From Veillonella caviae (GTDB taxonomy: Bacteria > Bacillota > Negativicutes > Veillonellales > Veillonellaceae), in assembly GCF_003992125.1 (NCBI RefSeq), contig NZ_RQUY01000011.1, forward strand, positions 1 to 64,000: a DNA stretch of 64,000 bases. Direction: 5' to 3'. A model generated the notes under the pieces. The model had not been told where the DNA came from and ran no database searches. It saw only the letters and a list, made by a program, of their open reading frames with translations. Below, piece after piece: positions 1 through 64,000 of this stretch (position 1 is its first letter; each line of letters begins with the position of its first letter). A program made the translations under genes and the position numbers.

Positions 1-24
1 GCCTTTAGACGCTGGCCTAGCATT

Positions 25-69
25 ACGGGCTTATAGCCCGTGAGCAAACCACCCGTTTTACGGGTGGTT
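25..69. repeat. Tandem perfect hairpins, possible IS200/IS605-type element end
   Basis: Two perfect stem-loops sit side by side: 25-31 pairs with 35-41 (ACGGGCT / AGCCCGT, 3-nt loop) and 47-56 pairs with 60-69 (AACCACCCGT / ACGGGTGGTT, TTT loop). There is no U-run after them, so a simple terminator is not a good fit. From memory, a hairpin of the second type commonly closes the 3' end of IS200/IS605 (tnpB) elements in Firmicutes, so the left window edge may be the tail of such an element. That identification is inference because no tnpB coding sequence is inside the window. It could instead serve as a downstream structure for the minus-strand gene that ends at 144. Confidence 0.4.
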
Positions 70-143
70 CTGATTGTTTGTGGATAGATTTTTTACTAGT
101 CTTGTATTAGCCGTAGTATAATGTACTAATTGTTTTAGACCTA

Positions 144-929
144 TTAAAGTGTGATGGTTTCACCATCTTCAGGCACTGCTACATGGCTTTCAATGTTGGT
201 GCCTTTGATAAATTTGCGCACATCCTTACGACTTGTTGCAGTATGATTAACTGTATCCATGTGAACCGCAATGATTTTAGCCTCTGGTTTGCGTACCACC
301 ATGCGGCCAATATCTTTTGTACCCATAATAATACTATCTTCAAAGCCTAAAATTTGAGCATATCCAGTGTTCATAATAATAACGTTAGGGTCGAAGCGAA
401 GGAGGGCCTTCTCTACATCACTTGTCCAAACTGTATCGCCTACAAGGTACACAGTTGGTTCGTCTGCTGCTTCAAAAATAACGCCCATCGCATCGCCTGC
501 TAATGGTGCGAGAACTGGATTGGCATACATTTCTACAGTGCCGTGTGAGCCACCTGTTTTTCTTAATGTGATACCATTAAACTCCAGACTTTCAAAAATG
601 ATGCGTACATCGATAAAGCCTTGTGAAGTAATAAGTTCTTTGTCCGCTGTATTTTGTACAAAAATAGGAAGTGATTTTGGAATAGAATTGATTGCCGTAT
701 CATCCCAATGATCAAGGTGTGTATGTGTAACTATTACTGCTGTTACATCGTTTAATAGCTCATCCATTGATACAGGCAAATCAATTATAGGCATTCTTTG
801 CTGGTAGTTAAATGTTCCTTCAAAGCCAGGATAAGTATCTTTTGGTGCTAAGAATGGATCAATAAGAAATGTTGTGTTTTTTATTGTTAATTTTCCCGTT
901 GCATTTCGAATGTGAGTATATTGTGTCAT
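144..929 (-). CDS. MBL-fold metallo-hydrolase (UlaG-like)
   Basis: A 261-residue cytoplasmic protein of the metallo-beta-lactamase superfamily. The signature HxHxDH is visible as THTHLDHWDD around residues 68-77. It is followed by a later metal histidine (GGSHGT), the bridging aspartate (GDTVWT) and a distal histidine (AVHMDTVNH), so the full dinuclear metal site appears intact. The N-terminal layout (FLIDPFL, then VTHTHLDH) resembles UlaG-like lactonases and other small hydrolases; the substrate cannot be named from sequence. It is divergent from the TetR regulator at 1091, and such pairs are often regulator and target, which is inference here. The start has a purine-rich site (reverse complement of tctcctta) a few bases upstream. 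Confidence 0.8.
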   Translation of the reverse strand: MTQYTHIRNATGKLTIKNTTFLIDPFLAPKDTYPGFEGTFNYQQRMPIIDLPVSMDELLNDVTAVIVTHTHLDHWDDTAINSIPKSLPIFVQNTADKELITSQGFIDVRIIFESLEFNGITLRKTGGSHGTVEMYANPVLAPLAGDAMGVIFEAADEPTVYLVGDTVWTSDVEKALLRFDPNVIIMNTGYAQILGFEDSIIMGTKDIGRMVVRKPEAKIIAVHMDTVNHTATSRKDVRKFIKGTNIESHVAVPEDGETITL

Positions 930-1051
930 AGTTATCTCCTTAATTGAATTATTATTGATTTAATTGAATAGATTATTATTTGTAATCTCTAGAATTAGTG
1001 TACCTTGTTTTGTTATACTAGTCTCAACAATAATTAACACTCTGTTTATTA

Positions 1052-1078
1052 ATAGACATATTGTATAAAAGTGTCTAT
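1052..1078. promoter_or_regulatory. Inverted repeat upstream of tetR-type gene, candidate operator
   Basis: ATAGACA at 1052-1058 and TGTCTAT at 1072-1078 form a perfect 7-bp inverted repeat around a 13-bp AT-rich centre. It ends 12 bases before the regulator start codon, overlapping its leader and probably the -10 region (TATAAA lies inside). Its position and symmetry fit an autoregulatory TetR operator in the divergent intergenic region; binding is inferred. Confidence 0.45.
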
Positions 1079-1090
1079 ATTGGAGGTTTT

Positions 1091-1690
1091 ATGATAACTC
1101 GAAAAGAAATGACACGTATGTTGTTAAAAGAAGGGGTGCTTAGTTGTTTAAAGAACCATTCTTTTGAGTCTATAACAGTAACATTGTTGTGTAAAACGTC
1201 AGGTATAACTCGTTCTACTTTTTATTTACACTATAGTAATATCATGGAGATTGTTGATGATTTAGTGGATGATGCAATCGCTTATTCAAAGCCAGGAATG
1301 GTAGATAACAACAATTTACAAACTATAGCTAACACCTTATCAGCTGCTTCTAATTCTGTTTCGTTGAGAGAAGCATACGATTCTATTTTTGATAGACTGC
1401 CATTGTGCCAGCGTATAATACGACATAAAAAGTATTTACCTTTATTTTTGGATGAACAAATTTCAGAGTATGTATTAAAACGCATTATACAGTGTGAAAA
1501 GGATCGACAAGGGCTCGTTATGGCAGAAGCGCTTGGGGTTTCATTTGATGTGGGCGTATCTATTTTTTTATTTTTAGTACACGGACTATATGCCGTTAAT
1601 AAACAATATAAGTGGTCTCAGAGTGATCAGTGGTTAGAAGCTCAGCGTATTATTTTCGAATTTGCTTATCGTGGGTTACAAAGTAAATAG
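1091..1690 (+). CDS. TetR/AcrR family transcriptional regulator
   Basis: A 199-residue protein with an N-terminal TetR-type helix-turn-helix. The segment SFESITVTLLCKTSGIT followed by RSTFYLHYSN (about residues 24-50) is the classic TetR DNA-binding pattern, including the F-Y-x-H/Y-F-like element before the ligand domain. The rest is a helical effector domain with no recognisable ligand signature, ending in a hydrophobic helix (FLFLVHGLYAV). The start at 1091 is preceded by GGAGG with a 5-base gap, so the longer frame with ATG at 1061 is not favoured. It is divergent from the MBL-fold hydrolase gene and has a 7-bp inverted repeat in its leader, so local autoregulation and control of the hydrolase is a reasonable guess. 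Confidence 0.8.
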   Translation: MITRKEMTRMLLKEGVLSCLKNHSFESITVTLLCKTSGITRSTFYLHYSNIMEIVDDLVDDAIAYSKPGMVDNNNLQTIANTLSAASNSVSLREAYDSIFDRLPLCQRIIRHKKYLPLFLDEQISEYVLKRIIQCEKDRQGLVMAEALGVSFDVGVSIFLFLVHGLYAVNKQYKWSQSDQWLEAQRIIFEFAYRGLQSK

Positions 1691-1730
1691 TATGTATACT
1701 CATGTATTTTTATATCTTATAATTTTGCTT

Positions 1731-2878
1731 AATTGTAGAATGAAATTGAACAACTAAAAAATCCATAGTGAACCTTGTGTTATGATTTAAGTGACCAAAC
1801 ATAATCTAACCGAGGTAATCACTATGGACTACAATAATCATAACACGACATTACGCATAAACAAACACTTAAACTTCGAAGAACGATTTTATTTAGAAAA
1901 TAGAATTGTTCTAGGAGATAGTATTACTGCAATTTCACGTGCACTGGGTCGTTCTAGAACAACTATTTATACAGAATTAAAACGCGGTACTGTAATTCAA
2001 ATTCGACAAGGTACATCTCAACTTGTATATTTAGCTGATTCTGGACAGGCAACCTATGAAAGACAACGTATGGGCTCCTTTAATACCATGAGAGTTGGTG
2101 CTATAGAATCTTTTATAAATTGGATTGAAAGCAAAGTTCTAAATGATCATTGGTCCTTTGATGCTGCTGTTGGATATGCTAAACATAAGGGTTTGTTTGT
2201 GCTAAAACTTTATATAACTATCTTCACAAAGGTGTATTAGGTATAAAAGCAATTGATTTACCATTGGTAGTACGGCGTTCCCAACGAAAATCTATTTCTA
2301 GAAAACATAAGCGAGAACTTGGTAAATCCATAGAACTTCGTGATCCTAAGATTGAAACGCGCGAGGAATTCGGGCATTGGGAATTAGATACCGTCAGTGG
2401 AACAAAAGATAAGACAGACCATGTTTTAATCTCTTTACTTGAGCGTAAAAGCAGATTGTATGTGGCTTTACGATGACCATCAGCACGGGCTACTGATGTA
2501 AAAGAAACACTGCATACATGGTTAAATACGTTTAAAGATGTTAATCTAGCCTGCTTATGTAAAACAATAACTGCAGATAACGGTTTAGAGTTTTCAGAGA
2601 TATCTGATTTAGAAAATGAAACTTTGTCTATTTATTTTGCTCGACCTTATTCTGCTTGGGAACGTGGGTCGAACGAACGGCATAATGGTTTACTTCGTAG
2701 ATGTATACCGAAAGGAATGCCAATAAAAGCCGTTTCAGAGGAAACAATTCAACGAACACTTCAATGGTGTAATAATTTGCCACGCAAGCTTCTAAATTAT
2801 AGAACCCCTTTGGATGTTTTTCTTGAAGAAGTTAATAGAATTGTAGATTTGGATACTGTTCAATTTCATATTGCAATT
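1731..2878 (+). mobile_element. Decayed IS30-family insertion sequence
   Basis: Imperfect terminal inverted repeats of about 22 bp bound the element. The left end at 1731-1752 and the reverse complement of the right end at 2857-2878 agree at 19 of 22 positions, including an exact 12-13-base inner block (ATGAAATTGAACA). The right repeat overlaps the last codons of the transposase. The roughly 1.15 kb length and a single transposase of IS30 type fit that family. The transposase is interrupted by one frameshift and one stop, so the copy cannot move by itself. No clear target-site duplication was found beyond the repeats. Confidence 0.7.
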
Positions 2879-2881
2879 TAA
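1824..2881 (+). pseudogene. IS30-family transposase, broken
   Basis: The reading frame is in three pieces. The first (from ATG 1824 to a stop at 2240) holds the IS30 N-terminal helix-turn-helix (LNFEERFYLENRI, then SITAISRALGRSRTTIY). The frame then changes near 2190-2205, and the downstream frame continues with the catalytic domain: first Asp in FGHWELDTV, second Asp in TADNGLEF and the Glu in GSNERHNG. An in-frame TGA at 2474-2476 splits this second part, after which coding resumes without a shift. All three DDE residues remain, so the damage looks recent: a small deletion plus one point mutation. Programmed frameshifting is unlikely, since IS30 transposases are normally one uninterrupted frame. 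Confidence 0.8.
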
Positions 2882-2977
2882 GAAATATTTAATTTATATG
2901 ATGTGGGAATTGTTTATCTTCATTTTAAAGGGACATAGACTCCTATATAAGAACCAACTCTATGATAATATTTCTCA

Positions 2978-3006
2978 TTGACTTATATTCACCAATCATG
3001 TACTAT
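2978..3006 (+). promoter_or_regulatory. Promoter for the first cbiK
   Basis: TTGACT at 2978-2983, a 17-bp spacer and TACTAT at 3001-3006 make a good sigma-70/sigma-A type promoter about 75 bases upstream of the first cobaltochelatase gene. No cobalamin-riboswitch-like conserved box was seen between it and the start codon. Confidence 0.55.
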
Positions 3007-3081
3007 TAATACATAGTAATTGATAGTAATTTTCATTTAAATGAAGATTATTTCATATAGGTTGGTATATGGAGGTCACAT

Positions 3082-3963
3082 ATGAAAGGTATTATTATTG
3101 CATCTTTTGGATCCATTTATAAAGAAGCTGTTAATACGTCTATTGGCGTAATAGAATCTAAAGTACGCACATTGTATAGTAATATGGAAGTGCGCCGCGT
3201 ATTTTTGTCCGATGCATTGGTGGATAAATGGAATGATAAATATGATGAGCATATTTCTTCTTTTACAGAAGTCATGCAAGAGTTTAATCGCATGGGTATT
3301 GATGAAGTGTACATTCAACCGATTACATTAGTGGCGGATCAATGTTATCAACAAATGCGTAAACAAGCACTTAAATTTTTACACAGCAGTGAGTATGGCT
3401 TCACTCAAATTAGCATTGGTAAACCACTGTTAACATCTCTTGGTATTAAAAATTATGCTGATGATTACGAGGCAACCTTAGATGGTATTTTACGCCATGT
3501 AAATACGAAAGCGTTGAATAAATCCATCATCTTAATGGCGAATGGTCAAAATCAATTGGAGTTTTCCACATTGCAATTAAAAGCTATGTATGGAGCTGCA
3601 CCGAATGTAGCGGTATTTACTACTAATGGATTTCCTACGTTTAAACAAGCTCTTACCTTAGTAGACCGAATGGGGCACCAAGATGTGTTAGTTGTACCAT
3701 TGGCATTGATTGGTTCTGCTCATTTGATGGATTATCTAGGCGGTGAACGATCTGATTCTATTTACGCATTACTTGCCGAAGAAGGTTATAATGTAGATAT
3801 TTGGAATGAAGGCCTCGGTGAAAACCCATATGTGCAAGACTTATTCTTGAAACACTTAGGTCAAGCAGTGCGCATGTCTGATCGCAAACGTAATTCACGA
3901 GCTGAATCAGTACAGCCAATGATGACATCTTCTCGTATGGAAGTTCAAAGTATGATTTCCTAA
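3082..3963 (+). CDS. CbiK-like protein with degenerate metal site
   Basis: A 293-residue protein of the CbiK (class II sirohydrochlorin cobaltochelatase) family: it opens MKGIIIASFGS and ends with the family's GLGENPYVQDLF block. CbiK enzymes bind the metal with a His, a Glu and a second His. Here the first position, normally in a GHG motif, reads ANG (Asn154), and the Glu position reads Thr (about 180). Only the second His (SAH, His214) remains. The gene next door keeps all three. It starts behind GGAGG at 3082 with its own promoter. It may be an inactive or repurposed paralogue (metal carrier, regulatory partner or a different tetrapyrrole substrate); plain cobaltochelatase activity is doubtful. 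Confidence 0.7.
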   Translation: MKGIIIASFGSIYKEAVNTSIGVIESKVRTLYSNMEVRRVFLSDALVDKWNDKYDEHISSFTEVMQEFNRMGIDEVYIQPITLVADQCYQQMRKQALKFLHSSEYGFTQISIGKPLLTSLGIKNYADDYEATLDGILRHVNTKALNKSIILMANGQNQLEFSTLQLKAMYGAAPNVAVFTTNGFPTFKQALTLVDRMGHQDVLVVPLALIGSAHLMDYLGGERSDSIYALLAEEGYNVDIWNEGLGENPYVQDLFLKHLGQAVRMSDRKRNSRAESVQPMMTSSRMEVQSMIS

Positions 3964-4043
3964 TTTATATAGAATACTGTCATAGCTCATGTATGACGGA
4001 TAATATCTTGCTCATATCTACACATTTTCATAACTCTCCTTGT

Positions 4044-4073
4044 GAAACATCCGCTCTTCGGGGCGGATGTTTC
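4044..4073 (+). terminator. Perfect 11-bp hairpin between the two cbiK genes
   Basis: GAAACATCCGC at 4044-4054 pairs exactly with 4063-4073 around an 8-nt loop. It lacks a U-tract, so it may be a weak or Rho-assisted terminator or an mRNA stabiliser rather than a standard intrinsic terminator. The remainder of the 3964-4252 interval holds only a possible promoter (TATAAT at 4159-4164). Confidence 0.45.
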
Positions 4074-4252
4074 GTCACGTATAGATTGGAGTTGTATCAC
4101 TAAAGAAAGCTGAAATAATCATAAGTGAAATTAAGATTTATAGTCTATGAAAAATTGTTATAATAGCTTTTATCATACGTGGGGTGGTATCCTCATCGAT
4201 GTATGACTATGGTATGATGAGTATTAGATTGATTTATCATAAGGAGATATAT

Positions 4253-5107
4253 ATGAAACAAGCTATTTTAGTTGTTGCTTTTGGTTCCACTGTGGACACG
4301 GCTCGGGAATATCATATTGATACAGTGGTATCGCGTATTGCTGAGAAATTCCCTGATTACGAAGTGCGATTAGCATTTTCATCCCGCATTATCGTGAAAA
4401 GATTGCGTGACCGTGGTATCCATATTCTTACAGAGCAAGGTGCATTGGAATCTCTTATCGCTGAAGGATATACGCACGTTTATGTACAACCATTACATTT
4501 TACTGGTGGTGAAGAATTTGATAAATTAAAACGAAATATTCTCGCTCATGAAGGGGAAGGTCAATTACAAGTACTTCGTGTAGGTCGACCATTGGTATAT
4601 TACATAGGGCAAGAGGAACATCCCAATGATTACCAAATTCTCATCGATAAATTTATAAAACCATTAAACATTTCTAAAGATGATGGATTGTTGTTTGTCG
4701 GCCATGGTGGTTTGAGCTCTGGCAATTCTAGCTATGGTTATTTGCAATATCAATTGATTCGTAACGGTCTAGGTCATGTTCGTGTAGCTACCTTGGAAAA
4801 TGCACCCTATGTAGAGGATGTAGCTTTGCCATGGGAATGGATGGATGGTAAACGGCCTAATAAGATTTATGTACATCCATTGTTACTCGTATTGGGAGAC
4901 CATGCGCAGAATGACTTGTTCGGTGATGAGGAGGACAGTGTTATTAATGTACTTCAAGATGGTGGTTATGATGTAGAGGCTATGCATCAAGCACTTGGTG
5001 AGTATACTTCTATACAAGATATTTTCTGTCAACATGTACAAGATTGTATTGATGATATATATGGCAAACGCAGTCATCATCGTCCTGAGATTCCTACTGT
5101 GAAATAA
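4253..5107 (+). CDS. cbiK: Sirohydrochlorin cobaltochelatase, CbiK type
   Basis: A 284-residue chelatase that inserts Co(II) into sirohydrochlorin early in the anaerobic cobalamin pathway. It begins MKQAILVVAFGS. Expected metal ligands are visible: His151 in VGHGG, Glu182 in ATLENAP and His217 in LGDHAQNDL, with the acidic GGEEFDK segment near residue 86. It is a diverged tandem paralogue of the upstream gene, which lacks the first two ligands. ATG 4253 follows AAGGAG at good spacing, whereas an upstream GTG in the same frame (4184) has no such site. The next gene, cbiL, acts on the cobalt-containing product, consistent with this copy being the working enzyme. No signal peptide is seen, so it is cytoplasmic, unlike the periplasmic CbiK of Desulfovibrio. 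Confidence 0.85.
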   Translation: MKQAILVVAFGSTVDTAREYHIDTVVSRIAEKFPDYEVRLAFSSRIIVKRLRDRGIHILTEQGALESLIAEGYTHVYVQPLHFTGGEEFDKLKRNILAHEGEGQLQVLRVGRPLVYYIGQEEHPNDYQILIDKFIKPLNISKDDGLLFVGHGGLSSGNSSYGYLQYQLIRNGLGHVRVATLENAPYVEDVALPWEWMDGKRPNKIYVHPLLLVLGDHAQNDLFGDEEDSVINVLQDGGYDVEAMHQALGEYTSIQDIFCQHVQDCIDDIYGKRSHHRPEIPTVK

Positions 5108-5216
5108 TATATCTACGTACCTATAATGTACACAATGTATGAGGTTTTTCGTGAAGCGATGATGCATAGAATTGGTGAATACTTTCACAATTTGCAAGAC
5201 TGTAAAGGAAATTCCT

Positions 5217-5245
5217 TTGTATATAGTGCATAAATTAGGTATAAT
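5217..5245 (+). promoter_or_regulatory. Promoter for cbiL
   Basis: TTGTAT at 5217-5222, 17 bp, then TATAAT at 5240-5245, about 40 bases upstream of the cbiL start codon. The short palindrome AAAGGAA/TTCCTTT overlaps its -35 side. Confidence 0.5.
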
Positions 5246-5285
5246 AAATGTGTTTGAACATATACTAATAGATAGGAGAATCACC

Positions 5286-5993
5286 ATGAAAGGTAAATTA
5301 TATGGCATTGGCGTAGGCCCTGGGGATCCAGAATTAATGACTGTGAAAGCTGCACGTATTGTGGGCGAAGCAGATATTATTATTACCCCTAAAACTGAAA
5401 AAAAAGATGGTTCTGTAGCATTGGATATTGCGAAACCATATATTCAAGAGCATACAGAAATTGTACCTGTTGTATTCCCAATGGTTCTCAATGAAGAAAC
5501 ACAAGCAGAAGGTTGGAAAGAAGCGCAACAAATTATCGTATCCTATTTGGAGCAAGGTAAAAATGTTGTATTTCTTACCTTAGGGGATCCAATGTTTTAC
5601 AGTACATACATGTATGTGTACCGCCTTATTGAAAATACAGGGTATGAAATTGAAACAATTCCGGGCATCACTGCATTCTGTGCTATTGGCTCTCATCTTG
5701 GTTATCCAATTGTAGAAAAAGAGGAAGTATTGGCTATTGTACCTGCTACGGCACCAAAGGAAAAAATCGATGCTGTTCTCGCTGTAGCTGATGATGCGGT
5801 TATCATGAAAGTATATAAAAACTTTGATGAAGTGCAAGAAACATTGGTAAAACATGATATGGCTGATGATGCAGTAATGATTAGCCGTGTAGGTTTGCCT
5901 GATGAGCAAGTATTTGTAGGCCTTGATAATATGCCGAAAGATACAAAATTAAACTATTTATCTACTATCTTAGCAAAACGCAAGGATCGCTAA
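5286..5993 (+). CDS. cbiL: Cobalt-factor II C20-methyltransferase (CbiL/CobI)
   Basis: A 235-residue SAM-dependent tetrapyrrole methylase that transfers a methyl group to C-20 of the corrin precursor. The family's N-terminal glycine-rich stretch GIGVGPGDPELMTVKA is present (residues 6-21), then the second SAM-binding motif TLGDPMFYSTYMY and the GITAFCAIGSHLGYP segment typical of CbiL/CobI. The length matches the family. ATG 5286 follows AGGAG with six bases between, so the longer frame from 5172 is rejected. It lies after the cobaltochelatases with its own promoter. The other corrin-ring genes (cbiC, D, E, F, G, H, J, T) are not in the window and must be elsewhere if the pathway is complete. 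Confidence 0.88.
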   Translation: MKGKLYGIGVGPGDPELMTVKAARIVGEADIIITPKTEKKDGSVALDIAKPYIQEHTEIVPVVFPMVLNEETQAEGWKEAQQIIVSYLEQGKNVVFLTLGDPMFYSTYMYVYRLIENTGYEIETIPGITAFCAIGSHLGYPIVEKEEVLAIVPATAPKEKIDAVLAVADDAVIMKVYKNFDEVQETLVKHDMADDAVMISRVGLPDEQVFVGLDNMPKDTKLNYLSTILAKRKDR

Positions 5994-6080
5994 TGGTAAT
6001 GTCTATATAGGCTAACAACGCTTTTATATAGAGTTTATATTAGATATACAGATTCTCTTTATGAGTAAGAGGTAATACAT

Positions 6081-7460
6081 ATGAAAACTGTACCCATTCC
6101 ACGGGTTGTTATTGCTGGTACAAATTCCGGCGTAGGTAAAACTACTATCGTTGCGGGGTTACTCGCAGCGTATCATGCTAGTGGTCATGGGGTGCAATCC
6201 TTTAAAGTGGGCCCGGATTATATTGATCCGGGCTTTCATAAAATTGCATCCGGCCGTGATAGTTATAATTTAGATACCTGGCTAGTACCACCTAGTAAAA
6301 TGCCAAATTTCTTTGCTTCTATGGCACATGACGCAGATCTTGCTATTATTGAAGGCGTGATGGGACTCTATGATGGCGGTCGCGAAGGCGTGAGCAGTAC
6401 AGCACAGATTGCGAAACAATTGGGAGCCCCAGTGATTCTTGTCATTGATTGTAAGGCTATGGGTGAAAGTGCCGCTGCTATTGCTCTTGGTTTCCGTGAT
6501 TATGATAAGGACGTCGATTTTAGAGGGGTTATACTTAATCGCCTTGGTTCTGATAATCATGAACGAATGGTGCGTGATGGGATGGCAAAAATTGGGATTC
6601 CTGTATTAGGTGCTATTCGTCGTGATGATCGCATGCATTCTCCTGAACGCCATCTGGGGTTGACACCTGTTACAGAAATTGATCCTACTGAGGCTATTGC
6701 TACTATTCGCGGTGCTGTAGAAAAAATGGTTGATTTAGATGCTCTTTATGAAGTGGTTGTCAGTGCAGAACCTATGGCTATTTATAATGACACAACTCAT
6801 GCAGGTGAAAGTAAACGAGCTAAAATTGGTGTTGCTTATGATGAGGCGTTTTCCTTTTACTATCCAGCCAGCCTTGCTGCGTTAGAAGCGGAGGGGGCAG
6901 AACTCGTTTATTTTAGTCCTTTACAAGACAAGTCTATACCTGATGTAGATGGTCTCGTATTTGGTGGTGGTTTTCCAGAAATGTTCTTAGAACAGCTGTC
7001 AGCTAACATTTCCATGAAAGAATCCATTGTAAATGCAAACAAACGACATATGCCGATTTACGCGGAGTGTGGGGGCCTCATGTATTTGTGTGAACAAATC
7101 CACGATTTTGAAGGCTGTGCGTATGATACGGTTGGAGTTGTTCCTGCTAATTGCATTATGCAGCAAAGCTTACAAAAGGTAGGCTATGTAACGGCGGTAG
7201 CAAAACGAGATACCTTACTGGGTCCTGTGAATACATCTTTACGAGGTCATGAATTCCATTTTTCCACTATGGAGCCAACTATTGAGGCGTTCCCGTGGGC
7301 ATTCCATTTAGAAGGGGGCCGCAAACCACAATCCTATGATGGTGGTTACGCTACCGATAATGTTTTGGCGTCCTATTTACACCTAAATTTTGCAGGATCT
7401 CAAGAAGGGGCACGCCATTTCGTGGACCGCTGTGAAGTATATAAAAACGGACAAAAATAA
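6081..7460 (+). CDS. cbiA: Cobyrinate a,c-diamide synthase
   Basis: A 459-residue two-domain enzyme that amidates the a and c carboxylates of cobyrinate using ATP and glutamine. The N-terminal synthetase domain has the P-loop GTNSGVGKTT (about 13-22) and the GVMGLYDGG segment. The C-terminal class I glutamine amidotransferase domain starts near residue 245 (KIGVAYDEAFSFYY) and carries the nucleophilic Cys in YAECGGLMYL. Length and order match CbiA/CobB. It is followed after 35 bases by the corrinoid adenosyltransferase gene, so the two late steps, diamide formation and cobalt adenosylation, are probably co-transcribed. Confidence 0.92.
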   Translation: MKTVPIPRVVIAGTNSGVGKTTIVAGLLAAYHASGHGVQSFKVGPDYIDPGFHKIASGRDSYNLDTWLVPPSKMPNFFASMAHDADLAIIEGVMGLYDGGREGVSSTAQIAKQLGAPVILVIDCKAMGESAAAIALGFRDYDKDVDFRGVILNRLGSDNHERMVRDGMAKIGIPVLGAIRRDDRMHSPERHLGLTPVTEIDPTEAIATIRGAVEKMVDLDALYEVVVSAEPMAIYNDTTHAGESKRAKIGVAYDEAFSFYYPASLAALEAEGAELVYFSPLQDKSIPDVDGLVFGGGFPEMFLEQLSANISMKESIVNANKRHMPIYAECGGLMYLCEQIHDFEGCAYDTVGVVPANCIMQQSLQKVGYVTAVAKRDTLLGPVNTSLRGHEFHFSTMEPTIEAFPWAFHLEGGRKPQSYDGGYATDNVLASYLHLNFAGSQEGARHFVDRCEVYKNGQK

Positions 7461-7495
7461 TATTCTTTTTGCACCGTATGAGGGGAGAAGTAGAC

Positions 7496-8038
7496 ATGAG
7501 TGAACGTGGATTAATTCTTGTAAATACTGGTAATGGTAAAGGTAAAACCACAGCAGCCCTCGGTGTTGTTTTACGTGCTGTTGGACAAGGATTAAAGGTT
7601 TTGATTCTACAATTTATCAAAAGTGGCAATGGCTATGGCGAATTAGAAGGCTTAAAACGTTTAGGCGATGCAGTAACCATAAAATCTATGGGGAAAGGCT
7701 TTATCTACTATAAACGGGATGAAGTAAGCCCAGAAGAACTAAAAAAACACAAAACCGCTGCTCAAGAAGCGTGGCAAACCCTAGTGGACGAAGTTAACTC
7801 CGACAAATGGGACCTCATCGTCATGGACGAAATCAACAACGCCATCAATTACAATCTTATCTCCGTCGACGAAGTAGTTCATATGCTTCGGAATAAACCA
7901 AAACGATTACACCTCATCCTTACAGGGCGTTATGCTAAACCAGAAATCATCGACTTAGCCGACACCGTTACCGAAATGAATGTAGTAAAACACGCTTACC
8001 AGAACGGTATTAAGGCGGCAAAAGGAATTGAGTTTTAA
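7496..8038 (+). CDS. cobO: Cob(I)yrinic acid a,c-diamide adenosyltransferase
   Basis: A 180-residue CobA/CobO/BtuR-family ATP:corrinoid adenosyltransferase, which attaches the 5'-deoxyadenosyl group to reduced cobalt. The unusual P-loop TGNGKGKTTAA lies at residues 11-21. WDLIVMDEINNAI is the acidic Walker-B-like segment, and LTGR plus the A-D-T-V-T-E-M motif near the C-terminus are family hallmarks. The Arg/Lys-rich N-terminal extension of some CobA proteins is absent. ATG 7496 follows GAGGGGAG; an upstream TTG at 7469 lacks a good site. It pairs functionally with cbiA upstream. The gene closes the cobalamin cluster, and 277 non-coding bases with an inverted-repeat element follow. Confidence 0.9.
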   Translation: MSERGLILVNTGNGKGKTTAALGVVLRAVGQGLKVLILQFIKSGNGYGELEGLKRLGDAVTIKSMGKGFIYYKRDEVSPEELKKHKTAAQEAWQTLVDEVNSDKWDLIVMDEINNAINYNLISVDEVVHMLRNKPKRLHLILTGRYAKPEIIDLADTVTEMNVVKHAYQNGIKAAKGIEF

Positions 8039-8077
8039 CCGTAAGATTTTCCTGTAAGTGCCATCAAAGGAATTCCA

Positions 8078-8213
8078 TTCTAAAATTTTAGATAACATAT
8101 ATAGAGAGAAAGATAGGGGCTCCTCCCACGACTTTTTCCACCGTTAAGGCGAACAAGGCAGTGGAGTGGGATAAACTTCTATCTTTCAAAAAACTATATC
8201 TAAAATTTTAGAA
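8078..8213. repeat. Nested inverted-repeat element (MITE-like or structured RNA)
   Basis: The outer arms are exact 17-bp inverted repeats at 8078-8094 and 8197-8213, and each contains the palindrome CTAAAATTTTAG. Inside are further nested pairs: GAAAGATAG 8108-8116 with 8179-8187, TCCCAC 8124-8129 with 8166-8171, and TCCAC 8137-8141 with 8161-8165. The central loop is about 19 nt. The right arm ends just before the -35 box of the downstream gene. The symmetric build and about 136-bp size fit a non-autonomous miniature element, and a transcript would fold into one long hairpin. No protein-coding frame was found. Confidence 0.6.
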
Positions 8214-8220
8214 AAAGTCC

Positions 8221-8249
8221 TTGCACAATCTATATCGAAAATGTATAAT
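8221..8249 (+). promoter_or_regulatory. Promoter for superoxide reductase gene
   Basis: TTGCAC at 8221-8226, a 17-bp spacer and a perfect TATAAT at 8244-8249. The -35 box begins 8 bases after the nested inverted-repeat element ends, so the element could influence this promoter. Confidence 0.7.
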
Positions 8250-8315
8250 ATAGTCATAAGTTAAGTTTTTAATACACATAGTATGTATATAATTTTTAAC
8301 CAGGAGGTTAACACT

Positions 8316-8705
8316 ATGGCTATTCATGATTACATTAAATCTGGCGATTTCGCTTCTGAAAAACACGTTCCTGTTATCGAAACTGTTGACACTGTAAAAG
8401 CTGGTGAAACATTCCACGTTACTTTGTCCGTTGGCAAAGACATTGCTCATCCAAACACTGTAGAACATCACATTGATTGGATTAAATTGTATTTCGTAGC
8501 AGAAGGCACTCAATTGCCTTACGAAATTGGTGCTGTAAACTTCAACATCCATGGTGATGGTGCAACAGCGAATGAAGGTCCTGTACATGCTATCTCTGAA
8601 GGTACATTAGCAGTTTCTTTGAAAAAATCTGGTAAATTGATTGCTGTATCTCTTTGCAATATCCACGGTTTGTGGGAATCTGAAAAAGATATCGTTGTTG
8701 AATAA
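8316..8705 (+). CDS. Superoxide reductase (neelaredoxin, desulfoferrodoxin-like)
   Basis: A 129-residue non-haem iron protein of the class II superoxide reductase type, reducing superoxide to peroxide in anaerobes. The expected Fe(His)4Cys site is visible: His17 in EKHVP (with the conserved Glu-Lys), His45 in AHPN, His51 or His52 in VEHHIDWI, then Cys114 and His117 in CNIHGLW. There is no N-terminal desulforedoxin domain with four cysteines, so it is the one-iron form. ATG 8316 follows AGGAGG at optimal spacing, the promoter is near consensus and a strong terminator follows. The signals suggest a highly expressed single-gene unit for oxygen tolerance. Confidence 0.93.
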   Translation: MAIHDYIKSGDFASEKHVPVIETVDTVKAGETFHVTLSVGKDIAHPNTVEHHIDWIKLYFVAEGTQLPYEIGAVNFNIHGDGATANEGPVHAISEGTLAVSLKKSGKLIAVSLCNIHGLWESEKDIVVE

Positions 8706-8718
8706 TCGACTAGTAAAG

Positions 8719-8740
8719 GCCAGCCTTAGGGCTGGCTTTT
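8719..8740 (+). terminator. Intrinsic terminator after superoxide reductase
   Basis: GCCAGCC at 8719-8725 pairs with GGCTGGC at 8730-8736 around a 4-nt loop, followed by a T-run. It lies 14 bases after the stop codon. Confidence 0.85.
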
Positions 8741-9021
8741 GTATTATATTATAGTATATTTGGCAGTTTTGAATTTTACATAGTCAGAGGTATTTTGCAG
8801 TTTGAATTCTACATAACTAGAGGCTGTAAAATAATCATATAATATTGTTCGTAACATAGTTTATAAGTAACTATAATCATATTATAATATGTCTGCATAA
8901 AATAGAACTTTGTTTTTCTAGAGTGGAATTTAATACCTTAATCCCTTTACAGTGCTATTTGTTTTGTGGTAAAGTATATGCATGTTATTTTTTAGTTGAC
9001 AATGGTAAATGAGGGATTATT
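8741..9021. other. Non-coding interval with two imperfect direct repeats
   Basis: This stretch between the superoxide reductase terminator and aspartokinase has no plausible gene. Two near-identical units lie head to tail at 8763-8790 and 8797-8823 (both begin GCAGTTT, contain TGAATT, TACATA and end AGAGG). A possible aspartokinase promoter is TTTACA 8946-8951 with TAAAGT 8970-8975 (18-bp spacer). No lysine-riboswitch-like conserved core was recognised. Confidence 0.4.
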
Positions 9022-10251
9022 GTGGCCTTAATCGTTAAAAAATTTGGTGGTAGTTCCGTTGCTACGCCTGAAAAAATATTTAATATCGTCGATCGCGTCC
9101 TTCGTGAAAAAAAAGAAGATGACCGTATCGTCGTAGTCGTATCTGCTATGGGTGACACTACAGATGATTTAGTTGCATTGGCAAAGCAAGTAACATCTAA
9201 ACCATATGGTCGTGAAATGGACCGTTTGTTATCCACTGGTGAGCAAGTGACTATTGCTTTGATGGCGATGGCATTTGCTGAACGCGGTCAAAAATCTGTG
9301 TCCTTAACAGGTGATCAAGCAGGTATTACAAGTAGCGATAGCTTTAACAAAGGCCGCATTTTAGGCGTTGATCCTGATCGCGTATTTGAAGCATTAGATG
9401 AAGGTAATATCGTTGTAGTAGCAGGCTTCCAAGGTATTACGGAATATGGTGATATGGTAACATTAGGCCGCGGTGGTTCTGACACAACCGCAGTTGCTTT
9501 AGCCGGTGCTATGAAAGCTGATGTGTGTGAAATTTTCACCGATGTAGAAGGTGTATACTCTACTGATCCTCGCGTAGCAAAAGAGGCTTTCAAATTAGAA
9601 GAAGTTACATACGGCGAAATGTTAGAAATGGCTCGTCTCGGTGCTGGCGTTATGCAACCTCGCGCCGTTGAAATGGGGTTCCGTTATGGCGTACCAATTC
9701 ATGTACGTTCTACTTTCAGCGATAATACAGGCACTATTATTCGGGAGGATTATACTGTGGAAACAAATAAACACGTAATTACAGGCGTAGCCGATGACAC
9801 TAATACAGCAAAAGTAGCCCTCGTAGGGGTTGAAAACAAACCAGGCATTGCAGCAACAGTATTCAAAGCTTTGGCTGATAAAAATGTAGACGTAGATATG
9901 ATCGTACAATCTATCCGTGCTAAAGGGGAACCTAAAACGGACCTTATCTTTACAGTTGCGCTTGATGATGTTGTATTAACTCGTGATGTTTTAAATCAAT
10001 TACAACAATCTATTGATATCGAAGCTGTAAATATTGATGAAAAAATGGCAAAAGTATCTATCATCGGTGCTGGTATGTTAGGTCAACCAGGCGTAGCGGC
10101 TCAAATGTTTGATATTCTTAGTAAAGAAGGTATTAACATTGAGATTATCAGTACTTCTGAAATCAGTATCTCTTGTCTCGTTGCAGAAGATCGCGTAAAA
10201 GACGCTGTTCGCGTTATTCATAATGGATTGTTGTTAAACGAACGAGGCTAA
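9022..10251 (+). CDS. lysC: Aspartate kinase
   Basis: A 409-residue monofunctional aspartokinase catalysing phosphorylation of aspartate, the first step towards lysine, diaminopimelate, threonine and methionine. The N-terminal VKKFGGSSVA motif (4-13), the LGRGGSDTTAVALA segment (about 153-166) and FTDVEGVYSTDPR are typical of the kinase domain. Two ACT domains follow from about residue 265 (ALVGVENKPGIAATVF and VSIIGAGMLGQPGVAAQMF), so feedback inhibition is expected. The start is GTG at 9022 behind GAGGG. In the Bacillus type an internal start gives a separate beta subunit; whether that occurs here cannot be read. A small unknown gene follows after 7 bases. Confidence 0.93.
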   Translation: MALIVKKFGGSSVATPEKIFNIVDRVLREKKEDDRIVVVVSAMGDTTDDLVALAKQVTSKPYGREMDRLLSTGEQVTIALMAMAFAERGQKSVSLTGDQAGITSSDSFNKGRILGVDPDRVFEALDEGNIVVVAGFQGITEYGDMVTLGRGGSDTTAVALAGAMKADVCEIFTDVEGVYSTDPRVAKEAFKLEEVTYGEMLEMARLGAGVMQPRAVEMGFRYGVPIHVRSTFSDNTGTIIREDYTVETNKHVITGVADDTNTAKVALVGVENKPGIAATVFKALADKNVDVDMIVQSIRAKGEPKTDLIFTVALDDVVLTRDVLNQLQQSIDIEAVNIDEKMAKVSIIGAGMLGQPGVAAQMFDILSKEGINIEIISTSEISISCLVAEDRVKDAVRVIHNGLLLNERG

Positions 10252-10258
10252 TATCAAT

Positions 10259-10576
10259 ATGGATAGTCTACGTACTTTTATGGATGAAATGCTTAATGAT
10301 CAAGGCCGCAAAGAAGGTTTTATTGCAGACTTATTGGCAAATCTTAAGACTCAGCCTATCCCTACATTAGAGCAAGCCCAAACTGGATATACAACGGTGA
10401 GTAATTTGCATGGTATTTTTTATAATTATGATACGTCGGAAGTGACTATTTCTTATAAAGTAGTACCTGATATGTATGCGCCGTACACTTTGAGTTTTGA
10501 CCATTTTGAAGTTGTCTTAGAAGGTTTGCTGACAAGTCGGCGAAATAAAAAGTGGCAGGTAAATCATAAGTTATAA
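10259..10576 (+). CDS. Hypothetical protein, 105 aa
   Basis: I do not recognise this family. The protein is small, acidic to neutral and has no membrane segment, signal peptide or cysteine motif. The N-terminal third is helical (FMDEMLNDQGRKEGFIADLLANL), and the rest looks like alternating beta strands (GIFYNYDTSEVTISYKVVPDMY). It starts 7 bases after aspartokinase and ends inside a very strong terminator, so it is almost certainly co-transcribed with lysC. Codon use resembles its neighbours. A role tied to amino-acid metabolism is only suggested by position. Confidence 0.65.
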   Translation: MDSLRTFMDEMLNDQGRKEGFIADLLANLKTQPIPTLEQAQTGYTTVSNLHGIFYNYDTSEVTISYKVVPDMYAPYTLSFDHFEVVLEGLLTSRRNKKWQVNHKL

Positions 10577-10620
10577 TACAAAAGAACACCTTCGTTGGGA
10601 GGTGTTCTTTTGTATTATTT
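10575..10620. terminator. Strong terminator after the lysC operon
   Basis: A perfect 17-bp stem (10575-10591 with 10600-10616) with an 8-nt loop is flanked by A- and T-rich ends. It starts within the stop codon of the 105-residue gene. Confidence 0.9.
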
Positions 10621-10738
10621 TGATAATTATTCTTGAAAATAGTTTTAAAGTTATCGATGTGGTATAATAAACTGTTAGGATTTAAAATTATTTTATACAT
10701 ATATTAATGTAAGATGTATTTGTGAAAGAAGGGACAGT

Positions 10739-13642
10739 ATGGAATTAAATAAAATTTATTCTGGCTTTCGCCTTAATCGAATAGAGCGAATCGAAGAAAT
10801 CAATGGCACTGCTTATGAGATGAAGCATGAAAAATCTGGTGCCCGTCTTATTTATATAGATTCACCTGATTCAAACAAAGTATTTAATATTGCGTTCCGT
10901 ACAACACCACAAGATAGTACTGGGGTGGCACATATTATGGAACATTCTGTATTGTGTGGTTCTCGTAAATTTCCTTTAAAAGAACCATTTGTAGAACTCG
11001 TCAAAGGCTCATTGAATACATTCTTGAATGCTATGACGTACCCGGATAAAACCATGTATCCTGTGGCTAGCAAGAATGATAAGGACTTCCACAATTTGAT
11101 GGATGTGTACTTAGATGCGGTATTCTATCCTCGGGCTGCAAATGATCCAGAAATTCTTATGCAAGAAGGTTGGCATTATGAATTGGAAAACGTTGATGAC
11201 GAGTTGACCTATAAGGGCGTCGTATTCAATGAAATGAAAGGTGTCTATTCTTCTCCTGATTCTATATTAGAACGGGAATTGATGCATGAATTGTTCCCAG
11301 ATACTACGTATGGTGTAGATTCTGGAGGTAATCCTGATGTCATCCCTGAATTGACTTATGAAGGTTTCCAAGAATTCTACCGCACTCATTACCATCCGTC
11401 TAATAGCTATATTTTCCTCTATGGTACCATGGATATTGAAGAACAATTGCGTTTTATTAACGATGAATATTTGAGTCATTTTGATGCTATTGAGGTTGAT
11501 ACTGAGGTAACTTTACAGGCTCCTTTCAATGAAGGTAAAATCGTTACTTATCCGTATAGTATTGGTTCTGATGAAAGTATCGATAATCGTACGTTACATG
11601 CATTAGCTTATGTATTGCCTGCTGTGACACCAGAGCAAAGTCTTGCTTTTGAGGTATTAACGCATGCATTATTAACATCTCCAGCAGCACCTTTAAAACA
11701 GGTATTGGTGAAGGCAGGGATTGGTTCTGACGTGAGTGGCTATTATTTAGATAGCATCCGTCAACCTATGTGGGCTGTTCATGCATCGGGTTCTAATATG
11801 GATAAGCAAATGGAGTTACAATCCATTGTTGAGGCTACGTTGACAAAGTTATGTGAAGAAGGTATCGACAAAGAATTACTTGAAGCTTCTTTGAATAGCA
11901 TAGAATTTGCGTTGCGCGAAAATGATTTCGGTGGCCGTCCTATTGGTTTAGCTTATGTAATCCGCATGATGGATAATTGGTTATATGGTAATGATCCATT
12001 AGAATTATTACATTACGAAGAAGGTTTAAAAAATATTCGTAAAGGCTTGCACGGCACATATTTTGAAGATTTGATTCGTCATTCTATTTTAGAAAACAAT
12101 CATAAAGCCCTTGTGTCCATGTATCCAGAATGTGGATTACAAGAGAAAAAAGATCGAGATGTAAAAGAACAATTGGCTAATATCAAATCTTCTATGTCTC
12201 AAGATGAGTTAGAAGCGATTGTTGAGCAAACGAAACGTTTGAAAATTCGGCAAGAAACTCCAGATAGTGAAGAGGCGTTAGCATCTATTCCGTTATTGGA
12301 ATTATCTGATTTAAATCCTTACATTGAGGAAGTAGAACGCTGTGAAAGTACAATTGGTGCAACGAAAGTTCATTTTGTGCCAACTTTTACAAAAGGCATT
12401 AATTATGTAGCCTACTATTTTCATTTAGATGGACTCACTGAAGAAGAACTATTCTATGCAGATATTTTAAGTGATATTATAGGTCGTATTGATACAACTC
12501 GCCCTTACGCAGATGTGGCAAAGGATATCAATCTAAATCTTGGTGGTCTTAGTTCCGATATTACAGCTATAGCCAAAGATGGTAAGCGAGATGAGTTTAC
12601 GCCACTTATGATTGTGCGTAGTAAAGCATTACATGCTAAATTACCAGATTTATGTCGCATTGTAAACGATGTGATTCATTATGCTGATTATAGCGATGTA
12701 AACAGATTGACGGAACTGGTGCAAGAAAATAAAGCGATTTGGGATAATGAAGCATTCCGACGTGGCAATACTATTGTAAGCCAACGTGTTATGGCACAAG
12801 TGTCTAAGGTTGGTAAATTCCGTGATGCAGGAAATTTAGGGTATTATCAAAAAATCAGCGAATTAGCTACGAATCCTGCAGCATTGCCACTATTGCCGGA
12901 TAAACTATCCGATGTGGCAAGAAAGATTTTCCGTGCTAACAATGTAGAGATTATGTTTGTTGGTGAAGATGGTGAATTGGCTGTATTTACAGAATTGATG
13001 ACACCATTATTATCTGAATGGAGTACGGAGTCATTGCCTCACAATGTATTACAATTGACAAATACATTCGGTAATGATGGTATCGCTACTGCTGGTAAAG
13101 TACAGTATGTAGCACAAGGTGGGAATTTTATCGATCATGGATTTAAACATGTAGGCCCTATGAGTGTGTTGGAAACAATTTTACGGTACGAATACCTTTG
13201 GATTCGCATTCGTGTACAAGGTGGTGCATATGGCGCATTTGCGAACTTCTTTGATGATGGAAATATGATTTTCTGTAGTTATCGAGATCCAAATCTCGTA
13301 GAAACTTATAATGTTTACAAAGAATTGCCTGAATATTTGCGTAGTTTCACATTGTCTGATCGGGAAATGAGAAAATACATTATTGGTACTATGAGTGGTC
13401 TTGATTTGCCAATGACTCCAGCATTGCGTGGTCCTCGTGCTATGGGTATCTATTTTAGCGGTGCTAACATTGCTGATAAAGTTGAATTCCGCAAACAAGT
13501 TATCGCATGCAAACCTGAAGATATTGTGGCTTTAGCTGATGTGGTAGAATCAGTATTGAAAGATAATCATATTTGCTCTATGGGCAATGAAACTAAGATT
13601 AAAGAATCTAACTTATTTGATAATATTGTTTCTTTAGGATAA
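10739..13642 (+). CDS. M16C-family zinc metallopeptidase (PreP/Cym1-like)
   Basis: A 967-residue insulinase-superfamily peptidase of the single-chain M16C type, which degrades short peptides inside a closed chamber. The inverted zinc motif HxxEH reads HIMEH (about residues 65-69), and the distal zinc Glu is in VVFNEMKGVYSSPDS around 160. The long linker and second M16 half (from about residue 520) and the C-terminal repeat (RIRVQGGAYGAFANFF, with the catalytic-pocket Arg/Tyr region) are present. The length matches presequence peptidases. There is no signal peptide, so it is cytoplasmic. It has its own upstream region (TATAAT at 10663-10668) and is followed after 11 bases by the gluQ gene, hence probably in one transcript. 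Confidence 0.9.
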   Translation: MELNKIYSGFRLNRIERIEEINGTAYEMKHEKSGARLIYIDSPDSNKVFNIAFRTTPQDSTGVAHIMEHSVLCGSRKFPLKEPFVELVKGSLNTFLNAMTYPDKTMYPVASKNDKDFHNLMDVYLDAVFYPRAANDPEILMQEGWHYELENVDDELTYKGVVFNEMKGVYSSPDSILERELMHELFPDTTYGVDSGGNPDVIPELTYEGFQEFYRTHYHPSNSYIFLYGTMDIEEQLRFINDEYLSHFDAIEVDTEVTLQAPFNEGKIVTYPYSIGSDESIDNRTLHALAYVLPAVTPEQSLAFEVLTHALLTSPAAPLKQVLVKAGIGSDVSGYYLDSIRQPMWAVHASGSNMDKQMELQSIVEATLTKLCEEGIDKELLEASLNSIEFALRENDFGGRPIGLAYVIRMMDNWLYGNDPLELLHYEEGLKNIRKGLHGTYFEDLIRHSILENNHKALVSMYPECGLQEKKDRDVKEQLANIKSSMSQDELEAIVEQTKRLKIRQETPDSEEALASIPLLELSDLNPYIEEVERCESTIGATKVHFVPTFTKGINYVAYYFHLDGLTEEELFYADILSDIIGRIDTTRPYADVAKDINLNLGGLSSDITAIAKDGKRDEFTPLMIVRSKALHAKLPDLCRIVNDVIHYADYSDVNRLTELVQENKAIWDNEAFRRGNTIVSQRVMAQVSKVGKFRDAGNLGYYQKISELATNPAALPLLPDKLSDVARKIFRANNVEIMFVGEDGELAVFTELMTPLLSEWSTESLPHNVLQLTNTFGNDGIATAGKVQYVAQGGNFIDHGFKHVGPMSVLETILRYEYLWIRIRVQGGAYGAFANFFDDGNMIFCSYRDPNLVETYNVYKELPEYLRSFTLSDREMRKYIIGTMSGLDLPMTPALRGPRAMGIYFSGANIADKVEFRKQVIACKPEDIVALADVVESVLKDNHICSMGNETKIKESNLFDNIVSLG

Positions 13643-13653
13643 AAGGAGTATAC

Positions 13654-14604
13654 ATGAAAGGAAGATTCGCACCGAGCCCTACAGGGTATATTCATTTAGG
13701 TAATGTGTGGATTGCCCTTTTATCCTTCTTGTCTACAAAACAACAGGATGGGACTTATGTAGTTCGCATGGAAGATATTGATTTACAGCGTTCCAAACGT
13801 GAATATGGAGAGGCGCTGCTAGATGACTTAGAATGGCTCGGTTTCACTTGGGATGAAGGGCCTCGTGTAGGAGGACCAGAGAAGTCTTATTGGCAAAGTG
13901 AGCGCTTAGGATTATACGATGAAATATTATCATCATTTGCATTAGAAAAACGTATATATCCTTGTTTTTGTAATCGTGCGCGGTTACAGTCGATAGCTTC
14001 TGCACCTCATCGTGGAGAAGTGAGGCACCATTATGATGGTTATTGTCGAATGCTTAGTAATGAAGCAATAGCTGCGCTTTGTACTGACAAGAAACCATCT
14101 TATCGTTTGCGTGTAGATACGCAGAGCTTTCTATTTGATGATAGGTATCAAGGACATCAAGTATTTACTTTGCAATCTGGAAATGATGATTTTGTATTGC
14201 GTCGTAGCGATGGTATGTATGCTTACAACTTAGCCGTAGTTGTGGATGATATTAAGATGGGGATTACTGAAGTGATTCGAGGGCATGATTTATTAGATGC
14301 TACGGTGCAACAATTATATTTATATAAGCTGTTAGGGGCTCAACCACCAATATATGGACATGCGCCCTTGCTAATTGATTCGGCGGGCTATCGTTTGTCT
14401 AAACGACAAAAGAGTATTACCATTCGTGAGTTAAAAGCTTTGCAATGGATGCCAGAACGTATTATTGGTGAATTGGCTGTTCTCGCAGGTTTTATAGAGC
14501 GTAGTAGTGCACCAGTTATATCACTTGCGGAATTGATAGAACTCACCTTAGATACACCTGCATTACATCAAGATAATATCGTGATAGATGCACTACGAGC
14601 GTAA
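13654..14604 (+). CDS. gluQ: Glutamyl-Q tRNA(Asp) synthetase
   Basis: A 316-residue truncated glutamyl-tRNA synthetase paralogue that attaches Glu to the queuosine base of tRNA(Asp), not to a tRNA 3' end. The class I signature appears as FAPSPTGYIHLGN (5-17, HIGH-like), and the KMSKS-like element is RLSKRQKS (about 248-255). A zinc site is visible as CFC near residue 108 with the YC pair in YDGYCR. The C-terminal anticodon-binding domain of GluRS is missing, as expected for this family. It requires queuosine-modified tRNA(Asp). The gene is best known from Proteobacteria, so its presence here is of some interest. The start follows AAAAGGAG. Confidence 0.87.
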   Translation: MKGRFAPSPTGYIHLGNVWIALLSFLSTKQQDGTYVVRMEDIDLQRSKREYGEALLDDLEWLGFTWDEGPRVGGPEKSYWQSERLGLYDEILSSFALEKRIYPCFCNRARLQSIASAPHRGEVRHHYDGYCRMLSNEAIAALCTDKKPSYRLRVDTQSFLFDDRYQGHQVFTLQSGNDDFVLRRSDGMYAYNLAVVVDDIKMGITEVIRGHDLLDATVQQLYLYKLLGAQPPIYGHAPLLIDSAGYRLSKRQKSITIRELKALQWMPERIIGELAVLAGFIERSSAPVISLAELIELTLDTPALHQDNIVIDALRA

Positions 14605-14716
14605 TAAATATACTGTGAAGAAAACATTAGCACATGGTTACTATAGTATCTTTTAGCAGTATTAATATTCGATATATGAAGTTATTATTTGTAATTAAAA
14701 AAATCGATGTAATAAA

Positions 14717-14744
14717 TTGACATTTTTCGATATTGTATTATAAT
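14717..14744 (+). promoter_or_regulatory. Consensus promoter upstream of the CoA-binding protein
   Basis: A perfect TTGACA (14717-14722) and a perfect TATAAT (14739-14744) are separated by 16 bp. The start codon lies about 20 bases downstream, giving a very short leader. It probably drives both the CoA-binding protein and thioredoxin genes. Confidence 0.75.
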
Positions 14745-14764
14745 AGTATACAAGAGGTGGTAAC

Positions 14765-15139
14765 ATGACTATTCAGGACGCGTTAGCTGAAAAAGTTTGG
14801 GCTGTAATTGGAGCCACTCATAAGACCGAAAAGTTCGGTTATAAGATTTACAAGTGTTTGAAAGACCATGGATATGAAGTCTATCCAGTAAACCCTAATG
14901 TAACTAATATTGATGGAGATATATGTTATCCTAGTTTATCTAATCTTCCGGTAGTACCTAGTGTAGTAGATTTTGTTATACCCGAGGCGGCTGGTTTAGC
15001 TGCTATTGATGAGTGTATAGCACTAGGTATTAACACCATTTGGTTGCAGCCTGGAGCAGATAAGCCTACAGTTCTTAATAAAGCTAGTGAGGCTGGATTA
15101 CATGTAATTCAAGATTGTGTATTAGTTCAATTGCCCTAG
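14765..15139 (+). CDS. CoA-binding domain protein (YccU-like)
   Basis: A 124-residue single-domain Rossmann-fold protein of the CoA_binding_2 family. The nucleotide-binding turn is VIGATHKTEKFGYK (about 13-26), followed by YEVYPVNPN and the conserved C-terminal GLHVIQDCVLV segment. Proteins of this kind resemble the N-terminal domain of succinyl-CoA synthetase alpha; no reaction is established for the stand-alone form. The gene ends 9 bases before thioredoxin and shares a consensus promoter with it, suggesting a link to thiol or redox status, which is inference. Confidence 0.85.
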   Translation: MTIQDALAEKVWAVIGATHKTEKFGYKIYKCLKDHGYEVYPVNPNVTNIDGDICYPSLSNLPVVPSVVDFVIPEAAGLAAIDECIALGINTIWLQPGADKPTVLNKASEAGLHVIQDCVLVQLP

Positions 15140-15148
15140 GAGGATATA

Positions 15149-15469
15149 ATGAGCGAATTAAAAGAATTAAAAACAGCAGAGTATCAAGATTTATTGAATC
15201 AAGGTGGTGTATCCGTAGTTGATTTTTGGGCTCCTTGGTGCGGTTATTGTGTACGCATGATGCCAATTGTTGAAGAAATTGCTAGCGAATTAGAAGGCAA
15301 AGCGAATTTTGTAAAAGTAAATGCTGATGAAGAACCAGAATTAGCTCGTGCACTACAAGTAGAGGTATTGCCAACATTCGTTATTTTAAAAGACGGCGAA
15401 GTAGTAGACCGTAAAATTGGTTTCTTGCCAAAAGGTGATTTACAAGGTGCTATTGAAGCTCAATTTTAA
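15149..15469 (+). CDS. Thioredoxin with WCGYC active site
   Basis: A 106-residue cytoplasmic thioredoxin-fold protein. It has the usual order: VVDFWAPWC (about 23-31), the buried VNADEEPELA segment and the cis-proline in VLPTFVILKDG (about 74-84). The active site is CGYC instead of the canonical CGPC; the residue between glycine and the second cysteine tunes redox potential, so it may be a more oxidising or specialised thioredoxin. It follows the CoA-binding protein gene with an AGGAGG site. Two tandem terminators follow. Confidence 0.9.
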   Translation: MSELKELKTAEYQDLLNQGGVSVVDFWAPWCGYCVRMMPIVEEIASELEGKANFVKVNADEEPELARALQVEVLPTFVILKDGEVVDRKIGFLPKGDLQGAIEAQF

Positions 15470-15492
15470 TATGATATGCTAGTTAACATATT

Positions 15493-15533
15493 AGACCTAT
15501 TAATGTATTGATATACATTAATAGGTCTTTTTT
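15493..15533 (+). terminator. Intrinsic terminator after thioredoxin
   Basis: A perfect 16-bp stem (15493-15508 with 15513-15528), TGAT loop, then a T-run. Confidence 0.9.
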
Positions 15534-15541
15534 GTTTATAG

Positions 15542-15574
15542 ACCGCGTAGTACGCTTTGTTCTACGCGGTTTTT
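15542..15574 (+). terminator. Second tandem terminator
   Basis: ACCGCGTAG at 15542-15550 pairs with CTACGCGGT at 15562-15570, followed by four or five T. It insulates the dcw cluster from upstream transcription. Confidence 0.75.
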
Positions 15575-15677
15575 ACATAAAGCGAACATACATTTGTTGA
15601 AAAATAGAGAAAAAGAAAGATTAATAGAAGTTAAGAACGAAAAATTCATAAATTTATCATAGTTTGCGGATTATTTA

Positions 15678-15706
15678 TTGTATCGAGTGGGGGATTGTGG
15701 TAAAAT
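15678..15706 (+). promoter_or_regulatory. dcw promoter with MraZ-box-like repeats
   Basis: TTGTAT (15678-15683), a 17-bp spacer and TAAAAT (15701-15706) form a promoter. The spacer contains GTGGG (15687-15691) and GTGG (15697-15700) at a 10-bp period, and a further GTGG lies at 15717-15720. MraZ is known to bind direct GTGGG-type repeats spaced by about 5 bp and to repress its own operon. Autoregulation here is therefore likely, although only the first repeat matches well. Confidence 0.55.
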
Positions 15707-15749
15707 TTACCATATAGTGGTAAAAAAGGGTGCAAAGGAGGTGTTGCAT

Positions 15750-16181
15750 ATGTTCATGGGCGAATATAATCATACAATCGATGCCAAAGGGCGTTTGATT
15801 ATACCAGCCAAAATACGTGAACAACTAGGTGAACATTGTGTTCTCACAAAAGGCCTAGATAATTGCATAACCATTTATACCGAGTCATCCTGGATAGAGC
15901 TATCCAAAGCTTTGCAATCACTATCTACTAATAAAGCTAATGCTCGTGCTGTTAAACGTTTTTATTTTGGTAGTGCAGCAGAGCTTGAATTTGATAAACA
16001 AGGGCGTATCCTAGTGCCTAATCCGTTACGAGAACATGCGGAATTACAAAAAGATGTAGTGATTATTGGTACTGGTGATCACGTAGAAATATGGAGTCGT
16101 CATCGTTATGATAACTATAACGATGAAGTGTCAGATAGTATAGAATCCTTAGCTGAAGGATTAGAAGGTATTACATTATAA
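15750..16181 (+). CDS. mraZ: Transcriptional regulator MraZ
   Basis: A 143-residue protein with two SpoVT/AbrB-like swapped-hairpin domains. The hallmark DAKGRLIIPAKIRE lies near residues 12-25 and its repeat FDKQGRILVPNPLREHA near 82-98. MraZ forms a ring and represses the division and cell wall operon that it heads. AGGAGG lies 8 bases before ATG 15750; a second in-frame ATG (15756) two codons on is possible. The frame extends upstream to 15678, but that part covers the promoter. It precedes rsmH by 10 bases, the standard order. Confidence 0.93.
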   Translation: MFMGEYNHTIDAKGRLIIPAKIREQLGEHCVLTKGLDNCITIYTESSWIELSKALQSLSTNKANARAVKRFYFGSAAELEFDKQGRILVPNPLREHAELQKDVVIIGTGDHVEIWSRHRYDNYNDEVSDSIESLAEGLEGITL

Positions 16182-16191
16182 GGAGGATATC

Positions 16192-17124
16192 GTGGAATTT
16201 AATCATGTCAGTGTGCTGCTGAATGAAACGGTAGACTCTGTGGTGACAAATCCAGATGGTGTATATGTAGACTGTACATTGGGGGGCGCGGGTCATGCTC
16301 ATGCCGTAGGTGAACGTCTTAGCGAACAAGGTATGATTATTGGTTTGGACCAAGATGAAGATGCTTTAGCTGTAGCGAGGGAACGTTTGTCAGATTTGCG
16401 ATGCCAAGTAATGACTATACCGACTAATTTTTCTAATTTAAAATATGCTTTAGAATCTCATGGGATTACAGAAGTAGATGGATTTATATTTGATTTAGGA
16501 GTATCCAGTTATCAATTAGATACGCCGGAACGGGGTTTTTCATATATGAATGATGGTCCCCTAGATATGCGCATGGATAAGGCGGCACCATTAACAGCAG
16601 AAGCTGTTATTAATGAATATGAACCACAGGATTTATTGCGAATTATTAAAGATTACGGTGAAGAACGGTGGGGCAAACGTATTGTTGATTTTATTGTAGC
16701 TGCCCGTAATGATCATAGAATTACAACAACTAGTGAATTGGTGAGTATCATCAAAAAGGCAATACCTGCCAAGGCGCGTCAAGATGGTCCTCATCCGGCA
16801 AAGCGAACATTCCAAGCCATCCGTATTGAAGTAAATCGAGAGCTAGCTATTTTGCATGATAGTTTTGTAGATGCAGTAAGTATGTTAAAGCCAAATGGGA
16901 GAATCGGTGTTATTACATTTCATTCTTTAGAGGATCGCATTACAAAACAAACTTTCAAAGAGTTAAGCACCTCATGTATATGTCCGCCAGAATTACCAGT
17001 ATGTGTATGTCATAATAAAGCAATTATTAAAGCGAAAAATAAGGCTATTGAGCCAAGCACAGGGGAGGTAGAAGTAAATCCTCGTTCTAGAAGTGCAAAA
17101 CTCAGAGTGGGGATTAAATTGTAG
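16192..17124 (+). CDS. rsmH: 16S rRNA (cytosine(1402)-N(4))-methyltransferase
   Basis: A 310-residue SAM-dependent methyltransferase (formerly MraW) that methylates N4 of C1402 in the ribosomal P site. It opens with FNHVSVLLNETVD. The SAM motif is YVDCTLGGAGHA (about 24-35), followed by GLDQD, FDLGVSSYQLD, PLDMRMD (about 123-129) and the C-terminal GVITFHSLEDR segment. The start is GTG at 16192 behind AAGGAGG. The length is normal. It lies between mraZ and ftsL as in most bacteria. Confidence 0.95.
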   Translation: MEFNHVSVLLNETVDSVVTNPDGVYVDCTLGGAGHAHAVGERLSEQGMIIGLDQDEDALAVARERLSDLRCQVMTIPTNFSNLKYALESHGITEVDGFIFDLGVSSYQLDTPERGFSYMNDGPLDMRMDKAAPLTAEAVINEYEPQDLLRIIKDYGEERWGKRIVDFIVAARNDHRITTTSELVSIIKKAIPAKARQDGPHPAKRTFQAIRIEVNRELAILHDSFVDAVSMLKPNGRIGVITFHSLEDRITKQTFKELSTSCICPPELPVCVCHNKAIIKAKNKAIEPSTGEVEVNPRSRSAKLRVGIKL

Positions 17125-17144
17125 TATTGGAAGGGGTTAAATTA

Positions 17145-17549
17145 ATGCTAGCGAGAAAACCTGTTGTGGGCCGCGTTAAAAGTGATGTATTGGTAGGGGC
17201 ACAAAGAAAAAAAGTATCTGTTAGTATTATTTTTGATTTAAGCCCAGTGATGAAACAGATTGTACAGGTGATTGCTGTACTTATTGGGTTTGTACTCATT
17301 ATGATGATTATAAATGCATATACTACAAAATTAGGGTATGAAGTAGTTAAAACACAGACTGCTGTAGTACAATTAACAAAGGATAATGATACACTTGATG
17401 TAGAAGTGGCATCATTAAAATCTCCAGTTCGTATTCAACAGATTGCAGTAGAACAGTTGGGGATGGTTTTGCCTGATTCTTTTGTATATAGTACTAAAAG
17501 TGCAACTACAGAACGCAATGTACAAACGAAACAGCAAATTATAGACTAG
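17145..17549 (+). CDS. ftsL: Cell division protein FtsL-like
   Basis: A 134-residue bitopic membrane protein. A basic cytoplasmic N-terminus of about 35 residues is followed by one hydrophobic segment (about 38-60, IVQVIAVLIGFVLIMMI). A periplasmic heptad-like region follows, ending VEQLGMVLPDS, which matches the FtsL/DivIC-type coiled coil that bridges FtsQ to the septal synthase. Sequence identity in this family is always low, so position (directly after rsmH) is a main argument. ATG 17145 follows GAAGGGG; a TTG at 17127 is less likely. Unusually, ftsI does not follow: murE comes next behind a hairpin. Confidence 0.75.
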   Translation: MLARKPVVGRVKSDVLVGAQRKKVSVSIIFDLSPVMKQIVQVIAVLIGFVLIMMIINAYTTKLGYEVVKTQTAVVQLTKDNDTLDVEVASLKSPVRIQQIAVEQLGMVLPDSFVYSTKSATTERNVQTKQQIID

Positions 17550-17554
17550 CAGGC

Positions 17555-17578
17555 AAAGCAGCTCGTAGGGGCTGCTTT
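17555..17578 (+). terminator. Hairpin between ftsL and murE
   Basis: AAAGCAGC (17555-17562) pairs with GCTGCTTT (17571-17578), extended by two further pairs (one a wobble). It is followed only by a weak T-rich stretch, so partial termination or a processing site is plausible. It occupies the place where ftsI normally sits. Confidence 0.5.
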
Positions 17579-17605
17579 CATTTGTGTATATAGAGGAGTG
17601 ATAGT

Positions 17606-19090
17606 ATGAAATCCTTAACAGATATTATTAGAACATTAGAAGTAACATCTATAATAGGACCACAAGATCTGGAAATTACAGATATAACTGCGGATTCTCG
17701 GGCGGTTACAAATTCCAGTTTATTTATTGCCTTAGATGGGGCAACTGTAGATGGACATGATTATATTGATAAAGCTGTTGCAGCAGGTGCTGTAGCGATA
17801 ATTGTGTCAAAACCGGTTCAAGTTAATGATGATGTGTGTGTGATTACCGTTAAAGACACACGCGCTGCTATGATGGTAGTAGTGCCGAGTTTCTTTGATT
17901 ATCCAGCTAATAAAATGCGCATGATTGGTGTAACTGGAACCAATGGTAAAACTACAACTACCCATATGATTCGTCATATTTTGAAGAATCAAGGTCATAA
18001 GGTTGGTGTTATCGGTACTGTTCATATTATGATTGGTGATACTAGTTATCCTATTCATAATACAACGCCTGATGTAGTAGATTTACAACATATACTTCAT
18101 CAAATGGTAGAGGAAGGTGTTACTTATTGTGTTATGGAAGTATCATCTCATGCGTTGGCATTAGGCCGTGTGGCAGGTGTTGAATTTGACACGGCTGTAT
18201 TTACTAATTTGACGCAAGATCATTTAGATTTTCATAAAACCTTTGAGAATTATTTAGCAGCTAAATGTAAACTATTTGAACAGGTTAGCAGTTCTAATCA
18301 ACATAAATCTAATAAAGGGGCTGTCATTAATATTGATGATGCTTATGGGGAACGGGTAGTTCAAAAAACGAAGGCTCCTACTATTACATATAGTGCACAA
18401 GGAAAAGGTACATTGAATGCTAGTGATATTCAAATGTCCACTAAAATGAGTGATTATACAGTACAATATAATGGTGAAATCTATCGCGTATCTATGAATA
18501 CAACGGGTTTGTTCAATGTGTATAATACATTGGCTGCCATCGGAGCTTGTTTGCAAGAAGGTATTTCTATGGAAGCGATTGACACGGCTCTTAAAACTTT
18601 TAGTGCGGTGCCTGGACGATTTGAACTTATTGAAGAAGGACAAGATTTTGCTGTTGTAGTCGATTATGCGCATACGCCAGATGGTTTAGAAAATATATTA
18701 CAAACGGCACAGTCTATTAAAGAAAAACGCATTATTGTAGTGTTTGGTTGTGGTGGTGATCGCGATGCTACAAAACGTCCAATCATGGGACGTATTGCTG
18801 CAAAATATGGTGATATCATTTATGTAACATCCGATAATCCACGTACGGAAGATCCGATACAAATTGTAAAAGATGTAGAAGTAGGTGTGAAGGAAGCGTT
18901 GAGGGATGGTACTAGTTATAAAGTTATTGTAGACCGTCGTGATGCTATCAATCATGCTATTGGTGCTGCAAAATCTGGGGATATTGTTATCATTGCTGGC
19001 AAGGGTCATGAAGATTATCAAATTTTAAAAGATCAAACAATTCACTTTGATGATCGTGAAGAGGCACGACGAGCTCTTAAGGAGATCTAA
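17606..19090 (+). CDS. murE: UDP-MurNAc-tripeptide synthetase (probable meso-DAP-adding)
   Basis: A 494-residue Mur ligase adding the third amino acid to UDP-MurNAc-L-Ala-D-Glu. The three domains are visible: the N-terminal UDP-binding part (TADSRAV), the ATPase P-loop GVTGTNGKTTTTHM (about 110-123) and the C-terminal domain with VVDYAHTPDGLEN. The substrate-selecting motif reads DNPR (TSDNPRTEDP, about 412-421), which marks meso-diaminopimelate-adding enzymes, in contrast to the lysine type. The aspartokinase upstream in the window would feed DAP synthesis. It begins behind GAGGAG and is followed by murF two bases on. Confidence 0.95.
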   Translation: MKSLTDIIRTLEVTSIIGPQDLEITDITADSRAVTNSSLFIALDGATVDGHDYIDKAVAAGAVAIIVSKPVQVNDDVCVITVKDTRAAMMVVVPSFFDYPANKMRMIGVTGTNGKTTTTHMIRHILKNQGHKVGVIGTVHIMIGDTSYPIHNTTPDVVDLQHILHQMVEEGVTYCVMEVSSHALALGRVAGVEFDTAVFTNLTQDHLDFHKTFENYLAAKCKLFEQVSSSNQHKSNKGAVINIDDAYGERVVQKTKAPTITYSAQGKGTLNASDIQMSTKMSDYTVQYNGEIYRVSMNTTGLFNVYNTLAAIGACLQEGISMEAIDTALKTFSAVPGRFELIEEGQDFAVVVDYAHTPDGLENILQTAQSIKEKRIIVVFGCGGDRDATKRPIMGRIAAKYGDIIYVTSDNPRTEDPIQIVKDVEVGVKEALRDGTSYKVIVDRRDAINHAIGAAKSGDIVIIAGKGHEDYQILKDQTIHFDDREEARRALKEI

Positions 19091-19091
19091 T

Positions 19092-20450
19092 ATGGCACAA
19101 TTTACAGTTCAAGATATATTACAAGCTACTGGTGGTACTTGTACTGGAGATAATTCAATACAGTTTGCTGATGTATCTACAGATACACGTACAATTGAAG
19201 CAGACTACTTGTTTGTAGCTTTGCGAGGGGATACCTTTGATGGTCATGATTTTATAAAAACGGCTATTGAAAAAGGTGCTATTGGTGCTATTGTAGAAAA
19301 TGGACACTCTGTAGAAGGAATCCTTTGTATTGAAGTAGAAAATACATTAAAGGCTTATCAAGACTTGGCGAATTTTCATAGACATCGTTTTAATATTCCT
19401 ATCGTTGCTATTACTGGATCATCTGGTAAAACGACGACAAAAGAAATGGTGGCAGCTGTATTGAGCACAGAGTTTAATGTGCTTAAGACAGAGAAGAATT
19501 TCAATAATGAAATTGGCTTGCCTAAAACGTTATTACAACTCACTAATGAACATGAAGCCTGTGTTGTAGAAATGGGCATGCGTGGATTAGGTCAGATTGA
19601 AGAGTTAGCACTCATTGCAGAACCAACGATTGGCATTATCACCAATGTAGGTACTAGTCATATTGAACTGCTAGGTTCAAAAGAAGCGATTGGTGAAGCC
19701 AAGGGTGAGTTGATTCGTTGTTTAGGTACGGATAGTATTTCCATTCTCAATGAGGATGATTCCTTTGTTAGTGCTATGAGTGCGATAGCGAAAGGGAAGA
19801 CTATGACCTATGGCATTCATAGTAATGCAACTATTAAAGGAAGTCATTTGCGTTATAAAAAGGATGGTATCAAGTTTACATGCAAGGCTTATGATGATGT
19901 ATTTGATGTATTTTTGCCTATGATTGGAGAGCATAATGTATACGATGCATTAGCGGCTATTGCTGCAGGTCGTGCATTAGGTGTAAAACCATCTAAAATC
20001 AAGAAAGGGCTAAGCGAATTTACAGGCACACCGATGCGTCAGGAAATCGTAGCTTTTGATGATATTGTAATTCTTAACGATGCGTATAATGCGAATCCTT
20101 CATCTATGGCAGAGGCGATTAAAGCATTAGGTCAATTAGATGGAAAGCGCAAAATTGCCATGCTTGGAGACATGTTGGAATTAGGTGATTTTACAGAAGA
20201 AGGACATCGTCAAATCGGTAGATTGCTTGGGGAAGAAAAATATAGTGTTTTATTTACCTTTGGTGATGCCGCTGATTTTATTGCCAAAGAAGCGAAGTTA
20301 GTAGGGCTAGAGGTGCATCGTTGTAATAGTCATTTAGAAATGGCTAATGCTTATCAGGATATCCGCGAAAAGGGCGATGTAATTTTAGTTAAAGGGTCTC
20401 GTGGGCTTCGTATGGAGCGTGTTGTTGACGAATTGAAAGACCGTGAATAG
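19092..20450 (+). CDS. murF: UDP-MurNAc-pentapeptide synthetase (D-Ala-D-Ala adding)
   Basis: A 452-residue Mur ligase that attaches D-Ala-D-Ala to UDP-MurNAc-tripeptide. It begins MAQFTVQDILQATGG. The P-loop is AITGSSGKTTTKEM (about 108-121), and ILNDAYNANPSSM (about 331-343) is the MurF-typical C-terminal signature. ATG 19092 follows AAGGAG overlapping the end of murE, so translational coupling is likely. A short hairpin (20461-20467 with 20473-20479) lies just after its stop. Confidence 0.95.
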   Translation: MAQFTVQDILQATGGTCTGDNSIQFADVSTDTRTIEADYLFVALRGDTFDGHDFIKTAIEKGAIGAIVENGHSVEGILCIEVENTLKAYQDLANFHRHRFNIPIVAITGSSGKTTTKEMVAAVLSTEFNVLKTEKNFNNEIGLPKTLLQLTNEHEACVVEMGMRGLGQIEELALIAEPTIGIITNVGTSHIELLGSKEAIGEAKGELIRCLGTDSISILNEDDSFVSAMSAIAKGKTMTYGIHSNATIKGSHLRYKKDGIKFTCKAYDDVFDVFLPMIGEHNVYDALAAIAAGRALGVKPSKIKKGLSEFTGTPMRQEIVAFDDIVILNDAYNANPSSMAEAIKALGQLDGKRKIAMLGDMLELGDFTEEGHRQIGRLLGEEKYSVLFTFGDAADFIAKEAKLVGLEVHRCNSHLEMANAYQDIREKGDVILVKGSRGLRMERVVDELKDRE

Positions 20451-20460
20451 AAGGGAGAAT

Positions 20461-20479
20461 CGGCTAGTATTACTAGCCG
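20461..20479 (+). terminator. Small hairpin between murF and mraY
   Basis: CGGCTAG / CTAGCCG with a 5-nt loop, no T-run. It is more likely an attenuating or RNA-stability structure than a full stop, since the next gene begins 33 bases later. Confidence 0.35.
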
Positions 20480-20511
20480 TATTTGACTTTATTTATGAAT
20501 AGGGGAGAGTT

Positions 20512-21498
20512 ATGATTTATCACATTCTATTAGCCTTTGTAGCAACATTTATATTGACGTGCATTTTAGGAAAACTAGGGATTCCCGTGCTGAAATCGCT
20601 TCATGCACAACAAAGCATTCGAGAAGAAGGACCAGAAAGTCATCAAGCAAAAGCTGGCACACCGACTATGGGTGGGGCTTTTATGATGATTGCTTTAACT
20701 CTTGGTGTGGCTATTTTTGCACCATGGAATGTAGCCACAGGCATGATTTTATTTTTAACATTAGGTCATTGTTTATTAGGATTTTTTGATGATTTTGTGA
20801 AAGCGGTTAAAAAGCGTAATCTAGGATTAACGGCGAAGCAAAAATTATTAGGACAATTTATTTTGGCGGCTATTTTCTGCTATTGCTTAACAGAAATTAT
20901 GGTTATTCCTACAACATTATGGATCCCTGTGGTAGACACTTATGTAGATCTTGGTATTGCCTATTATGTGTTAACTTTTTTAGTGATTGTAGCTACATCA
21001 AATGCGGTTAATTTGACAGATGGGCTTGATGGGTTAGCGTCCGGCACCTCTGCAATAGCAGCTATTGCTTTTTCTGTCATTGGTTTAATGTTTAGCTCCT
21101 CTACTAATGCTATGGCTGCTGAAAGCATAGCTTATTTTGGTGCTATGGTAACTGCTGTATGTTTAGGTTTTTTGGTGTTTAATACCAATCCTGCTAAAGT
21201 ATTTATGGGGGATACAGGTTCTCTTGCATTAGGAGCAGCATTTGCGGGCATGGCTATTTTAACGAAAACAGAATTATTACTCGTTATTATTGGTGGTATT
21301 TTCGTTATGGAAGCTTTATCGGTAGTGATTCAAGTGATTTCTTTCAAAACACGTGGTGTAAGAGTGTTTAAAATGAGCCCTATACATCATCATTTTGAAT
21401 TATTAGGTTGGTCGGAACAAACTGTAGTTAATCGCTTTTGGTTTGGCGGTGCTGTACTAGCTATTCTTGGAGTTCTGTTAGCTACTGTCTCCATGTAA
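20512..21498 (+). CDS. mraY: Phospho-N-acetylmuramoyl-pentapeptide transferase
   Basis: A 328-residue polytopic membrane enzyme that forms lipid I from UDP-MurNAc-pentapeptide and undecaprenyl phosphate. About ten hydrophobic segments are visible. Family motifs are present: KAGTPTMGG (about 46-54), GFFDDFVK (with the catalytic Asp pair), NAVNLTDGLDGLA (about 164-176), FMGDTGSLALG and MSPIHHHFE (the triple-His signature). The length is typical. It is followed by a 208-base gap instead of an immediate murD. Confidence 0.96.
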   Translation: MIYHILLAFVATFILTCILGKLGIPVLKSLHAQQSIREEGPESHQAKAGTPTMGGAFMMIALTLGVAIFAPWNVATGMILFLTLGHCLLGFFDDFVKAVKKRNLGLTAKQKLLGQFILAAIFCYCLTEIMVIPTTLWIPVVDTYVDLGIAYYVLTFLVIVATSNAVNLTDGLDGLASGTSAIAAIAFSVIGLMFSSSTNAMAAESIAYFGAMVTAVCLGFLVFNTNPAKVFMGDTGSLALGAAFAGMAILTKTELLLVIIGGIFVMEALSVVIQVISFKTRGVRVFKMSPIHHHFELLGWSEQTVVNRFWFGGAVLAILGVLLATVSM

Positions 21499-21706
21499 AT
21501 GTAATAATATTTGGTGTAGTGTAAAAGTATTAAATGAGATAATAATTTACATTATCTGTGAGCTACAGTATTTTATATCATATAGAAAATATAAAAATTA
21601 AATAGATAATGTAGGTTTTATAGGGGAACGTCTTAACTTGTAAGGCATTTAATGGTATTCTTATAAGATAAGATATTTTAGTATAATGAATAATTAGGTG
21701 ATATAC

Positions 21707-23071
21707 ATGGAGTATAGCGGTAAACACATACTTGTACTTGGTGCTGGATCTAGTGGCATCGGTGCATCTTGGGTATTAAGACAATTGCAAGCACAGGTTG
21801 TGCTAAACGATTATAAAGAGGTTCAATTTGAAACGGTTATAAAACATCGTTTAGAAGAAGCTGGTGTTACGATTATTACAGGACGTCAAGATAATGATTT
21901 ATTAGATGGCGTAGACAGGATTGTTATTTCTCCCGGTATTGCTTTATCTATACCTATTGTTCAAGAAGCGTTGCGCCGTAATATTGAGGTAGTTAGTGAA
22001 GTCGAACTAGCCTATGATATTTGTAAATCTCCAATTCTTGGGATTACTGGTACGAATGGGAAAACGACGACAACAACATTGTTAACAGCTGTGATGACGG
22101 CTACTGGATTACCTGTTAAAGTAGGAGGGAATATTGGGGATTCTCTTAGTGAAATGGCTTACTATATGCCTGAAGGTGGTTATTTAGTAGCTGAGTTGTC
22201 TAGTTATCAATTAGAAACTATTAAAAATTTCCGTCCTCTTGGTGCTATTGTTCTCAATATTACGCCAGATCACTTGGCGAGACATAAAACGATGGAAAAC
22301 TATATAGCTGCCAAAGAGCGCATTTTTATGAATCAACATGATACTGATTTTGTGGTTCTCAATGCAGACGATAGTATTGTAGAGGAAATGGCAGAAAGAG
22401 CTGGCGCACAAGTATTAATGATTAGCCAACATGAAACTGTTACAAATGGTGCACATTATAGAAATGGTGTGTGTTATGGTGTTAAGGATGGCGTTGAAGA
22501 GGCCATTATTGATAATGCATCTATCCACATTAGAGGGGCTCATAATATTGAAAATATTTTAGCCGTTATTGCGTTATCCTATGCTTTAGGTGTTAGCAAA
22601 GACATTATTAAAAGTGTAATTAGTGACTTTAATGGTGTTGAACATCGACTTGAAAAAGTGGCTACTATACATGATGTTACATTCTATAATGATTCTAAGG
22701 CTACTAACACTGATTCTGTAATTAAGGCTTTAGATGCATTTGATAAAAAAGTGATACTATTGGCTGGTGGTCATGATAAAATGACGCCTTTAGAAGATTT
22801 TATGAGTGTTGTCAAAGACCGTACAGAGCATGTTGTTTTTATGGGGGAAGCGGCAGAACGATTTGAATCGGTGGCTAAAACAATGGGGGTTGATCATATT
22901 CGACGTGCTCATTCTATGGAAGAAGCCGTAAATATAGGTTATGAATTAGCTGAACCGGGAGATATTGTATTGTTATCTCCTGCCTGTTCTAGTTTTGATT
23001 GGTATAGTTGCTTTGAAGAACGTGGTGATGATTTTAAACATTGGGTTCATGTATTAGAGGAAAGGAGCTAA
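21707..23071 (+). CDS. murD: UDP-MurNAc-L-alanine:D-glutamate ligase
   Basis: A 454-residue Mur ligase adding D-Glu to UDP-MurNAc-L-Ala. The N-terminal Rossmann-like segment ILVLGAGSSGIGASW, the SPGI element, the P-loop GITGTNGKTTTTTL (about 110-123) and the C-terminal FYNDSKATNTDSV and LLSPACSSFDWYSCFEERG motifs are all typical. ATG 21707 is preceded by AGGTGA; a GTG three codons earlier (21698) is possible. A TATAAT box at 21682-21687 suggests a fresh promoter in the 208-base gap after mraY. In most clusters ftsW follows; here murG comes next, 4 bases on. Confidence 0.95.
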   Translation: MEYSGKHILVLGAGSSGIGASWVLRQLQAQVVLNDYKEVQFETVIKHRLEEAGVTIITGRQDNDLLDGVDRIVISPGIALSIPIVQEALRRNIEVVSEVELAYDICKSPILGITGTNGKTTTTTLLTAVMTATGLPVKVGGNIGDSLSEMAYYMPEGGYLVAELSSYQLETIKNFRPLGAIVLNITPDHLARHKTMENYIAAKERIFMNQHDTDFVVLNADDSIVEEMAERAGAQVLMISQHETVTNGAHYRNGVCYGVKDGVEEAIIDNASIHIRGAHNIENILAVIALSYALGVSKDIIKSVISDFNGVEHRLEKVATIHDVTFYNDSKATNTDSVIKALDAFDKKVILLAGGHDKMTPLEDFMSVVKDRTEHVVFMGEAAERFESVAKTMGVDHIRRAHSMEEAVNIGYELAEPGDIVLLSPACSSFDWYSCFEERGDDFKHWVHVLEERS

Positions 23072-23075
23072 GGTT

Positions 23076-24185
23076 GTGAAGCGAATCATTATTTCTGGTG
23101 GTGGTACCGGAGGGCATATTTATCCTGCCATTACGATTTACAAGGAAATCATGAAACTACAGCCTGATGCAGAGGTTCTCTATGTAGGCACAGCACATGG
23201 ACTAGAAGCTGATTTGGTGCCTAAAGAAGGAATCGACTTTGTTACTATTCCGGTACAGGGGTTACAGCGTAAATTATCATTTGGTACATTGGTAACACTA
23301 GGCAAAACTGCATGGTCTTTGGTGAAAGCAAATAAAATTATTTCTGATTTTAAACCAGATGTTGTGATTGGTACAGGTGGTTATGTATGTGGTCCTATTT
23401 TAATGGCTGCTGCATTGCGTCATATTCCAACTATTATTCAAGAACAAAATGTTATTCCTGGTATTACCAATAAATTATTAAGCCGTTTTGTAGATGTTGT
23501 AGCCGTTGGTTATGAAGAGGCGGTAAAATCCTTTGGGAAAGCAAAACGCGTAGTGTACACTGGTAACCCTGTGCGTCCAGAAGTGTTAGTTGATTCAAGA
23601 GAAGATGGCCGACAGTATTTTGATGTATCCAACGATATATTTACAGTCCTTATCGCTGGAGGATCACGTGGTGCTCGCACCATTAATACGGCTATGGTAG
23701 ATGTACATAATTATTTTAAAGGACGTAATGATATTAAATTAATTCATATTACTGGAAGTGGAGAATATAAATCTGTCCTTCAGAAATTAGGCATTCAAGA
23801 TGGTGAAAAATTAGGAAATTCGTCGTTAATTTTGCCTTATTTACATGATATGCCAAAAGCATTAGCTGCAGCAGATTTAGCGGTATTTCGTTCTGGTGCT
23901 ATTGGTTTGGCGGAATTAGCAGTACGCGGTATTCCATCTATACTTATACCATATCCTTATGCGGCAGAAGATCATCAAACATATAATGCTCGTATTTTTG
24001 TTCATGAAGGGGCATCTCATATGATTGTTGATAAAGTACTGACGGGCCATGATTTAATCGGTGAAATTGAAATGTTTATGGATAATCGCAAATTATTAGA
24101 GCAAATGGGGAATTGTGCGTTGCATTTAGGTAAGCCAAATGCGGCTCACGATATTGCTACTCTCGCTATATCCATAGCTAAATAA
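23076..24185 (+). CDS. murG: Lipid II synthase (UDP-GlcNAc transferase)
   Basis: A 369-residue peripheral membrane GT28 glycosyltransferase that converts lipid I to lipid II. The first G-loop is SGGGTGGHIYPA (about 4-15), and the second is AGGSRGARTIN. The C-terminal domain has RSGAIGLAELAVRGIPSILIPYPYAAEDHQ, the UDP-GlcNAc-binding signature. The start is GTG (or the adjacent TTG) close behind AAGGAG and the murD stop, implying coupling. Confidence 0.95.
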   Translation: MKRIIISGGGTGGHIYPAITIYKEIMKLQPDAEVLYVGTAHGLEADLVPKEGIDFVTIPVQGLQRKLSFGTLVTLGKTAWSLVKANKIISDFKPDVVIGTGGYVCGPILMAAALRHIPTIIQEQNVIPGITNKLLSRFVDVVAVGYEEAVKSFGKAKRVVYTGNPVRPEVLVDSREDGRQYFDVSNDIFTVLIAGGSRGARTINTAMVDVHNYFKGRNDIKLIHITGSGEYKSVLQKLGIQDGEKLGNSSLILPYLHDMPKALAAADLAVFRSGAIGLAELAVRGIPSILIPYPYAAEDHQTYNARIFVHEGASHMIVDKVLTGHDLIGEIEMFMDNRKLLEQMGNCALHLGKPNAAHDIATLAISIAK

Positions 24186-24200
24186 GTAAGGAGTGTTAAT

Positions 24201-25583
24201 ATGTTAGACGGTATTCGTAAGGTCCATCTTATCGGTATTGGTGGTTCCGGTATGCGGGCTATTGCCAATATTTTGATTTTAAAAGGTTTTGATGTATCTG
24301 GCTCTGATGTGAAAGAATCGGATGTTATTAATACATTTAGAGATATGGGAGCTACTATTCATATCGGTCATGATGCATCTTATGTAAACGGCGTTGATGC
24401 GGTGGTTCGTTCTACTGCTATTCGCGAAGATAATCCAGAAATAGTAGCGGCCAAAGAACAAGGTATTGCTATTTTGCATCGTTCCGATATTGTAAAAGCT
24501 GTATTAGATGTAACAAATGGGATTGCTGTAGCTGGGGCACATGGTAAAACATCGACTACTTCCATGATTGGGCAAATCCTTGTAGAGGGTTGTTTGGATC
24601 CAACAGTGATTATCGGTGGCGAAGTAGATTATCTAAAAGGTAGTAGTTGTCTTGGTAAAGGTGAATATTCTGTTGTGGAAGCAGATGAAAGTGATGGATC
24701 TTTCTTAAAATTAAAGCCTCATACTATTGTGATTACTAATATTGAAGATGATCACATGGATTATTACAAAAACATGGATAATTTACTCCATGCATTCTGT
24801 GAATTTGTAGAAAACTTGCCAATGGATGGTAAGGCTGTCGTATGTGGTGATAATGACCATATTCAGTATGTAATGACCAAGGTGAAACGTAATTTTGTCA
24901 CCTATGGCTTAGAAGAGTCCAATGATTATGTAGCTAAAAACATTCATTACGAAGATAGTTCTTTAGTCTATGATATATTCCACAAGGGCAGTAATCTAGG
25001 GCGTATTCGTTTGCGAGTGCCTGGTAATCACAATGTGCTTAACTCTTTAGCTGCTTTCATCGTGGCTTACGAAGCATGTGAGTTGCCAGTAACAACTATA
25101 GCGAAAGGCTTAGGTAAATTTGTTGGTGCTAAGCGTCGGTTTGAAACAAAAGGTCATGTAGCGGGTGTATGGGTGGTAGATGATTATGCTCATCATCCTA
25201 CAGAAATTAAGGCTACTTTAAAAGCGGCTAAGGAATTAGAAAAGCACCGCGTTATTTGTGTATTCCAACCGCATCGATATTCTCGTACTTTCTTATTAAA
25301 GAATGAATTTGCTACTGCTTTCACCAGTGCTGACGAAATTTATATGACGAATATTTATAGTTCTGGTGAAGATCCAATTTCAGGTATTGATGGACAAACG
25401 ATTCCAACGGCCATTGAATCTGCTACTGGTCATCATGTAAATTATGTAGATGATGTCAATGATTTACCACAAGTGTTAGCAAAAGTAGTACGTCCAAATG
25501 ACTTAGTTATTACTATGGGGGCGGGTTCTATTAATCAATATGGACCTAAATTATTAGCATTATTGGAAGAAGGTTTACAATGA
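24201..25583 (+). CDS. murC: UDP-MurNAc:L-alanine ligase
   Basis: A 460-residue Mur ligase that adds the first L-Ala to UDP-MurNAc. The UDP-binding loop IGIGGSGMRAIANIL (about 11-25), the P-loop AVAGAHGKTSTTSM (about 109-122), the acidic VEADESDGSFLKL and the C-terminal DDYAHHPTEIKATL and FQPHRYSRT segments are hallmarks of MurC. Its last four bases overlap the start of ddl (ATGA), a clear sign of translational coupling. No murB follows, unlike in many Firmicutes where it lies nearby. Confidence 0.95.
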   Translation: MLDGIRKVHLIGIGGSGMRAIANILILKGFDVSGSDVKESDVINTFRDMGATIHIGHDASYVNGVDAVVRSTAIREDNPEIVAAKEQGIAILHRSDIVKAVLDVTNGIAVAGAHGKTSTTSMIGQILVEGCLDPTVIIGGEVDYLKGSSCLGKGEYSVVEADESDGSFLKLKPHTIVITNIEDDHMDYYKNMDNLLHAFCEFVENLPMDGKAVVCGDNDHIQYVMTKVKRNFVTYGLEESNDYVAKNIHYEDSSLVYDIFHKGSNLGRIRLRVPGNHNVLNSLAAFIVAYEACELPVTTIAKGLGKFVGAKRRFETKGHVAGVWVVDDYAHHPTEIKATLKAAKELEKHRVICVFQPHRYSRTFLLKNEFATAFTSADEIYMTNIYSSGEDPISGIDGQTIPTAIESATGHHVNYVDDVNDLPQVLAKVVRPNDLVITMGAGSINQYGPKLLALLEEGLQ

Positions 25584-26512
25584 AAGATAAACATATCATC
25601 GTATTAATGGGGGGCCCATCTGCAGAGGCAGACGTATCTCGCCGTACTGGTGCTGCTATTGCAGAGGCATTGATAGGTAAAGGATACCATGTATCTACAT
25701 TAGAACTTAATCCTCGCACTTTATTACAAGACATTGAACAATTACAAGGTGATGTAGTATTTAATGCTATTCATGGTCGTTATGGCGAAGACGGTGCTGT
25801 ACAAGGTCTATTAGAAATGGCGGAAATCCCTTATACCGGTTCTGGTATTATGGCGCATTCCGTGGGGATGAATAAAAAAGTAAGTAAAGACGTATTTAAA
25901 GGTGCTGGTATTCCTACTGCGGAATCTCGTTCTTACAATGGCAATATGGAATCCAAAGTGGATATTATTAAATCTATTGAGGATACCTTTTCTTTTCCTG
26001 TTGTGCTAAAACCAGCTACGCAAGGATCTAGTATTGGTGTAACCATTGTGAAAGAAGCATCTCAATTGGCTGATGCAGTTTCAGCAGCTTTGACATATGA
26101 TCCGATTCTTGTTGTAGAACAATTTCTTAATGGGCGTGAGTTTACCGTATCTATTCTTGATGGTAAGGCATTACCTGTTATTGAAATTCGACCTCATTCT
26201 GGTGAATATGATTATGAAAGTAAATATACTGCTGGTGCCACAGATTATTTAGTACCAGCACCTATAGATGAAGCGATGACGAAAATTATGCAATCCATTG
26301 GCGAATCAGTTTATCGCGAAGTACAAGGTAGTGGGGTTATCCGTGTTGATGTGATGACGGATAGCGATAATAATATGTATGTGTTGGAATATAATACTGT
26401 GCCAGGTATGACAGCAACCTCCTTAGTACCTAAAGCGGCTAAAGAGGTCGGTATTGAATTTCCTGAACTATGTGAAAAAATTCTACTAACTGCAGGCTGT
26501 GGAAAATTTTAA
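25580..26512 (+). CDS. ddl: D-alanine--D-alanine ligase
   Basis: A 310-residue ATP-grasp enzyme making D-Ala-D-Ala, the substrate of MurF. Family motifs are seen in order: VLMGGPSAEADVSRRTG (about 8-24), NAIHGRYGEDGAVQGLLEM, KPATQGSSIGV (ATP-grasp), NGREFTVSILDG and the C-terminal EYNTVPGMTATSLVPKAA. The length matches DdlB. It overlaps murC by 4 bases. The residue at the end of the ligase loop could distinguish D-Ala from D-Lac specificity, but I cannot settle that by eye. Confidence 0.95.
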   Translation: MKDKHIIVLMGGPSAEADVSRRTGAAIAEALIGKGYHVSTLELNPRTLLQDIEQLQGDVVFNAIHGRYGEDGAVQGLLEMAEIPYTGSGIMAHSVGMNKKVSKDVFKGAGIPTAESRSYNGNMESKVDIIKSIEDTFSFPVVLKPATQGSSIGVTIVKEASQLADAVSAALTYDPILVVEQFLNGREFTVSILDGKALPVIEIRPHSGEYDYESKYTAGATDYLVPAPIDEAMTKIMQSIGESVYREVQGSGVIRVDVMTDSDNNMYVLEYNTVPGMTATSLVPKAAKEVGIEFPELCEKILLTAGCGKF

Positions 26513-26539
26513 AGCTCGTAATAGATAAGGAGTTATGAA

Positions 26540-27322
26540 ATGGATGATATGAATTGCCATCCATCCAACTCTGGGGAGACTAAGGCGGCTAATACAGCCA
26601 AACAAGAACGCTTAGCTTTCAGAAAGAAAGTATTGAAAGTAGGCGGGGCTGTGGCTCTCGTGTTGGTAGGATTGTTGACGCTGCCTATACCTTTTGGAAC
26701 ATTAAAGATTGTTGGATCTGATAAAGTCACTGTACAAGATGTAGAAGTAGCTGGTGATATTGGTGAACCAGTTAATATTCTGCGCATTAATACAGAAAAA
26801 TTAAAAGATCGACTAGCGAAGGATTTGCGGGTAGAGGAAGCTCAAATTAGTTACGAGCTACCCCTCACTATGGTAGTACGCATTGTGGAACGTAAGGCTA
26901 TTGCGGTAGTGCCAGCTCAATTTGGGTATTTGACATTGGATAAAAATGGTCAAGTCATCGCATCAGAATCTGTTATTGAAGATACGACGATACCTATAAT
27001 ATCAGGTGTAAAAGGGGGCAATATATTACTTGGTGATATGGTAACTGATACACCTATATTGCAGGCCTTAGAATATTTGCGAGATCTAGATGGCGATACA
27101 TTTAAACAAATTGCAGAGGTTAATGTAGGCGATGCTAATCAGTTATTAGTTTATACGGTATCAGGTGTACAGATTCGCTTAGGTGATGGTTCTAATTTGA
27201 AAAGTAAAGCTGAATTGACGGCATCTATGTTAAAGGACTTGGTTAAGAGACAAGGTAATGTACAATATATTGATGTAAACCCTACATCTCCGTATATAAA
27301 GACCGATAAAGTAGTAGAATGA
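26540..27322 (+). CDS. ftsQ: Cell division protein FtsQ/DivIB
   Basis: A 260-residue bitopic protein. A cytoplasmic N-terminus of about 30 residues is followed by one membrane segment (about 33-52, VLKVGGAVALVLVGLLTLPI) and then a POTRA domain (FGTLKIVGSDKVTVQDVEVAG, about 52-120). The FtsQ C-terminal beta region follows, including VVRIVERKAIAV and QIRLGDGSNLKSKAELTAS. It links FtsL/B to the septal synthase. It starts 28 bases after ddl behind AAGGAG. ftsA is missing between it and ftsZ. Confidence 0.88.
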   Translation: MDDMNCHPSNSGETKAANTAKQERLAFRKKVLKVGGAVALVLVGLLTLPIPFGTLKIVGSDKVTVQDVEVAGDIGEPVNILRINTEKLKDRLAKDLRVEEAQISYELPLTMVVRIVERKAIAVVPAQFGYLTLDKNGQVIASESVIEDTTIPIISGVKGGNILLGDMVTDTPILQALEYLRDLDGDTFKQIAEVNVGDANQLLVYTVSGVQIRLGDGSNLKSKAELTASMLKDLVKRQGNVQYIDVNPTSPYIKTDKVVE

Positions 27323-27379
27323 TGAAGTATCATTTTAGTGGAAAGTTTTCAAAATATAGTGTAAAATGTATGTAATTGT

Positions 27380-27385
27380 TATAAT
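27380..27385 (+). promoter_or_regulatory. Possible ftsZ promoter (-10)
   Basis: A perfect TATAAT lies 74 bases upstream of the ftsZ start, with no convincing -35 hexamer. The 136-base gap between ftsQ and ftsZ would allow separate control of ftsZ. Confidence 0.35.
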
Positions 27386-27458
27386 TTAATCAGTATATAA
27401 ATATATAAAAATGAATTTATATTGACGATGATAGATAACGATAAGAGGAGGAAGTTCA

Positions 27459-28493
27459 ATGTCAGATTTTGCTAATATTAAAGTTATCGGTGTTGGTGGC
27501 GGCGGTAATAACGCTGTAAACCGCATGGTTGATAGCGATTTAAAAGGTGTTCAATTTTTAGCTGCTAATACAGAAAGCCAAGTGTTGGAATTATCGAAAG
27601 CGGATGTAACAATTCAAATTGGCGAAAAAGTAACTAAAGGTTTAGGTGCTGGTGCTAACCCACAAATCGGTGAGGAAGCAGCACAAGAAAGCCGTGAAGA
27701 TATCATCAAAGCTCTTGAAGGTGCTGACATGGTATTTGTAACTGCTGGTATGGGTGGCGGTACTGGTACAGGTGCAGCACCAGTTGTTGCAGAATGCGCA
27801 AAAGAAATCGGTGCATTGACTGTAGGTGTTGTAACAAAACCGTTTGCATTTGAAGGTAAACGCCGTCGTGCACAAGCTGAAAAAGGTATCGAATTTTTAA
27901 CTCAAAAAGTGGATACTATCATCGTTATTCCTAATGATAAATTGCTCCAAGTAGTAGATAAAAAATGTTCTTTAAGCGATGCATTCCGTACAGCTGATGA
28001 TGTACTTCGCCAAGGTATCAAAGGCATTTCCGATTTGATTCAAGTTCCAGGTTTAATCAATCTTGACTTTGCCGATGTAAAAACTATCATGACCGAACAA
28101 GGGGAAGCATTGATGGGTATTGGTGTTGGGGAAGGTGAAAACCGTGCTGCTGACGCTGCTAAAATGGCAATTAACAGCCCATTGCTTGAAACTTCTATTG
28201 ATGGTGCGAAAGGTATTTTATTAAATATCTCTGGTAGTGCTAACCTTAGTTTGTTTGAAATTAATGAAGCTGCTGAAATTATTTCTGACGCAGCAGATCC
28301 AGATGCTAACATCATCTTTGGCTCTGTTATTGATGAAAGCTTAGGTGATAAAGTACAAATTACTGTTGTAGCAACAGGTTTTAATTCTAATGCGAAAGCT
28401 GTACCTGAATTTGGCAAAACCACAACTACAGCTCGTTCTACAAACACAATTTCTAGTAGTATGCCAGAAATCCCTGCATTCATGAAACGATAA
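27459..28493 (+). CDS. ftsZ: Cell division GTPase FtsZ
   Basis: A 344-residue tubulin homologue that polymerises into the division ring. [13 protein letters not shown] (about 10-22), the tubulin signature [11 protein letters not shown] (about 103-113), and the T7-loop region [11 protein letters not shown] are intact. The linker after the GTPase core is only about 25 residues, ending in the conserved tail peptide [10 protein letters not shown] that recruits membrane anchors. FtsA, the most common anchor, is not encoded alongside, so SepF, ZipA-like or a remote FtsA would be needed. AGGAGGAAG precedes ATG 27459. Confidence 0.97.
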
Positions 28494-28546
28494 TTTATGA
28501 AGTAGGTAATTATTGAGATATATTTGTATGTGTATAGGAGGTACCG

Positions 28547-29119
28547 ATGAATAAATTAGTACTATTAACAGTAGCAGCTTCTATAATGACTAGTAGTGCT
28601 TTTGCAGCAGCTGTGCCAGTGACAAAAATAAGCGATGGATCTACAAAAATTCAAGCTGATTATGCATTTGCACAACGTGTTTCTAAAGGCGGCGGTACTA
28701 ACAATGATGGTTATGGTGTTTCTTTAGAACATGATTTTAGCGACAAAACTGCTGTACAATATTCCTATGATAAAATAAACGCTAAAAATGGCGATATTAA
28801 AGATCATCAATTAGCCTTAGTATATAAATTACATCCTAATGTAAACGTATATGGTGCAGGTACAGCAATCCGTACACACGATACTGATCTTGGTTACCAA
28901 GCAGGTGTTATCGGTCATGTGCCATTAACAGATAAAATTAATGGCTTTGCAAAAGCTGGCTTTGGTAACGATATTAAACAAACATACCAAGTTGGTGCTC
29001 AATACGAAGTAAAACCTAATGTAGATTTGAATGTATATTATGGTTATGATAAATTCAGCGTAGATAGTAATGATAAAACATCTAAAGGTTTACATGCTGG
29101 CGTAGGTTATACATTCTAA
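28547..29119 (+). CDS. Outer-membrane beta-barrel protein
   Basis: A 190-residue secreted protein with a clear signal peptide (MNKLVLLTVAASIMTSSAFA, cleavage near residue 20). The mature part of about 170 residues alternates short polar turns with strands such as YGVSLEHDF, QLALVYKL, AGVIGHVPL and VDLNVYYGYDKF. It ends in GVGYTF: a C-terminal phenylalanine is the typical last-strand signal for outer-membrane insertion by the BAM machinery. The size predicts an eight-stranded barrel of the OmpA/OmpX/OmpW kind. This supports a diderm host. It starts 53 bases after ftsZ with AGGAGG and may share its transcript. The specific function is unknown. Confidence 0.75.
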   Translation: MNKLVLLTVAASIMTSSAFAAAVPVTKISDGSTKIQADYAFAQRVSKGGGTNNDGYGVSLEHDFSDKTAVQYSYDKINAKNGDIKDHQLALVYKLHPNVNVYGAGTAIRTHDTDLGYQAGVIGHVPLTDKINGFAKAGFGNDIKQTYQVGAQYEVKPNVDLNVYYGYDKFSVDSNDKTSKGLHAGVGYTF

Positions 29120-29151
29120 TTTAGAATTTATATAATTGAATATATATTATG

Positions 29152-29221
29152 AAAACCACTTATCATATATTGTTTCTGATATGTTTTTAGATATATCGAA
29201 ATATATATAATAAGTGGTTTT
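29152..29221 (+). terminator. Long-stem terminator after the barrel gene
   Basis: AAAACCACTTAT (29152-29163) pairs exactly with 29210-29221. The 46-nt interior contains further AT-rich self-complementary stretches. It marks the end of the dcw transcription unit. Confidence 0.6.
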
Positions 29222-29307
29222 ATTACTCTTTGTTGATTAGAAAAAATAATTATTTTATAGTTTTAATTAATAACATTCATGTATACAATATATTTCACGA
29301 ATACACA

Positions 29308-29336
29308 TTGTCATAATTGTAAACTTTAGGTATGAT
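29308..29336 (+). promoter_or_regulatory. Promoter for the aminotransferase
   Basis: TTGTCA (29308-29313), 17 bp, TATGAT (29331-29336). Confidence 0.55.
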
Positions 29337-29376
29337 ACATATGTAATGTTTCTTTTGAGATAGGATGGTGTACGCT

Positions 29377-30624
29377 ATGACAAGTGTTGCAGCTAAACAT
29401 GCTAAAGGTAAAAAATTAAAAGACGTAATCTTTGTAACAGCTGGACAGGCGGCTGAAGATGTTAAGATAAATGGTCGTGAGTTCGTTGTTAATGGCACAT
29501 TAGGTGCTATTCATGATGAAGAGGGTAAACTGGTCTTTTTGAAAACTGTAAAAGATGAATATTTAGCTCTTGATGACTGTGATCATATTGGATACGCTCC
29601 TATTGCTGGTTTGCCTGATTTTTTGAAAGCTGCTGAGGAGGCTTGTTTTAGCCAATCTCGCCCAGAAGGTTATATTCGTAGTATTGCCACTGCTGGTGGT
29701 ACTGGCGGTATACACCATTTAGTACATAACTATACTGACCCTGGTGATGAAGTATTGACTGCTGATTGGTATTGGGGGGCGTATCGTATTATTTGTAGTG
29801 ATACAGGTCGTACGTTGGTAACGTATGCATTATTTGATGAGCATAATAATTTTAATCATGAAGCATTCAAAAATCGTGTAAATGAATTAGCTGCTAAACA
29901 AACCAATGTAGTATTGTTGTTTAATACGCCTGGTAATAATCCTACTGGATACTCTATAGAGGATAGAGATTGGGATTCTATTTTGTCCTTCTTAAAAGAA
30001 TTAGTAGCCATTGGTCGCAACAATGTCATTATTGGTATCGATGTAGCATACTTAGATTTTTCCGGTGAAAAAGAAGAGGTTCGTAGTTTCTTTAAAAAAT
30101 TTGGTAATTTACCAAAAGAAATTCTCACTTGTGTTTGCTATAGTCTCTCGAAAGGGTTTACTATGTATGGTCAACGGGTCGGGGCTTTGATTGGTATCTC
30201 CTCTGATGAAGAAGTAGCAGATGAGTTTTTAGATATCAACAAATGTACTAGCCGTGCTACATGGTCGAACAATTGTCGTCCTGCTATGCGTACGATGGCC
30301 AATATTATGGCAGATCCAGATAAATTTGCTGCTTATGAAGCAGAACGTAATTGTTACTATCAATTAATCCGTGATCGGGCTGAAATTTTTAAACAAGAAG
30401 CAGAGCAAGTAGGCTTGCCAATGTTACCATATCGAGGTGGTTTCTTTATTACCATTCCTACTGATGCGAGCACTGTAATCTGTGAAGAATTGAAAAAAGA
30501 ACATATTTATGTTATTGCCTTGGCTAACGGTATTCGCATAGCTGCCTGTGGTATTCCCAAATGCCAAATGACAGGTTTAGCAGAGAGCATTTATAATGTT
30601 ATGAAACGTTTAGGTAAATTATAA
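29377..30624 (+). CDS. PLP-dependent class I/II aminotransferase
   Basis: A 415-residue fold-type I aminotransferase, probably acting on aspartate or aromatic amino acids. Visible elements are the substrate/PLP region ATAGGTGGIHH (about 104-114), the Trp pair of ADWYWGAYR, NTPGNNPTGYS (about 188-198, PLP phosphate/ring Asn), GIDVAYLDFSGE, and the Schiff-base Lys in CYSLSKGFTMYGQRVGAL (about 258-275). The C-terminal GIRIAACGIP holds the carboxylate-binding Arg. The start could be ATG 29377 or ATG 29365 four codons earlier; spacing to AGGATGG favours 29377. It has its own promoter and a bidirectional terminator, so it is a single-gene unit. Substrate not settled. Confidence 0.85.
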   Translation: MTSVAAKHAKGKKLKDVIFVTAGQAAEDVKINGREFVVNGTLGAIHDEEGKLVFLKTVKDEYLALDDCDHIGYAPIAGLPDFLKAAEEACFSQSRPEGYIRSIATAGGTGGIHHLVHNYTDPGDEVLTADWYWGAYRIICSDTGRTLVTYALFDEHNNFNHEAFKNRVNELAAKQTNVVLLFNTPGNNPTGYSIEDRDWDSILSFLKELVAIGRNNVIIGIDVAYLDFSGEKEEVRSFFKKFGNLPKEILTCVCYSLSKGFTMYGQRVGALIGISSDEEVADEFLDINKCTSRATWSNNCRPAMRTMANIMADPDKFAAYEAERNCYYQLIRDRAEIFKQEAEQVGLPMLPYRGGFFITIPTDASTVICEELKKEHIYVIALANGIRIAACGIPKCQMTGLAESIYNVMKRLGKL

Positions 30625-30666
30625 CAAATCGGGTAGTTAATCATTGATTAACTACCCGATTTGTTA
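30622..30666. terminator. Bidirectional terminator between convergent genes
   Basis: A near-perfect 45-bp palindrome: a 22-bp arm (30622-30643) pairs with 30645-30666. It spans from the aminotransferase stop codon to the stop of the minus-strand DUF896 gene and can end transcription in both directions. Confidence 0.9.
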
Positions 30667-30936
30667 TTAGTGAATTTCTTTGTTTTCTTTAATATCTTTA
30701 TCAGCCTCTAATGCTAAATCACGAAGCGCACGTTTGGGCTCTGTAATCGCCCCTGTTTTTGGATCTACAAATTGGACGCGATCTAATGTGCTTGTAATTT
30801 GACCACGAATGAAGCCTAAATAAATCTCATATAGCTCTTTTTTCTCTGCTAGTTCTTCTGGTGTCAATTCTTGACCAGATTTTTTCTTTGCCGCTAATTC
30901 ATTAATGCGTTTTAATGTTTCGTTAATATTGCTCAT
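30667..30936 (-). CDS. DUF896 (YnzC-like) family protein
   Basis: An 89-residue, highly charged, helical protein. RINELAAKKKSGQELTPEELAEKKELYEIYLGFIRGQITSTL is the DUF896 signature, matching Bacillus YnzC, whose exact role is not established (an SOS-operon relative exists in Bacillus). The C-terminal extension of about 35 residues (VDPKTGAITEPKRALRDLAL) is longer than in YnzC. The start at 30936 has CGAGGT upstream on the minus strand, which rules out the longer frame. It is one of two minus-strand genes in the window. Confidence 0.8.
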   Translation of the reverse strand: MSNINETLKRINELAAKKKSGQELTPEELAEKKELYEIYLGFIRGQITSTLDRVQFVDPKTGAITEPKRALRDLALEADKDIKENKEIH

Positions 30937-31025
30937 ATTATACCTCGTATATATTTTATTATGTTGTTTTAAGATATGGGTTTTCATAAGTAGAGAACTA
31001 GTAATATAGCTTGATTTTTAATAAC

Positions 31026-31050
31026 AATAATATAATATAATATAATATAT
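31026..31050. repeat. TATAA-type short tandem repeat in divergent intergenic region
   Basis: Three exact copies of TATAA plus partial copies on both sides form a pure 5-bp microsatellite of about 25 bases. It lies between the divergent DUF896 and nth genes. Each unit contains a potential -10-like core. Confidence 0.7.
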
Positions 31051-31170
31051 GTTGCTAAATGCTCTATCTATGAATAACTCATATAATTATACCATAGAAC
31101 GGAATTTATCTGTATGGTATGATAGTATATGTACGCATTTGTACTTTCACAAGTGAGAAAGGAGATAATG

Positions 31171-31806
31171 ATGCGTGTTACAAAAGTGATAAAGGCGGAG
31201 CAGTTAAAGCTGTTAGAAGAGCATTATTTTGATGCGAAGCCAGCCTTAGAATATAATAATGATTTTGAATTATTAGTGGCTGTTGTATTGTCTGCACAGT
31301 GTACGGATGAAAGAGTTAATATCGTTACGAAACGATTATTTCCTAAACTCAATACGCCAGCAGCTATGCTATCTATTGGCGTAACAAAACTAGAAACTCT
31401 CATTAAAGATTGTGGCCTTTATAAATCAAAGGCAAAAAATCTTATTGCTACATGTCAAATTTTGATTGAAAAGTATGGTGGAGAATTGCCTCGTACTATT
31501 GATGAGCTAATAGAATTGCCGGGGGTAGGTCGTAAAACGGCTAATGTAGTAGTATCTGTTTTATGGGGGATACCAGCTATCGCGGTAGATACACATGTAT
31601 TCCGCGTTTCTAACCGATTAAAATTAGGCATTGCTAAAACACCAGAGGAGATGGAGTTAAAATTACAAAAGGCTATCCCTCGTGAAGATTGGGCTGCTGC
31701 TCATCATTGGTTAATTTATCATGGTCGTCGTGTTTGCAAAGCACGTAAACCGTTATGTGATACTTGTTTTTTAAATCATTTATGTCCTTCAGCAGGAAAG
31801 GTATAA
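31171..31806 (+). CDS. nth: Endonuclease III
   Basis: A 211-residue bifunctional DNA glycosylase/AP lyase for oxidised pyrimidines. The helix-hairpin-helix LPGVGRKTANVV (about 113-124) contains the catalytic Lys, and the catalytic Asp is in AVDTHVFRVSNRL (about 132-144). The C-terminal iron-sulphur loop C-x6-C-x2-C-x5-C is intact (CKARKPLCDTCFLNHLCP). Start choice lies between ATG 31168 and ATG 31171; the latter has better spacing to GGAG. It is followed by an unknown gene 3 bases on, probably co-transcribed. Confidence 0.93.
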   Translation: MRVTKVIKAEQLKLLEEHYFDAKPALEYNNDFELLVAVVLSAQCTDERVNIVTKRLFPKLNTPAAMLSIGVTKLETLIKDCGLYKSKAKNLIATCQILIEKYGGELPRTIDELIELPGVGRKTANVVVSVLWGIPAIAVDTHVFRVSNRLKLGIAKTPEEMELKLQKAIPREDWAAAHHWLIYHGRRVCKARKPLCDTCFLNHLCPSAGKV

Positions 31807-31809
31807 TTT

Positions 31810-33246
31810 ATGAAGTCTAATAATCTTGAGTTAGTCCAATTGTTTGAACAATATCAATTAGAAGGAATCGATATTGTCAATGAATTGATGCGTTTTAAAG
31901 TGCTAGACCAATTATTGTCTGCTAATGCCAGTGCTCGTGAGTGGGGTGTTACGGCAGATGATTTATATGCTTTGGCGGAAAAATCAACAGTAGAATCATT
32001 TGGTAAGATACCTTATGATGTGGAGGTGTTCCGCAAATTATACGGACCGTCATTTACGGTAGAATTATTTGATTTTATCAGCGATACCGGTTATATTGAT
32101 GGCCTTAATGTAGGTACTGAATGGTCGACCCCAGTTCGTGAAAGTATCGAAGCCCATAGTAAAACTGATGAACTCGTGCTATATGCGTATGTAGAAGAGT
32201 ATGCTGGCATGATTGACGATATTTTGCAGTCTTACCCAGAGAAAAAAGTTGTTCTTTATACAGCATCTGATGTATGTTACAGTATTTTGACTCGATTATA
32301 TCCGATGGCGCAAATTATTAATCAATGGCCATATCGCAGTTATTTTGATCATATCTTCGTTGCTACAGTAGGTATGTTCCAATCTAGTGAAGATATTGTA
32401 GAAGAAGTGGCCAATGGTTTACATAATCTTGTGCCTGAAGGGACTGCACATTTATTCTTGCCTGCTACAATGGTACAAAATCAAATAGGCCTTAATAATA
32501 TGGCATTGCAATTTTTCTTGAATCAGAAAAAGGTGGAGCTCATTAGAGAGTGGGCACCATTAGGAACTTATGAAATTGTGTATGGCAAATACGAAGTAAA
32601 GAAAATGAGCATTGGCCTTCGTGAACAAGTGGGCGATATATGGAAAGAAATTAATTATATTCCATTGCCTCATGGTGTGTTTGCACAATTACCAGTATTT
32701 TCTGTACTAAATTATGGCTTATCGTTGCGTTCTATTTTATTACCTGGTAGTCAATTAGATCGTGCTTTAGGGCAAGATGGTATGTACTGTATGGACAGTC
32801 GTTTATCTGAATCGGTGCGTATTGCTTTAGCAGAAGCAGGCGCCTATTTCTTGACTTTCACAGGGGAACAAGGCAAGAAATCAGTAGCTGTTAGTACTGT
32901 GAAACCGAATGGCATATACTGGATGTTCCCAGATCAAGAAATTGCCTATATGTGGTATGCTTATTTCTCTAGCACTATAGGGCAAACCATAATGAATGAA
33001 GTGTCCATGCTTGTTCAAACAGAAGAGGCCTTTGGCTATATGTTGAGTAGCGTGCGCCGCCAAGTATTATCTGTAGAAGACGAAATGTCTGTTATAGGCG
33101 AAGTTGATGCCATTCAAGAAGAGTATGAACAAGGTTTAGCTCAACTGCATACAAATTGGAATAATCGTATGAATGCTGTGGCTACAGGAATTGTACCTGT
33201 TGTGACATCTATTGATTTAGAAGATTACAGCGATTTTAAAAATTAA
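31810..33246 (+). CDS. Unknown 478-aa protein; possible degenerate DNA methylase/specificity-like fusion
   Basis: I do not recognise a named family. The N-terminal 110 residues are helical. Residues about 118-220 read like a Rossmann/methyltransferase core: alternating strands ELVLYAYV, KKVVLYTAS, AQIINQW, FDHIFVATVG, then an LVPEGTAHLFLP segment that resembles the post-catalytic strand of N6-adenine methylases. No NPPY-type or glycine-rich SAM motif is present. Residues about 285-470 resemble one half of a type I specificity subunit: a strand-rich part, the AYMWYAYFSSTIGQ segment and a terminal coiled coil (EEYEQGLAQLHTNWNNR). It sits directly after nth. The fusion reading is inference; catalysis is unlikely. 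Confidence 0.4.
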   Translation: MKSNNLELVQLFEQYQLEGIDIVNELMRFKVLDQLLSANASAREWGVTADDLYALAEKSTVESFGKIPYDVEVFRKLYGPSFTVELFDFISDTGYIDGLNVGTEWSTPVRESIEAHSKTDELVLYAYVEEYAGMIDDILQSYPEKKVVLYTASDVCYSILTRLYPMAQIINQWPYRSYFDHIFVATVGMFQSSEDIVEEVANGLHNLVPEGTAHLFLPATMVQNQIGLNNMALQFFLNQKKVELIREWAPLGTYEIVYGKYEVKKMSIGLREQVGDIWKEINYIPLPHGVFAQLPVFSVLNYGLSLRSILLPGSQLDRALGQDGMYCMDSRLSESVRIALAEAGAYFLTFTGEQGKKSVAVSTVKPNGIYWMFPDQEIAYMWYAYFSSTIGQTIMNEVSMLVQTEEAFGYMLSSVRRQVLSVEDEMSVIGEVDAIQEEYEQGLAQLHTNWNNRMNAVATGIVPVVTSIDLEDYSDFKN

Positions 33247-33352
33247 TTGTAAAACCCAACATTTTAGTTTACAATAAATCGTATCCGTTTTGGCACATAA
33301 TTTATGATTGATACATAGTGTACATTAAAAATAGGATTGGAAGGAGGGTCAT

Positions 33353-33622
33353 ATGGCTGTTATCAATTTTGAAATTTTCAAGGTAATCGGTACATTGTCC
33401 GAAGATAAGGATGGTTGGAAAAAACAATTGACTTGTACAAGTTGGGGGAAATATAATCCGAAATTCGATCTTCGTGCTTGGGATAGTGAGTATACGAGCA
33501 TGAAAAAAGGTATTACTTTATCCTTAGAAGAGTTAATTGCATTGCGCGATATCTTGAATGAAAGTGACTTAGAAACGATATTAGCAGAATCTATCGAGGA
33601 AAAACAGGCTTCTAAAGAGTAG
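33353..33622 (+). CDS. YdbC/PC4-like single-stranded DNA-binding protein
   Basis: An 89-residue protein of the bacterial PC4-like YdbC family. [27 protein letters not shown], then [25 protein letters not shown], follows the fold seen in the Lactococcus YdbC structure: a curved sheet with a C-terminal helix that dimerises and binds single-stranded DNA. The Trp, Lys and DxRxW residues expected in the binding face are visible. It has AAGGAGG before ATG 33353. The cellular role is unknown in bacteria; a link to transcription or repair is inferred from the fold and from nth nearby. Confidence 0.8.
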
Positions 33623-33626
33623 TTGC

Positions 33627-33655
33627 TTGCATTTGTACAGCCCTCGTGCTATAAT
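33627..33655 (+). promoter_or_regulatory. rpmE promoter
   Basis: TTGCAT (33627-33632), 17 bp, perfect TATAAT (33650-33655), with the rpmE start 40 bases on. Confidence 0.65.
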
Positions 33656-33695
33656 CTATAAGAATAATATTGATTGCTGGAAAGAGGTGTATAGA

Positions 33696-33893
33696 ATGAA
33701 ACAAGGTATTCATCCAGACTATAAACAAACTACAGTGACTTGTGGTTGTGGTAACACATTCCAAACTGGCTCTGTAAAAGAAGACCTTCGTGTAGACGTT
33801 TGCTCCAAATGCCATCCGTTCTTCACTGGTCAACAACGTGCGACTCAAGCTCGTGGTCGTATCGAACAATTTAACAAACGTTATGGTAAATAA
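33696..33893 (+). CDS. rpmE: 50S ribosomal protein L31
   Basis: A 65-residue ribosomal protein. MKQGIHPDY, then the cysteine pair CGCG, FQTGS, and the second zinc half [10 protein letters not shown] identify L31 of the zinc-binding (C+) type, followed by [12 protein letters not shown]. The C+ form releases zinc on depletion, when it is commonly replaced by a zinc-free paralogue. ATG 33696 lies behind AAGAGGTG. It has its own promoter and is followed by a weak hairpin. Confidence 0.97.
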
Positions 33894-33917
33894 TTTTTTA
33901 GTAGCGTAACAATTATT

Positions 33918-33938
33918 GGCAGGGCTTTGGGCTCTGCC
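33918..33938 (+). terminator. Hairpin after rpmE
   Basis: GGCAGGGC (33918-33925) pairs with GCTCTGCC (33931-33938) including one G-U pair, 5-nt loop, then a T-rich stretch. It overlaps the leader of the next gene, so partial read-through is likely. Confidence 0.55.
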
Positions 33939-33964
33939 TCTATTTGTTTGTGAGAGGACTATGT

Positions 33965-34861
33965 GTGAATACAGAACGCATTAAAAAGTTCGTTGGTGGA
34001 CAAGCAGTCATTGAAGGTGTTATGATGCGTGGTCCTGGCTATACAGCAACAGCTGTACGTGAACCAGGTGGTACCATTGTAGTACAAAAGGAAATAACTA
34101 CGTCCATCCAAGATCGATATCCTATATTAAAAAAACCATTTCTACGAGGCTGTGTAGCTTTATATGAATCTCTTGTTATTGGTATGAAAGCTTTGTCATT
34201 TTCGGCTAAGGCTGCCGGTGATGAAGAAGAGGAAATGTCTAATAGTGAAATTGCAATCACCATGGTATTTTCTACGGTATTTGCAATCGCTTTGTTTTTG
34301 GCCCTCCCTACATATGCAGTAAAATTTATTCCTGGTATTCAGGATAATCATGTTATACTAAACTTATTGGAAGGTGCTGTTCGATTAGTTCTTTTCTTGC
34401 TCTATATTTGGGCTATTGGTCTTACAAAGGATATTCAGCGAGTATTTCAGTATCATGGGGCAGAGCATAAAACTATCCATGCTTATGAAAATAATTTACC
34501 TTTAACAGTGGAACATATTCGTTCTCAAACGAGATTGCATCCTCGATGTGGTACGAATTTTCTCCTTATTGTTATGGTAGTGAGTATATTTGTGTTTGCC
34601 TTTTTAGGGTGGCCTAGTTTGTGGGAACGAATTATATCCCGTGTTCTTCTTATGCCAGTAGTAGCAGGAATTGCGTATGAGTTTATTCGCCTTGCTGGAC
34701 GTAGTGAGAATAGTTTTGTGAAAGCTCTCGTTAAACCAGGGTTAGCATTGCAATATATGACGACTCGAGAACCGGAGGACGATCAAATTGAGGTGGCCAT
34801 ACGTGCCTTAGAAGAGGTGCGTCCACCAGAGGAAGAGGCTTACGAAGATAGTACAGATTAA
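33965..34861 (+). CDS. DUF1385 membrane protein (YqhQ-like)
   Basis: A 298-residue integral membrane protein. The N-terminal FVGGQAVIEGVMMRGPG segment (about 9-25) and the conserved FQYHGAEHKTIHAYE and RLHPRCGTNFLL motifs define DUF1385. Four to five hydrophobic segments are visible (about 97-125, 135-155, 190-215, 220-245). The conserved His, Glu and Cys residues suggest a metal or catalytic site, but no activity is established. The start GTG 33965 has GAGAGGA upstream; an ATG at 33961 is in another frame. It precedes prfA by 18 bases, a frequent association in Firmicutes. Confidence 0.85.
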   Translation: MNTERIKKFVGGQAVIEGVMMRGPGYTATAVREPGGTIVVQKEITTSIQDRYPILKKPFLRGCVALYESLVIGMKALSFSAKAAGDEEEEMSNSEIAITMVFSTVFAIALFLALPTYAVKFIPGIQDNHVILNLLEGAVRLVLFLLYIWAIGLTKDIQRVFQYHGAEHKTIHAYENNLPLTVEHIRSQTRLHPRCGTNFLLIVMVVSIFVFAFLGWPSLWERIISRVLLMPVVAGIAYEFIRLAGRSENSFVKALVKPGLALQYMTTREPEDDQIEVAIRALEEVRPPEEEAYEDSTD

Positions 34862-34879
34862 TTAAGGTTGAGGTTTACT

Positions 34880-35962
34880 ATGTTAGTTAATAAACTACAA
34901 GTTATTGAAGATAAATTTATGGATTTAGAGCAGCGCATTAGTGACCCAGAAGTCATTGCTCGCCAGCAAGAGTGGCAAAAATTAACGCGTCAACACTCTC
35001 AATTATCTGAAACGGTAGAAACTTTCAGAACCTATAAGAAAGTATTACAAGGTTTAGATGAAGCTATGGAAGTGTTAGAAGATAAATCCATGGACGAAGA
35101 TTTCCGCGCTATGGCACAAGAAGAATTAAAAGAGTTAAAGGTACAAAAAGAAGAGTTAGAAGAAAAGTTACAAGTTCTTTTATTGCCTAAAGACCCTAAT
35201 GATGATAAAAACGTTATTATCGAAATTCGTGGCGGTGCCGGTGGTGATGAAGCAGCCCTTTTTGCAGGGGATTTATTCCGTATGTATACTAAATATGCAG
35301 AAAGCCAAGGCTGGCGTTGTGAAGTGATTGATGCGAACGAACCTGAATTAGGTGGTTTCAAAGAAGTCGTATTTTCTGTAGATGGCATGAATGCATATTC
35401 TAAAATGAAATTTGAATCTGGTGTACATCGTGTGCAGCGTGTACCGACTACTGAAACACAAGGTAGAGTACATACGTCTACTGTAACTGTAGCGGTGCTG
35501 CCTGAAATGGAAGATGTAGATATCGAAGTGAATGAAAAAGATTTAAAAATTGATACATATCGTGCCAGTGGTGCAGGCGGGCAGCATATTAATAAGACAG
35601 AATCTGCTGTGCGTATTACTCATTTGCCTACAGGTATTGTAGTGGCTTGTCAGGACCAACGTTCTCAATTGCAAAATAGAGAAAAAGCAATGCGGGTATT
35701 GCGTGCTAAACTACAAGACCAAGCAGATCAAGCAGCTATTGCAAGTCAAGCGGCAGACCGTAAGAGTCAAGTAGGTACTGGTGATCGCAGTGAACGTATT
35801 CGTACGTATAACTTTCCACAAGGTCGTGTGACAGATCATCGTATTAATTTAACATTATATAAATTGGATGCTATTTTGAATGGAGATTTAGATGAACTCA
35901 TTCAAGCATTAAATGCAGCAGATCAAGCTGCTAAAATGCAGGAGGCTAATACGAATGTATAA
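34880..35962 (+). CDS. prfA: Peptide chain release factor 1
   Basis: A 360-residue class I release factor reading UAA and UAG. The catalytic GGQ is in [12 protein letters not shown] (about 228-239). The codon-recognition PxT appears as PTT in [12 protein letters not shown], and the [12 protein letters not shown] segment is typical. The length matches RF1. The ATG at 34880 lies behind GAGGT. Its last 8 bases overlap the start of prmC, whose product methylates the GGQ glutamine, so the two are translationally coupled. Confidence 0.96.
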
Positions 35963-36830
35963 TAAGGAGATTTGGACAATAGGTCGCATTCTCCAGTGGA
36001 CAGAGCAGTACTTTCAAAACAAGGAGATGGACACACCTCGACTTGATGGGGAAGTACTGCTTTCTCATGTTTTAGGGAAAGAACGAATCTATTTGTATAC
36101 TCATTATGATCAACCCTTGGAACAAGCCGAGCTAGATGCATTTAGACCGTTCGTCATAGAACGCGCTAAAGGGCATAGTGTAGCGAGTATTATAGGAAAA
36201 AAAGATTTTATGGGTCTTACATTTCATGTAAATGATAAAGTCCTCATTCCTAGGCCTGATACAGAAACGTTAGTCGAATATATTCTTGGTTCCTATGGTA
36301 CAGAACAAGAATTGTCTATTTTAGATATGTGCACAGGACCAGGTACGATTTTACTAAGTTTGCTTCATTATTTGCCAAATGCAAAGGGATTAGGATTAGA
36401 TGTATCTCATGACGCCTTAATAATAGCTACTGAGAATCAAAGAGCGTTTCAATTAGAAGGACGTAGCTCTTTTTTTGAATCTGATATGTTTTCTTATTTA
36501 GAATCGAATCCACAACAGTTTGATATCATCGTATCAAATCCTCCGTATATACGCTTAACAGATAAGTCAATGTTATCCCCAGATGTGTTAAATGAACCTC
36601 ATATAGCCCTCTTTGCTGGTGATGATGGGCTCGTATTTTATCGCGTATTGGCAAAACACTGTAGTAAATATTTACGTGTTGCAGGTAGAGTTGCTTTTGA
36701 AGTGGGGTACGATCAATCTGATGCGGTGAGTCAATTGTTAGAAGATACAGGGGATTATGTCGATATTCAAACAATACCTGATTTAGCAGGTATCGGTCGT
36801 GTAGTAACCGCTGTATATAAGGGGGTATAA
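35955..36830 (+). CDS. prmC: Release factor glutamine methyltransferase
   Basis: A 291-residue SAM-dependent enzyme that methylates the Gln of the GGQ motif in release factors. The N-terminal helical domain recognises the factor ([15 protein letters not shown]). Then come [13 protein letters not shown] (about 95-107), the SAM motif [15 protein letters not shown] (canonical LDLGTGSG, here CTGPG) and the active-site [12 protein letters not shown] (about 189-200). ATG 35955 sits inside the end of prfA behind AGGAGG. It is followed by the Sua5-type gene one base on. Confidence 0.94.
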
Positions 36831-36831
36831 C

Positions 36832-37944
36832 ATGGACACACATGATAGTATACATACTCATATATTGTCTAATCCTTCCTCTAATGATTTGTTAGTAGCT
36901 GCTCGTGCATTACAGAATGGGGAATTAGTGGCTATTCCAACAGAAACGGTGTATGGATTAGGTGCTAATGGACTAGACGCTGAGGCAATGGATAAAATCT
37001 ATGCTGCAAAAGGGCGCCCATCTGATAATCCTCTTATTCTACATGTTCCATCTATAGATAGTATACGGCCTCTTGTGAAAGCAATTCCCAAAACGGCATA
37101 TCAATTGATGGAGACTTTTTGGCCAGGGCCTTTGACAATCACTTTGCCTAAATCTGACTTAGTACCCTACCGTGCTACAGGGGGCTTAGAAAGAGTGGCC
37201 TTACGTTGTCCTGATCATGATATATGTCGTCAATTATTATCTCTTGCTGGTGTACCTATAGCAGCACCGAGTGCGAATATATCTGGTAGACCGAGTCCTA
37301 CGACAGCACAAGCAGTGTATGAAGATATGAATGGTCGTATTCTTTATATTGTCGATGCAGGACCTTGTTCAATAGGTGTAGAATCTACAGTGGTAGAAGT
37401 ACAAGAGGATGCGGTTATTATATTGCGTCCAGGTGGTATTACCAAGGAAATGCTAGAAACCGTGGTATCTACCGTTACTTATGATAAGGCGCTTAGTTCT
37501 GATGCAAAACCGAAAGCGCCTGGTATGAAATACAAACACTATGCACCAGATGCACCGATGACTGCATTCGTTGGAAATGCACAGGATGTAGCAATAGCCA
37601 TTGATAAATACGTACATAGTTTGACTAGGCAACAGGGAGAAATTGTTAGTCATGACTTTGTGCATATTGCAAAGGCCTGCAATGTTGGATATTTGCTTAG
37701 TAAGGAAGTATATGAGGCTTTGCAACCTACCATACTGACTGATGTACCAGTAAATTGCATTCATGTGTACGGACACCATGGCGATGCTGTGTCTTTGGCT
37801 CACGATTTTTACAGTGCTTTATTATCTTTTAACGAAGCTAAAGTAACGCATATTATAGCAGAAGGTGTACAGCCAGAAGGATTAGGCGTAGCTGTTATGA
37901 ATCGCATGGAAAAGGCTAGTGGCGGGCACATTGAATATCTATAA
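36832..37944 (+). CDS. tsaC: L-threonylcarbamoyladenylate synthase, Sua5 type
   Basis: A 370-residue enzyme making threonylcarbamoyl-AMP for the t6A modification of ANN-decoding tRNAs. The YrdC domain occupies about residues 18-210: AIPTETVYGLGANG, KIYAAKGRPSDNPLI, FWPGPLTITLP, RCPDHDICRQLL and APSANISGRPSPT. KAPGMKYKHYAPDAP then opens the linker to the C-terminal Sua5 domain, so it is the long Sua5 form and not the short TsaC. It is the YwlC orthologue by gene order. The start overlaps the prmC stop region, indicating an operon. Confidence 0.93.
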   Translation: MDTHDSIHTHILSNPSSNDLLVAARALQNGELVAIPTETVYGLGANGLDAEAMDKIYAAKGRPSDNPLILHVPSIDSIRPLVKAIPKTAYQLMETFWPGPLTITLPKSDLVPYRATGGLERVALRCPDHDICRQLLSLAGVPIAAPSANISGRPSPTTAQAVYEDMNGRILYIVDAGPCSIGVESTVVEVQEDAVIILRPGGITKEMLETVVSTVTYDKALSSDAKPKAPGMKYKHYAPDAPMTAFVGNAQDVAIAIDKYVHSLTRQQGEIVSHDFVHIAKACNVGYLLSKEVYEALQPTILTDVPVNCIHVYGHHGDAVSLAHDFYSALLSFNEAKVTHIIAEGVQPEGLGVAVMNRMEKASGGHIEYL

Positions 37945-37971
37945 AATGTCCATTAGCAATAGAGTTTTGTC

Positions 37972-37999
37972 TTTACTTATTGGATAAATTTGTTATAAT
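37972..37999 (+). promoter_or_regulatory. Promoter for the ywlE-rpiB-glyA group
   Basis: TTTACT (37972-37977), 16 bp, perfect TATAAT (37994-37999), 41 bases upstream of the phosphatase start. Confidence 0.6.
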
Positions 38000-38040
38000 G
38001 TATAAATAGCTACTCATTTGGTGGCGGTAAGGATGTAATT

Positions 38041-38481
38041 ATGAAAATTTTATTTGTATGCACAGGTAATACTTGCCGTAGTCCTATGGCAGAAGGTATT
38101 ACACGAGTATTGGCAACTGAATGTGGACTAGATGTTCAAGTTGTATCGGCTGGTTTATTTGCTGCATATGGTGCAAAGCCTACAGAAGAAGCAGTTATTG
38201 CTGTTCAGTCTATTACAGATATTTCTAGCCATGAATCTCGTCCTCTAACGATGGAACTTGTTAATACTGCAGATTTAATTATCGGTATGACAGCGGACCA
38301 TAAATCGGTGCTATTGCGCCAATTCCCTTTTGACGAAGCTAAAATTAAAACGCTAGCTGAATGGGGCTATGGAACTGGTGATGTATCTGACCCTTTTGGT
38401 TCTTCTCAAGAGGTGTATAATGAATGTGCAGAACAAATTTATAATCTAGTGAAAGCTGGGTTATCATCTATCAAGGAATAG
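38041..38481 (+). CDS. ywlE: Low-molecular-weight phosphatase, YwlE type (probable protein-arginine phosphatase)
   Basis: A 146-residue LMW-PTP-fold enzyme. The phosphate loop is CTGNTCRS: nucleophile Cys7, Arg13. Thr at position 11, in place of the Ile found in tyrosine phosphatases, is the residue that gives Bacillus YwlE its phospho-arginine specificity. The general acid Asp is in DVSDPFGSS (about 116-124). Gene order (Sua5, ywlE, rpiB, glyA, upp) matches Bacillus, strengthening the assignment. No McsB arginine kinase gene is in the window, so its partner must be elsewhere if the system exists. Confidence 0.82.
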   Translation: MKILFVCTGNTCRSPMAEGITRVLATECGLDVQVVSAGLFAAYGAKPTEEAVIAVQSITDISSHESRPLTMELVNTADLIIGMTADHKSVLLRQFPFDEAKIKTLAEWGYGTGDVSDPFGSSQEVYNECAEQIYNLVKAGLSSIKE

Positions 38482-38492
38482 GAGATTGGCTT

Positions 38493-38930
38493 ATGAAAGT
38501 TGCAATTGGTTGTGATCATGGTGGATTACATTTAAAACAAGACATAAAAGAATTACTATTAAGTTTAGGCCATGAAGTAGAAGATTTTGGAACCCATAGT
38601 ACGGAATCCTGTGATTATCCTGATATTGCTGAGCCTGTAGCACATGCTGTAGTAGATGGCAATGCTGACAGAGGTATTTTAATTTGTGGAACTGGCATTG
38701 GTATTGGCATTGCGGCTAATAAAATTCCAGGTGTGCGTGCTGCTTTATGTCATGATACATTTTCTGCTCACGCTAGCCGTGAACATAATAATGCGAATAT
38801 CCTTACCATGGGGGAACGCATTATTGGTCCAGGTCTTGCAAAGGATATCGTTACTATTTGGATGGGTGCGGAATTTGAAGGTGGCCGTCACTCTCGTCGA
38901 GTAGAGAAAATCTCTGCTTTAGAGCAATAA
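38493..38930 (+). CDS. rpiB: Ribose-5-phosphate isomerase B
   Basis: A 145-residue RpiB/LacA/LacB-family isomerase interconverting ribose 5-phosphate and ribulose 5-phosphate. AIGCDHGGLHLKQ (about 4-16), the catalytic Cys in GILICGTGIGIGIAANK (about 61-77, Cys65), and CHDTFSAHASREHNNANILTMGERIIG follow the family. The length is typical. It lies 11 bases after ywlE in the same operon. Confidence 0.95.
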   Translation: MKVAIGCDHGGLHLKQDIKELLLSLGHEVEDFGTHSTESCDYPDIAEPVAHAVVDGNADRGILICGTGIGIGIAANKIPGVRAALCHDTFSAHASREHNNANILTMGERIIGPGLAKDIVTIWMGAEFEGGRHSRRVEKISALEQ

Positions 38931-39000
38931 TTTTTATATAGTACAATAATACATCATTACAAATACTTTCATAATATATAGTCGTATGAGGAGGATTTCT

Positions 39001-40242
39001 ATGAGTTTCATAGCAAAACAAGACCCTAATGTACAAGCAGTTATCAATCAAGAATTGATGCGTCAACGCGATAAATTGGAAATGATTGCCTCTGAAAACA
39101 TCGTTTCTCAAGCGGTAATGGAAGCTCAAGGTAGTGTGTTGACTAATAAATATGCTGAAGGTTACCCAGGTAAACGCTATTATGGCGGTTGTGAACATGT
39201 AGACGTTATCGAAACTTTGGCTATTGAACGGGCTAAGCGGTTGTTTGGTGCAGAACATGCCAATGTACAACCTCACTCTGGTTCCCAAGCTAACTTCGGT
39301 GTATATTTTGCATTGTTACAAACTGGTGATACTATTGTTGGTATGAATTTGTCCCACGGTGGTCATTTAACTCATGGGTCCCCTGTAAATGTATCTGGTA
39401 CATATTTTAATGTAGTACCTTACGGTGTAAATGCGGATACACAACAAATCGATTATGATGAATTCCGTAATATCGTATTAGAAGCAAAACCTAAATTGAT
39501 TATCGCAGGTGGTAGTGCATATAGCCGTCAAATCGATTTCAAAAAAATGGCAGAGGTTGCTCATGAAGTAGATGCTATCTTCATGGTAGATATGGCTCAT
39601 TTTGCAGGCCTTGTAGCGGCTGGTTTACATCCTAATCCTGTAGAATATGCTGATATTGTAACCACAACAACGCATAAAACATTGCGTGGTCCTCGTGGTG
39701 GTTTGATTCTTTGCAAAGAAAAATATGCAAAAGCTATCGATAAAGCTATTTTCCCTGGCATTCAAGGTGGTCCATTGATGCATGTTATTGCAGCTAAAGC
39801 TGTAGCCCTTGGTGAAGCATTGCAGCCTGAATTCAAAGTATATGCTGAACAAGTTATTAAAAATGCTAAAGTATTGGCTGCTGAATTACAAGCAAAAGGT
39901 TTGACTATTGTTTCTGGTGGTACTGATACACATGTAATGCTAGTAGATGTGCGCAATACTGGTTTAACAGGCAAAGAAGCAGAGCATCTATTAGATGAAA
40001 TCGGCATTACAGCTAATAAAAATACAATTCCATTCGATCCTGCTAGTCCATTTGTAACAAGTGGTATCCGTTTAGGTACACCAGCATTGACTACACGTGG
40101 TCTCGTTGAAGCTGATATGGTGGAAATTGCAGATATTATTGCTGCTGTATTACAACATCCAGAAGATAAAGAAGTACAAGCAAATGCGGTAAAACGCGTT
40201 ACTGTATTGTGCGAAAAATATCCTTTATACCCAAATTTATAA
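39001..40242 (+). CDS. glyA: Serine hydroxymethyltransferase
   Basis: A 413-residue PLP enzyme that interconverts serine and glycine with tetrahydrofolate, the main source of one-carbon units. Motifs: [51 protein letters not shown] and the Schiff-base lysine in [14 protein letters not shown] (about 223-236). ATG 39001 follows GGAGGA; the longer frame from 38986 has no site. It precedes upp in the same order as Bacillus, but a strong terminator separates them here. Confidence 0.97.
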
Positions 40243-40352
40243 GACAAGGATTGGTGTAGTTATCATACATTCTGAATTAAATGAATGGTTATTATTGTTA
40301 GGCTAATAGCCTATTAATGATAGAGTAGACATTATACTTGTATGGAAGATTT

Positions 40353-40386
40353 AAAAGAGATGAACAGTCGCTGTTCATCTCTTTTT
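40353..40386 (+). terminator. Terminator after glyA
   Basis: A 15-bp stem (40353-40367 with 40371-40385), 3-nt loop, T-run. The rest of the 40243-40504 gap shows no gene. Confidence 0.88.
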
Positions 40387-40489
40387 ATATGTAGATTAAT
40401 TATATTTATATGGCAAGATTTTCTTAAATGTGATAGAGTATGTATGAATAGAGAAGGCTAACACAATTAGCGTAAGTTTGATTGTATAA

Positions 40490-41131
<642 letters not shown>

Positions 41132-41211
41132 TTATAGTGATTGTAATATAAGTTACGATAATTTATTCTATAATGTATAATAAAAGTAATACACTATAAA
41201 AGTCATTGAAA

Positions 41212-41234
41212 AACGCCTGAAAAGGCGTTTTTTT
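41212..41234 (+). terminator. Terminator after upp
   Basis: AACGCCT / AGGCGTT (41212-41218 with 41223-41229), GAAA tetraloop, run of seven T. Confidence 0.92.
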
Positions 41235-41236
41235 AC

Positions 41237-41265
41237 TTGAATAAATTATTGATTAGGTATAAAAT
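41237..41265 (+). promoter_or_regulatory. Promoter of the cggR-gapA operon
   Basis: TTGAAT (41237-41242), 17 bp, TAAAAT (41260-41265), directly after the upp terminator and upstream of the CggR operator. Confidence 0.6.
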
Positions 41266-41295
41266 GAAATCGTAAAGGTATTTTTTTGATTTAAG

Positions 41296-41331
41296 TGGGA
41301 CTAATCCTGTCCTGATGGGACAAATATCGTT
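41296..41331 (+). promoter_or_regulatory. CggR operator
   Basis: TGGGAC-N6-TGTC-N4-TGGGAC-N6-CGTT: 41296-41301, 41308-41311, 41316-41321 and 41328-41331. This matches the published layout of the Bacillus subtilis CggR operator (CGGGAC-N6-TGTC-N4-CGGGAC-N6-TGTC) in every block and spacing except the first base of each long half and the last tetramer. It lies about 30 bases downstream of the promoter -10, as in Bacillus, where bound CggR blocks elongation. Confidence 0.88.
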
Positions 41332-41360
41332 TTCTCATCAAAGGGTAAAGGAGGAACCCT

Positions 41361-42386
41361 ATGAATGAGCTGTTAATGATATGTGAGCGCATTGCTCCCG
41401 AATTGATGATTGTAATGAAGGAACGTTACAAGTTGATGAATCTGTTAGCCTATGAAGAACCTATGGGGCGAAGGACCTTAGCTGTTGCTACAGATTTGCC
41501 AGAACGTACTGTACGATCTCATATTGATGTACTTAGGCATAATGGGTTGGTAGATATTTCTAAACCAGGCATTATGCTCAGTAAAGAAGGACATCAATTA
41601 GTACCTAAATTGCGCAATATGCTTTACGAACTGGAAAAGTTCGGTGATTTAGAAAAACGTTTACAGAGAGCTTTGGGTATCGATAGGGTTATTATTACAC
41701 CTACGGAAGGCTCTTTGATGCTTAAGAAAATAGGCTTTACTGCTGCTAAGGTAGTACAAGAATTAGTAGAAACTAATTCTATTGTCGCCGTTAGTGGTGG
41801 TAGTACTATGGCGGCGATGGCGGAGGAAATGCCTGGTCAAAAGCTGTTCCCTATGGTAGTGCCAGCTAGGGGGGGAGTAGGTGAGATTGTAGAACATCAA
41901 GCTAATGTGATTGCTGCTGTATTAGCAGAACGTTGGCAAGGTAACTATAAAATGCTTCACTTACCAGATGGATTATCTCCAGATTCGCTCCATATGCTTG
42001 TTACCTTAGAGCCACAAATCAAGGAGATTAGTGAATTGATTCACAGTACTGATGTATTGGTATTTGGTATTGGACAAGCTATTCACATGGCTAATGTACG
42101 TCATATACCATCATCTGTAATGGAAAAATTAGTTGCAAAAGGTGCTGTAGGGGAAGCTTTAGGGCAGTATTGTTCTATGGATGGTTCTGTTGTATATGCA
42201 ACGAATAATATAGGGCTTTCACTAGGAGATATTCAAAAAATACCCCATGTTGTGGCTGTAGCTGGTGGTTTTGAAAAAGCTGAAGCTATTATTAGTATAA
42301 TGAGGGCTTGTAAAAAAGGCATTCTTATTATTGATGATCAAGCTGCAGACGGGATGCGTCAAATTTTAGATATTCCTACACTATAA
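41361..42386 (+). CDS. cggR: Central glycolytic genes regulator
   Basis: A 341-residue SorC/DeoR-type repressor. The N-terminal winged helix (RRTLAVATDLPERTVRSHIDVLRHNGLVDIS, about 36-66) is followed by the sugar-phosphate-binding domain: VSGGSTMAAMAEEM, PARGGVGE and the C-terminal AVAGGFEKAEAIISIM. CggR in Bacillus senses fructose 1,6-bisphosphate. It heads the gapA-pgk-tpiA-gpmI-eno operon and its operator is in the leader, so autoregulation is expected. Fructose bisphosphate is made by pfkA, which is also in this window. AAAGGAGG precedes the start. Confidence 0.93.
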   Translation: MNELLMICERIAPELMIVMKERYKLMNLLAYEEPMGRRTLAVATDLPERTVRSHIDVLRHNGLVDISKPGIMLSKEGHQLVPKLRNMLYELEKFGDLEKRLQRALGIDRVIITPTEGSLMLKKIGFTAAKVVQELVETNSIVAVSGGSTMAAMAEEMPGQKLFPMVVPARGGVGEIVEHQANVIAAVLAERWQGNYKMLHLPDGLSPDSLHMLVTLEPQIKEISELIHSTDVLVFGIGQAIHMANVRHIPSSVMEKLVAKGAVGEALGQYCSMDGSVVYATNNIGLSLGDIQKIPHVVAVAGGFEKAEAIISIMRACKKGILIIDDQAADGMRQILDIPTL

Positions 42387-42440
42387 TCGTTTTCTATATT
42401 CTTTATGTTATATATAATTGTTCTTAAGGAGGATATAACA

Positions 42441-43451
42441 ATGGCTGTAAAAGTTGGTATTAATGGTTTTGGTCGTATTGGTAAATGTGTAGTTCGCGCA
42501 GCTATCAACAACCCAGATATTGAAGTAGTAGCAATTAATGCAACTGGTGATAATGAAGGAACTGCATTATTGTTAAAATATGATTCTGTACATGGTACTA
42601 TTCCTAATGAAGTGGTAGCAGAAGAAAATCACATCGTTGTAGATGGTAAAAAAATTCGTGTATTCCATGATCGCGATGCATCTAAACTACCTTGGTCTGA
42701 AGAAGGTGTAGAAATTGTTATTGAATGTACTGGTAAGTACCGTGATGCAGAGGAAGCAAAAGTGCATTTAAATCAACCTACTGTTAAAAAAGTATTGATT
42801 TCTGCACCTGGTAAAAATGAAGATTTAACTATGGTTATGGGTGTTAACCAAGATATGTACGATCCTGCAAAACATCACATTATTTCCAATGCATCTTGTA
42901 CTACAAACTGCTTGGCGCCATTTGCGAAAGTATTGTGTGATGAATTCGGCATTAAACGCGGTATGATGACGACTATCCATTCCTATACAAATGACCAAAA
43001 AATCTTGGATGCTCGTCATAAAGACCCTCGTCGTGCTCGTGCAGCAGCTATGTCTATCATTCCTACTACAACTGGTGCAGCTAAAGCGGTTGCAAAAGTA
43101 TTACCTCAATTGAAAGGTAAATTGGATGGTTTTGCATTGCGTGTACCAACACCGGATGTATCTGCTACAGACTTGGTATGTGAACTTGAAAAACCTGCTA
43201 CAAAAGAAGAAATTAATGAGGCATTCCGTAAAGCGGCAGCTGGTGAATTAAAAGGTATCCTCGGTGTATCCGATGTACCTCTTGTATCTTGTGATTTCAG
43301 CTCTGATCCTCGCAGTTCTATTGTTGATGCTGATTTAACAATGGTTATGGAGGGTAACATGGTAAAAGTTGTTTCTTGGTATGACAATGAATGGGGTTAC
43401 TCTGAGCGCCTTATCGATATGGCTGTTTTCGTAGCAAGCAAAGGTTTATAA
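42441..43451 (+). CDS. gapA: Glyceraldehyde-3-phosphate dehydrogenase
   Basis: A 336-residue phosphorylating dehydrogenase. The NAD loop VGINGFGRIGK (about 4-14), the catalytic ISNASCTTNC (about 149-158) with Cys, and the C-terminal WYDNEWGYS are intact. The residue after the second strand (AINATGD) lacks the usual Asp of strictly NAD-dependent GapA (normally VNDL), so cofactor preference could be relaxed or NADP-leaning; this is a reading by eye. ATG 42441 lies behind AAGGAGG. It is the first structural gene after cggR. Confidence 0.95.
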   Translation: MAVKVGINGFGRIGKCVVRAAINNPDIEVVAINATGDNEGTALLLKYDSVHGTIPNEVVAEENHIVVDGKKIRVFHDRDASKLPWSEEGVEIVIECTGKYRDAEEAKVHLNQPTVKKVLISAPGKNEDLTMVMGVNQDMYDPAKHHIISNASCTTNCLAPFAKVLCDEFGIKRGMMTTIHSYTNDQKILDARHKDPRRARAAAMSIIPTTTGAAKAVAKVLPQLKGKLDGFALRVPTPDVSATDLVCELEKPATKEEINEAFRKAAAGELKGILGVSDVPLVSCDFSSDPRSSIVDADLTMVMEGNMVKVVSWYDNEWGYSERLIDMAVFVASKGL

Positions 43452-43467
43452 TGGAGGTCCTATAAGG

Positions 43468-44646
43468 ATGAAACAAACCATTTTAGATATGAATATAGAT
43501 AATAAACGCGTATTTGTGCGCGTCGATTTCAATGTGCCTATGAAAGACGGTGTCATCACAGATGACACTCGTATTCGAGGTGCATTAGAAACTATACAAT
43601 ATTTAGTAGACCACAATGCAAAGGTTATCTTAGCATCTCATTTTGGTCGCCCAAAAGGAGAACGTAAAGCAGATATGACATTAGCACCTTGTGCAGAACA
43701 TCTCTCTAAACTGCTTAACAAACCTGTAGCTTTCGTAGATGATTGCATTGGGGACACTGTTACTGCAGCAGTAGAAAAGCTACAAGGCGGCGATATTTTA
43801 ATGCTGGAAAATCTTCGGTACCATAATGAAGAAACTAAAAATGATCCTGACTTTGCAAAGGCTTTAGCAAGTTTAGCTGAGGTAGCCATCAATGACGCTT
43901 TCGGTGTATCTCATCGCAATGCAGCATCCGTTGTAGGTATTGCTGATTATATTCCTATGGGGGCAGGGTTCTTATTGAAAAAAGAAATCGAAGCCTTGGG
44001 GGCAGCCGTAAATCATCCGAAAAAACCTGTAGCAGCTATTATCGGTGGTGCAAAGGTTACTGATAAGATTTCTGTCATTTCCAATTTATTGCCAAAAGTA
44101 GATGTTATGATTATCGGCGGTGGTATGGCTAACGCCTTTATCAAAGCACAAGGTTGCAATATTGGCAGTTCTTTATTTGAACCAGGTCAAGAGCAAATCG
44201 CTACAGACCTCGTTATGGAAGCGCGTGTAGCAGGTACTCGCCTATTGACACCTATCGACGCTGTTGTGGCTGATGCTTTCAGCAATGATGCAAATACAAA
44301 AATTGTAGATGTAGAGCATATTGAAGATGGTTGGATGGTACTGGATATTGGACCTAAAACACGAGAACTATATATCGATGCATTGGCAAAAATGAAAACT
44401 ATCATTTGGAATGGTCCTATGGGTGTATTTGAAATGGATAGTTTCGCTGCTGGTACGAATGCCGTTGCAGAAGCGGTAGCGAATGCAGATGCTATGACCA
44501 TTGTTGGTGGTGGCGATTCCGTAGCTGCTATTGAAAAAAGTGGGTTAGCGGATAAAATCAGCCACATTTCTACAGGTGGTGGCGCATCTTTAGAATTCTT
44601 AGAAGGCAAAATTTTGCCAGGCATTGCTGCGTTAACTGAGGCATAA
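43468..44646 (+). CDS. pgk: Phosphoglycerate kinase
   Basis: A 392-residue two-lobed kinase. RVDFNVPMKDGVITDDTRI (about 18-36) is the family signature, with ASHFGRPKGE, LENLRYHNEE, NDAFGVSHR and the C-terminal nucleotide site GGGDSVAAIEKSG and STGGGASLEFLEG. The length is typical. It lies 16 bases after gapA and is followed by tpiA one base on. Confidence 0.98.
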   Translation: MKQTILDMNIDNKRVFVRVDFNVPMKDGVITDDTRIRGALETIQYLVDHNAKVILASHFGRPKGERKADMTLAPCAEHLSKLLNKPVAFVDDCIGDTVTAAVEKLQGGDILMLENLRYHNEETKNDPDFAKALASLAEVAINDAFGVSHRNAASVVGIADYIPMGAGFLLKKEIEALGAAVNHPKKPVAAIIGGAKVTDKISVISNLLPKVDVMIIGGGMANAFIKAQGCNIGSSLFEPGQEQIATDLVMEARVAGTRLLTPIDAVVADAFSNDANTKIVDVEHIEDGWMVLDIGPKTRELYIDALAKMKTIIWNGPMGVFEMDSFAAGTNAVAEAVANADAMTIVGGGDSVAAIEKSGLADKISHISTGGGASLEFLEGKILPGIAALTEA

Positions 44647-44647
44647 T

Positions 44648-45427
44648 ATGAGAAAACAAATTATTGCAGGAAACTGGAAGATGAATGGTACCATTGCATC
44701 TGGATCTATATTGATTGAAGCATTTAACAGTTTCTTAAGTGATAAAGAGTTGAATGTTGATGTTGTAGTATGCCCACCTTTTACAGCTCTTGAGAGGGCG
44801 GTGTGCTTAACGAGAGATAAGCATATCGAGGTAGGTGCACAAAATATGGATTATCATGATGCTGGTGCTTATACAGGTGAAGTTTCTCCGTTAATGTTGA
44901 ATGAAGTAGGTGTGACTTACGTTATTTTAGGCCATTCCGAACGGCGTGAATATTATGGTGAAATGGATAGTATGGTGAATGAAAAAATTAAAAGTGCTTT
45001 TCATCACAATATTCAGCCTATTGTCTGTGTTGGTGAAAGTTTGGCGCAATGGGAAGCTAATGAAACGATATCGTTTATCCACTCCCAATTAGATGGAGCC
45101 TTGAAAGATATCCCTGCAGAGCAAGCTTCTGAGCTCATCATTGCCTATGAACCTATTTGGGCCATTGGTACTGGTAGGACGGCTACTGCTGATCAAGCTG
45201 AAGAAGTATGTAAATCTATACGACAATATATTAATGAGTTATATAATGGAAACGTAGCTGATAAGGTGCGCATTCAATATGGCGGTAGTGTGAAAGCAGA
45301 TAATGCACTCAAAATTTTGAGTGAACCCAATATCGATGGTGCATTGGTTGGTGGCGCCTCCTTATTAGTAGACGATTTTACATCTATTATTATGGCAGCT
45401 CAAGAATTATCTGTTACTGAATCTTAA
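44648..45427 (+). CDS. tpiA: Triosephosphate isomerase
   Basis: A 259-residue TIM barrel. GNWKMNG (about 8-14) has the catalytic Lys, LGHSERREYYGE contains the electrophilic His, AYEPIWAIGTGRTAT (about 165-179) contains the catalytic Glu and the flexible loop, and YGGSVKADNA plus GALVGGASL form the phosphate site. It starts one base after the pgk stop, implying coupling. Confidence 0.98.
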   Translation: MRKQIIAGNWKMNGTIASGSILIEAFNSFLSDKELNVDVVVCPPFTALERAVCLTRDKHIEVGAQNMDYHDAGAYTGEVSPLMLNEVGVTYVILGHSERREYYGEMDSMVNEKIKSAFHHNIQPIVCVGESLAQWEANETISFIHSQLDGALKDIPAEQASELIIAYEPIWAIGTGRTATADQAEEVCKSIRQYINELYNGNVADKVRIQYGGSVKADNALKILSEPNIDGALVGGASLLVDDFTSIIMAAQELSVTES

Positions 45428-45454
45428 ACATAAATTGTGTATTGAGGTAGTACA

Positions 45455-46978
45455 ATGGCAAAATTACAGGCCCCTGTTATGCTCGTTATTTTAGATGGCT
45501 TTGGCATGGGGGATACATTAGATACAACAAATGCTGTAGTCCAGGCAAAACCAGAATTTTTTAATTCTCTATGGGATAAGTACCCACATACAACACTACA
45601 AGCATCAGGTATGTCGGTAGGTTTGCCAGAGGGACAGATGGGCAATTCAGAAGTAGGTCATTTGAACCTTGGTTCCGGACGCATTGTATATCAAGATTTA
45701 ACACGCATTACAAAAGATGTGGAAAATGGTGATTTTTATAAACGTCCTGTTATGCAAGAGCTATATGCTCATGCTAAACAAAGTCGTTTACAAATTATCG
45801 GCCTCGTGTCTGATGGTAATGTGCATTGCTCATTAGAACATATCAAAGCAGTTATCAGTGGTGCTAAAGGGTTAGGAATTCAAGAGGTATATGTACATGC
45901 TTTACTTGATGGCCGAGATGTGCCTCCACAATGTGCACAAACCTATTTAGAGGATTTAGAATCCTACATGCAGCACATCGGTTGTGGGAAGATTGCTACT
46001 GTAAGTGGTCGTTATTATGGTATGGATCGAGATAATCGATGGGACCGAGAACAATTGGCTTATGATGCTATCGTTTGTGGTAAAGGGGAAGTGGCGGATA
46101 CGGCTTGTCAAGCTGTAAAACAATCCTATGATAAGAATATTACCGATGAATTTGTAGTACCTACGGTGATTGATAAAATGGGTTGTATTACAAATGGCGA
46201 TGCCGTAGTCTTCTGTAATTTTAGACCGGATAGGGGTAGAGAACTTACCAAAGCATTAGTTCAACCCGAATTCGATGGATTTGAACGAGAGCTTCTCGAT
46301 ATTTACATGGCAACTATGACAAAATATGAAGATGGGTTGCCTGTTCATATTGTGTATGAAAAGGATACACTACCATCTACTTTGGGAGAAGTACTAAGTG
46401 TTGGTGGATATCGTCAGTTGCGTATTGCGGAAACGGAAAAATATGCTCATGTAACGTATTTTTTCAATGGTGGTAAAGAGGTACCTTTTGATGGGGAAGA
46501 CCGCATTTTAGTGCCATCTCCAGCGGTGGCAACTTATGATTTACAGCCTGAAATGAGTGCTCCAGAGGTAACAGATAAGGTAGTAGATGCTATTCATAGT
46601 AAACAGTATGATGTGATAATTTTAAATTATGCAAACCCTGATATGGTGGGGCATACAGGCAATTTTGAAGCTGCTGTAAAAGCTATTAAATCAGTAGATG
46701 CCGGATTAGCTCGCATTACTGAGGCTATTTTATCTGTAGGCGGACAATTATTAATTACTGCAGACCATGGTAATGCAGAAGTTATGGTTAATCATAAAAC
46801 AGGTAAGGCCCATACGGCACATACCACAAATCTTGTGCCGCTCATTTTAGTAAGTGATACTCATGGTGATATTCATTTACGAGAAGGCAAATTATGCGAT
46901 ATAGCACCTACCATATTGGCATTGGCTGGTATTGCGCAGCCTAGCGATATGAGTGGGGAAAATTTAATTGTTAACTAA
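45455..46978 (+). CDS. gpmI: 2,3-bisphosphoglycerate-independent phosphoglycerate mutase
   Basis: A 507-residue manganese-dependent mutase of the alkaline phosphatase superfamily. VILDGFGMGD (about 11-20), the phosphoserine loop MGNSEVGHLNLG (about 60-71), HALLDGRDVPP, SGRYYGMDRDNRWDR, NFRPDRGREL and the metal-binding LITADHGNAEVM plus KAHTAHTTNLVP are all in place. The length matches the family. Confidence 0.97.
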   Translation: MAKLQAPVMLVILDGFGMGDTLDTTNAVVQAKPEFFNSLWDKYPHTTLQASGMSVGLPEGQMGNSEVGHLNLGSGRIVYQDLTRITKDVENGDFYKRPVMQELYAHAKQSRLQIIGLVSDGNVHCSLEHIKAVISGAKGLGIQEVYVHALLDGRDVPPQCAQTYLEDLESYMQHIGCGKIATVSGRYYGMDRDNRWDREQLAYDAIVCGKGEVADTACQAVKQSYDKNITDEFVVPTVIDKMGCITNGDAVVFCNFRPDRGRELTKALVQPEFDGFERELLDIYMATMTKYEDGLPVHIVYEKDTLPSTLGEVLSVGGYRQLRIAETEKYAHVTYFFNGGKEVPFDGEDRILVPSPAVATYDLQPEMSAPEVTDKVVDAIHSKQYDVIILNYANPDMVGHTGNFEAAVKAIKSVDAGLARITEAILSVGGQLLITADHGNAEVMVNHKTGKAHTAHTTNLVPLILVSDTHGDIHLREGKLCDIAPTILALAGIAQPSDMSGENLIVN

Positions 46979-46985
46979 TATATGA

Positions 46986-48278
<1,293 letters not shown>

Positions 48279-48403
48279 TCATGCAGGCATAGGGAGTATA
48301 GATGTTATATCTGCAGCCCTATATTGTTAGATGAACTCTTATAATGTCATATATATTGGTATTATAGGTTATTTTATAGATTCCTTATAAAAACATATAA
48401 ACT

Positions 48404-48446
48404 AAAAGACCTAGTAATGGCGTATTGCTCTTACTAGGTCTTTTTT
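48404..48446 (+). terminator. Terminator of the glycolytic operon
   Basis: A perfect 14-bp stem (48404-48417 with 48431-48444) with a 13-nt loop and T-run. Confidence 0.88.
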
Positions 48447-48490
48447 GTATTCAATACAATCTCTTTGATTATGATACACGAATTGTGGAA

Positions 48491-48519
48491 TTTACTTTCA
48501 TAAAGAGGAATTATAGAAT
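48491..48519 (+). promoter_or_regulatory. Pilus operon promoter
   Basis: TTTACT (48491-48496), 17 bp, TAGAAT (48514-48519), about 70 bases upstream of the first pilus ATPase. Confidence 0.45.
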
Positions 48520-48587
48520 TCATGGAGAAATATACAGCGCAATAAACGAAGGTGATCTATTAATATACCGCAAGGTTGGAGGTGACC

Positions 48588-49601
48588 ATGTATGTAGATA
48601 TTACACTAGATGAAATTATTGAGTATGCTATGGAAGCTCATAGTAGTGATATTCATTTCGACCCTATGGAAGATGGTATTCATGTTAGATTGCGATTAGA
48701 TGGATTATTGCAAGATTATATGACTATTGGTGGAGCTGATGCAGATTTGTTAACGAATCGAATTAAGGTATTCAGTGGAATGGATATTAGTGAAAAGCGA
48801 CTGCCACAAGATGGCCGTTGGGATTGGTGTGGCAAGCAGTATGCAGGCACTATGCGCGTATCAAGTTTACCTAGTTTATATGGTGAAACTATAGTTTGTC
48901 GACTTATGGGGAATGCAGGGGTTCATAAAACATTAAGAGAATTGGGGATGCCTGCAGAATTGGAGTGTCGTATAGAGCAGTTATTAAATAGACCGTATGG
49001 TCTGATTGTGATTTGTGGACCTACTGGTAGTGGTAAAACATCTACTTTATACGCTATGCTCAGGCTGTTACACAGGAAGGAAACTAAGCTTATTTGCTTA
49101 GAAGATCCTGTAGAATCACCTATAGAGGGGGCTATTCAAATTGGTATTAATGAGAAAATTGGATTTACTTTTTCTAAAGGATTACGTGCTGTATTGAGAC
49201 AGGATCCAGATTCTATTATGATTGGTGAAATTCGAGATAATGAAACAGCCCAATTAGCTGTAAAAGCAGCTTTAACAGGACATAGAGTACTGACGACTGT
49301 GCATACGAATACAGCCATAGGCGTAGTGAGTCGACTTATAGATATGGGGGTAGAACCTTATTTGTTACGAGCTACGCTTATTGGATCTTTATCGCAGCGC
49401 CTCGTACGTCGATTAGTAAATAGTGGTCAGTATAAAGGTCGTATGGGTTTGTTTGAATATTTAGAAATTCCTACTACTGCAATGGATTGGAATTGCATAG
49501 ATGATTATGTGGTAGTTACCTTACAAGAGTCTGCTAAACAAGCTATAGAAGCTGGCTATACATCTAATGAGGAGGTGCGTCGTGCAGGAATTTTCTATTG
49601 A
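48588..49601 (+). CDS. Type IV pilus/competence assembly ATPase (GspE/PilB/ComGA type)
   Basis: A 337-residue secretion ATPase that would power pilin polymerisation. N2 domain: HSSDIHFDPMEDGIHVRLRLDG (about 18-39). Walker A is GPTGSGKT at 144-151, the Asp box CLEDPVES lies near 174-181, and Walker B/His box are LRQDPDSIMIGEIRD and VHTNTA. The N-terminal N1 domain of PilB and the four-cysteine zinc motif near the C-terminus are both missing, so it resembles the short ComGA of Gram-positive competence systems. ATG 48588 lies behind GGAGGTG. It overlaps the next ATPase gene by about 20 bases. Confidence 0.88.
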   Translation: MYVDITLDEIIEYAMEAHSSDIHFDPMEDGIHVRLRLDGLLQDYMTIGGADADLLTNRIKVFSGMDISEKRLPQDGRWDWCGKQYAGTMRVSSLPSLYGETIVCRLMGNAGVHKTLRELGMPAELECRIEQLLNRPYGLIVICGPTGSGKTSTLYAMLRLLHRKETKLICLEDPVESPIEGAIQIGINEKIGFTFSKGLRAVLRQDPDSIMIGEIRDNETAQLAVKAALTGHRVLTTVHTNTAIGVVSRLIDMGVEPYLLRATLIGSLSQRLVRRLVNSGQYKGRMGLFEYLEIPTTAMDWNCIDDYVVVTLQESAKQAIEAGYTSNEEVRRAGIFY

Positions 49602-50589
49602 ATCTATATTGATACTCGCTAAGGAACAAGAGGCTACAGATATACATTTAGAATTGAATAAACCCATTTTTCTGCGCGTTGCTAAGGGCCTTGAATCTAT
49701 AGATATAGAATGTACGCAAGAAATCATTGATGATATTTTAAAACGATGTCATATTACGTCAATCATGTGGCATTCTATTGATGAAGCTTTTACTTGCCAG
49801 GGCATACGTGTGCGAACCCATATGTACAAAGCTAATCATAGTATTTGTGGTACATTGCGTTTGTTATGTCATAAGCAATTAGGATTAGAGGATACAGATG
49901 AAGGGGATTTATTAAAAAAGATATGTTCCTATCATGATGGATTAGTCCTCGTTACAGGACCTACTGGCAGTGGCAAATCATTTACCCTCGCTTGTTGTAT
50001 TGAGTTCATCAATGAAACTATGAATAAGCATATTATTACTTTAGAGGATCCTATTGAATATGAGTTTACATCGTGCCGCTCATTAATTCATCAACGGCAG
50101 TTAGGTATTGATATGGTCTCTATGGCATGTGGTATACGAGATTCATTGAGAGAAGATCCAGATGTTATTATGGTCGGTGAGTTACGGGATAGAGAAACAT
50201 TAGAGGCTGCTTTACATGCTGCGGAAACAGGCCATCTTGTATTGGCTACTATGCATACGCAACGTGCTGTTATGGCCGTGCAACGTATGATTTCATTACT
50301 TTCAGGTGATCAACAAGATGAAGTGCGCAGTCAGATTTCACAAGTATTGCGGGCCGTTATATGTCAACGTTTATTGCGCTGGGAACATGAATTTATCACT
50401 ATACGAGATATTTTAATAAATACCAATGCGGTAGCTAATTTAATTAGAAATCGTAAAGAACCTCAAATTCCGTCAATTCAAGAAACTCAGGTTCCTATGC
50501 AAACTTTAGAAATGGCTGTACGAGATATTAAATCCCAATATGGGACACAGCGAATATTGCATGAGTTACTTGATCAACAATTGTCATAA
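49582..50589 (+). CDS. PilT-like retraction ATPase
   Basis: A 335-residue ATPase of the PilT branch. Walker A is GPTGSGKS at 126-133, the Asp box is TLEDPIEYEF, the Walker B region is LREDPDVIMVGELRD, and the His box is MHTQRA. The C-terminal VANLIRNRKEPQIPSI segment corresponds to the AIRNLIRE retraction motif of PilT. GTG 49582 has GAGGAGGT upstream and overlaps the previous gene's end, so it is coupled. Presence of both an extension and a retraction ATPase argues for a dynamic retractile pilus and against a simple pseudopilus. Confidence 0.87.
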   Translation: MQEFSIESILILAKEQEATDIHLELNKPIFLRVAKGLESIDIECTQEIIDDILKRCHITSIMWHSIDEAFTCQGIRVRTHMYKANHSICGTLRLLCHKQLGLEDTDEGDLLKKICSYHDGLVLVTGPTGSGKSFTLACCIEFINETMNKHIITLEDPIEYEFTSCRSLIHQRQLGIDMVSMACGIRDSLREDPDVIMVGELRDRETLEAALHAAETGHLVLATMHTQRAVMAVQRMISLLSGDQQDEVRSQISQVLRAVICQRLLRWEHEFITIRDILINTNAVANLIRNRKEPQIPSIQETQVPMQTLEMAVRDIKSQYGTQRILHELLDQQLS

Positions 50590-50623
50590 TAATAGTTGTT
50601 CTTTTTAGAGAGATGGAGCCTTT

Positions 50624-51793
50624 ATGAAAGCCTATCACTACATTGTCATAACAAAAGAAAAGGTAAAAAAACAAGGTTTATTATGGGCTGATTCAGAAGA
50701 TGAAATTAAAACAAAATTAAAATTAGAAGGTTATACTATATGTAATATTACTGTTTCAGAAGAGAAACAGACAGCATGGACTTATAAGGCTATATCAGAT
50801 GTATCACAACAACTAGGTTTATTGTTGTCGTCTGGTATACCGTTGCGAAGAGCATTGACGTTGATGGATGAACAGAATAGTAATCCTGCGTATCGGTTTC
50901 TATATGAAGGAATCCAACGAGGACAAAGTTTATCACAAACATTTTATCAACTTGGATTTCCGGTTATCGCTGTAGCTTTACTGGAGGCTGGTGAAGCAGC
51001 TGGTACATTAGGAGAAACATTACAGTATATTGCAAATTATTATGAACATGAACGGCAATGGAAGCAAAAAATTATTAGTGCTATTTCTTATCCTTCATTT
51101 CTATTGTTATTGATGAATGTATTTTTTCTCGTAACCTTGTTATTTATTATTCCGTCTTTTAGTCGTGTATTTGCTACCATGCACGTGGAGCTACCGTGGA
51201 TGACACGAGGACTATTTGTATTAGGACAGTCTTTACGAGAACATCCATTTATATATATTGGAGTTCACATTTTGATTGTTATCTGTACTGTCATAGGGGT
51301 TAATAACCAACGAATTCAGATGAGCATACACAAGCGTTTATGGAAATTGGCTCACCGTAATACGCCACTGACAGCTCTGTATTATACCAATGTATTAGCT
51401 GTATGGGCTTTGCTCTTAGATTCGGGAATCTCTATTATACCTATGATGAAGATGACTAAAGAAGTGTGGAGAAATCGATATGGTCGTATTTGTAGTGAAC
51501 GGGTGGTAACTATGCTAGAAGCTGGTCATTCTTTTGGACATAGTATAGAGGCTTGCTCCATAGGGAATCCTTTTATATGGCAAATGGTCGCTGTTGGTGA
51601 AGAAAGTGGAGAATTAGTTGCCATGTTGCGTCACTGTAGTAAATACTATGATTCGTTACTAAACCAATATATAACTCGCCTAGAAAGGTTGATGGAACCT
51701 ATTCTACTATCCATTATGGGCATTGGCATAGCCATTCTCGTGGTATCTGTCATGTATCCTTTATTTACGTCTATTTCATCTCTTAGTTATTAA
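50624..51793 (+). CDS. Type IV pilus platform protein (PilC/GspF family)
   Basis: A 389-residue polytopic inner-membrane protein that couples the ATPases to the growing pilus. Two T2SSF repeats are seen: about 65-185 (SQQLGLLLSSGIPLRRAL, LEAGEAAGTLGETL) and about 265-385 (LAVWALLLDSGISIIPMM, VGEESGELVAMLRH). Membrane segments lie near residues 160-185, 207-227 and 360-382. The N-terminal 60 residues form the ARM-like cytoplasmic part. It starts 34 bases after the PilT-like gene. Confidence 0.92.
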   Translation: MKAYHYIVITKEKVKKQGLLWADSEDEIKTKLKLEGYTICNITVSEEKQTAWTYKAISDVSQQLGLLLSSGIPLRRALTLMDEQNSNPAYRFLYEGIQRGQSLSQTFYQLGFPVIAVALLEAGEAAGTLGETLQYIANYYEHERQWKQKIISAISYPSFLLLLMNVFFLVTLLFIIPSFSRVFATMHVELPWMTRGLFVLGQSLREHPFIYIGVHILIVICTVIGVNNQRIQMSIHKRLWKLAHRNTPLTALYYTNVLAVWALLLDSGISIIPMMKMTKEVWRNRYGRICSERVVTMLEAGHSFGHSIEACSIGNPFIWQMVAVGEESGELVAMLRHCSKYYDSLLNQYITRLERLMEPILLSIMGIGIAILVVSVMYPLFTSISSLSY

Positions 51794-51809
51794 TAAAAGG
51801 AGAGTCATT

Positions 51810-52238
51810 ATGAAGTCCTACATAACTATTTTTGCTAATCTGCGCCAATCTATTTTGCGTTATGTACAATACCGATTGAGTATCCATCGGTTACAACAAC
51901 GTAGGGAAGGTGGATTTACATTAGTAGAACTTATGGTTGTAGTTGCGGTTATTGCTATATTAGCAGCTATTGCGATGCCTCAATTTATGTCTGCTGCTGA
52001 CAAAGCAAAGCAGGCGAAGGAATTAGCAGATATTCAAATTATTCGAAACGCGACACAACTCTATATGATTGACAAGAGTTTAGATACACCACCTACTGTG
52101 GAAACATTATATAAAGAAGGGTATTTAACAGAACATGTTAAGAATGCTAAAGGGAAGGATTATGTTATCAGTTATGAACAAGTAGATGGTAATACTGGAA
52201 AATCGGTAGTGGTTACTTCTCCAGGTGCCACACAATAA
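51810..52238 (+). CDS. Type IV prepilin (major pilin candidate) with long leader
   Basis: A 142-residue class III signal protein. The prepilin peptidase site is REGG|FTLVELMVVVAVIAILAAIA, with cleavage after Gly35 and Glu at +5 of the mature protein, then about 20 hydrophobic residues. The mature part is about 107 residues with no disulphide cysteines and looks like ComGC/GspG-type pilins. The leader is unusually long (35 residues, Arg/Gln-rich), against 6-15 in most type IVa pilins. The ATG at 51810 follows AAAGGAG; no later start with a good site lies before the GG. As the best-conserved pilin here it is the main-subunit candidate. Confidence 0.88.
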   Translation: MKSYITIFANLRQSILRYVQYRLSIHRLQQRREGGFTLVELMVVVAVIAILAAIAMPQFMSAADKAKQAKELADIQIIRNATQLYMIDKSLDTPPTVETLYKEGYLTEHVKNAKGKDYVISYEQVDGNTGKSVVVTSPGATQ

Positions 52239-52248
52239 GGTGTAGTGT

Positions 52249-52797
52249 ATGAAAGGGATCAAATTACTTTTGTTTCTATGCACGTGTTGTATATCGCTCT
52301 TTGTTCCTCTTATTTATAAATCGTATAGTTTATTAGAAATATTGTGTATAAGCTTCTTTTCTCTGGTGCTTGTAACCGGTGCTACCATTGATATGCAGTA
52401 TTTTATATTACCCAATGAAGGGGCTATTGGATTAGCTATTATAGGCTATTTATATACTGTTATTACTCATCATGTATATATCGACACATGTATACAGGTA
52501 TTAGTAGTAGCGATTATATCCATCTGTTTGCGATATATCAGTCATAATGGTTTTGGTTGGGGCGATGTTAAATGGTTCTGTGCCATTTCTATATGGTTTA
52601 CGCCAGTGCAAATGATTGTAATGATATATATATCTGTTCTCACGGCTTGTCTCTATCTCGCCTTTATGAAAACTATCAATCGTCCTATTGAAAGATATAT
52701 ACCATTTGGTCCCTTTCTTGCTTTTGGTGCGTGGCAAGGTTTACATTTTTCTATGTTTTGGGAGGATATATATTGGCTTATCATAACTTCCATATAG
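52249..52797 (+). CDS. Minimal prepilin peptidase (A24 family)
   Basis: A 182-residue polytopic aspartic protease that cleaves prepilin leaders. The two catalytic Asp are in VTGATIDMQYFILPNEG (about residue 47) and FGWGDVKWF (GxGD, about residue 105), and the C-terminal IPFGPFLAFG motif is present. The N-terminal cytoplasmic domain of PilD/ComC with the cysteine zinc site and methylase activity is absent, so only cleavage is expected, unless methylation is supplied elsewhere. Its location within the pilin cluster makes the local prepilins its substrates. It overlaps the next gene by 25 bases. Confidence 0.85.
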   Translation: MKGIKLLLFLCTCCISLFVPLIYKSYSLLEILCISFFSLVLVTGATIDMQYFILPNEGAIGLAIIGYLYTVITHHVYIDTCIQVLVVAIISICLRYISHNGFGWGDVKWFCAISIWFTPVQMIVMIYISVLTACLYLAFMKTINRPIERYIPFGPFLAFGAWQGLHFSMFWEDIYWLIITSI

Positions 52798-53237
52798 GTA
52801 ATAAAGATGGATATATATTGGTAGAATGGCTAATTGCATTGTCTCTTATCATAATTATTGCCTTAATGGGGACTATGATATGTAAGCCGATTACTTCATC
52901 TACAGAATTAAATCTATGTACACAAGAAGTAGTATATACAATAAAAAAAGTTCAACTATGGTCTATGTTAGGTCATCGTAATGAACGCATGAGTCAAGGA
53001 GAGTTTATTTTAAAAAAATCTTCCTATGTAATTAGAGAAGGATATGGAGGGGTATATGAAGAACATGTATTGCCATCTAATATTGAAAGTATGCATATAA
53101 TGAAGCGTGTATATTTTTCTGCTTATGGATTGCCTTATGATGGAACCGAATTTATATTACAAGATACGAGGACTGGTGCAAAAAATCGAATATGGATTTC
53201 TGTTCAAACAGGCCGTATACGATGGGAACAGATGTAA
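52773..53237 (+). CDS. Minor prepilin (pseudopilin), Glu+5 type
   Basis: A 154-residue prepilin-like protein. NKDG|YILVEWLIALSLIIIIAL shows a peptidase site after Gly13, Glu at +5 and a hydrophobic helix, then a polar C-terminal domain rich in beta strands (GHRNERMSQGEFILKKSSYVIREG). It resembles GspH/ComGD minor pilins. The start is inferred as TTG 52773, preceded by GGGAGGATATATA and lying inside the prepilin peptidase gene; a longer frame upstream would give no sensible leader. Confidence 0.72.
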   Translation: MAYHNFHIGNKDGYILVEWLIALSLIIIIALMGTMICKPITSSTELNLCTQEVVYTIKKVQLWSMLGHRNERMSQGEFILKKSSYVIREGYGGVYEEHVLPSNIESMHIMKRVYFSAYGLPYDGTEFILQDTRTGAKNRIWISVQTGRIRWEQM

Positions 53238-53637
53238 AAACACAACACTAAACTTTAGTAAGGCTAGTATATCGGGTTTTTTATATGGCGATGCCATAAT
53301 AGGGGCGACCATTGTGTTGATTATACTACCTGTTATGTTACAGATATTCTTTTTGTCTACACAAAATCTTGAAATGTCCTACCATCGAGATCAAATTGAA
53401 CAAGATGTGGTAGCTTTTATTGAGGAAGGTAAATCTGCTTATGATTCTGGGAATATGCCGAAAGTAGGTGTAGCAAAAAGTCATTTTAGTTCTTCTACTA
53501 CATCGACAGAATATATACTCACAGAAGAACCTATCGAAGTTAATGGTATATTCATTAGTCGATATACTGTGCAAGCTGTTGAATTTGGGAAAACAGTATA
53601 TGAAGTATCTACGTATTTAGGGGCGCCCTTAGAGTGA
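53176..53637 (+). CDS. Minor prepilin-like protein with Asp at +5 (start uncertain)
   Basis: A prepilin-like protein of about 153 residues. ISG|FLYGDAIIGATIVLIILPVML fits a prepilin cleavage site and helix, but position +5 is Asp where Glu is usual. The soluble part is short and polar. The start is unclear: the frame is open back to 53107, overlapping the previous gene. GTG 53176 behind CGAGGA would give a 30-plus-residue leader similar in length to that of the major pilin. Other starts are possible. Confidence 0.55.
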   Translation: MQKIEYGFLFKQAVYDGNRCKNTTLNFSKASISGFLYGDAIIGATIVLIILPVMLQIFFLSTQNLEMSYHRDQIEQDVVAFIEEGKSAYDSGNMPKVGVAKSHFSSSTTSTEYILTEEPIEVNGIFISRYTVQAVEFGKTVYEVSTYLGAPLE

Positions 53638-53648
53638 GGTTATTGTAA

Positions 53649-54266
53649 ATGGTACAGTATCACAGCATTATATGTTTTCTTCCAGTGAAATTAGTATCAT
53701 CGGTATCTCATTGCATACAGTTTAATAGAAAAGAAACAGTAAAGGGGTACATATTACCTTCTTTACTTATGAGTTTATTATTAGGTCTATTAGTGCTCAC
53801 GATGGTGCTATCTATATCTGTTACTGCTTATATATGGGCTGCTCGATTAGATGATAGCATTGCCATGATAGAGGATGGCAGATATACAAGGCGTGCCATT
53901 GTAGGGCATATTATTTGGAATTCTTATATGGTATCTGTTTATGACTCTAATACATCTTTGTTTATTCACGATGATAAAAAAACTACATTTGTTGTGAAAA
54001 GAAGAGCTTTGTATCGACAGTTACGTGACGGTAGTTTACAACCGCTTAGTGGAAGCCGCATTCTAGGAACCGTAGATAAGCGTAAATTAGATAGTATTAA
54101 ACCATTCTATATAGGTGATGATAAAGATTTACATCTGTCGTGGACTATAAATAATAGATTTGTACCGTCTACGACATTCGCGCAAGGCTATGGAGGAATT
54201 GCTCGATATGAAGTTAATACAGCTATATCGACACATTATGATTGGTTTAAAAATAAGAAAACCTAA
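53649..54266 (+). CDS. Minor prepilin-like protein (ComGF/GspJ-like position)
   Basis: A 205-residue protein with a probable prepilin segment: ETVKG|YILPSLLMSLLLGLLVLTMVL around residues 29-54, preceded by a leader of about 33 residues. The +5 residue is Ser, not Glu. The large C-terminal domain (about 150 residues) has no recognisable motif. By order and size it could correspond to GspJ/PilW or ComGF. ATG 53649 follows GTGAGG 11 bases upstream of the previous stop. It overlaps the next gene by about 59 bases. Confidence 0.6.
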   Translation: MVQYHSIICFLPVKLVSSVSHCIQFNRKETVKGYILPSLLMSLLLGLLVLTMVLSISVTAYIWAARLDDSIAMIEDGRYTRRAIVGHIIWNSYMVSVYDSNTSLFIHDDKKTTFVVKRRALYRQLRDGSLQPLSGSRILGTVDKRKLDSIKPFYIGDDKDLHLSWTINNRFVPSTTFAQGYGGIARYEVNTAISTHYDWFKNKKT

Positions 54267-54645
54267 TGGATTCATAACATATGGATCATTGTATATGATG
54301 TTTTTTATCACTACTGTTTCTATAGCAGTGCTTCAACTGAGTGCTCTTTCGTTGAGCAATACTATAGATGAAATGAATCTCATGAAAGCTCATTATGATG
54401 CAGAACGAGGAGCTCGTTGGTTTGTAGCTTATGGTAAATCTGGAGGCACATTTGACGATAAACAGCCTATTATTGTAGAAGCGGACAGTGACCATACAGT
54501 TTATATAAAAGCTGATGCCACAATGAGTGTTCCGCGTCATGTTATGAGTTATGGTATTAGAAATGGATATACGGCACGAGTTCATCTATATTTACAAGAA
54601 GGAAACAATCATACTTTTGAAGTGGTATCAATAAAACCGTATTAA
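54208..54645 (+). CDS. Minor prepilin-like protein (GspK/ComGG/PilX-like position)
   Basis: A 145-residue protein with PNG|FITYGSLYMMFFITTVSIAVLQL: probable cleavage after Gly22, no Glu at +5 (Gly instead), then a hydrophobic helix. GspK-type tip pseudopilins typically lack Glu5, so this may be the tip component. ATG 54208 has GGAGG upstream and lies inside the previous gene. The soluble part includes EMNLMKAHYDAERGARWFVAYG, which resembles the PilX/GspK start (an AExG-like stretch). Confidence 0.6.
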   Translation: MKLIQLYRHIMIGLKIRKPNGFITYGSLYMMFFITTVSIAVLQLSALSLSNTIDEMNLMKAHYDAERGARWFVAYGKSGGTFDDKQPIIVEADSDHTVYIKADATMSVPRHVMSYGIRNGYTARVHLYLQEGNNHTFEVVSIKPY

Positions 54646-54654
54646 GGAGACCTT

Positions 54655-55509
54655 ATGAAATCAGAATTAATTATACATACAGGAATCTGTATTACTGATA
54701 AACGTATTGTTGGCGTAACGGCTCATATTGAAAATAAGACTATGATTATTACAGATGCTTTAGAATTGGGTAGACAGAGTACCATTGATAAAGATATTGT
54801 GCGATTTATTAATGCTTATGATTTACAAGACGGTTCGTTTAGTATGGTGGCAGATATAAAAACAGAAACAGCTATGTCTACCTTTGATCCTCATAATTTT
54901 GATGTAAAAGAATTTATTAAATGGAATTTAGAAGGTGTTTTTTCTTTTGCTGAAAATGAATTTGAAATAGATGCTTGTAAACGAGAATATCCAAGACATC
55001 ACTATTATTTGTTCTTAGCCGCTGCGGACCGTCATGAATTAACTTTATTAAGGAACGGTATTATGGATAGTTGTGCCCCTGTGGATATTATTGATTGCTG
55101 GCCTATACCAGTTACATATGGGTTGTTATATCGCAGTGGGACTATAACTGGTATAGTAGAATCGGTGGGAATGCATCTTTGGGTGTGGTGGAATGATGTA
55201 TGTATTAAAGATTGTATTGTGAGAGTTAATGGTGCCGATATTAGTAAGGCGCTTATTGAACTAGAAGAAGAATTACAGGGCTTTGGTGTAGAAGAAATAC
55301 AAGGGATTCATTTTTATAATACTGATGATTTGACTGAAGAACAGAAAATCGACCTTTGTGCATTAGAAGAGGTATATGGCAGCACAGACTATATTCCTAT
55401 GGTATTTCTTGGAAGAGGTAAAACACGTTGTCATTTAGGTGAGCTAGATTGGGATATGGCTATTGGCATTGCTGCACGAGGTCTAGATTGGATTGGACAT
55501 GGCTGGTAA
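54655..55509 (+). CDS. PilM/GspL-like actin-fold protein (divergent)
   Basis: A 284-residue cytoplasmic protein with no clear family motif. Position immediately before PilN- and PilO-like genes is the main reason for the PilM call. Two-lobed alternation of strands and helices (ICITDKRIVGVTAHI at the N-terminus, SGTITGIVESVGMHLWVWW near 163-181) is compatible with the ribonuclease-H/actin fold of PilM and GspL, but the phosphate-binding loops are not recognisable. ATP binding may be lost. AAGGAG precedes the ATG. Confidence 0.45.
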   Translation: MKSELIIHTGICITDKRIVGVTAHIENKTMIITDALELGRQSTIDKDIVRFINAYDLQDGSFSMVADIKTETAMSTFDPHNFDVKEFIKWNLEGVFSFAENEFEIDACKREYPRHHYYLFLAAADRHELTLLRNGIMDSCAPVDIIDCWPIPVTYGLLYRSGTITGIVESVGMHLWVWWNDVCIKDCIVRVNGADISKALIELEEELQGFGVEEIQGIHFYNTDDLTEEQKIDLCALEEVYGSTDYIPMVFLGRGKTRCHLGELDWDMAIGIAARGLDWIGHGW

Positions 55510-56062
55510 CAGAAGTTATTTTAATTTTCTTCCTCGTTATGTGCGTTGGTATGTCAGACTACAACAATATAAGTGGTATATATATATTGTTTCTATAGCT
55601 ATATTTTTATTTGCTATTGTATCAATAGTCGTTTTGATAGAAGGATATAATGACTATAAGGCTATACAGCGTCAATGGTTAGCTATTCAAAACAATGAAG
55701 ACAATCAGCGAGTGCTCAAGGAATATGAATCTTTGCAACAATTAATTCATAAGACTTTACAACGGAAAAGTTCGTATAACACACAATATATAGCTATTAT
55801 CTTATTAGATGGGGCTATGACTAATCATGGAAATGTAACAATTCAAAACATTATTTTTACAGATGATGGTTTTTCTATGGTAGGTATTGCTAATAGTGAT
55901 GAAAGCTATCAATCTTATATGCAATATGTACAAAGTCATTTAATAAAGTGGATATGCAATGGGAAACAAGACATACAACAAGATAGTGGATACACTGTAT
56001 TCCATATGGATGGACATCCAAAAGAGCATGAGCATAGTCATGCAGAGAATGATCGGTCTTAG
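55499..56062 (+). CDS. PilN-like inner-membrane alignment protein
   Basis: A 187-residue bitopic protein. A short cytoplasmic N-terminus with YFNFLP (residues about 7-12), matching the INLLP motif by which PilN binds PilM, then one membrane segment (about 28-53, YIYIVSIAIFLFAIVSIVVLI). A periplasmic part follows with a coiled coil (AIQNNEDNQRVLKEYESLQQLI) and a ferredoxin-like region. ATG 55499 overlaps the PilM-like gene's end. The C-terminus is His-rich (HPKEHEHSH). Confidence 0.65.
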   Translation: MAGNRSYFNFLPRYVRWYVRLQQYKWYIYIVSIAIFLFAIVSIVVLIEGYNDYKAIQRQWLAIQNNEDNQRVLKEYESLQQLIHKTLQRKSSYNTQYIAIILLDGAMTNHGNVTIQNIIFTDDGFSMVGIANSDESYQSYMQYVQSHLIKWICNGKQDIQQDSGYTVFHMDGHPKEHEHSHAENDRS

Positions 56063-56468
56063 TGTAATTAGTATGTTAATGATTATTGGCAGTATAATTG
56101 GATATAGCTATATTAGAAATTATAGAACTACTATTGAATCAGATATAGTAGATTATCAAGCTATGATACAAGTTAAGGATATATATTTACATTCCAAAGA
56201 AAAAATATTAGTGGATTCATTGATAAACAATGATGATTGGAGTGAATCTGTATATCAAAGTATTGGAAGTGAACCATTAGTTGTGTCTCATAGTGAAATT
56301 AATAATGATAAACTTGTCATCACCTTAATAGGTACTAGCATGAACTTTTTCGCTTGGTATAATAAGGTCAATAAATTAGTAAAGAATTGTTCTATAAGAA
56401 TTATATCTATCAATACCCAAGGTAGTAGCATTTATATTACTTGTGAAGTAAAACCTTATATATTGTAG
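56028..56468 (+). CDS. PilO-like inner-membrane protein
   Basis: A 146-residue bitopic protein: a short N-terminus, one membrane segment (about 7-30, LSVISMLMIIGSIIGYSYI), then a coiled coil and a small alpha/beta domain (LVITLIGTSMNFFAWYNKVNKL) resembling the PilO/GspM core. The start is ambiguous: ATG 56028 or ATG 56040, both inside the PilN-like gene. PilP and PilQ genes do not follow, so the outer-membrane channel must be encoded elsewhere or be absent. Confidence 0.55.
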   Translation: MSIVMQRMIGLSVISMLMIIGSIIGYSYIRNYRTTIESDIVDYQAMIQVKDIYLHSKEKILVDSLINNDDWSESVYQSIGSEPLVVSHSEINNDKLVITLIGTSMNFFAWYNKVNKLVKNCSIRIISINTQGSSIYITCEVKPYIL

Positions 56469-56507
56469 ATATTAGTAAAATTGATATGTATTACAAAACG
56501 TGGATTA

Positions 56508-56550
56508 GGCTATATATGCAACGCATAGTTACATATATAGCCTTTATTTT
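56508..56550 (+). terminator. Terminator of the pilus operon
   Basis: GGCTATATATG (56508-56518) pairs exactly with 56532-56542, 13-nt loop, T-rich tail. Confidence 0.8.
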
Positions 56551-56599
56551 ATATTTATAGTACAATGAAAAGTAACGTATGAATAAGGGGCAATAAAAT

Positions 56600-57277
56600 A
56601 TGACAGTAAAGCGTAATATTGTGCTCATCGGATCCATGGGTAGTGGAAAAAGCCATTTTGGCCGTAATTTAGCTGATTTAAAAGGCTGGCAATTTGTAGA
56701 TACCGATCGAGTATTAGAAGGTCGTTTTGGGTTGCCCATTGCAGAGATTTATAAAAAAGTAGGTGAAAAAGCCTTTAGACGTGCTGAACTTGATGTATTA
56801 AAAAAAGTGTGTTTATATCACGAAGCCGTCATTTCTATAGGTGGAAATTTCCCCATAGAGCATCGCACATTAAAAACATTAAAGCGATTTTCTTATATTA
56901 TTGGCATTCGAGCTGCTCAATATCGTATTGTTAGTCGTGTTAATAGACGTGTTGGTAAGCGACCAACTATGGACTATACGAATGTGAGTGCTTTTGTACA
57001 TGCTATGATTCAATCGTGGAAACCTGTGTATAAACAATGTGACTATGTGCTAGATACAACTAATGGGCGAACCTATGACTTTATGCAGTCTATTGAGCGT
57101 GAATTAGAACGAGCGCAAATAGAATTTAAAGAGCGACGACAACCCAAAGAGAAGAAAATTGATAAACCGATAGAAGGTAAAGGTGCATATGAAAACAATA
57201 GCTCTTCTAACAAGTGGCGGAGACGCGCCAGGAATGAATGCGGCTATACGAGCCGTTACAAGACAAGCCATTCATAA
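56600..57277 (+). CDS. Shikimate-kinase-like protein overlapping pfkA
   Basis: A 225-residue P-loop kinase of the shikimate kinase fold: Walker A GSMGSGKS (11-18), the Mg/shikimate Asp pair in VDTDRVLE (34-36), FRRAEL with the substrate Arg, and the lid Arg in GKRPTM. The usual substrate glycine triplet GGG reads GGN (81-83). The core ends near residue 165, followed by a charged tail (ERAQIEFKERRQPKEKK). The last 29-30 codons overlap pfkA in another frame, so they are probably not conserved. It sits right after the pilMNO-like genes, recalling pilMNOPQ-aroK. It may be a true AroK or an altered-specificity relative. Confidence 0.7.
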   Translation: MTVKRNIVLIGSMGSGKSHFGRNLADLKGWQFVDTDRVLEGRFGLPIAEIYKKVGEKAFRRAELDVLKKVCLYHEAVISIGGNFPIEHRTLKTLKRFSYIIGIRAAQYRIVSRVNRRVGKRPTMDYTNVSAFVHAMIQSWKPVYKQCDYVLDTTNGRTYDFMQSIERELERAQIEFKERRQPKEKKIDKPIEGKGAYENNSSSNKWRRRARNECGYTSRYKTSHS

Positions 57278-58148
57278 TGGATATACTGTATATGGTATCG
57301 AACGTGGATTTTTAGGTATTATTAATAGAGAAATACGTGAGTTAGGACCTCGTGATGTAGGTGGCATTATTACATCTGGTGGAACCGTATTAAAAACTGC
57401 TCGATTTCCTGAGTTTAAAGAACTAGCTATGCAAGAAAAAGCATACTCTGTTTTACAAGATATGGGCATTGAATCTCTCATTGTTATTGGCGGAGATGGT
57501 TCTATGGCGGGTGCTGAAGCATTATCTCGATTAGGGCTTAATACGATGACCATACCGGCTACCATTGATAATGATATGAATGGTACTGAATATACAATTG
57601 GTTTTGATACAGCAATAAATACCGTTGTCGATGCAGTAGGTAAAATTAGGGATACTTCTAATTCCCATGAACGTATAGCCATTGTAGAGGTTATGGGGCG
57701 TCATGCAGGGCATATTGCATTGCAATCTGGTTTAGCTTGTGGCGCTGAGATTGTCATTATTCCCGAAGTTGAGATTTCACTAGATGCTGTGTGTAATCGG
57801 ATTAATGAATCTCATCAAATGGGGAAAGAGTTTAGTATTATTTTGGTAGCTGAAGGTACCTATGGTGGACAAGCGGTGAAGGACTATATTAAATCACATA
57901 CGTATTTTGATCCTAGCTTAACCGTACTTGGCTATTTACAAAGAGGGGGATCGCCTTCGGCATTTGATTCACTATTAGCGGCTCGTATGAGTTCTGCAGC
58001 GTTAGAGGCAATAGCAAAAGGTGAGAAAAATCAAATTCTAGGATACATTGAGGGTAGAATTAAGGCTATCCCTTATGAGGTGGCGTGTAATTACAAGTTT
58101 CCATTAGACATATCTCAGTATACATTACTAACTACATTGAGTCGTTAG
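57189..58148 (+). CDS. pfkA: ATP-dependent 6-phosphofructokinase
   Basis: A 319-residue kinase making fructose 1,6-bisphosphate. LLTSGGDAPGMNAAIRAV (about 6-23), IGGDGSMAGA (about 100-109; the Gly after GGD marks ATP, not pyrophosphate, use), the catalytic PATIDNDMNGTEYTIGFDTA (about 123-142), EVMGRHAGHIA and VLGYLQRGGSPSAFD are typical of the bacterial ATP-PFK. ATG 57189 lies behind AAGGT. It overlaps the kinase gene upstream by 89 bases. Its product is the known CggR effector, linking it to the operon at 41-48 kb. Confidence 0.94.
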   Translation: MKTIALLTSGGDAPGMNAAIRAVTRQAIHNGYTVYGIERGFLGIINREIRELGPRDVGGIITSGGTVLKTARFPEFKELAMQEKAYSVLQDMGIESLIVIGGDGSMAGAEALSRLGLNTMTIPATIDNDMNGTEYTIGFDTAINTVVDAVGKIRDTSNSHERIAIVEVMGRHAGHIALQSGLACGAEIVIIPEVEISLDAVCNRINESHQMGKEFSIILVAEGTYGGQAVKDYIKSHTYFDPSLTVLGYLQRGGSPSAFDSLLAARMSSAALEAIAKGEKNQILGYIEGRIKAIPYEVACNYKFPLDISQYTLLTTLSR

Positions 58149-58158
58149 TAACGTTAGA

Positions 58159-58187
58159 TTGTATCATTTTGAATTTTGGTGTAGAAT
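58159..58187 (+). promoter_or_regulatory. Promoter of the macA-macB operon
   Basis: TTGTAT (58159-58164), 17 bp, TAGAAT (58182-58187), beginning 11 bases after the pfkA stop. Confidence 0.5.
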
Positions 58188-58267
58188 GTAATCACGCTAC
58201 AATACATTACTTTATAGTCTTATTATAAAATAGGCTAACTATTCTAAAAGAAATAAGGAGTATTTAC

Positions 58268-59350
58268 ATGAAAGCATTCTTTCAAAAGAATCGCAAACGC
58301 ATTATTGGTGGCGCCCTAGCCCTTTGTGTATTAGGTGGTGGTACATATTATTATGTGAATTCTAATAATAGTGCACAAACGCAACAAAAATATACCACAG
58401 GTAAAGTTGAAAAAGGGGATGTTAAAACTAGTATTAGCTCAACTGGTACTATAAACCCAGTAAACTATGTGGATGTATCTACTAATGTGGCAGGTAAATT
58501 GGAGCGTGTTCTTGTAAAAGAAAATGATCAAGTTACAGCAGGCCAAGTGATTGCTTATATTGACACGCGTCAATTACAAGCTCAAGTAGATGATGCAAAA
58601 GCGGCGCTTGATAAAGCGCGTCTTGATATGAATCGTTATAAAGCTCTTATTGATCAAAATGCAGTATCTCAACAAACCTATGATGATGCAGTGACAAGTT
58701 TTGAACGAGCTCAATCTACATATGATCGAGTAGCGGCAGATTTAAGTGATGCTACTATTACAGCTCCAATGGCAGGTACTGTGATTGGCACACCGTTAAA
58801 AGCAGGTCAAACGATTAGCACAGGGATTTCGACACAAATGATTATTGCCACTATTGCGGATTTGTCTAATTTAGAGATTTATCTTACTGTAGATGAAACG
58901 GATATTGGTAATGTGAAATCAGGATCTCGTGTAGAATTTACCGTCGATTCTAAACCAGGTGAAACTTTTACAGGCTATGTTACAGAAATTGCAAAAGGTA
59001 CTAAAGGTAATATGGGTACCACAAGTTCTAGCGTAGTGTATTATACCGTAAAGGTACAAATTCCAGCAGATATCTCTAATAATTTCTTGCCTACTATGAC
59101 GGCGCGTGCCACAATTTTTGGGGAAGATATTAAAAATACATTAGTTGTACCATTGACGGCAGTACGTACAGATAAACAAGGAGAATATGTATATGTCATC
59201 AAAGATGGAGAGCCGGTGAGAACAGCTGTATCTACTGGTGTTACTGGCGATACGAATGTACAAATTTTAAAAGGGTTATCGGAAGGTGATGAAATTATTA
59301 TTAGTGGCGATGTAAATGGGCCTAAACAAACTAGCCGTGGACCATTTTAG
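58268..59350 (+). CDS. Periplasmic adaptor subunit, MacA/HlyD type
   Basis: A 360-residue membrane-fusion protein. One N-terminal membrane anchor (about 10-30, RIIGGALALCVLGGGTYYYV), the first lipoyl half (VSTNVAGKLERVLVKENDQV), an alpha-hairpin coiled coil (about 93-160, DDAKAALDKARLDMNRYKAL), the second lipoyl half (ATITAPMAGTVIGTPLKAGQT), then beta-barrel and membrane-proximal domains. It would join the ABC transporter downstream to an outer-membrane TolC-like channel, none of which is in the window. There is no lipobox. AAGGAG precedes the ATG. Confidence 0.88.
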   Translation: MKAFFQKNRKRIIGGALALCVLGGGTYYYVNSNNSAQTQQKYTTGKVEKGDVKTSISSTGTINPVNYVDVSTNVAGKLERVLVKENDQVTAGQVIAYIDTRQLQAQVDDAKAALDKARLDMNRYKALIDQNAVSQQTYDDAVTSFERAQSTYDRVAADLSDATITAPMAGTVIGTPLKAGQTISTGISTQMIIATIADLSNLEIYLTVDETDIGNVKSGSRVEFTVDSKPGETFTGYVTEIAKGTKGNMGTTSSSVVYYTVKVQIPADISNNFLPTMTARATIFGEDIKNTLVVPLTAVRTDKQGEYVYVIKDGEPVRTAVSTGVTGDTNVQILKGLSEGDEIIISGDVNGPKQTSRGPF

Positions 59351-59360
59351 TAGGTGAGGT

Positions 59361-60083
59361 ATGAATCATTCTGTTATTGATATACAAGGTATTACTAGAA
59401 CCTATGTGAATGGCAAATTATCTGTGCCTGTGTTACACGGTATTGATTTGCAAGTACAAAAAGGTGATTTTGTATCTATCATGGGACCATCTGGTTCTGG
59501 TAAATCAACTTTTATGAATATTTTGGGGTGTTTAGATCGGCCTACTACAGGGTCTTATCGACTTAATGGTAATGAAGTGGCCACTTTGTCTGATGATGAA
59601 TTGGCATATGTGCGCAATAAGGAAATTGGTTTCGTTTTTCAAAGCTTTAACTTGCTTACTAAATTGACGGCTTTAGAGAATGTAGCATTGCCGATGATTT
59701 ATGCCGGCATTGATAGAAAAACGCGTACAGATCGTGCAGCGGCGTTGCTTTCATCGGTAGGTCTCGGTGATCGGATGGATCATTTACCAGCAGAACTATC
59801 TGGTGGTCAACGTCAACGGGTAGCTATTGCTCGGGCTCTCGCCAATGATCCTGCTATTATCATGGCTGACGAACCTACAGGGAACCTCGATTCTAAATCA
59901 ACGATTGATGTAATGAATATTTTTCGAGGTCTCTATGATGCGGGGCGCACCATCATTCTCGTTACTCACGAGCCGGAAATTGCAACTTATGCAAGCCGTA
60001 ACGTAGTACTCAGAGATGGCTATATTGTAGAAGATAAACAAAATCTTAATATGGCGGCGGTGCAGGAGGTGACTCATGTATAA
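59361..60083 (+). CDS. ABC transporter ATPase, MacB/LolD type
   Basis: A 240-residue ATPase. Walker A GPSGSGKST (about 40-48), Q-loop FVFQSFNLL, signature LSGGQRQRVAIARAL (about 143-157), Walker B IIMADEPTGNLDS and the switch His in LVTHEPE. It belongs to the MacB/LolD/FtsE subgroup by its characteristic RTYVNGKLSVPVLHGIDL start and EPTGNLD. In canonical MacB the ATPase and permease are fused; here they are separate, with an 8-base overlap into the permease gene. Confidence 0.92.
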   Translation: MNHSVIDIQGITRTYVNGKLSVPVLHGIDLQVQKGDFVSIMGPSGSGKSTFMNILGCLDRPTTGSYRLNGNEVATLSDDELAYVRNKEIGFVFQSFNLLTKLTALENVALPMIYAGIDRKTRTDRAAALLSSVGLGDRMDHLPAELSGGQRQRVAIARALANDPAIIMADEPTGNLDSKSTIDVMNIFRGLYDAGRTIILVTHEPEIATYASRNVVLRDGYIVEDKQNLNMAAVQEVTHV

Positions 60084-61287
60084 AGAGAGTTTCTTAATGG
60101 CTTGGGCATCGTTGATTGCCAATAAATTACGGTCCATATTGACTATGTTAGGTATTATCATCGGTGTAGCTGCCGTAATCGCCCTCGTGTCCATTGGTAA
60201 TGGTGTTAAACAAGATATACAAGATTCGATTTCTAGTTTAGGCTCTAATTTGTTAATGGTTATGCCTGGTGCACCTCGTACTCCAGGGGTTAGACCTACT
60301 GCAGGCTCTCAAAAAACCTTAAAAGTTTCTGATTATGAAGCAATTGCTAAGCTAGATGGTGTAAAGGCGGCCAGCCCATATACGGCGGGGTCCTATGTAG
60401 CTATTTATCAAAGTAAAAACTGGACTACTAGCGTAAGTGGTGTTAACTATAATTTCCAAGATGTAAATAATTGGAATATGGAAGAAGGCCGATTTATTTC
60501 AGAAAAAAATGTACAAAACCGTGAACGCATTGCCGTAGTGGGGCAAACGGTAGTAAAAAATCTATTTGCCGGTGAAGATCCAGTAGGGAAAGAAATTCGT
60601 GTACAGAATATTCCGTTTCGCGTTATCGGTGTTCTTGAAAGCAAAGGTAATGGTACTATGGGTAATGACCAGGACGATGCAATTTTTATCCCTTATACAA
60701 CGGCTATGGAACGCGTAGAAGGGGTCGATTACCTTCGCATGGTCTATGTAGTGGCGAAGGATGAAAGTGGTATTGATCGTTTGCAATCCGATATTGAAAA
60801 TTTATTGCGTGTTCGTCATGGTATCAAAGATCCAGAACTAGATAATTTTAACATTCAAAATATGAAATCTATTATGGATACTATGGAACAAACGACGGGA
60901 ACCTTAACATTATTTCTTGGTGCTGTAGCAGCCATTTCGTTAGTAGTAGGCGGCATCGGTATTATGAATATTATGCTCGTATCTGTTACAGAACGGACGC
61001 GGGAAATCGGTATTCGTAAGGCCTTAGGAGCCACCTATAATGTGATTGTTACACAGTTTCTAATAGAAGCGGTTGTTATAAGTCTTATGGGGGGCATTAT
61101 AGGCATTGCCTTAGGTATTGGTGCATCTCATTTAATAGGTACTTTATCGGGGATGAGTACCGTTATTTCTATACCAACTATCATTCTATCCTTTGGTTTC
61201 TCTATGGCCATCGGTCTCGTATTTGGTATTTATCCTGCTCGTAAAGCGGCAAAACTCAATCCAATTGATGCGTTGCATTACGAATAA
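60076..61287 (+). CDS. ABC transporter permease, MacB/FtsX type
   Basis: A 403-residue type VII ABC permease. The N-terminal segment ANKLRSILTMLGIIIGVAAVIALVSIGNGVKQ (about 15-46) is the MacB signature and first membrane helix. A large periplasmic domain (about 50-270) follows, then three membrane helices near 277-300, 327-355 and 365-385 with GGIGIMNIMLVSVTERTREIGIRKALGA (coupling region). It probably exports a small molecule or peptide across the envelope with the upstream adaptor. It overlaps the ATPase gene, indicating coupling. Confidence 0.92.
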   Translation: MYKESFLMAWASLIANKLRSILTMLGIIIGVAAVIALVSIGNGVKQDIQDSISSLGSNLLMVMPGAPRTPGVRPTAGSQKTLKVSDYEAIAKLDGVKAASPYTAGSYVAIYQSKNWTTSVSGVNYNFQDVNNWNMEEGRFISEKNVQNRERIAVVGQTVVKNLFAGEDPVGKEIRVQNIPFRVIGVLESKGNGTMGNDQDDAIFIPYTTAMERVEGVDYLRMVYVVAKDESGIDRLQSDIENLLRVRHGIKDPELDNFNIQNMKSIMDTMEQTTGTLTLFLGAVAAISLVVGGIGIMNIMLVSVTERTREIGIRKALGATYNVIVTQFLIEAVVISLMGGIIGIALGIGASHLIGTLSGMSTVISIPTIILSFGFSMAIGLVFGIYPARKAAKLNPIDALHYE

Positions 61288-61383
61288 TAGTATAGCTATA
61301 TAATGGATGGCGAATATACTAGGAATATAATTTGTATTCGAGATTTTTGTGAAAGTAATTTTACATAGATATATTCGCATATG

Positions 61384-61426
61384 GTGCGTTGCATGATACA
61401 ATATTGTATGATGTAACGCACTTTTT
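61384..61426 (+). terminator. Terminator of the macA-macB operon
   Basis: A long interrupted stem spanning 61384-61421 (GTGCGTT with AACGCAC, then CAT/ATG and ATACAAT/ATTGTAT) followed by five T. Confidence 0.85.
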
Positions 61427-61566
61427 ATGTATTGTGAAGAATTAATTTGTGAAAATACTATATTTGTACTATGTTTAGTACAGTAGATGTGGTTTTTATA
61501 AGGTATAGTAGAGACAATTTTAGATAGCACAGTAGATGAAAAATTTTATTTTTGGTGAGGAATATG

Positions 61567-62031
61567 ATGGCTACAACATTAATAGAATATTTTAATGAAT
61601 TGCGAGAATTAAATCCTTTTGCATGGGTGAAAGACTCTGAAGTTACAGCAGTGAATTTAGGACATGCAGAGATGATATTGCAAACAAATGAAACTGAATA
61701 TTGTAATTTTCGTGGCGACCTTCATGGCGCAGTATGCATAGGTCTTGCTGATAGCTTGATGGGAACAGCCTGTTTTACATTGGGCAAATCTGTGAGTACC
61801 ATCGACATTAATGGCAATTATGTAAAATCCGTAAAAGGTGGGACTTTATTAAGAGGTGTAGCTAATGTAGAACATAATGGACGATCCACTATGGTCGCTA
61901 CAGCGCGTATTTATAATGAATTAGGGGAGCTAGTACATTTAGCAAGAGGCACCTTTTATGTTTTGGAAGAAAAGCCTTTGCCTGATTTACCATGGCGTTT
62001 CATTGAAGAAGATGACCCAAATTTGATATAA
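61567..62031 (+). CDS. Hotdog-fold thioesterase (PaaI family)
   Basis: A 154-residue hotdog-fold acyl-CoA thioesterase. The family core is FRGDLHGAVCIGLADSLMGTAC (about 50-71; the catalytic Asp or Glu would be in LADSLMG), then STIDINGNYVKSVKGGTLLRGVANVEHNGRS, typical of PaaI/YbgC relatives. Length and fold agree; the acyl substrate is unknown. The start is either ATG 61564 or ATG 61567 behind GTGAGG; the latter has better spacing. It lies 36 bases before pheS. Confidence 0.82.
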   Translation: MATTLIEYFNELRELNPFAWVKDSEVTAVNLGHAEMILQTNETEYCNFRGDLHGAVCIGLADSLMGTACFTLGKSVSTIDINGNYVKSVKGGTLLRGVANVEHNGRSTMVATARIYNELGELVHLARGTFYVLEEKPLPDLPWRFIEEDDPNLI

Positions 62032-62055
62032 TGAAATTTGAATTTTGTCATTTAG

Positions 62056-63090
<1,035 letters not shown>

Positions 63091-63099
63091 GAGGTAGAA

Positions 63100-64000
63100 A
63101 TGAAAGCAAGTTTACAATGGATGAATGAATATGTACCTCTTGACTTAGCTCGTCCTGCCCAAGAATTAGCAGATGAATTAACACAAGCAGGTATTCCTGT
63201 AGAAGATGTTATTTCTATGGACCCAGGTTTGAAAAAAATCTACACTGGTAAAATCGTAGAAATTACAAAACACCCAGATGCGGATAAATTACAAGTATGC
63301 CAAGTACAATGTTTAGATGAAGACGGCGCTGAGATTACGAAACAAATCGTTACAGCTGCTACCAATGTGGCAGTAGGTCAAATTGTGCCTGTAGCATATC
63401 ATAAATCTCGTTTAGCAGATGGTACTGAAATTAAAAAAGGTAAATTGCGTGGTGTTACATCGGAAGGTATGTTCTGTTCCGTTGCAGAATTTGGACTATC
63501 TAAAGAACAAGTACGGCCAGAAGAGGCAGAAGGCATTTATATTTTCCCTGAAAATACACCAATCGGTCTTGATATTAAAGAAGCATTAATGCTAGATGAT
63601 ACAGTATATGAGTTTGAATTAACTGCTAATCGCGCTGATTGTTTCTCTATGGTGGGCTTATCTCGTGAATTTGCCATTATGACTGGTAAAAAGGCATTAT
63701 TCCCAGTTATTATGGTCAATGAAAATGGTAATTCCATCGACGGTAAAGCTTCGGTTGTGATTGAAAATAATGAATTGTGTACCCGTTTCACTGCTCGTGT
63801 AGTTAAAAATGTAACTATTGAACCATCTCCATTATGGATGCAAAATCGCTTGCGTAACAGTGGGATTCGCCCTACTAATAATGTTGTAGACGTAACAAAT
63901 TATGTTATGCTTGAATTAGGTCAACCAATGCATGCTTACGATTATGATCGCGTAGCAGGGCATACTTTGATTGCTCGCAATGCAAAAGCAGGAGAAACAT
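63100..64000 (+). CDS. pheT: Phenylalanyl-tRNA synthetase beta subunit (5' part)
   Basis: The first 300 codons of pheT; the gene runs off the right edge. It begins MKASLQWMNEYVPL. An EMAP/Arc1-type tRNA-binding fold (about 40-150) contains GKIVEITKHPDADKLQVCQV and GMFCSVAEFGL. Then the B3/B4 domain starts with FELTANRADCFSMVGLSRE (about 168-186), and NVVDVTNYVMLELGQPMHAYD is the family signature. ATG 63100 follows GAGGT. It is co-transcribed with pheS; together they form the alpha2-beta2 enzyme. Confidence 0.96.
   Translation, partial: MKASLQWMNEYVPLDLARPAQELADELTQAGIPVEDVISMDPGLKKIYTGKIVEITKHPDADKLQVCQVQCLDEDGAEITKQIVTAATNVAVGQIVPVAYHKSRLADGTEIKKGKLRGVTSEGMFCSVAEFGLSKEQVRPEEAEGIYIFPENTPIGLDIKEALMLDDTVYEFELTANRADCFSMVGLSREFAIMTGKKALFPVIMVNENGNSIDGKASVVIENNELCTRFTARVVKNVTIEPSPLWMQNRLRNSGIRPTNNVVDVTNYVMLELGQPMHAYDYDRVAGHTLIARNAKAGET

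Follow-up and report, generated by a model that had tools for sequence, protein, structure and literature searches.

Among the known relatives of the genes analysed here are class II chelatases. It has been reported that class II sirohydrochlorin chelatases employ a His pair placed within one domain or half of the protein (PMC7689651), and that in the related chelatase Pp-CbiX the exchange for alanine of either His equivalent to H145 or H207 of CbiK abolishes chelatase activity in vivo (PMC4063343). The Glu ligand is not conserved in all class II chelatases (PMC11301274); therefore, of the ligand replacements described below, only that of His by Asn is strongly diagnostic.

The window, i.e. 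the whole 64,000-nucleotide stretch of Veillonella caviae DNA that was analysed, contains two adjacent CbiK-family genes, here called A and B, which are followed by cbiL, cbiA and cobA. We call CbiK-family genes with Asn in place of the first catalytic His N-type genes. The genes of the locus are:

3082 to 3963, + strand: A, N-type CbiK paralogue, 293 aa, with Asn154, Asn182 and His214 (PF06180, E = 3.7e-42)
4253 to 5107, + strand: B, canonical CbiK-type sirohydrochlorin cobaltochelatase, 284 aa, with His151, Glu182 and His217 (PF06180, E = 3.9e-64)
5286 to 5993, + strand: cbiL, cobalt-factor II / precorrin-2 C20-methyltransferase (TIGR01467, above cutoff)
6081 to 7460, + strand: cbiA/cobB, cobyrinic acid a,c-diamide synthase (NF002204, above cutoff)
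7496 to 8038, + strand: cobA, cob(I)yrinic acid a,c-diamide adenosyltransferase (NF004637 and TIGR00708, above cutoff)

A matches PF06180 over the full length of the profile (144.9 bits against a cutoff of 26.2), with residues 2-263 aligned to profile positions 1-261 of 262. Both A and B match CbiK, CbiKP and FetB, and the relatives of A with solved structures are 1qgo, 2xvx and 9b86. With the NCBIfam CbiK equivalog NF047852, A and B score 101 and 154 bits, both below the cutoff of 400, so that this cutoff does not separate the two. The A proteins of V. tobetsuensis, V. atypica and V. parvula are 84-86% identical to that of the window. The codons in A that distinguish it from an ordinary CbiK, together with that of the retained His, are:

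3337 to 3339, + strand: Asp86, replacing a near-invariant Gly (CbiK Gly87); Asp in every N-type gene
3541 to 3543, + strand: Asn154 (AAT), replacing the first catalytic His
3559 to 3561, + strand: Glu160, after a three-residue deletion; invariant in N-type genes and unconserved in ordinary CbiK
3625 to 3627, + strand: Asn182 (AAT), replacing the metal-ligand Glu
3721 to 3723, + strand: His214 (CAT), the retained His equivalent to CbiK His207

In the alignment with known structures, Asn154 of A falls on H145 of Salmonella CbiK and H154 of Desulfovibrio CbiKP, Asn182 on E175 and E184 of the same two proteins, and His214 on H207 of Salmonella CbiK. The initial annotation had described two neighbouring CbiK-family genes, of which the second keeps His151, Glu182 and His217 and the first has Asn154 for the first His while keeping His214. 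The profile matches, the numbering of B from the ATG at 4253 and the alignment bear this out. The Thr that it placed at about residue 180 in the Glu column of A needs correction, because the residue in that column is Asn182, with T180 and T181 lying two and one residues earlier. The catalytic His pair in the C-terminal half (His145/His207) is consequently absent from A, and Asn occupies the first position in 32 of 32 N-type sequences, while each of the 27 distinct A sequences from Veillonellaceae has N182 in place of the Glu175 ligand. A shift of the His pair into the N-terminal part, the arrangement of CbiX-L and SirB, was considered and rejected because the alignment shows no conserved His in the N-terminal half of A; thus, an aligned His pair is found in neither half. 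By descent A is a CbiK, while as an enzyme it departs from the family at the catalytic residues that define it.

The predicted structure of A retains the complete CbiK fold. The AlphaFold (AF2) model has a pLDDT of 94.4 and a pTM of 0.89, and structure comparison (VIA) returned CbiK, CbiKP and FetB at Z 31-32, with CbiKP and CbiK superposed over 253-257 residues at 1.8 Å. The structural glycines and prolines and the His207 equivalent are kept. The pocket, in contrast, has been rewritten: A differs in every one of the columns conserved among 111 ordinary homologs (Salmonella numbering: G87, E89, H145, E175, G205, D206, N210 and D211), and the loop equivalent to that of CbiK Glu89 reads ADQCY. 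Following a three-residue deletion, the whole N-type clade has Asp86, Asn154, Gln158 and Glu160 as fixed residues, and D86, Q158 and E160 are not invariant in ordinary CbiK. No signal peptide or lipoprotein signal was found in A, whose N-terminus (MKGIIIASFG) starts straight in the first strand (residues 2-8 in the model), and profile search revealed no DNA-binding or other additional domain.

These replacements are a property of the whole family. A was found in 28 of 28 Veillonellaceae genomes searched, covering four genera, each of which carries exactly three CbiK paralogues, and every A ortholog reads Asn/Asn/His. None of these orthologs departs from the motifs LMANGQNQLE and VFT(T/S/A)NGFP or lacks the last His. 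In an independent profile alignment of 139 sequences, the three positions read NNH in 27, NEH in 3, NDH in 2 and HEH in 107; that is, NNH in 27/27 distinct Veillonellaceae A sequences versus HEH in 107/107 CbiK homologs outside the N-type clade, a separation far beyond chance. The labels HSH and HTH of two sequences are alignment slips beside a retained Glu-Glu. Against six Veillonella relatives, dN was 0.09-0.15 for A and 0.13-0.17 for B, lower for A in five of the six comparisons; dN is the safer measure here, as synonymous sites are near saturation in the A/B comparison, from which cbiL was left out. A is under purifying selection. The loss of active-site residues on its own might suggest a decaying pseudogene or a strain-specific degenerate copy, but the gene is intact and strongly conserved in 28 genomes, with dN mostly under that of B, so that this explanation is already refuted and we give it practically no weight.

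To place A within the family, profiles of A were used to search 300 genomes from its class and 398 from its phylum. At least five further genes with the His-to-Asn change were found in four other families of the class; the weaker matches of the class search were read only in part, and further N-type genes may exist. The second position of these five is Glu in three and Asp in two. Among the best-scoring matches of the 398-genome phylum sample, none outside the class was recognised as N-type. In a tree built without the ligand columns 154 and 182, all N-type genes fall on one side of a 100/100 branch and 62 others on the opposite side, with the Veillonellaceae set (NNH) nested among NEH sequences. 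A therefore belongs to an ancient, separate and fully supported clade and is not a degenerate copy of B; a recent duplication of B was rejected as its origin, because A and B lie on opposing sides of this branch. The NEH and NDH genes of other families and the nested position of NNH indicate that the His was lost first and the Glu later. Occurrence is patchy outside Veillonellaceae (1/12 and 1/10 genomes in two families), which suggests losses or horizontal transfer. In one of these loci (L092 12578-15054), the N-type frame begins late and the neighbouring cobN is fragmented, suggesting decay of the locus. Separately, L158 712-2415 holds two CbiK domains fused in a single open frame, and similar long frames were listed in other genomes of the phylum.

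The comparison of the His-to-Asn change across Veillonellaceae, which the initial annotation had proposed, thus found it family-wide and disposes of the idea that it occurs only in this isolate. Its description of a CbiK with a lost metal site holds as far as the replaced ligands go, but is incomplete, since A represents an ancient separate clade whose pocket has been rewritten and fixed anew. Its view that A is kept for a use other than ordinary cobaltochelation gains support from the fixation throughout the family, the low dN and the conserved pocket motif.

A and B are adjacent in most Veillonellaceae genomes. In relatives, the upstream continuation of the locus comprises a third, apparently secreted CbiK paralogue (C) and btuF on the opposite strand, followed by btuCD and cbi genes; in the genome of the window, the part with C, btuF and btuCD is on another contig, beside a two-partner secretion system. 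Paralogue C (L058 11013-12017 on contig 3 of G000, also in L044-L047) has a signal-like N-terminus and HEH residues, adjoins a btuF/isdE-like lipoprotein gene and is preceded by a cobalamin riboswitch in four relatives. In one genus (g3), A and B are found on separate contigs; A there has unrelated neighbours and lies away from the cobalamin genes, which makes an obligate link with B less likely.

Outside Veillonellaceae, the N-type gene is located behind mutAB-meaB in two families and has cobN nearby; cobalamin riboswitches as well as mutAB-meaB, btuF, cobN and cbiZ occur around the N-type genes of other families. Both settings suggest a role in cobalamin metabolism, although only through guilt by association, because ordinary CbiK genes also adjoin cobN and cbiZ in those other-family genomes. 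An obligate pairing of A with CobN was rejected, given that CobN is missing from the window genome and the tested g1, g2 and g4 genomes and that ordinary CbiK adjoins CobN too. In L090 and L093, a cobalamin riboswitch lies ahead of mutA, an arrangement that is unexpected before genes of the B12-dependent methylmalonyl-CoA mutase if B12 switches them off. In addition, L090, L092 and L093 hold cobalamin-riboswitch loci with nitrogenase-like NifH/NifD-type proteins, CobN, CbiZ and TonB receptors.

The signals around the two genes are:

3071 to 3076, + strand: ribosome-binding site of A, ggaggt (direct reading; a similar motif precedes A in relatives)
4042 to 4079, + strand: terminator-like hairpin between A and B, probably separating two transcripts (4030-4095: -28.9 kcal/mol, z = -5.52)
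4241 to 4246: ribosome-binding site of B, aaggag (direct reading)

A hairpin is also present in the A-B gap of most relatives, which makes separate transcription plausible. The initial annotation had given A its own promoter and ribosome-binding site; the latter is visible, while promoter-like matches number 15 against 14.8 expected and are thus at the level of chance. No cobalamin riboswitch reached the gathering score before A or B in the window or in the Veillonella relatives scanned. Upstream of B, a GGTATG repeat element (TATGGTATGAT, window 4180-4240) is seen again in Veillonella species; it might act as a promoter or operator. Upstream of A, positions 1791-2881 of the window hold a broken transposase relic in three open frames, with HTH_38 in the first piece and a weak integrase-core match in the last. 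In two genera, a conserved protein of 104-105 aa is encoded directly upstream of A (L049 5377-5691, L045 5179-5496, L052 5342-5656); it weakly matches the N-terminal domain of DnaA (E = 0.011) and was not found in the loci of the window's own genus. Upstream of the locus in L041, a ZMP/ZTP riboswitch (1973-2054) lies just ahead of an apparent transporter gene.

We propose that A is an ancient, re-tasked CbiK paralogue that keeps, in its predicted structure, the fold of a class II chelatase and the cleft, while its metal-entry ligands were replaced, the His by Asn first and, in Veillonellaceae, the Glu by Asn later. The loss of Pp-CbiX activity on His-to-Ala exchange, taken together with the rule of a His pair within one half, indicates that A probably no longer inserts cobalt into sirohydrochlorin. 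That the pocket is strongly constrained and the last His retained suggests that A still binds a ring; this would be a tetrapyrrole of the cobalamin pathway or a corrinoid, held through His214 and the rebuilt pocket. A would then serve as a holder, carrier or accessory protein, and B as the cobalt inserter. That A is a non-inserting tetrapyrrole- or corrinoid-binding protein of B12 metabolism seems to us an even call. For the clade as a whole, we tentatively suggest, at slightly under even chances, an undescribed class of CbiK-fold proteins with the pocket Asp86/Asn154/Gln158/Glu160/His214, which would carry or act on a ring of the cobalamin pathway with no ordinary insertion of cobalt, and which is fixed in Veillonellaceae and patchy in other families beside methylmalonyl-CoA mutase, CobN and cobalamin-riboswitch genes.

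The conservation of the rebuilt pocket is compatible as well with a chelatase that acts on a different metal or ring. Asp86 and Glu160 might form, with His214 and Asn154, a different metal or proton-shuttle site, so that A would handle another metal or another ring or remove a metal. The invariance of D86, Q158 and E160 in all N-type genes, set against their variability in ordinary CbiK, favors such a relocated site, and there are precedents in HemH, a class II chelatase with one His swapped for Glu (PMC7689651), and in HmuS, a CobN homologue that strips iron from haem (PMC12583661), given that N-type genes elsewhere are near cobN. The tested g1, g2 and g4 genomes have no CobN, however, and the cobN link is non-specific, ordinary CbiK being found beside cobN in the same families; we regard this as unlikely, though a serious contender. 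The adjacency of A and B in most genomes could instead reflect a heteromer, with A in a non-catalytic role beside B that is regulatory or structural, or a function of A as a tetrapyrrole sensor by which cobalt insertion is tuned. The separate contigs and unrelated neighbours in g3, the hairpin that suggests separate transcription units and the lack of a DNA-binding or extra domain in A all speak against this, and we consider it quite improbable.

A could also be an ordinary sirohydrochlorin cobaltochelatase or ferrochelatase that tolerates the substitutions, for example a missing sirohaem chelatase, since NIR_SIR-family proteins and one resembling precorrin-2 dehydrogenase are present in the tested genomes, in which no separate SirB/CbiX gene was found. 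But the ferrochelatase could be that dehydrogenase-like protein, by analogy with CysG and Met8. Moreover, both first-shell ligands besides the last His are replaced in A, and the equivalent single exchange kills Pp-CbiX in vivo (PMC4063343), which leaves this explanation very improbable.

Among open-licence papers, no title or abstract on CbiK in Veillonella or on CbiK paralogues describes A. Annotation and predictions of B12 prototrophy likely count N-type genes as cobaltochelatases, even though the clade lacks a catalytic His. Should A carry or modify a tetrapyrrole, it would be an example of how the fold of class II chelatases is re-used, and the anaerobic B12 metabolism of common mouth and gut bacteria would gain a component that has gone unrecognised. 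The series from NEH to NNH across families provides natural intermediates for testing which residues matter.

Among known systems, the best structural match of A is CbiKP, the periplasmic cobaltochelatase of Desulfovibrio vulgaris (2xvx-2xvz; Z 32.4 to 2xvz). However, CbiKP has the HEH ligand set, while A has neither a signal peptide nor two of the three ligands; paralogue C, with its signal-like N-terminus and HEH residues, is closer to CbiKP in location. With Salmonella CbiK (1qgo/2xwp), A shares the fold (Z 31.5 and rmsd 1.8 over 253 residues), the GLGENP C-terminal block and the His207 equivalent; it differs, among other positions, at H145 (N in A), E175 (N), E89 (C/T) and G87 (D). HemH/CpfC ferrochelatase has the class II fold as A does, at Z about 17 and about 10% identity; where HemH carries Glu in place of one catalytic His (PMC7689651), A has Asn, and the genome encodes a HemH of its own. 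Porphyromonas gingivalis FetB (9b86, Z 31.1 to A), which is named as haem-binding in the PDB, sits on a different branch of the tree and, unlike A, keeps all three ligand residues; with its CbiK fold, it is a precedent for the re-tasking of this fold.
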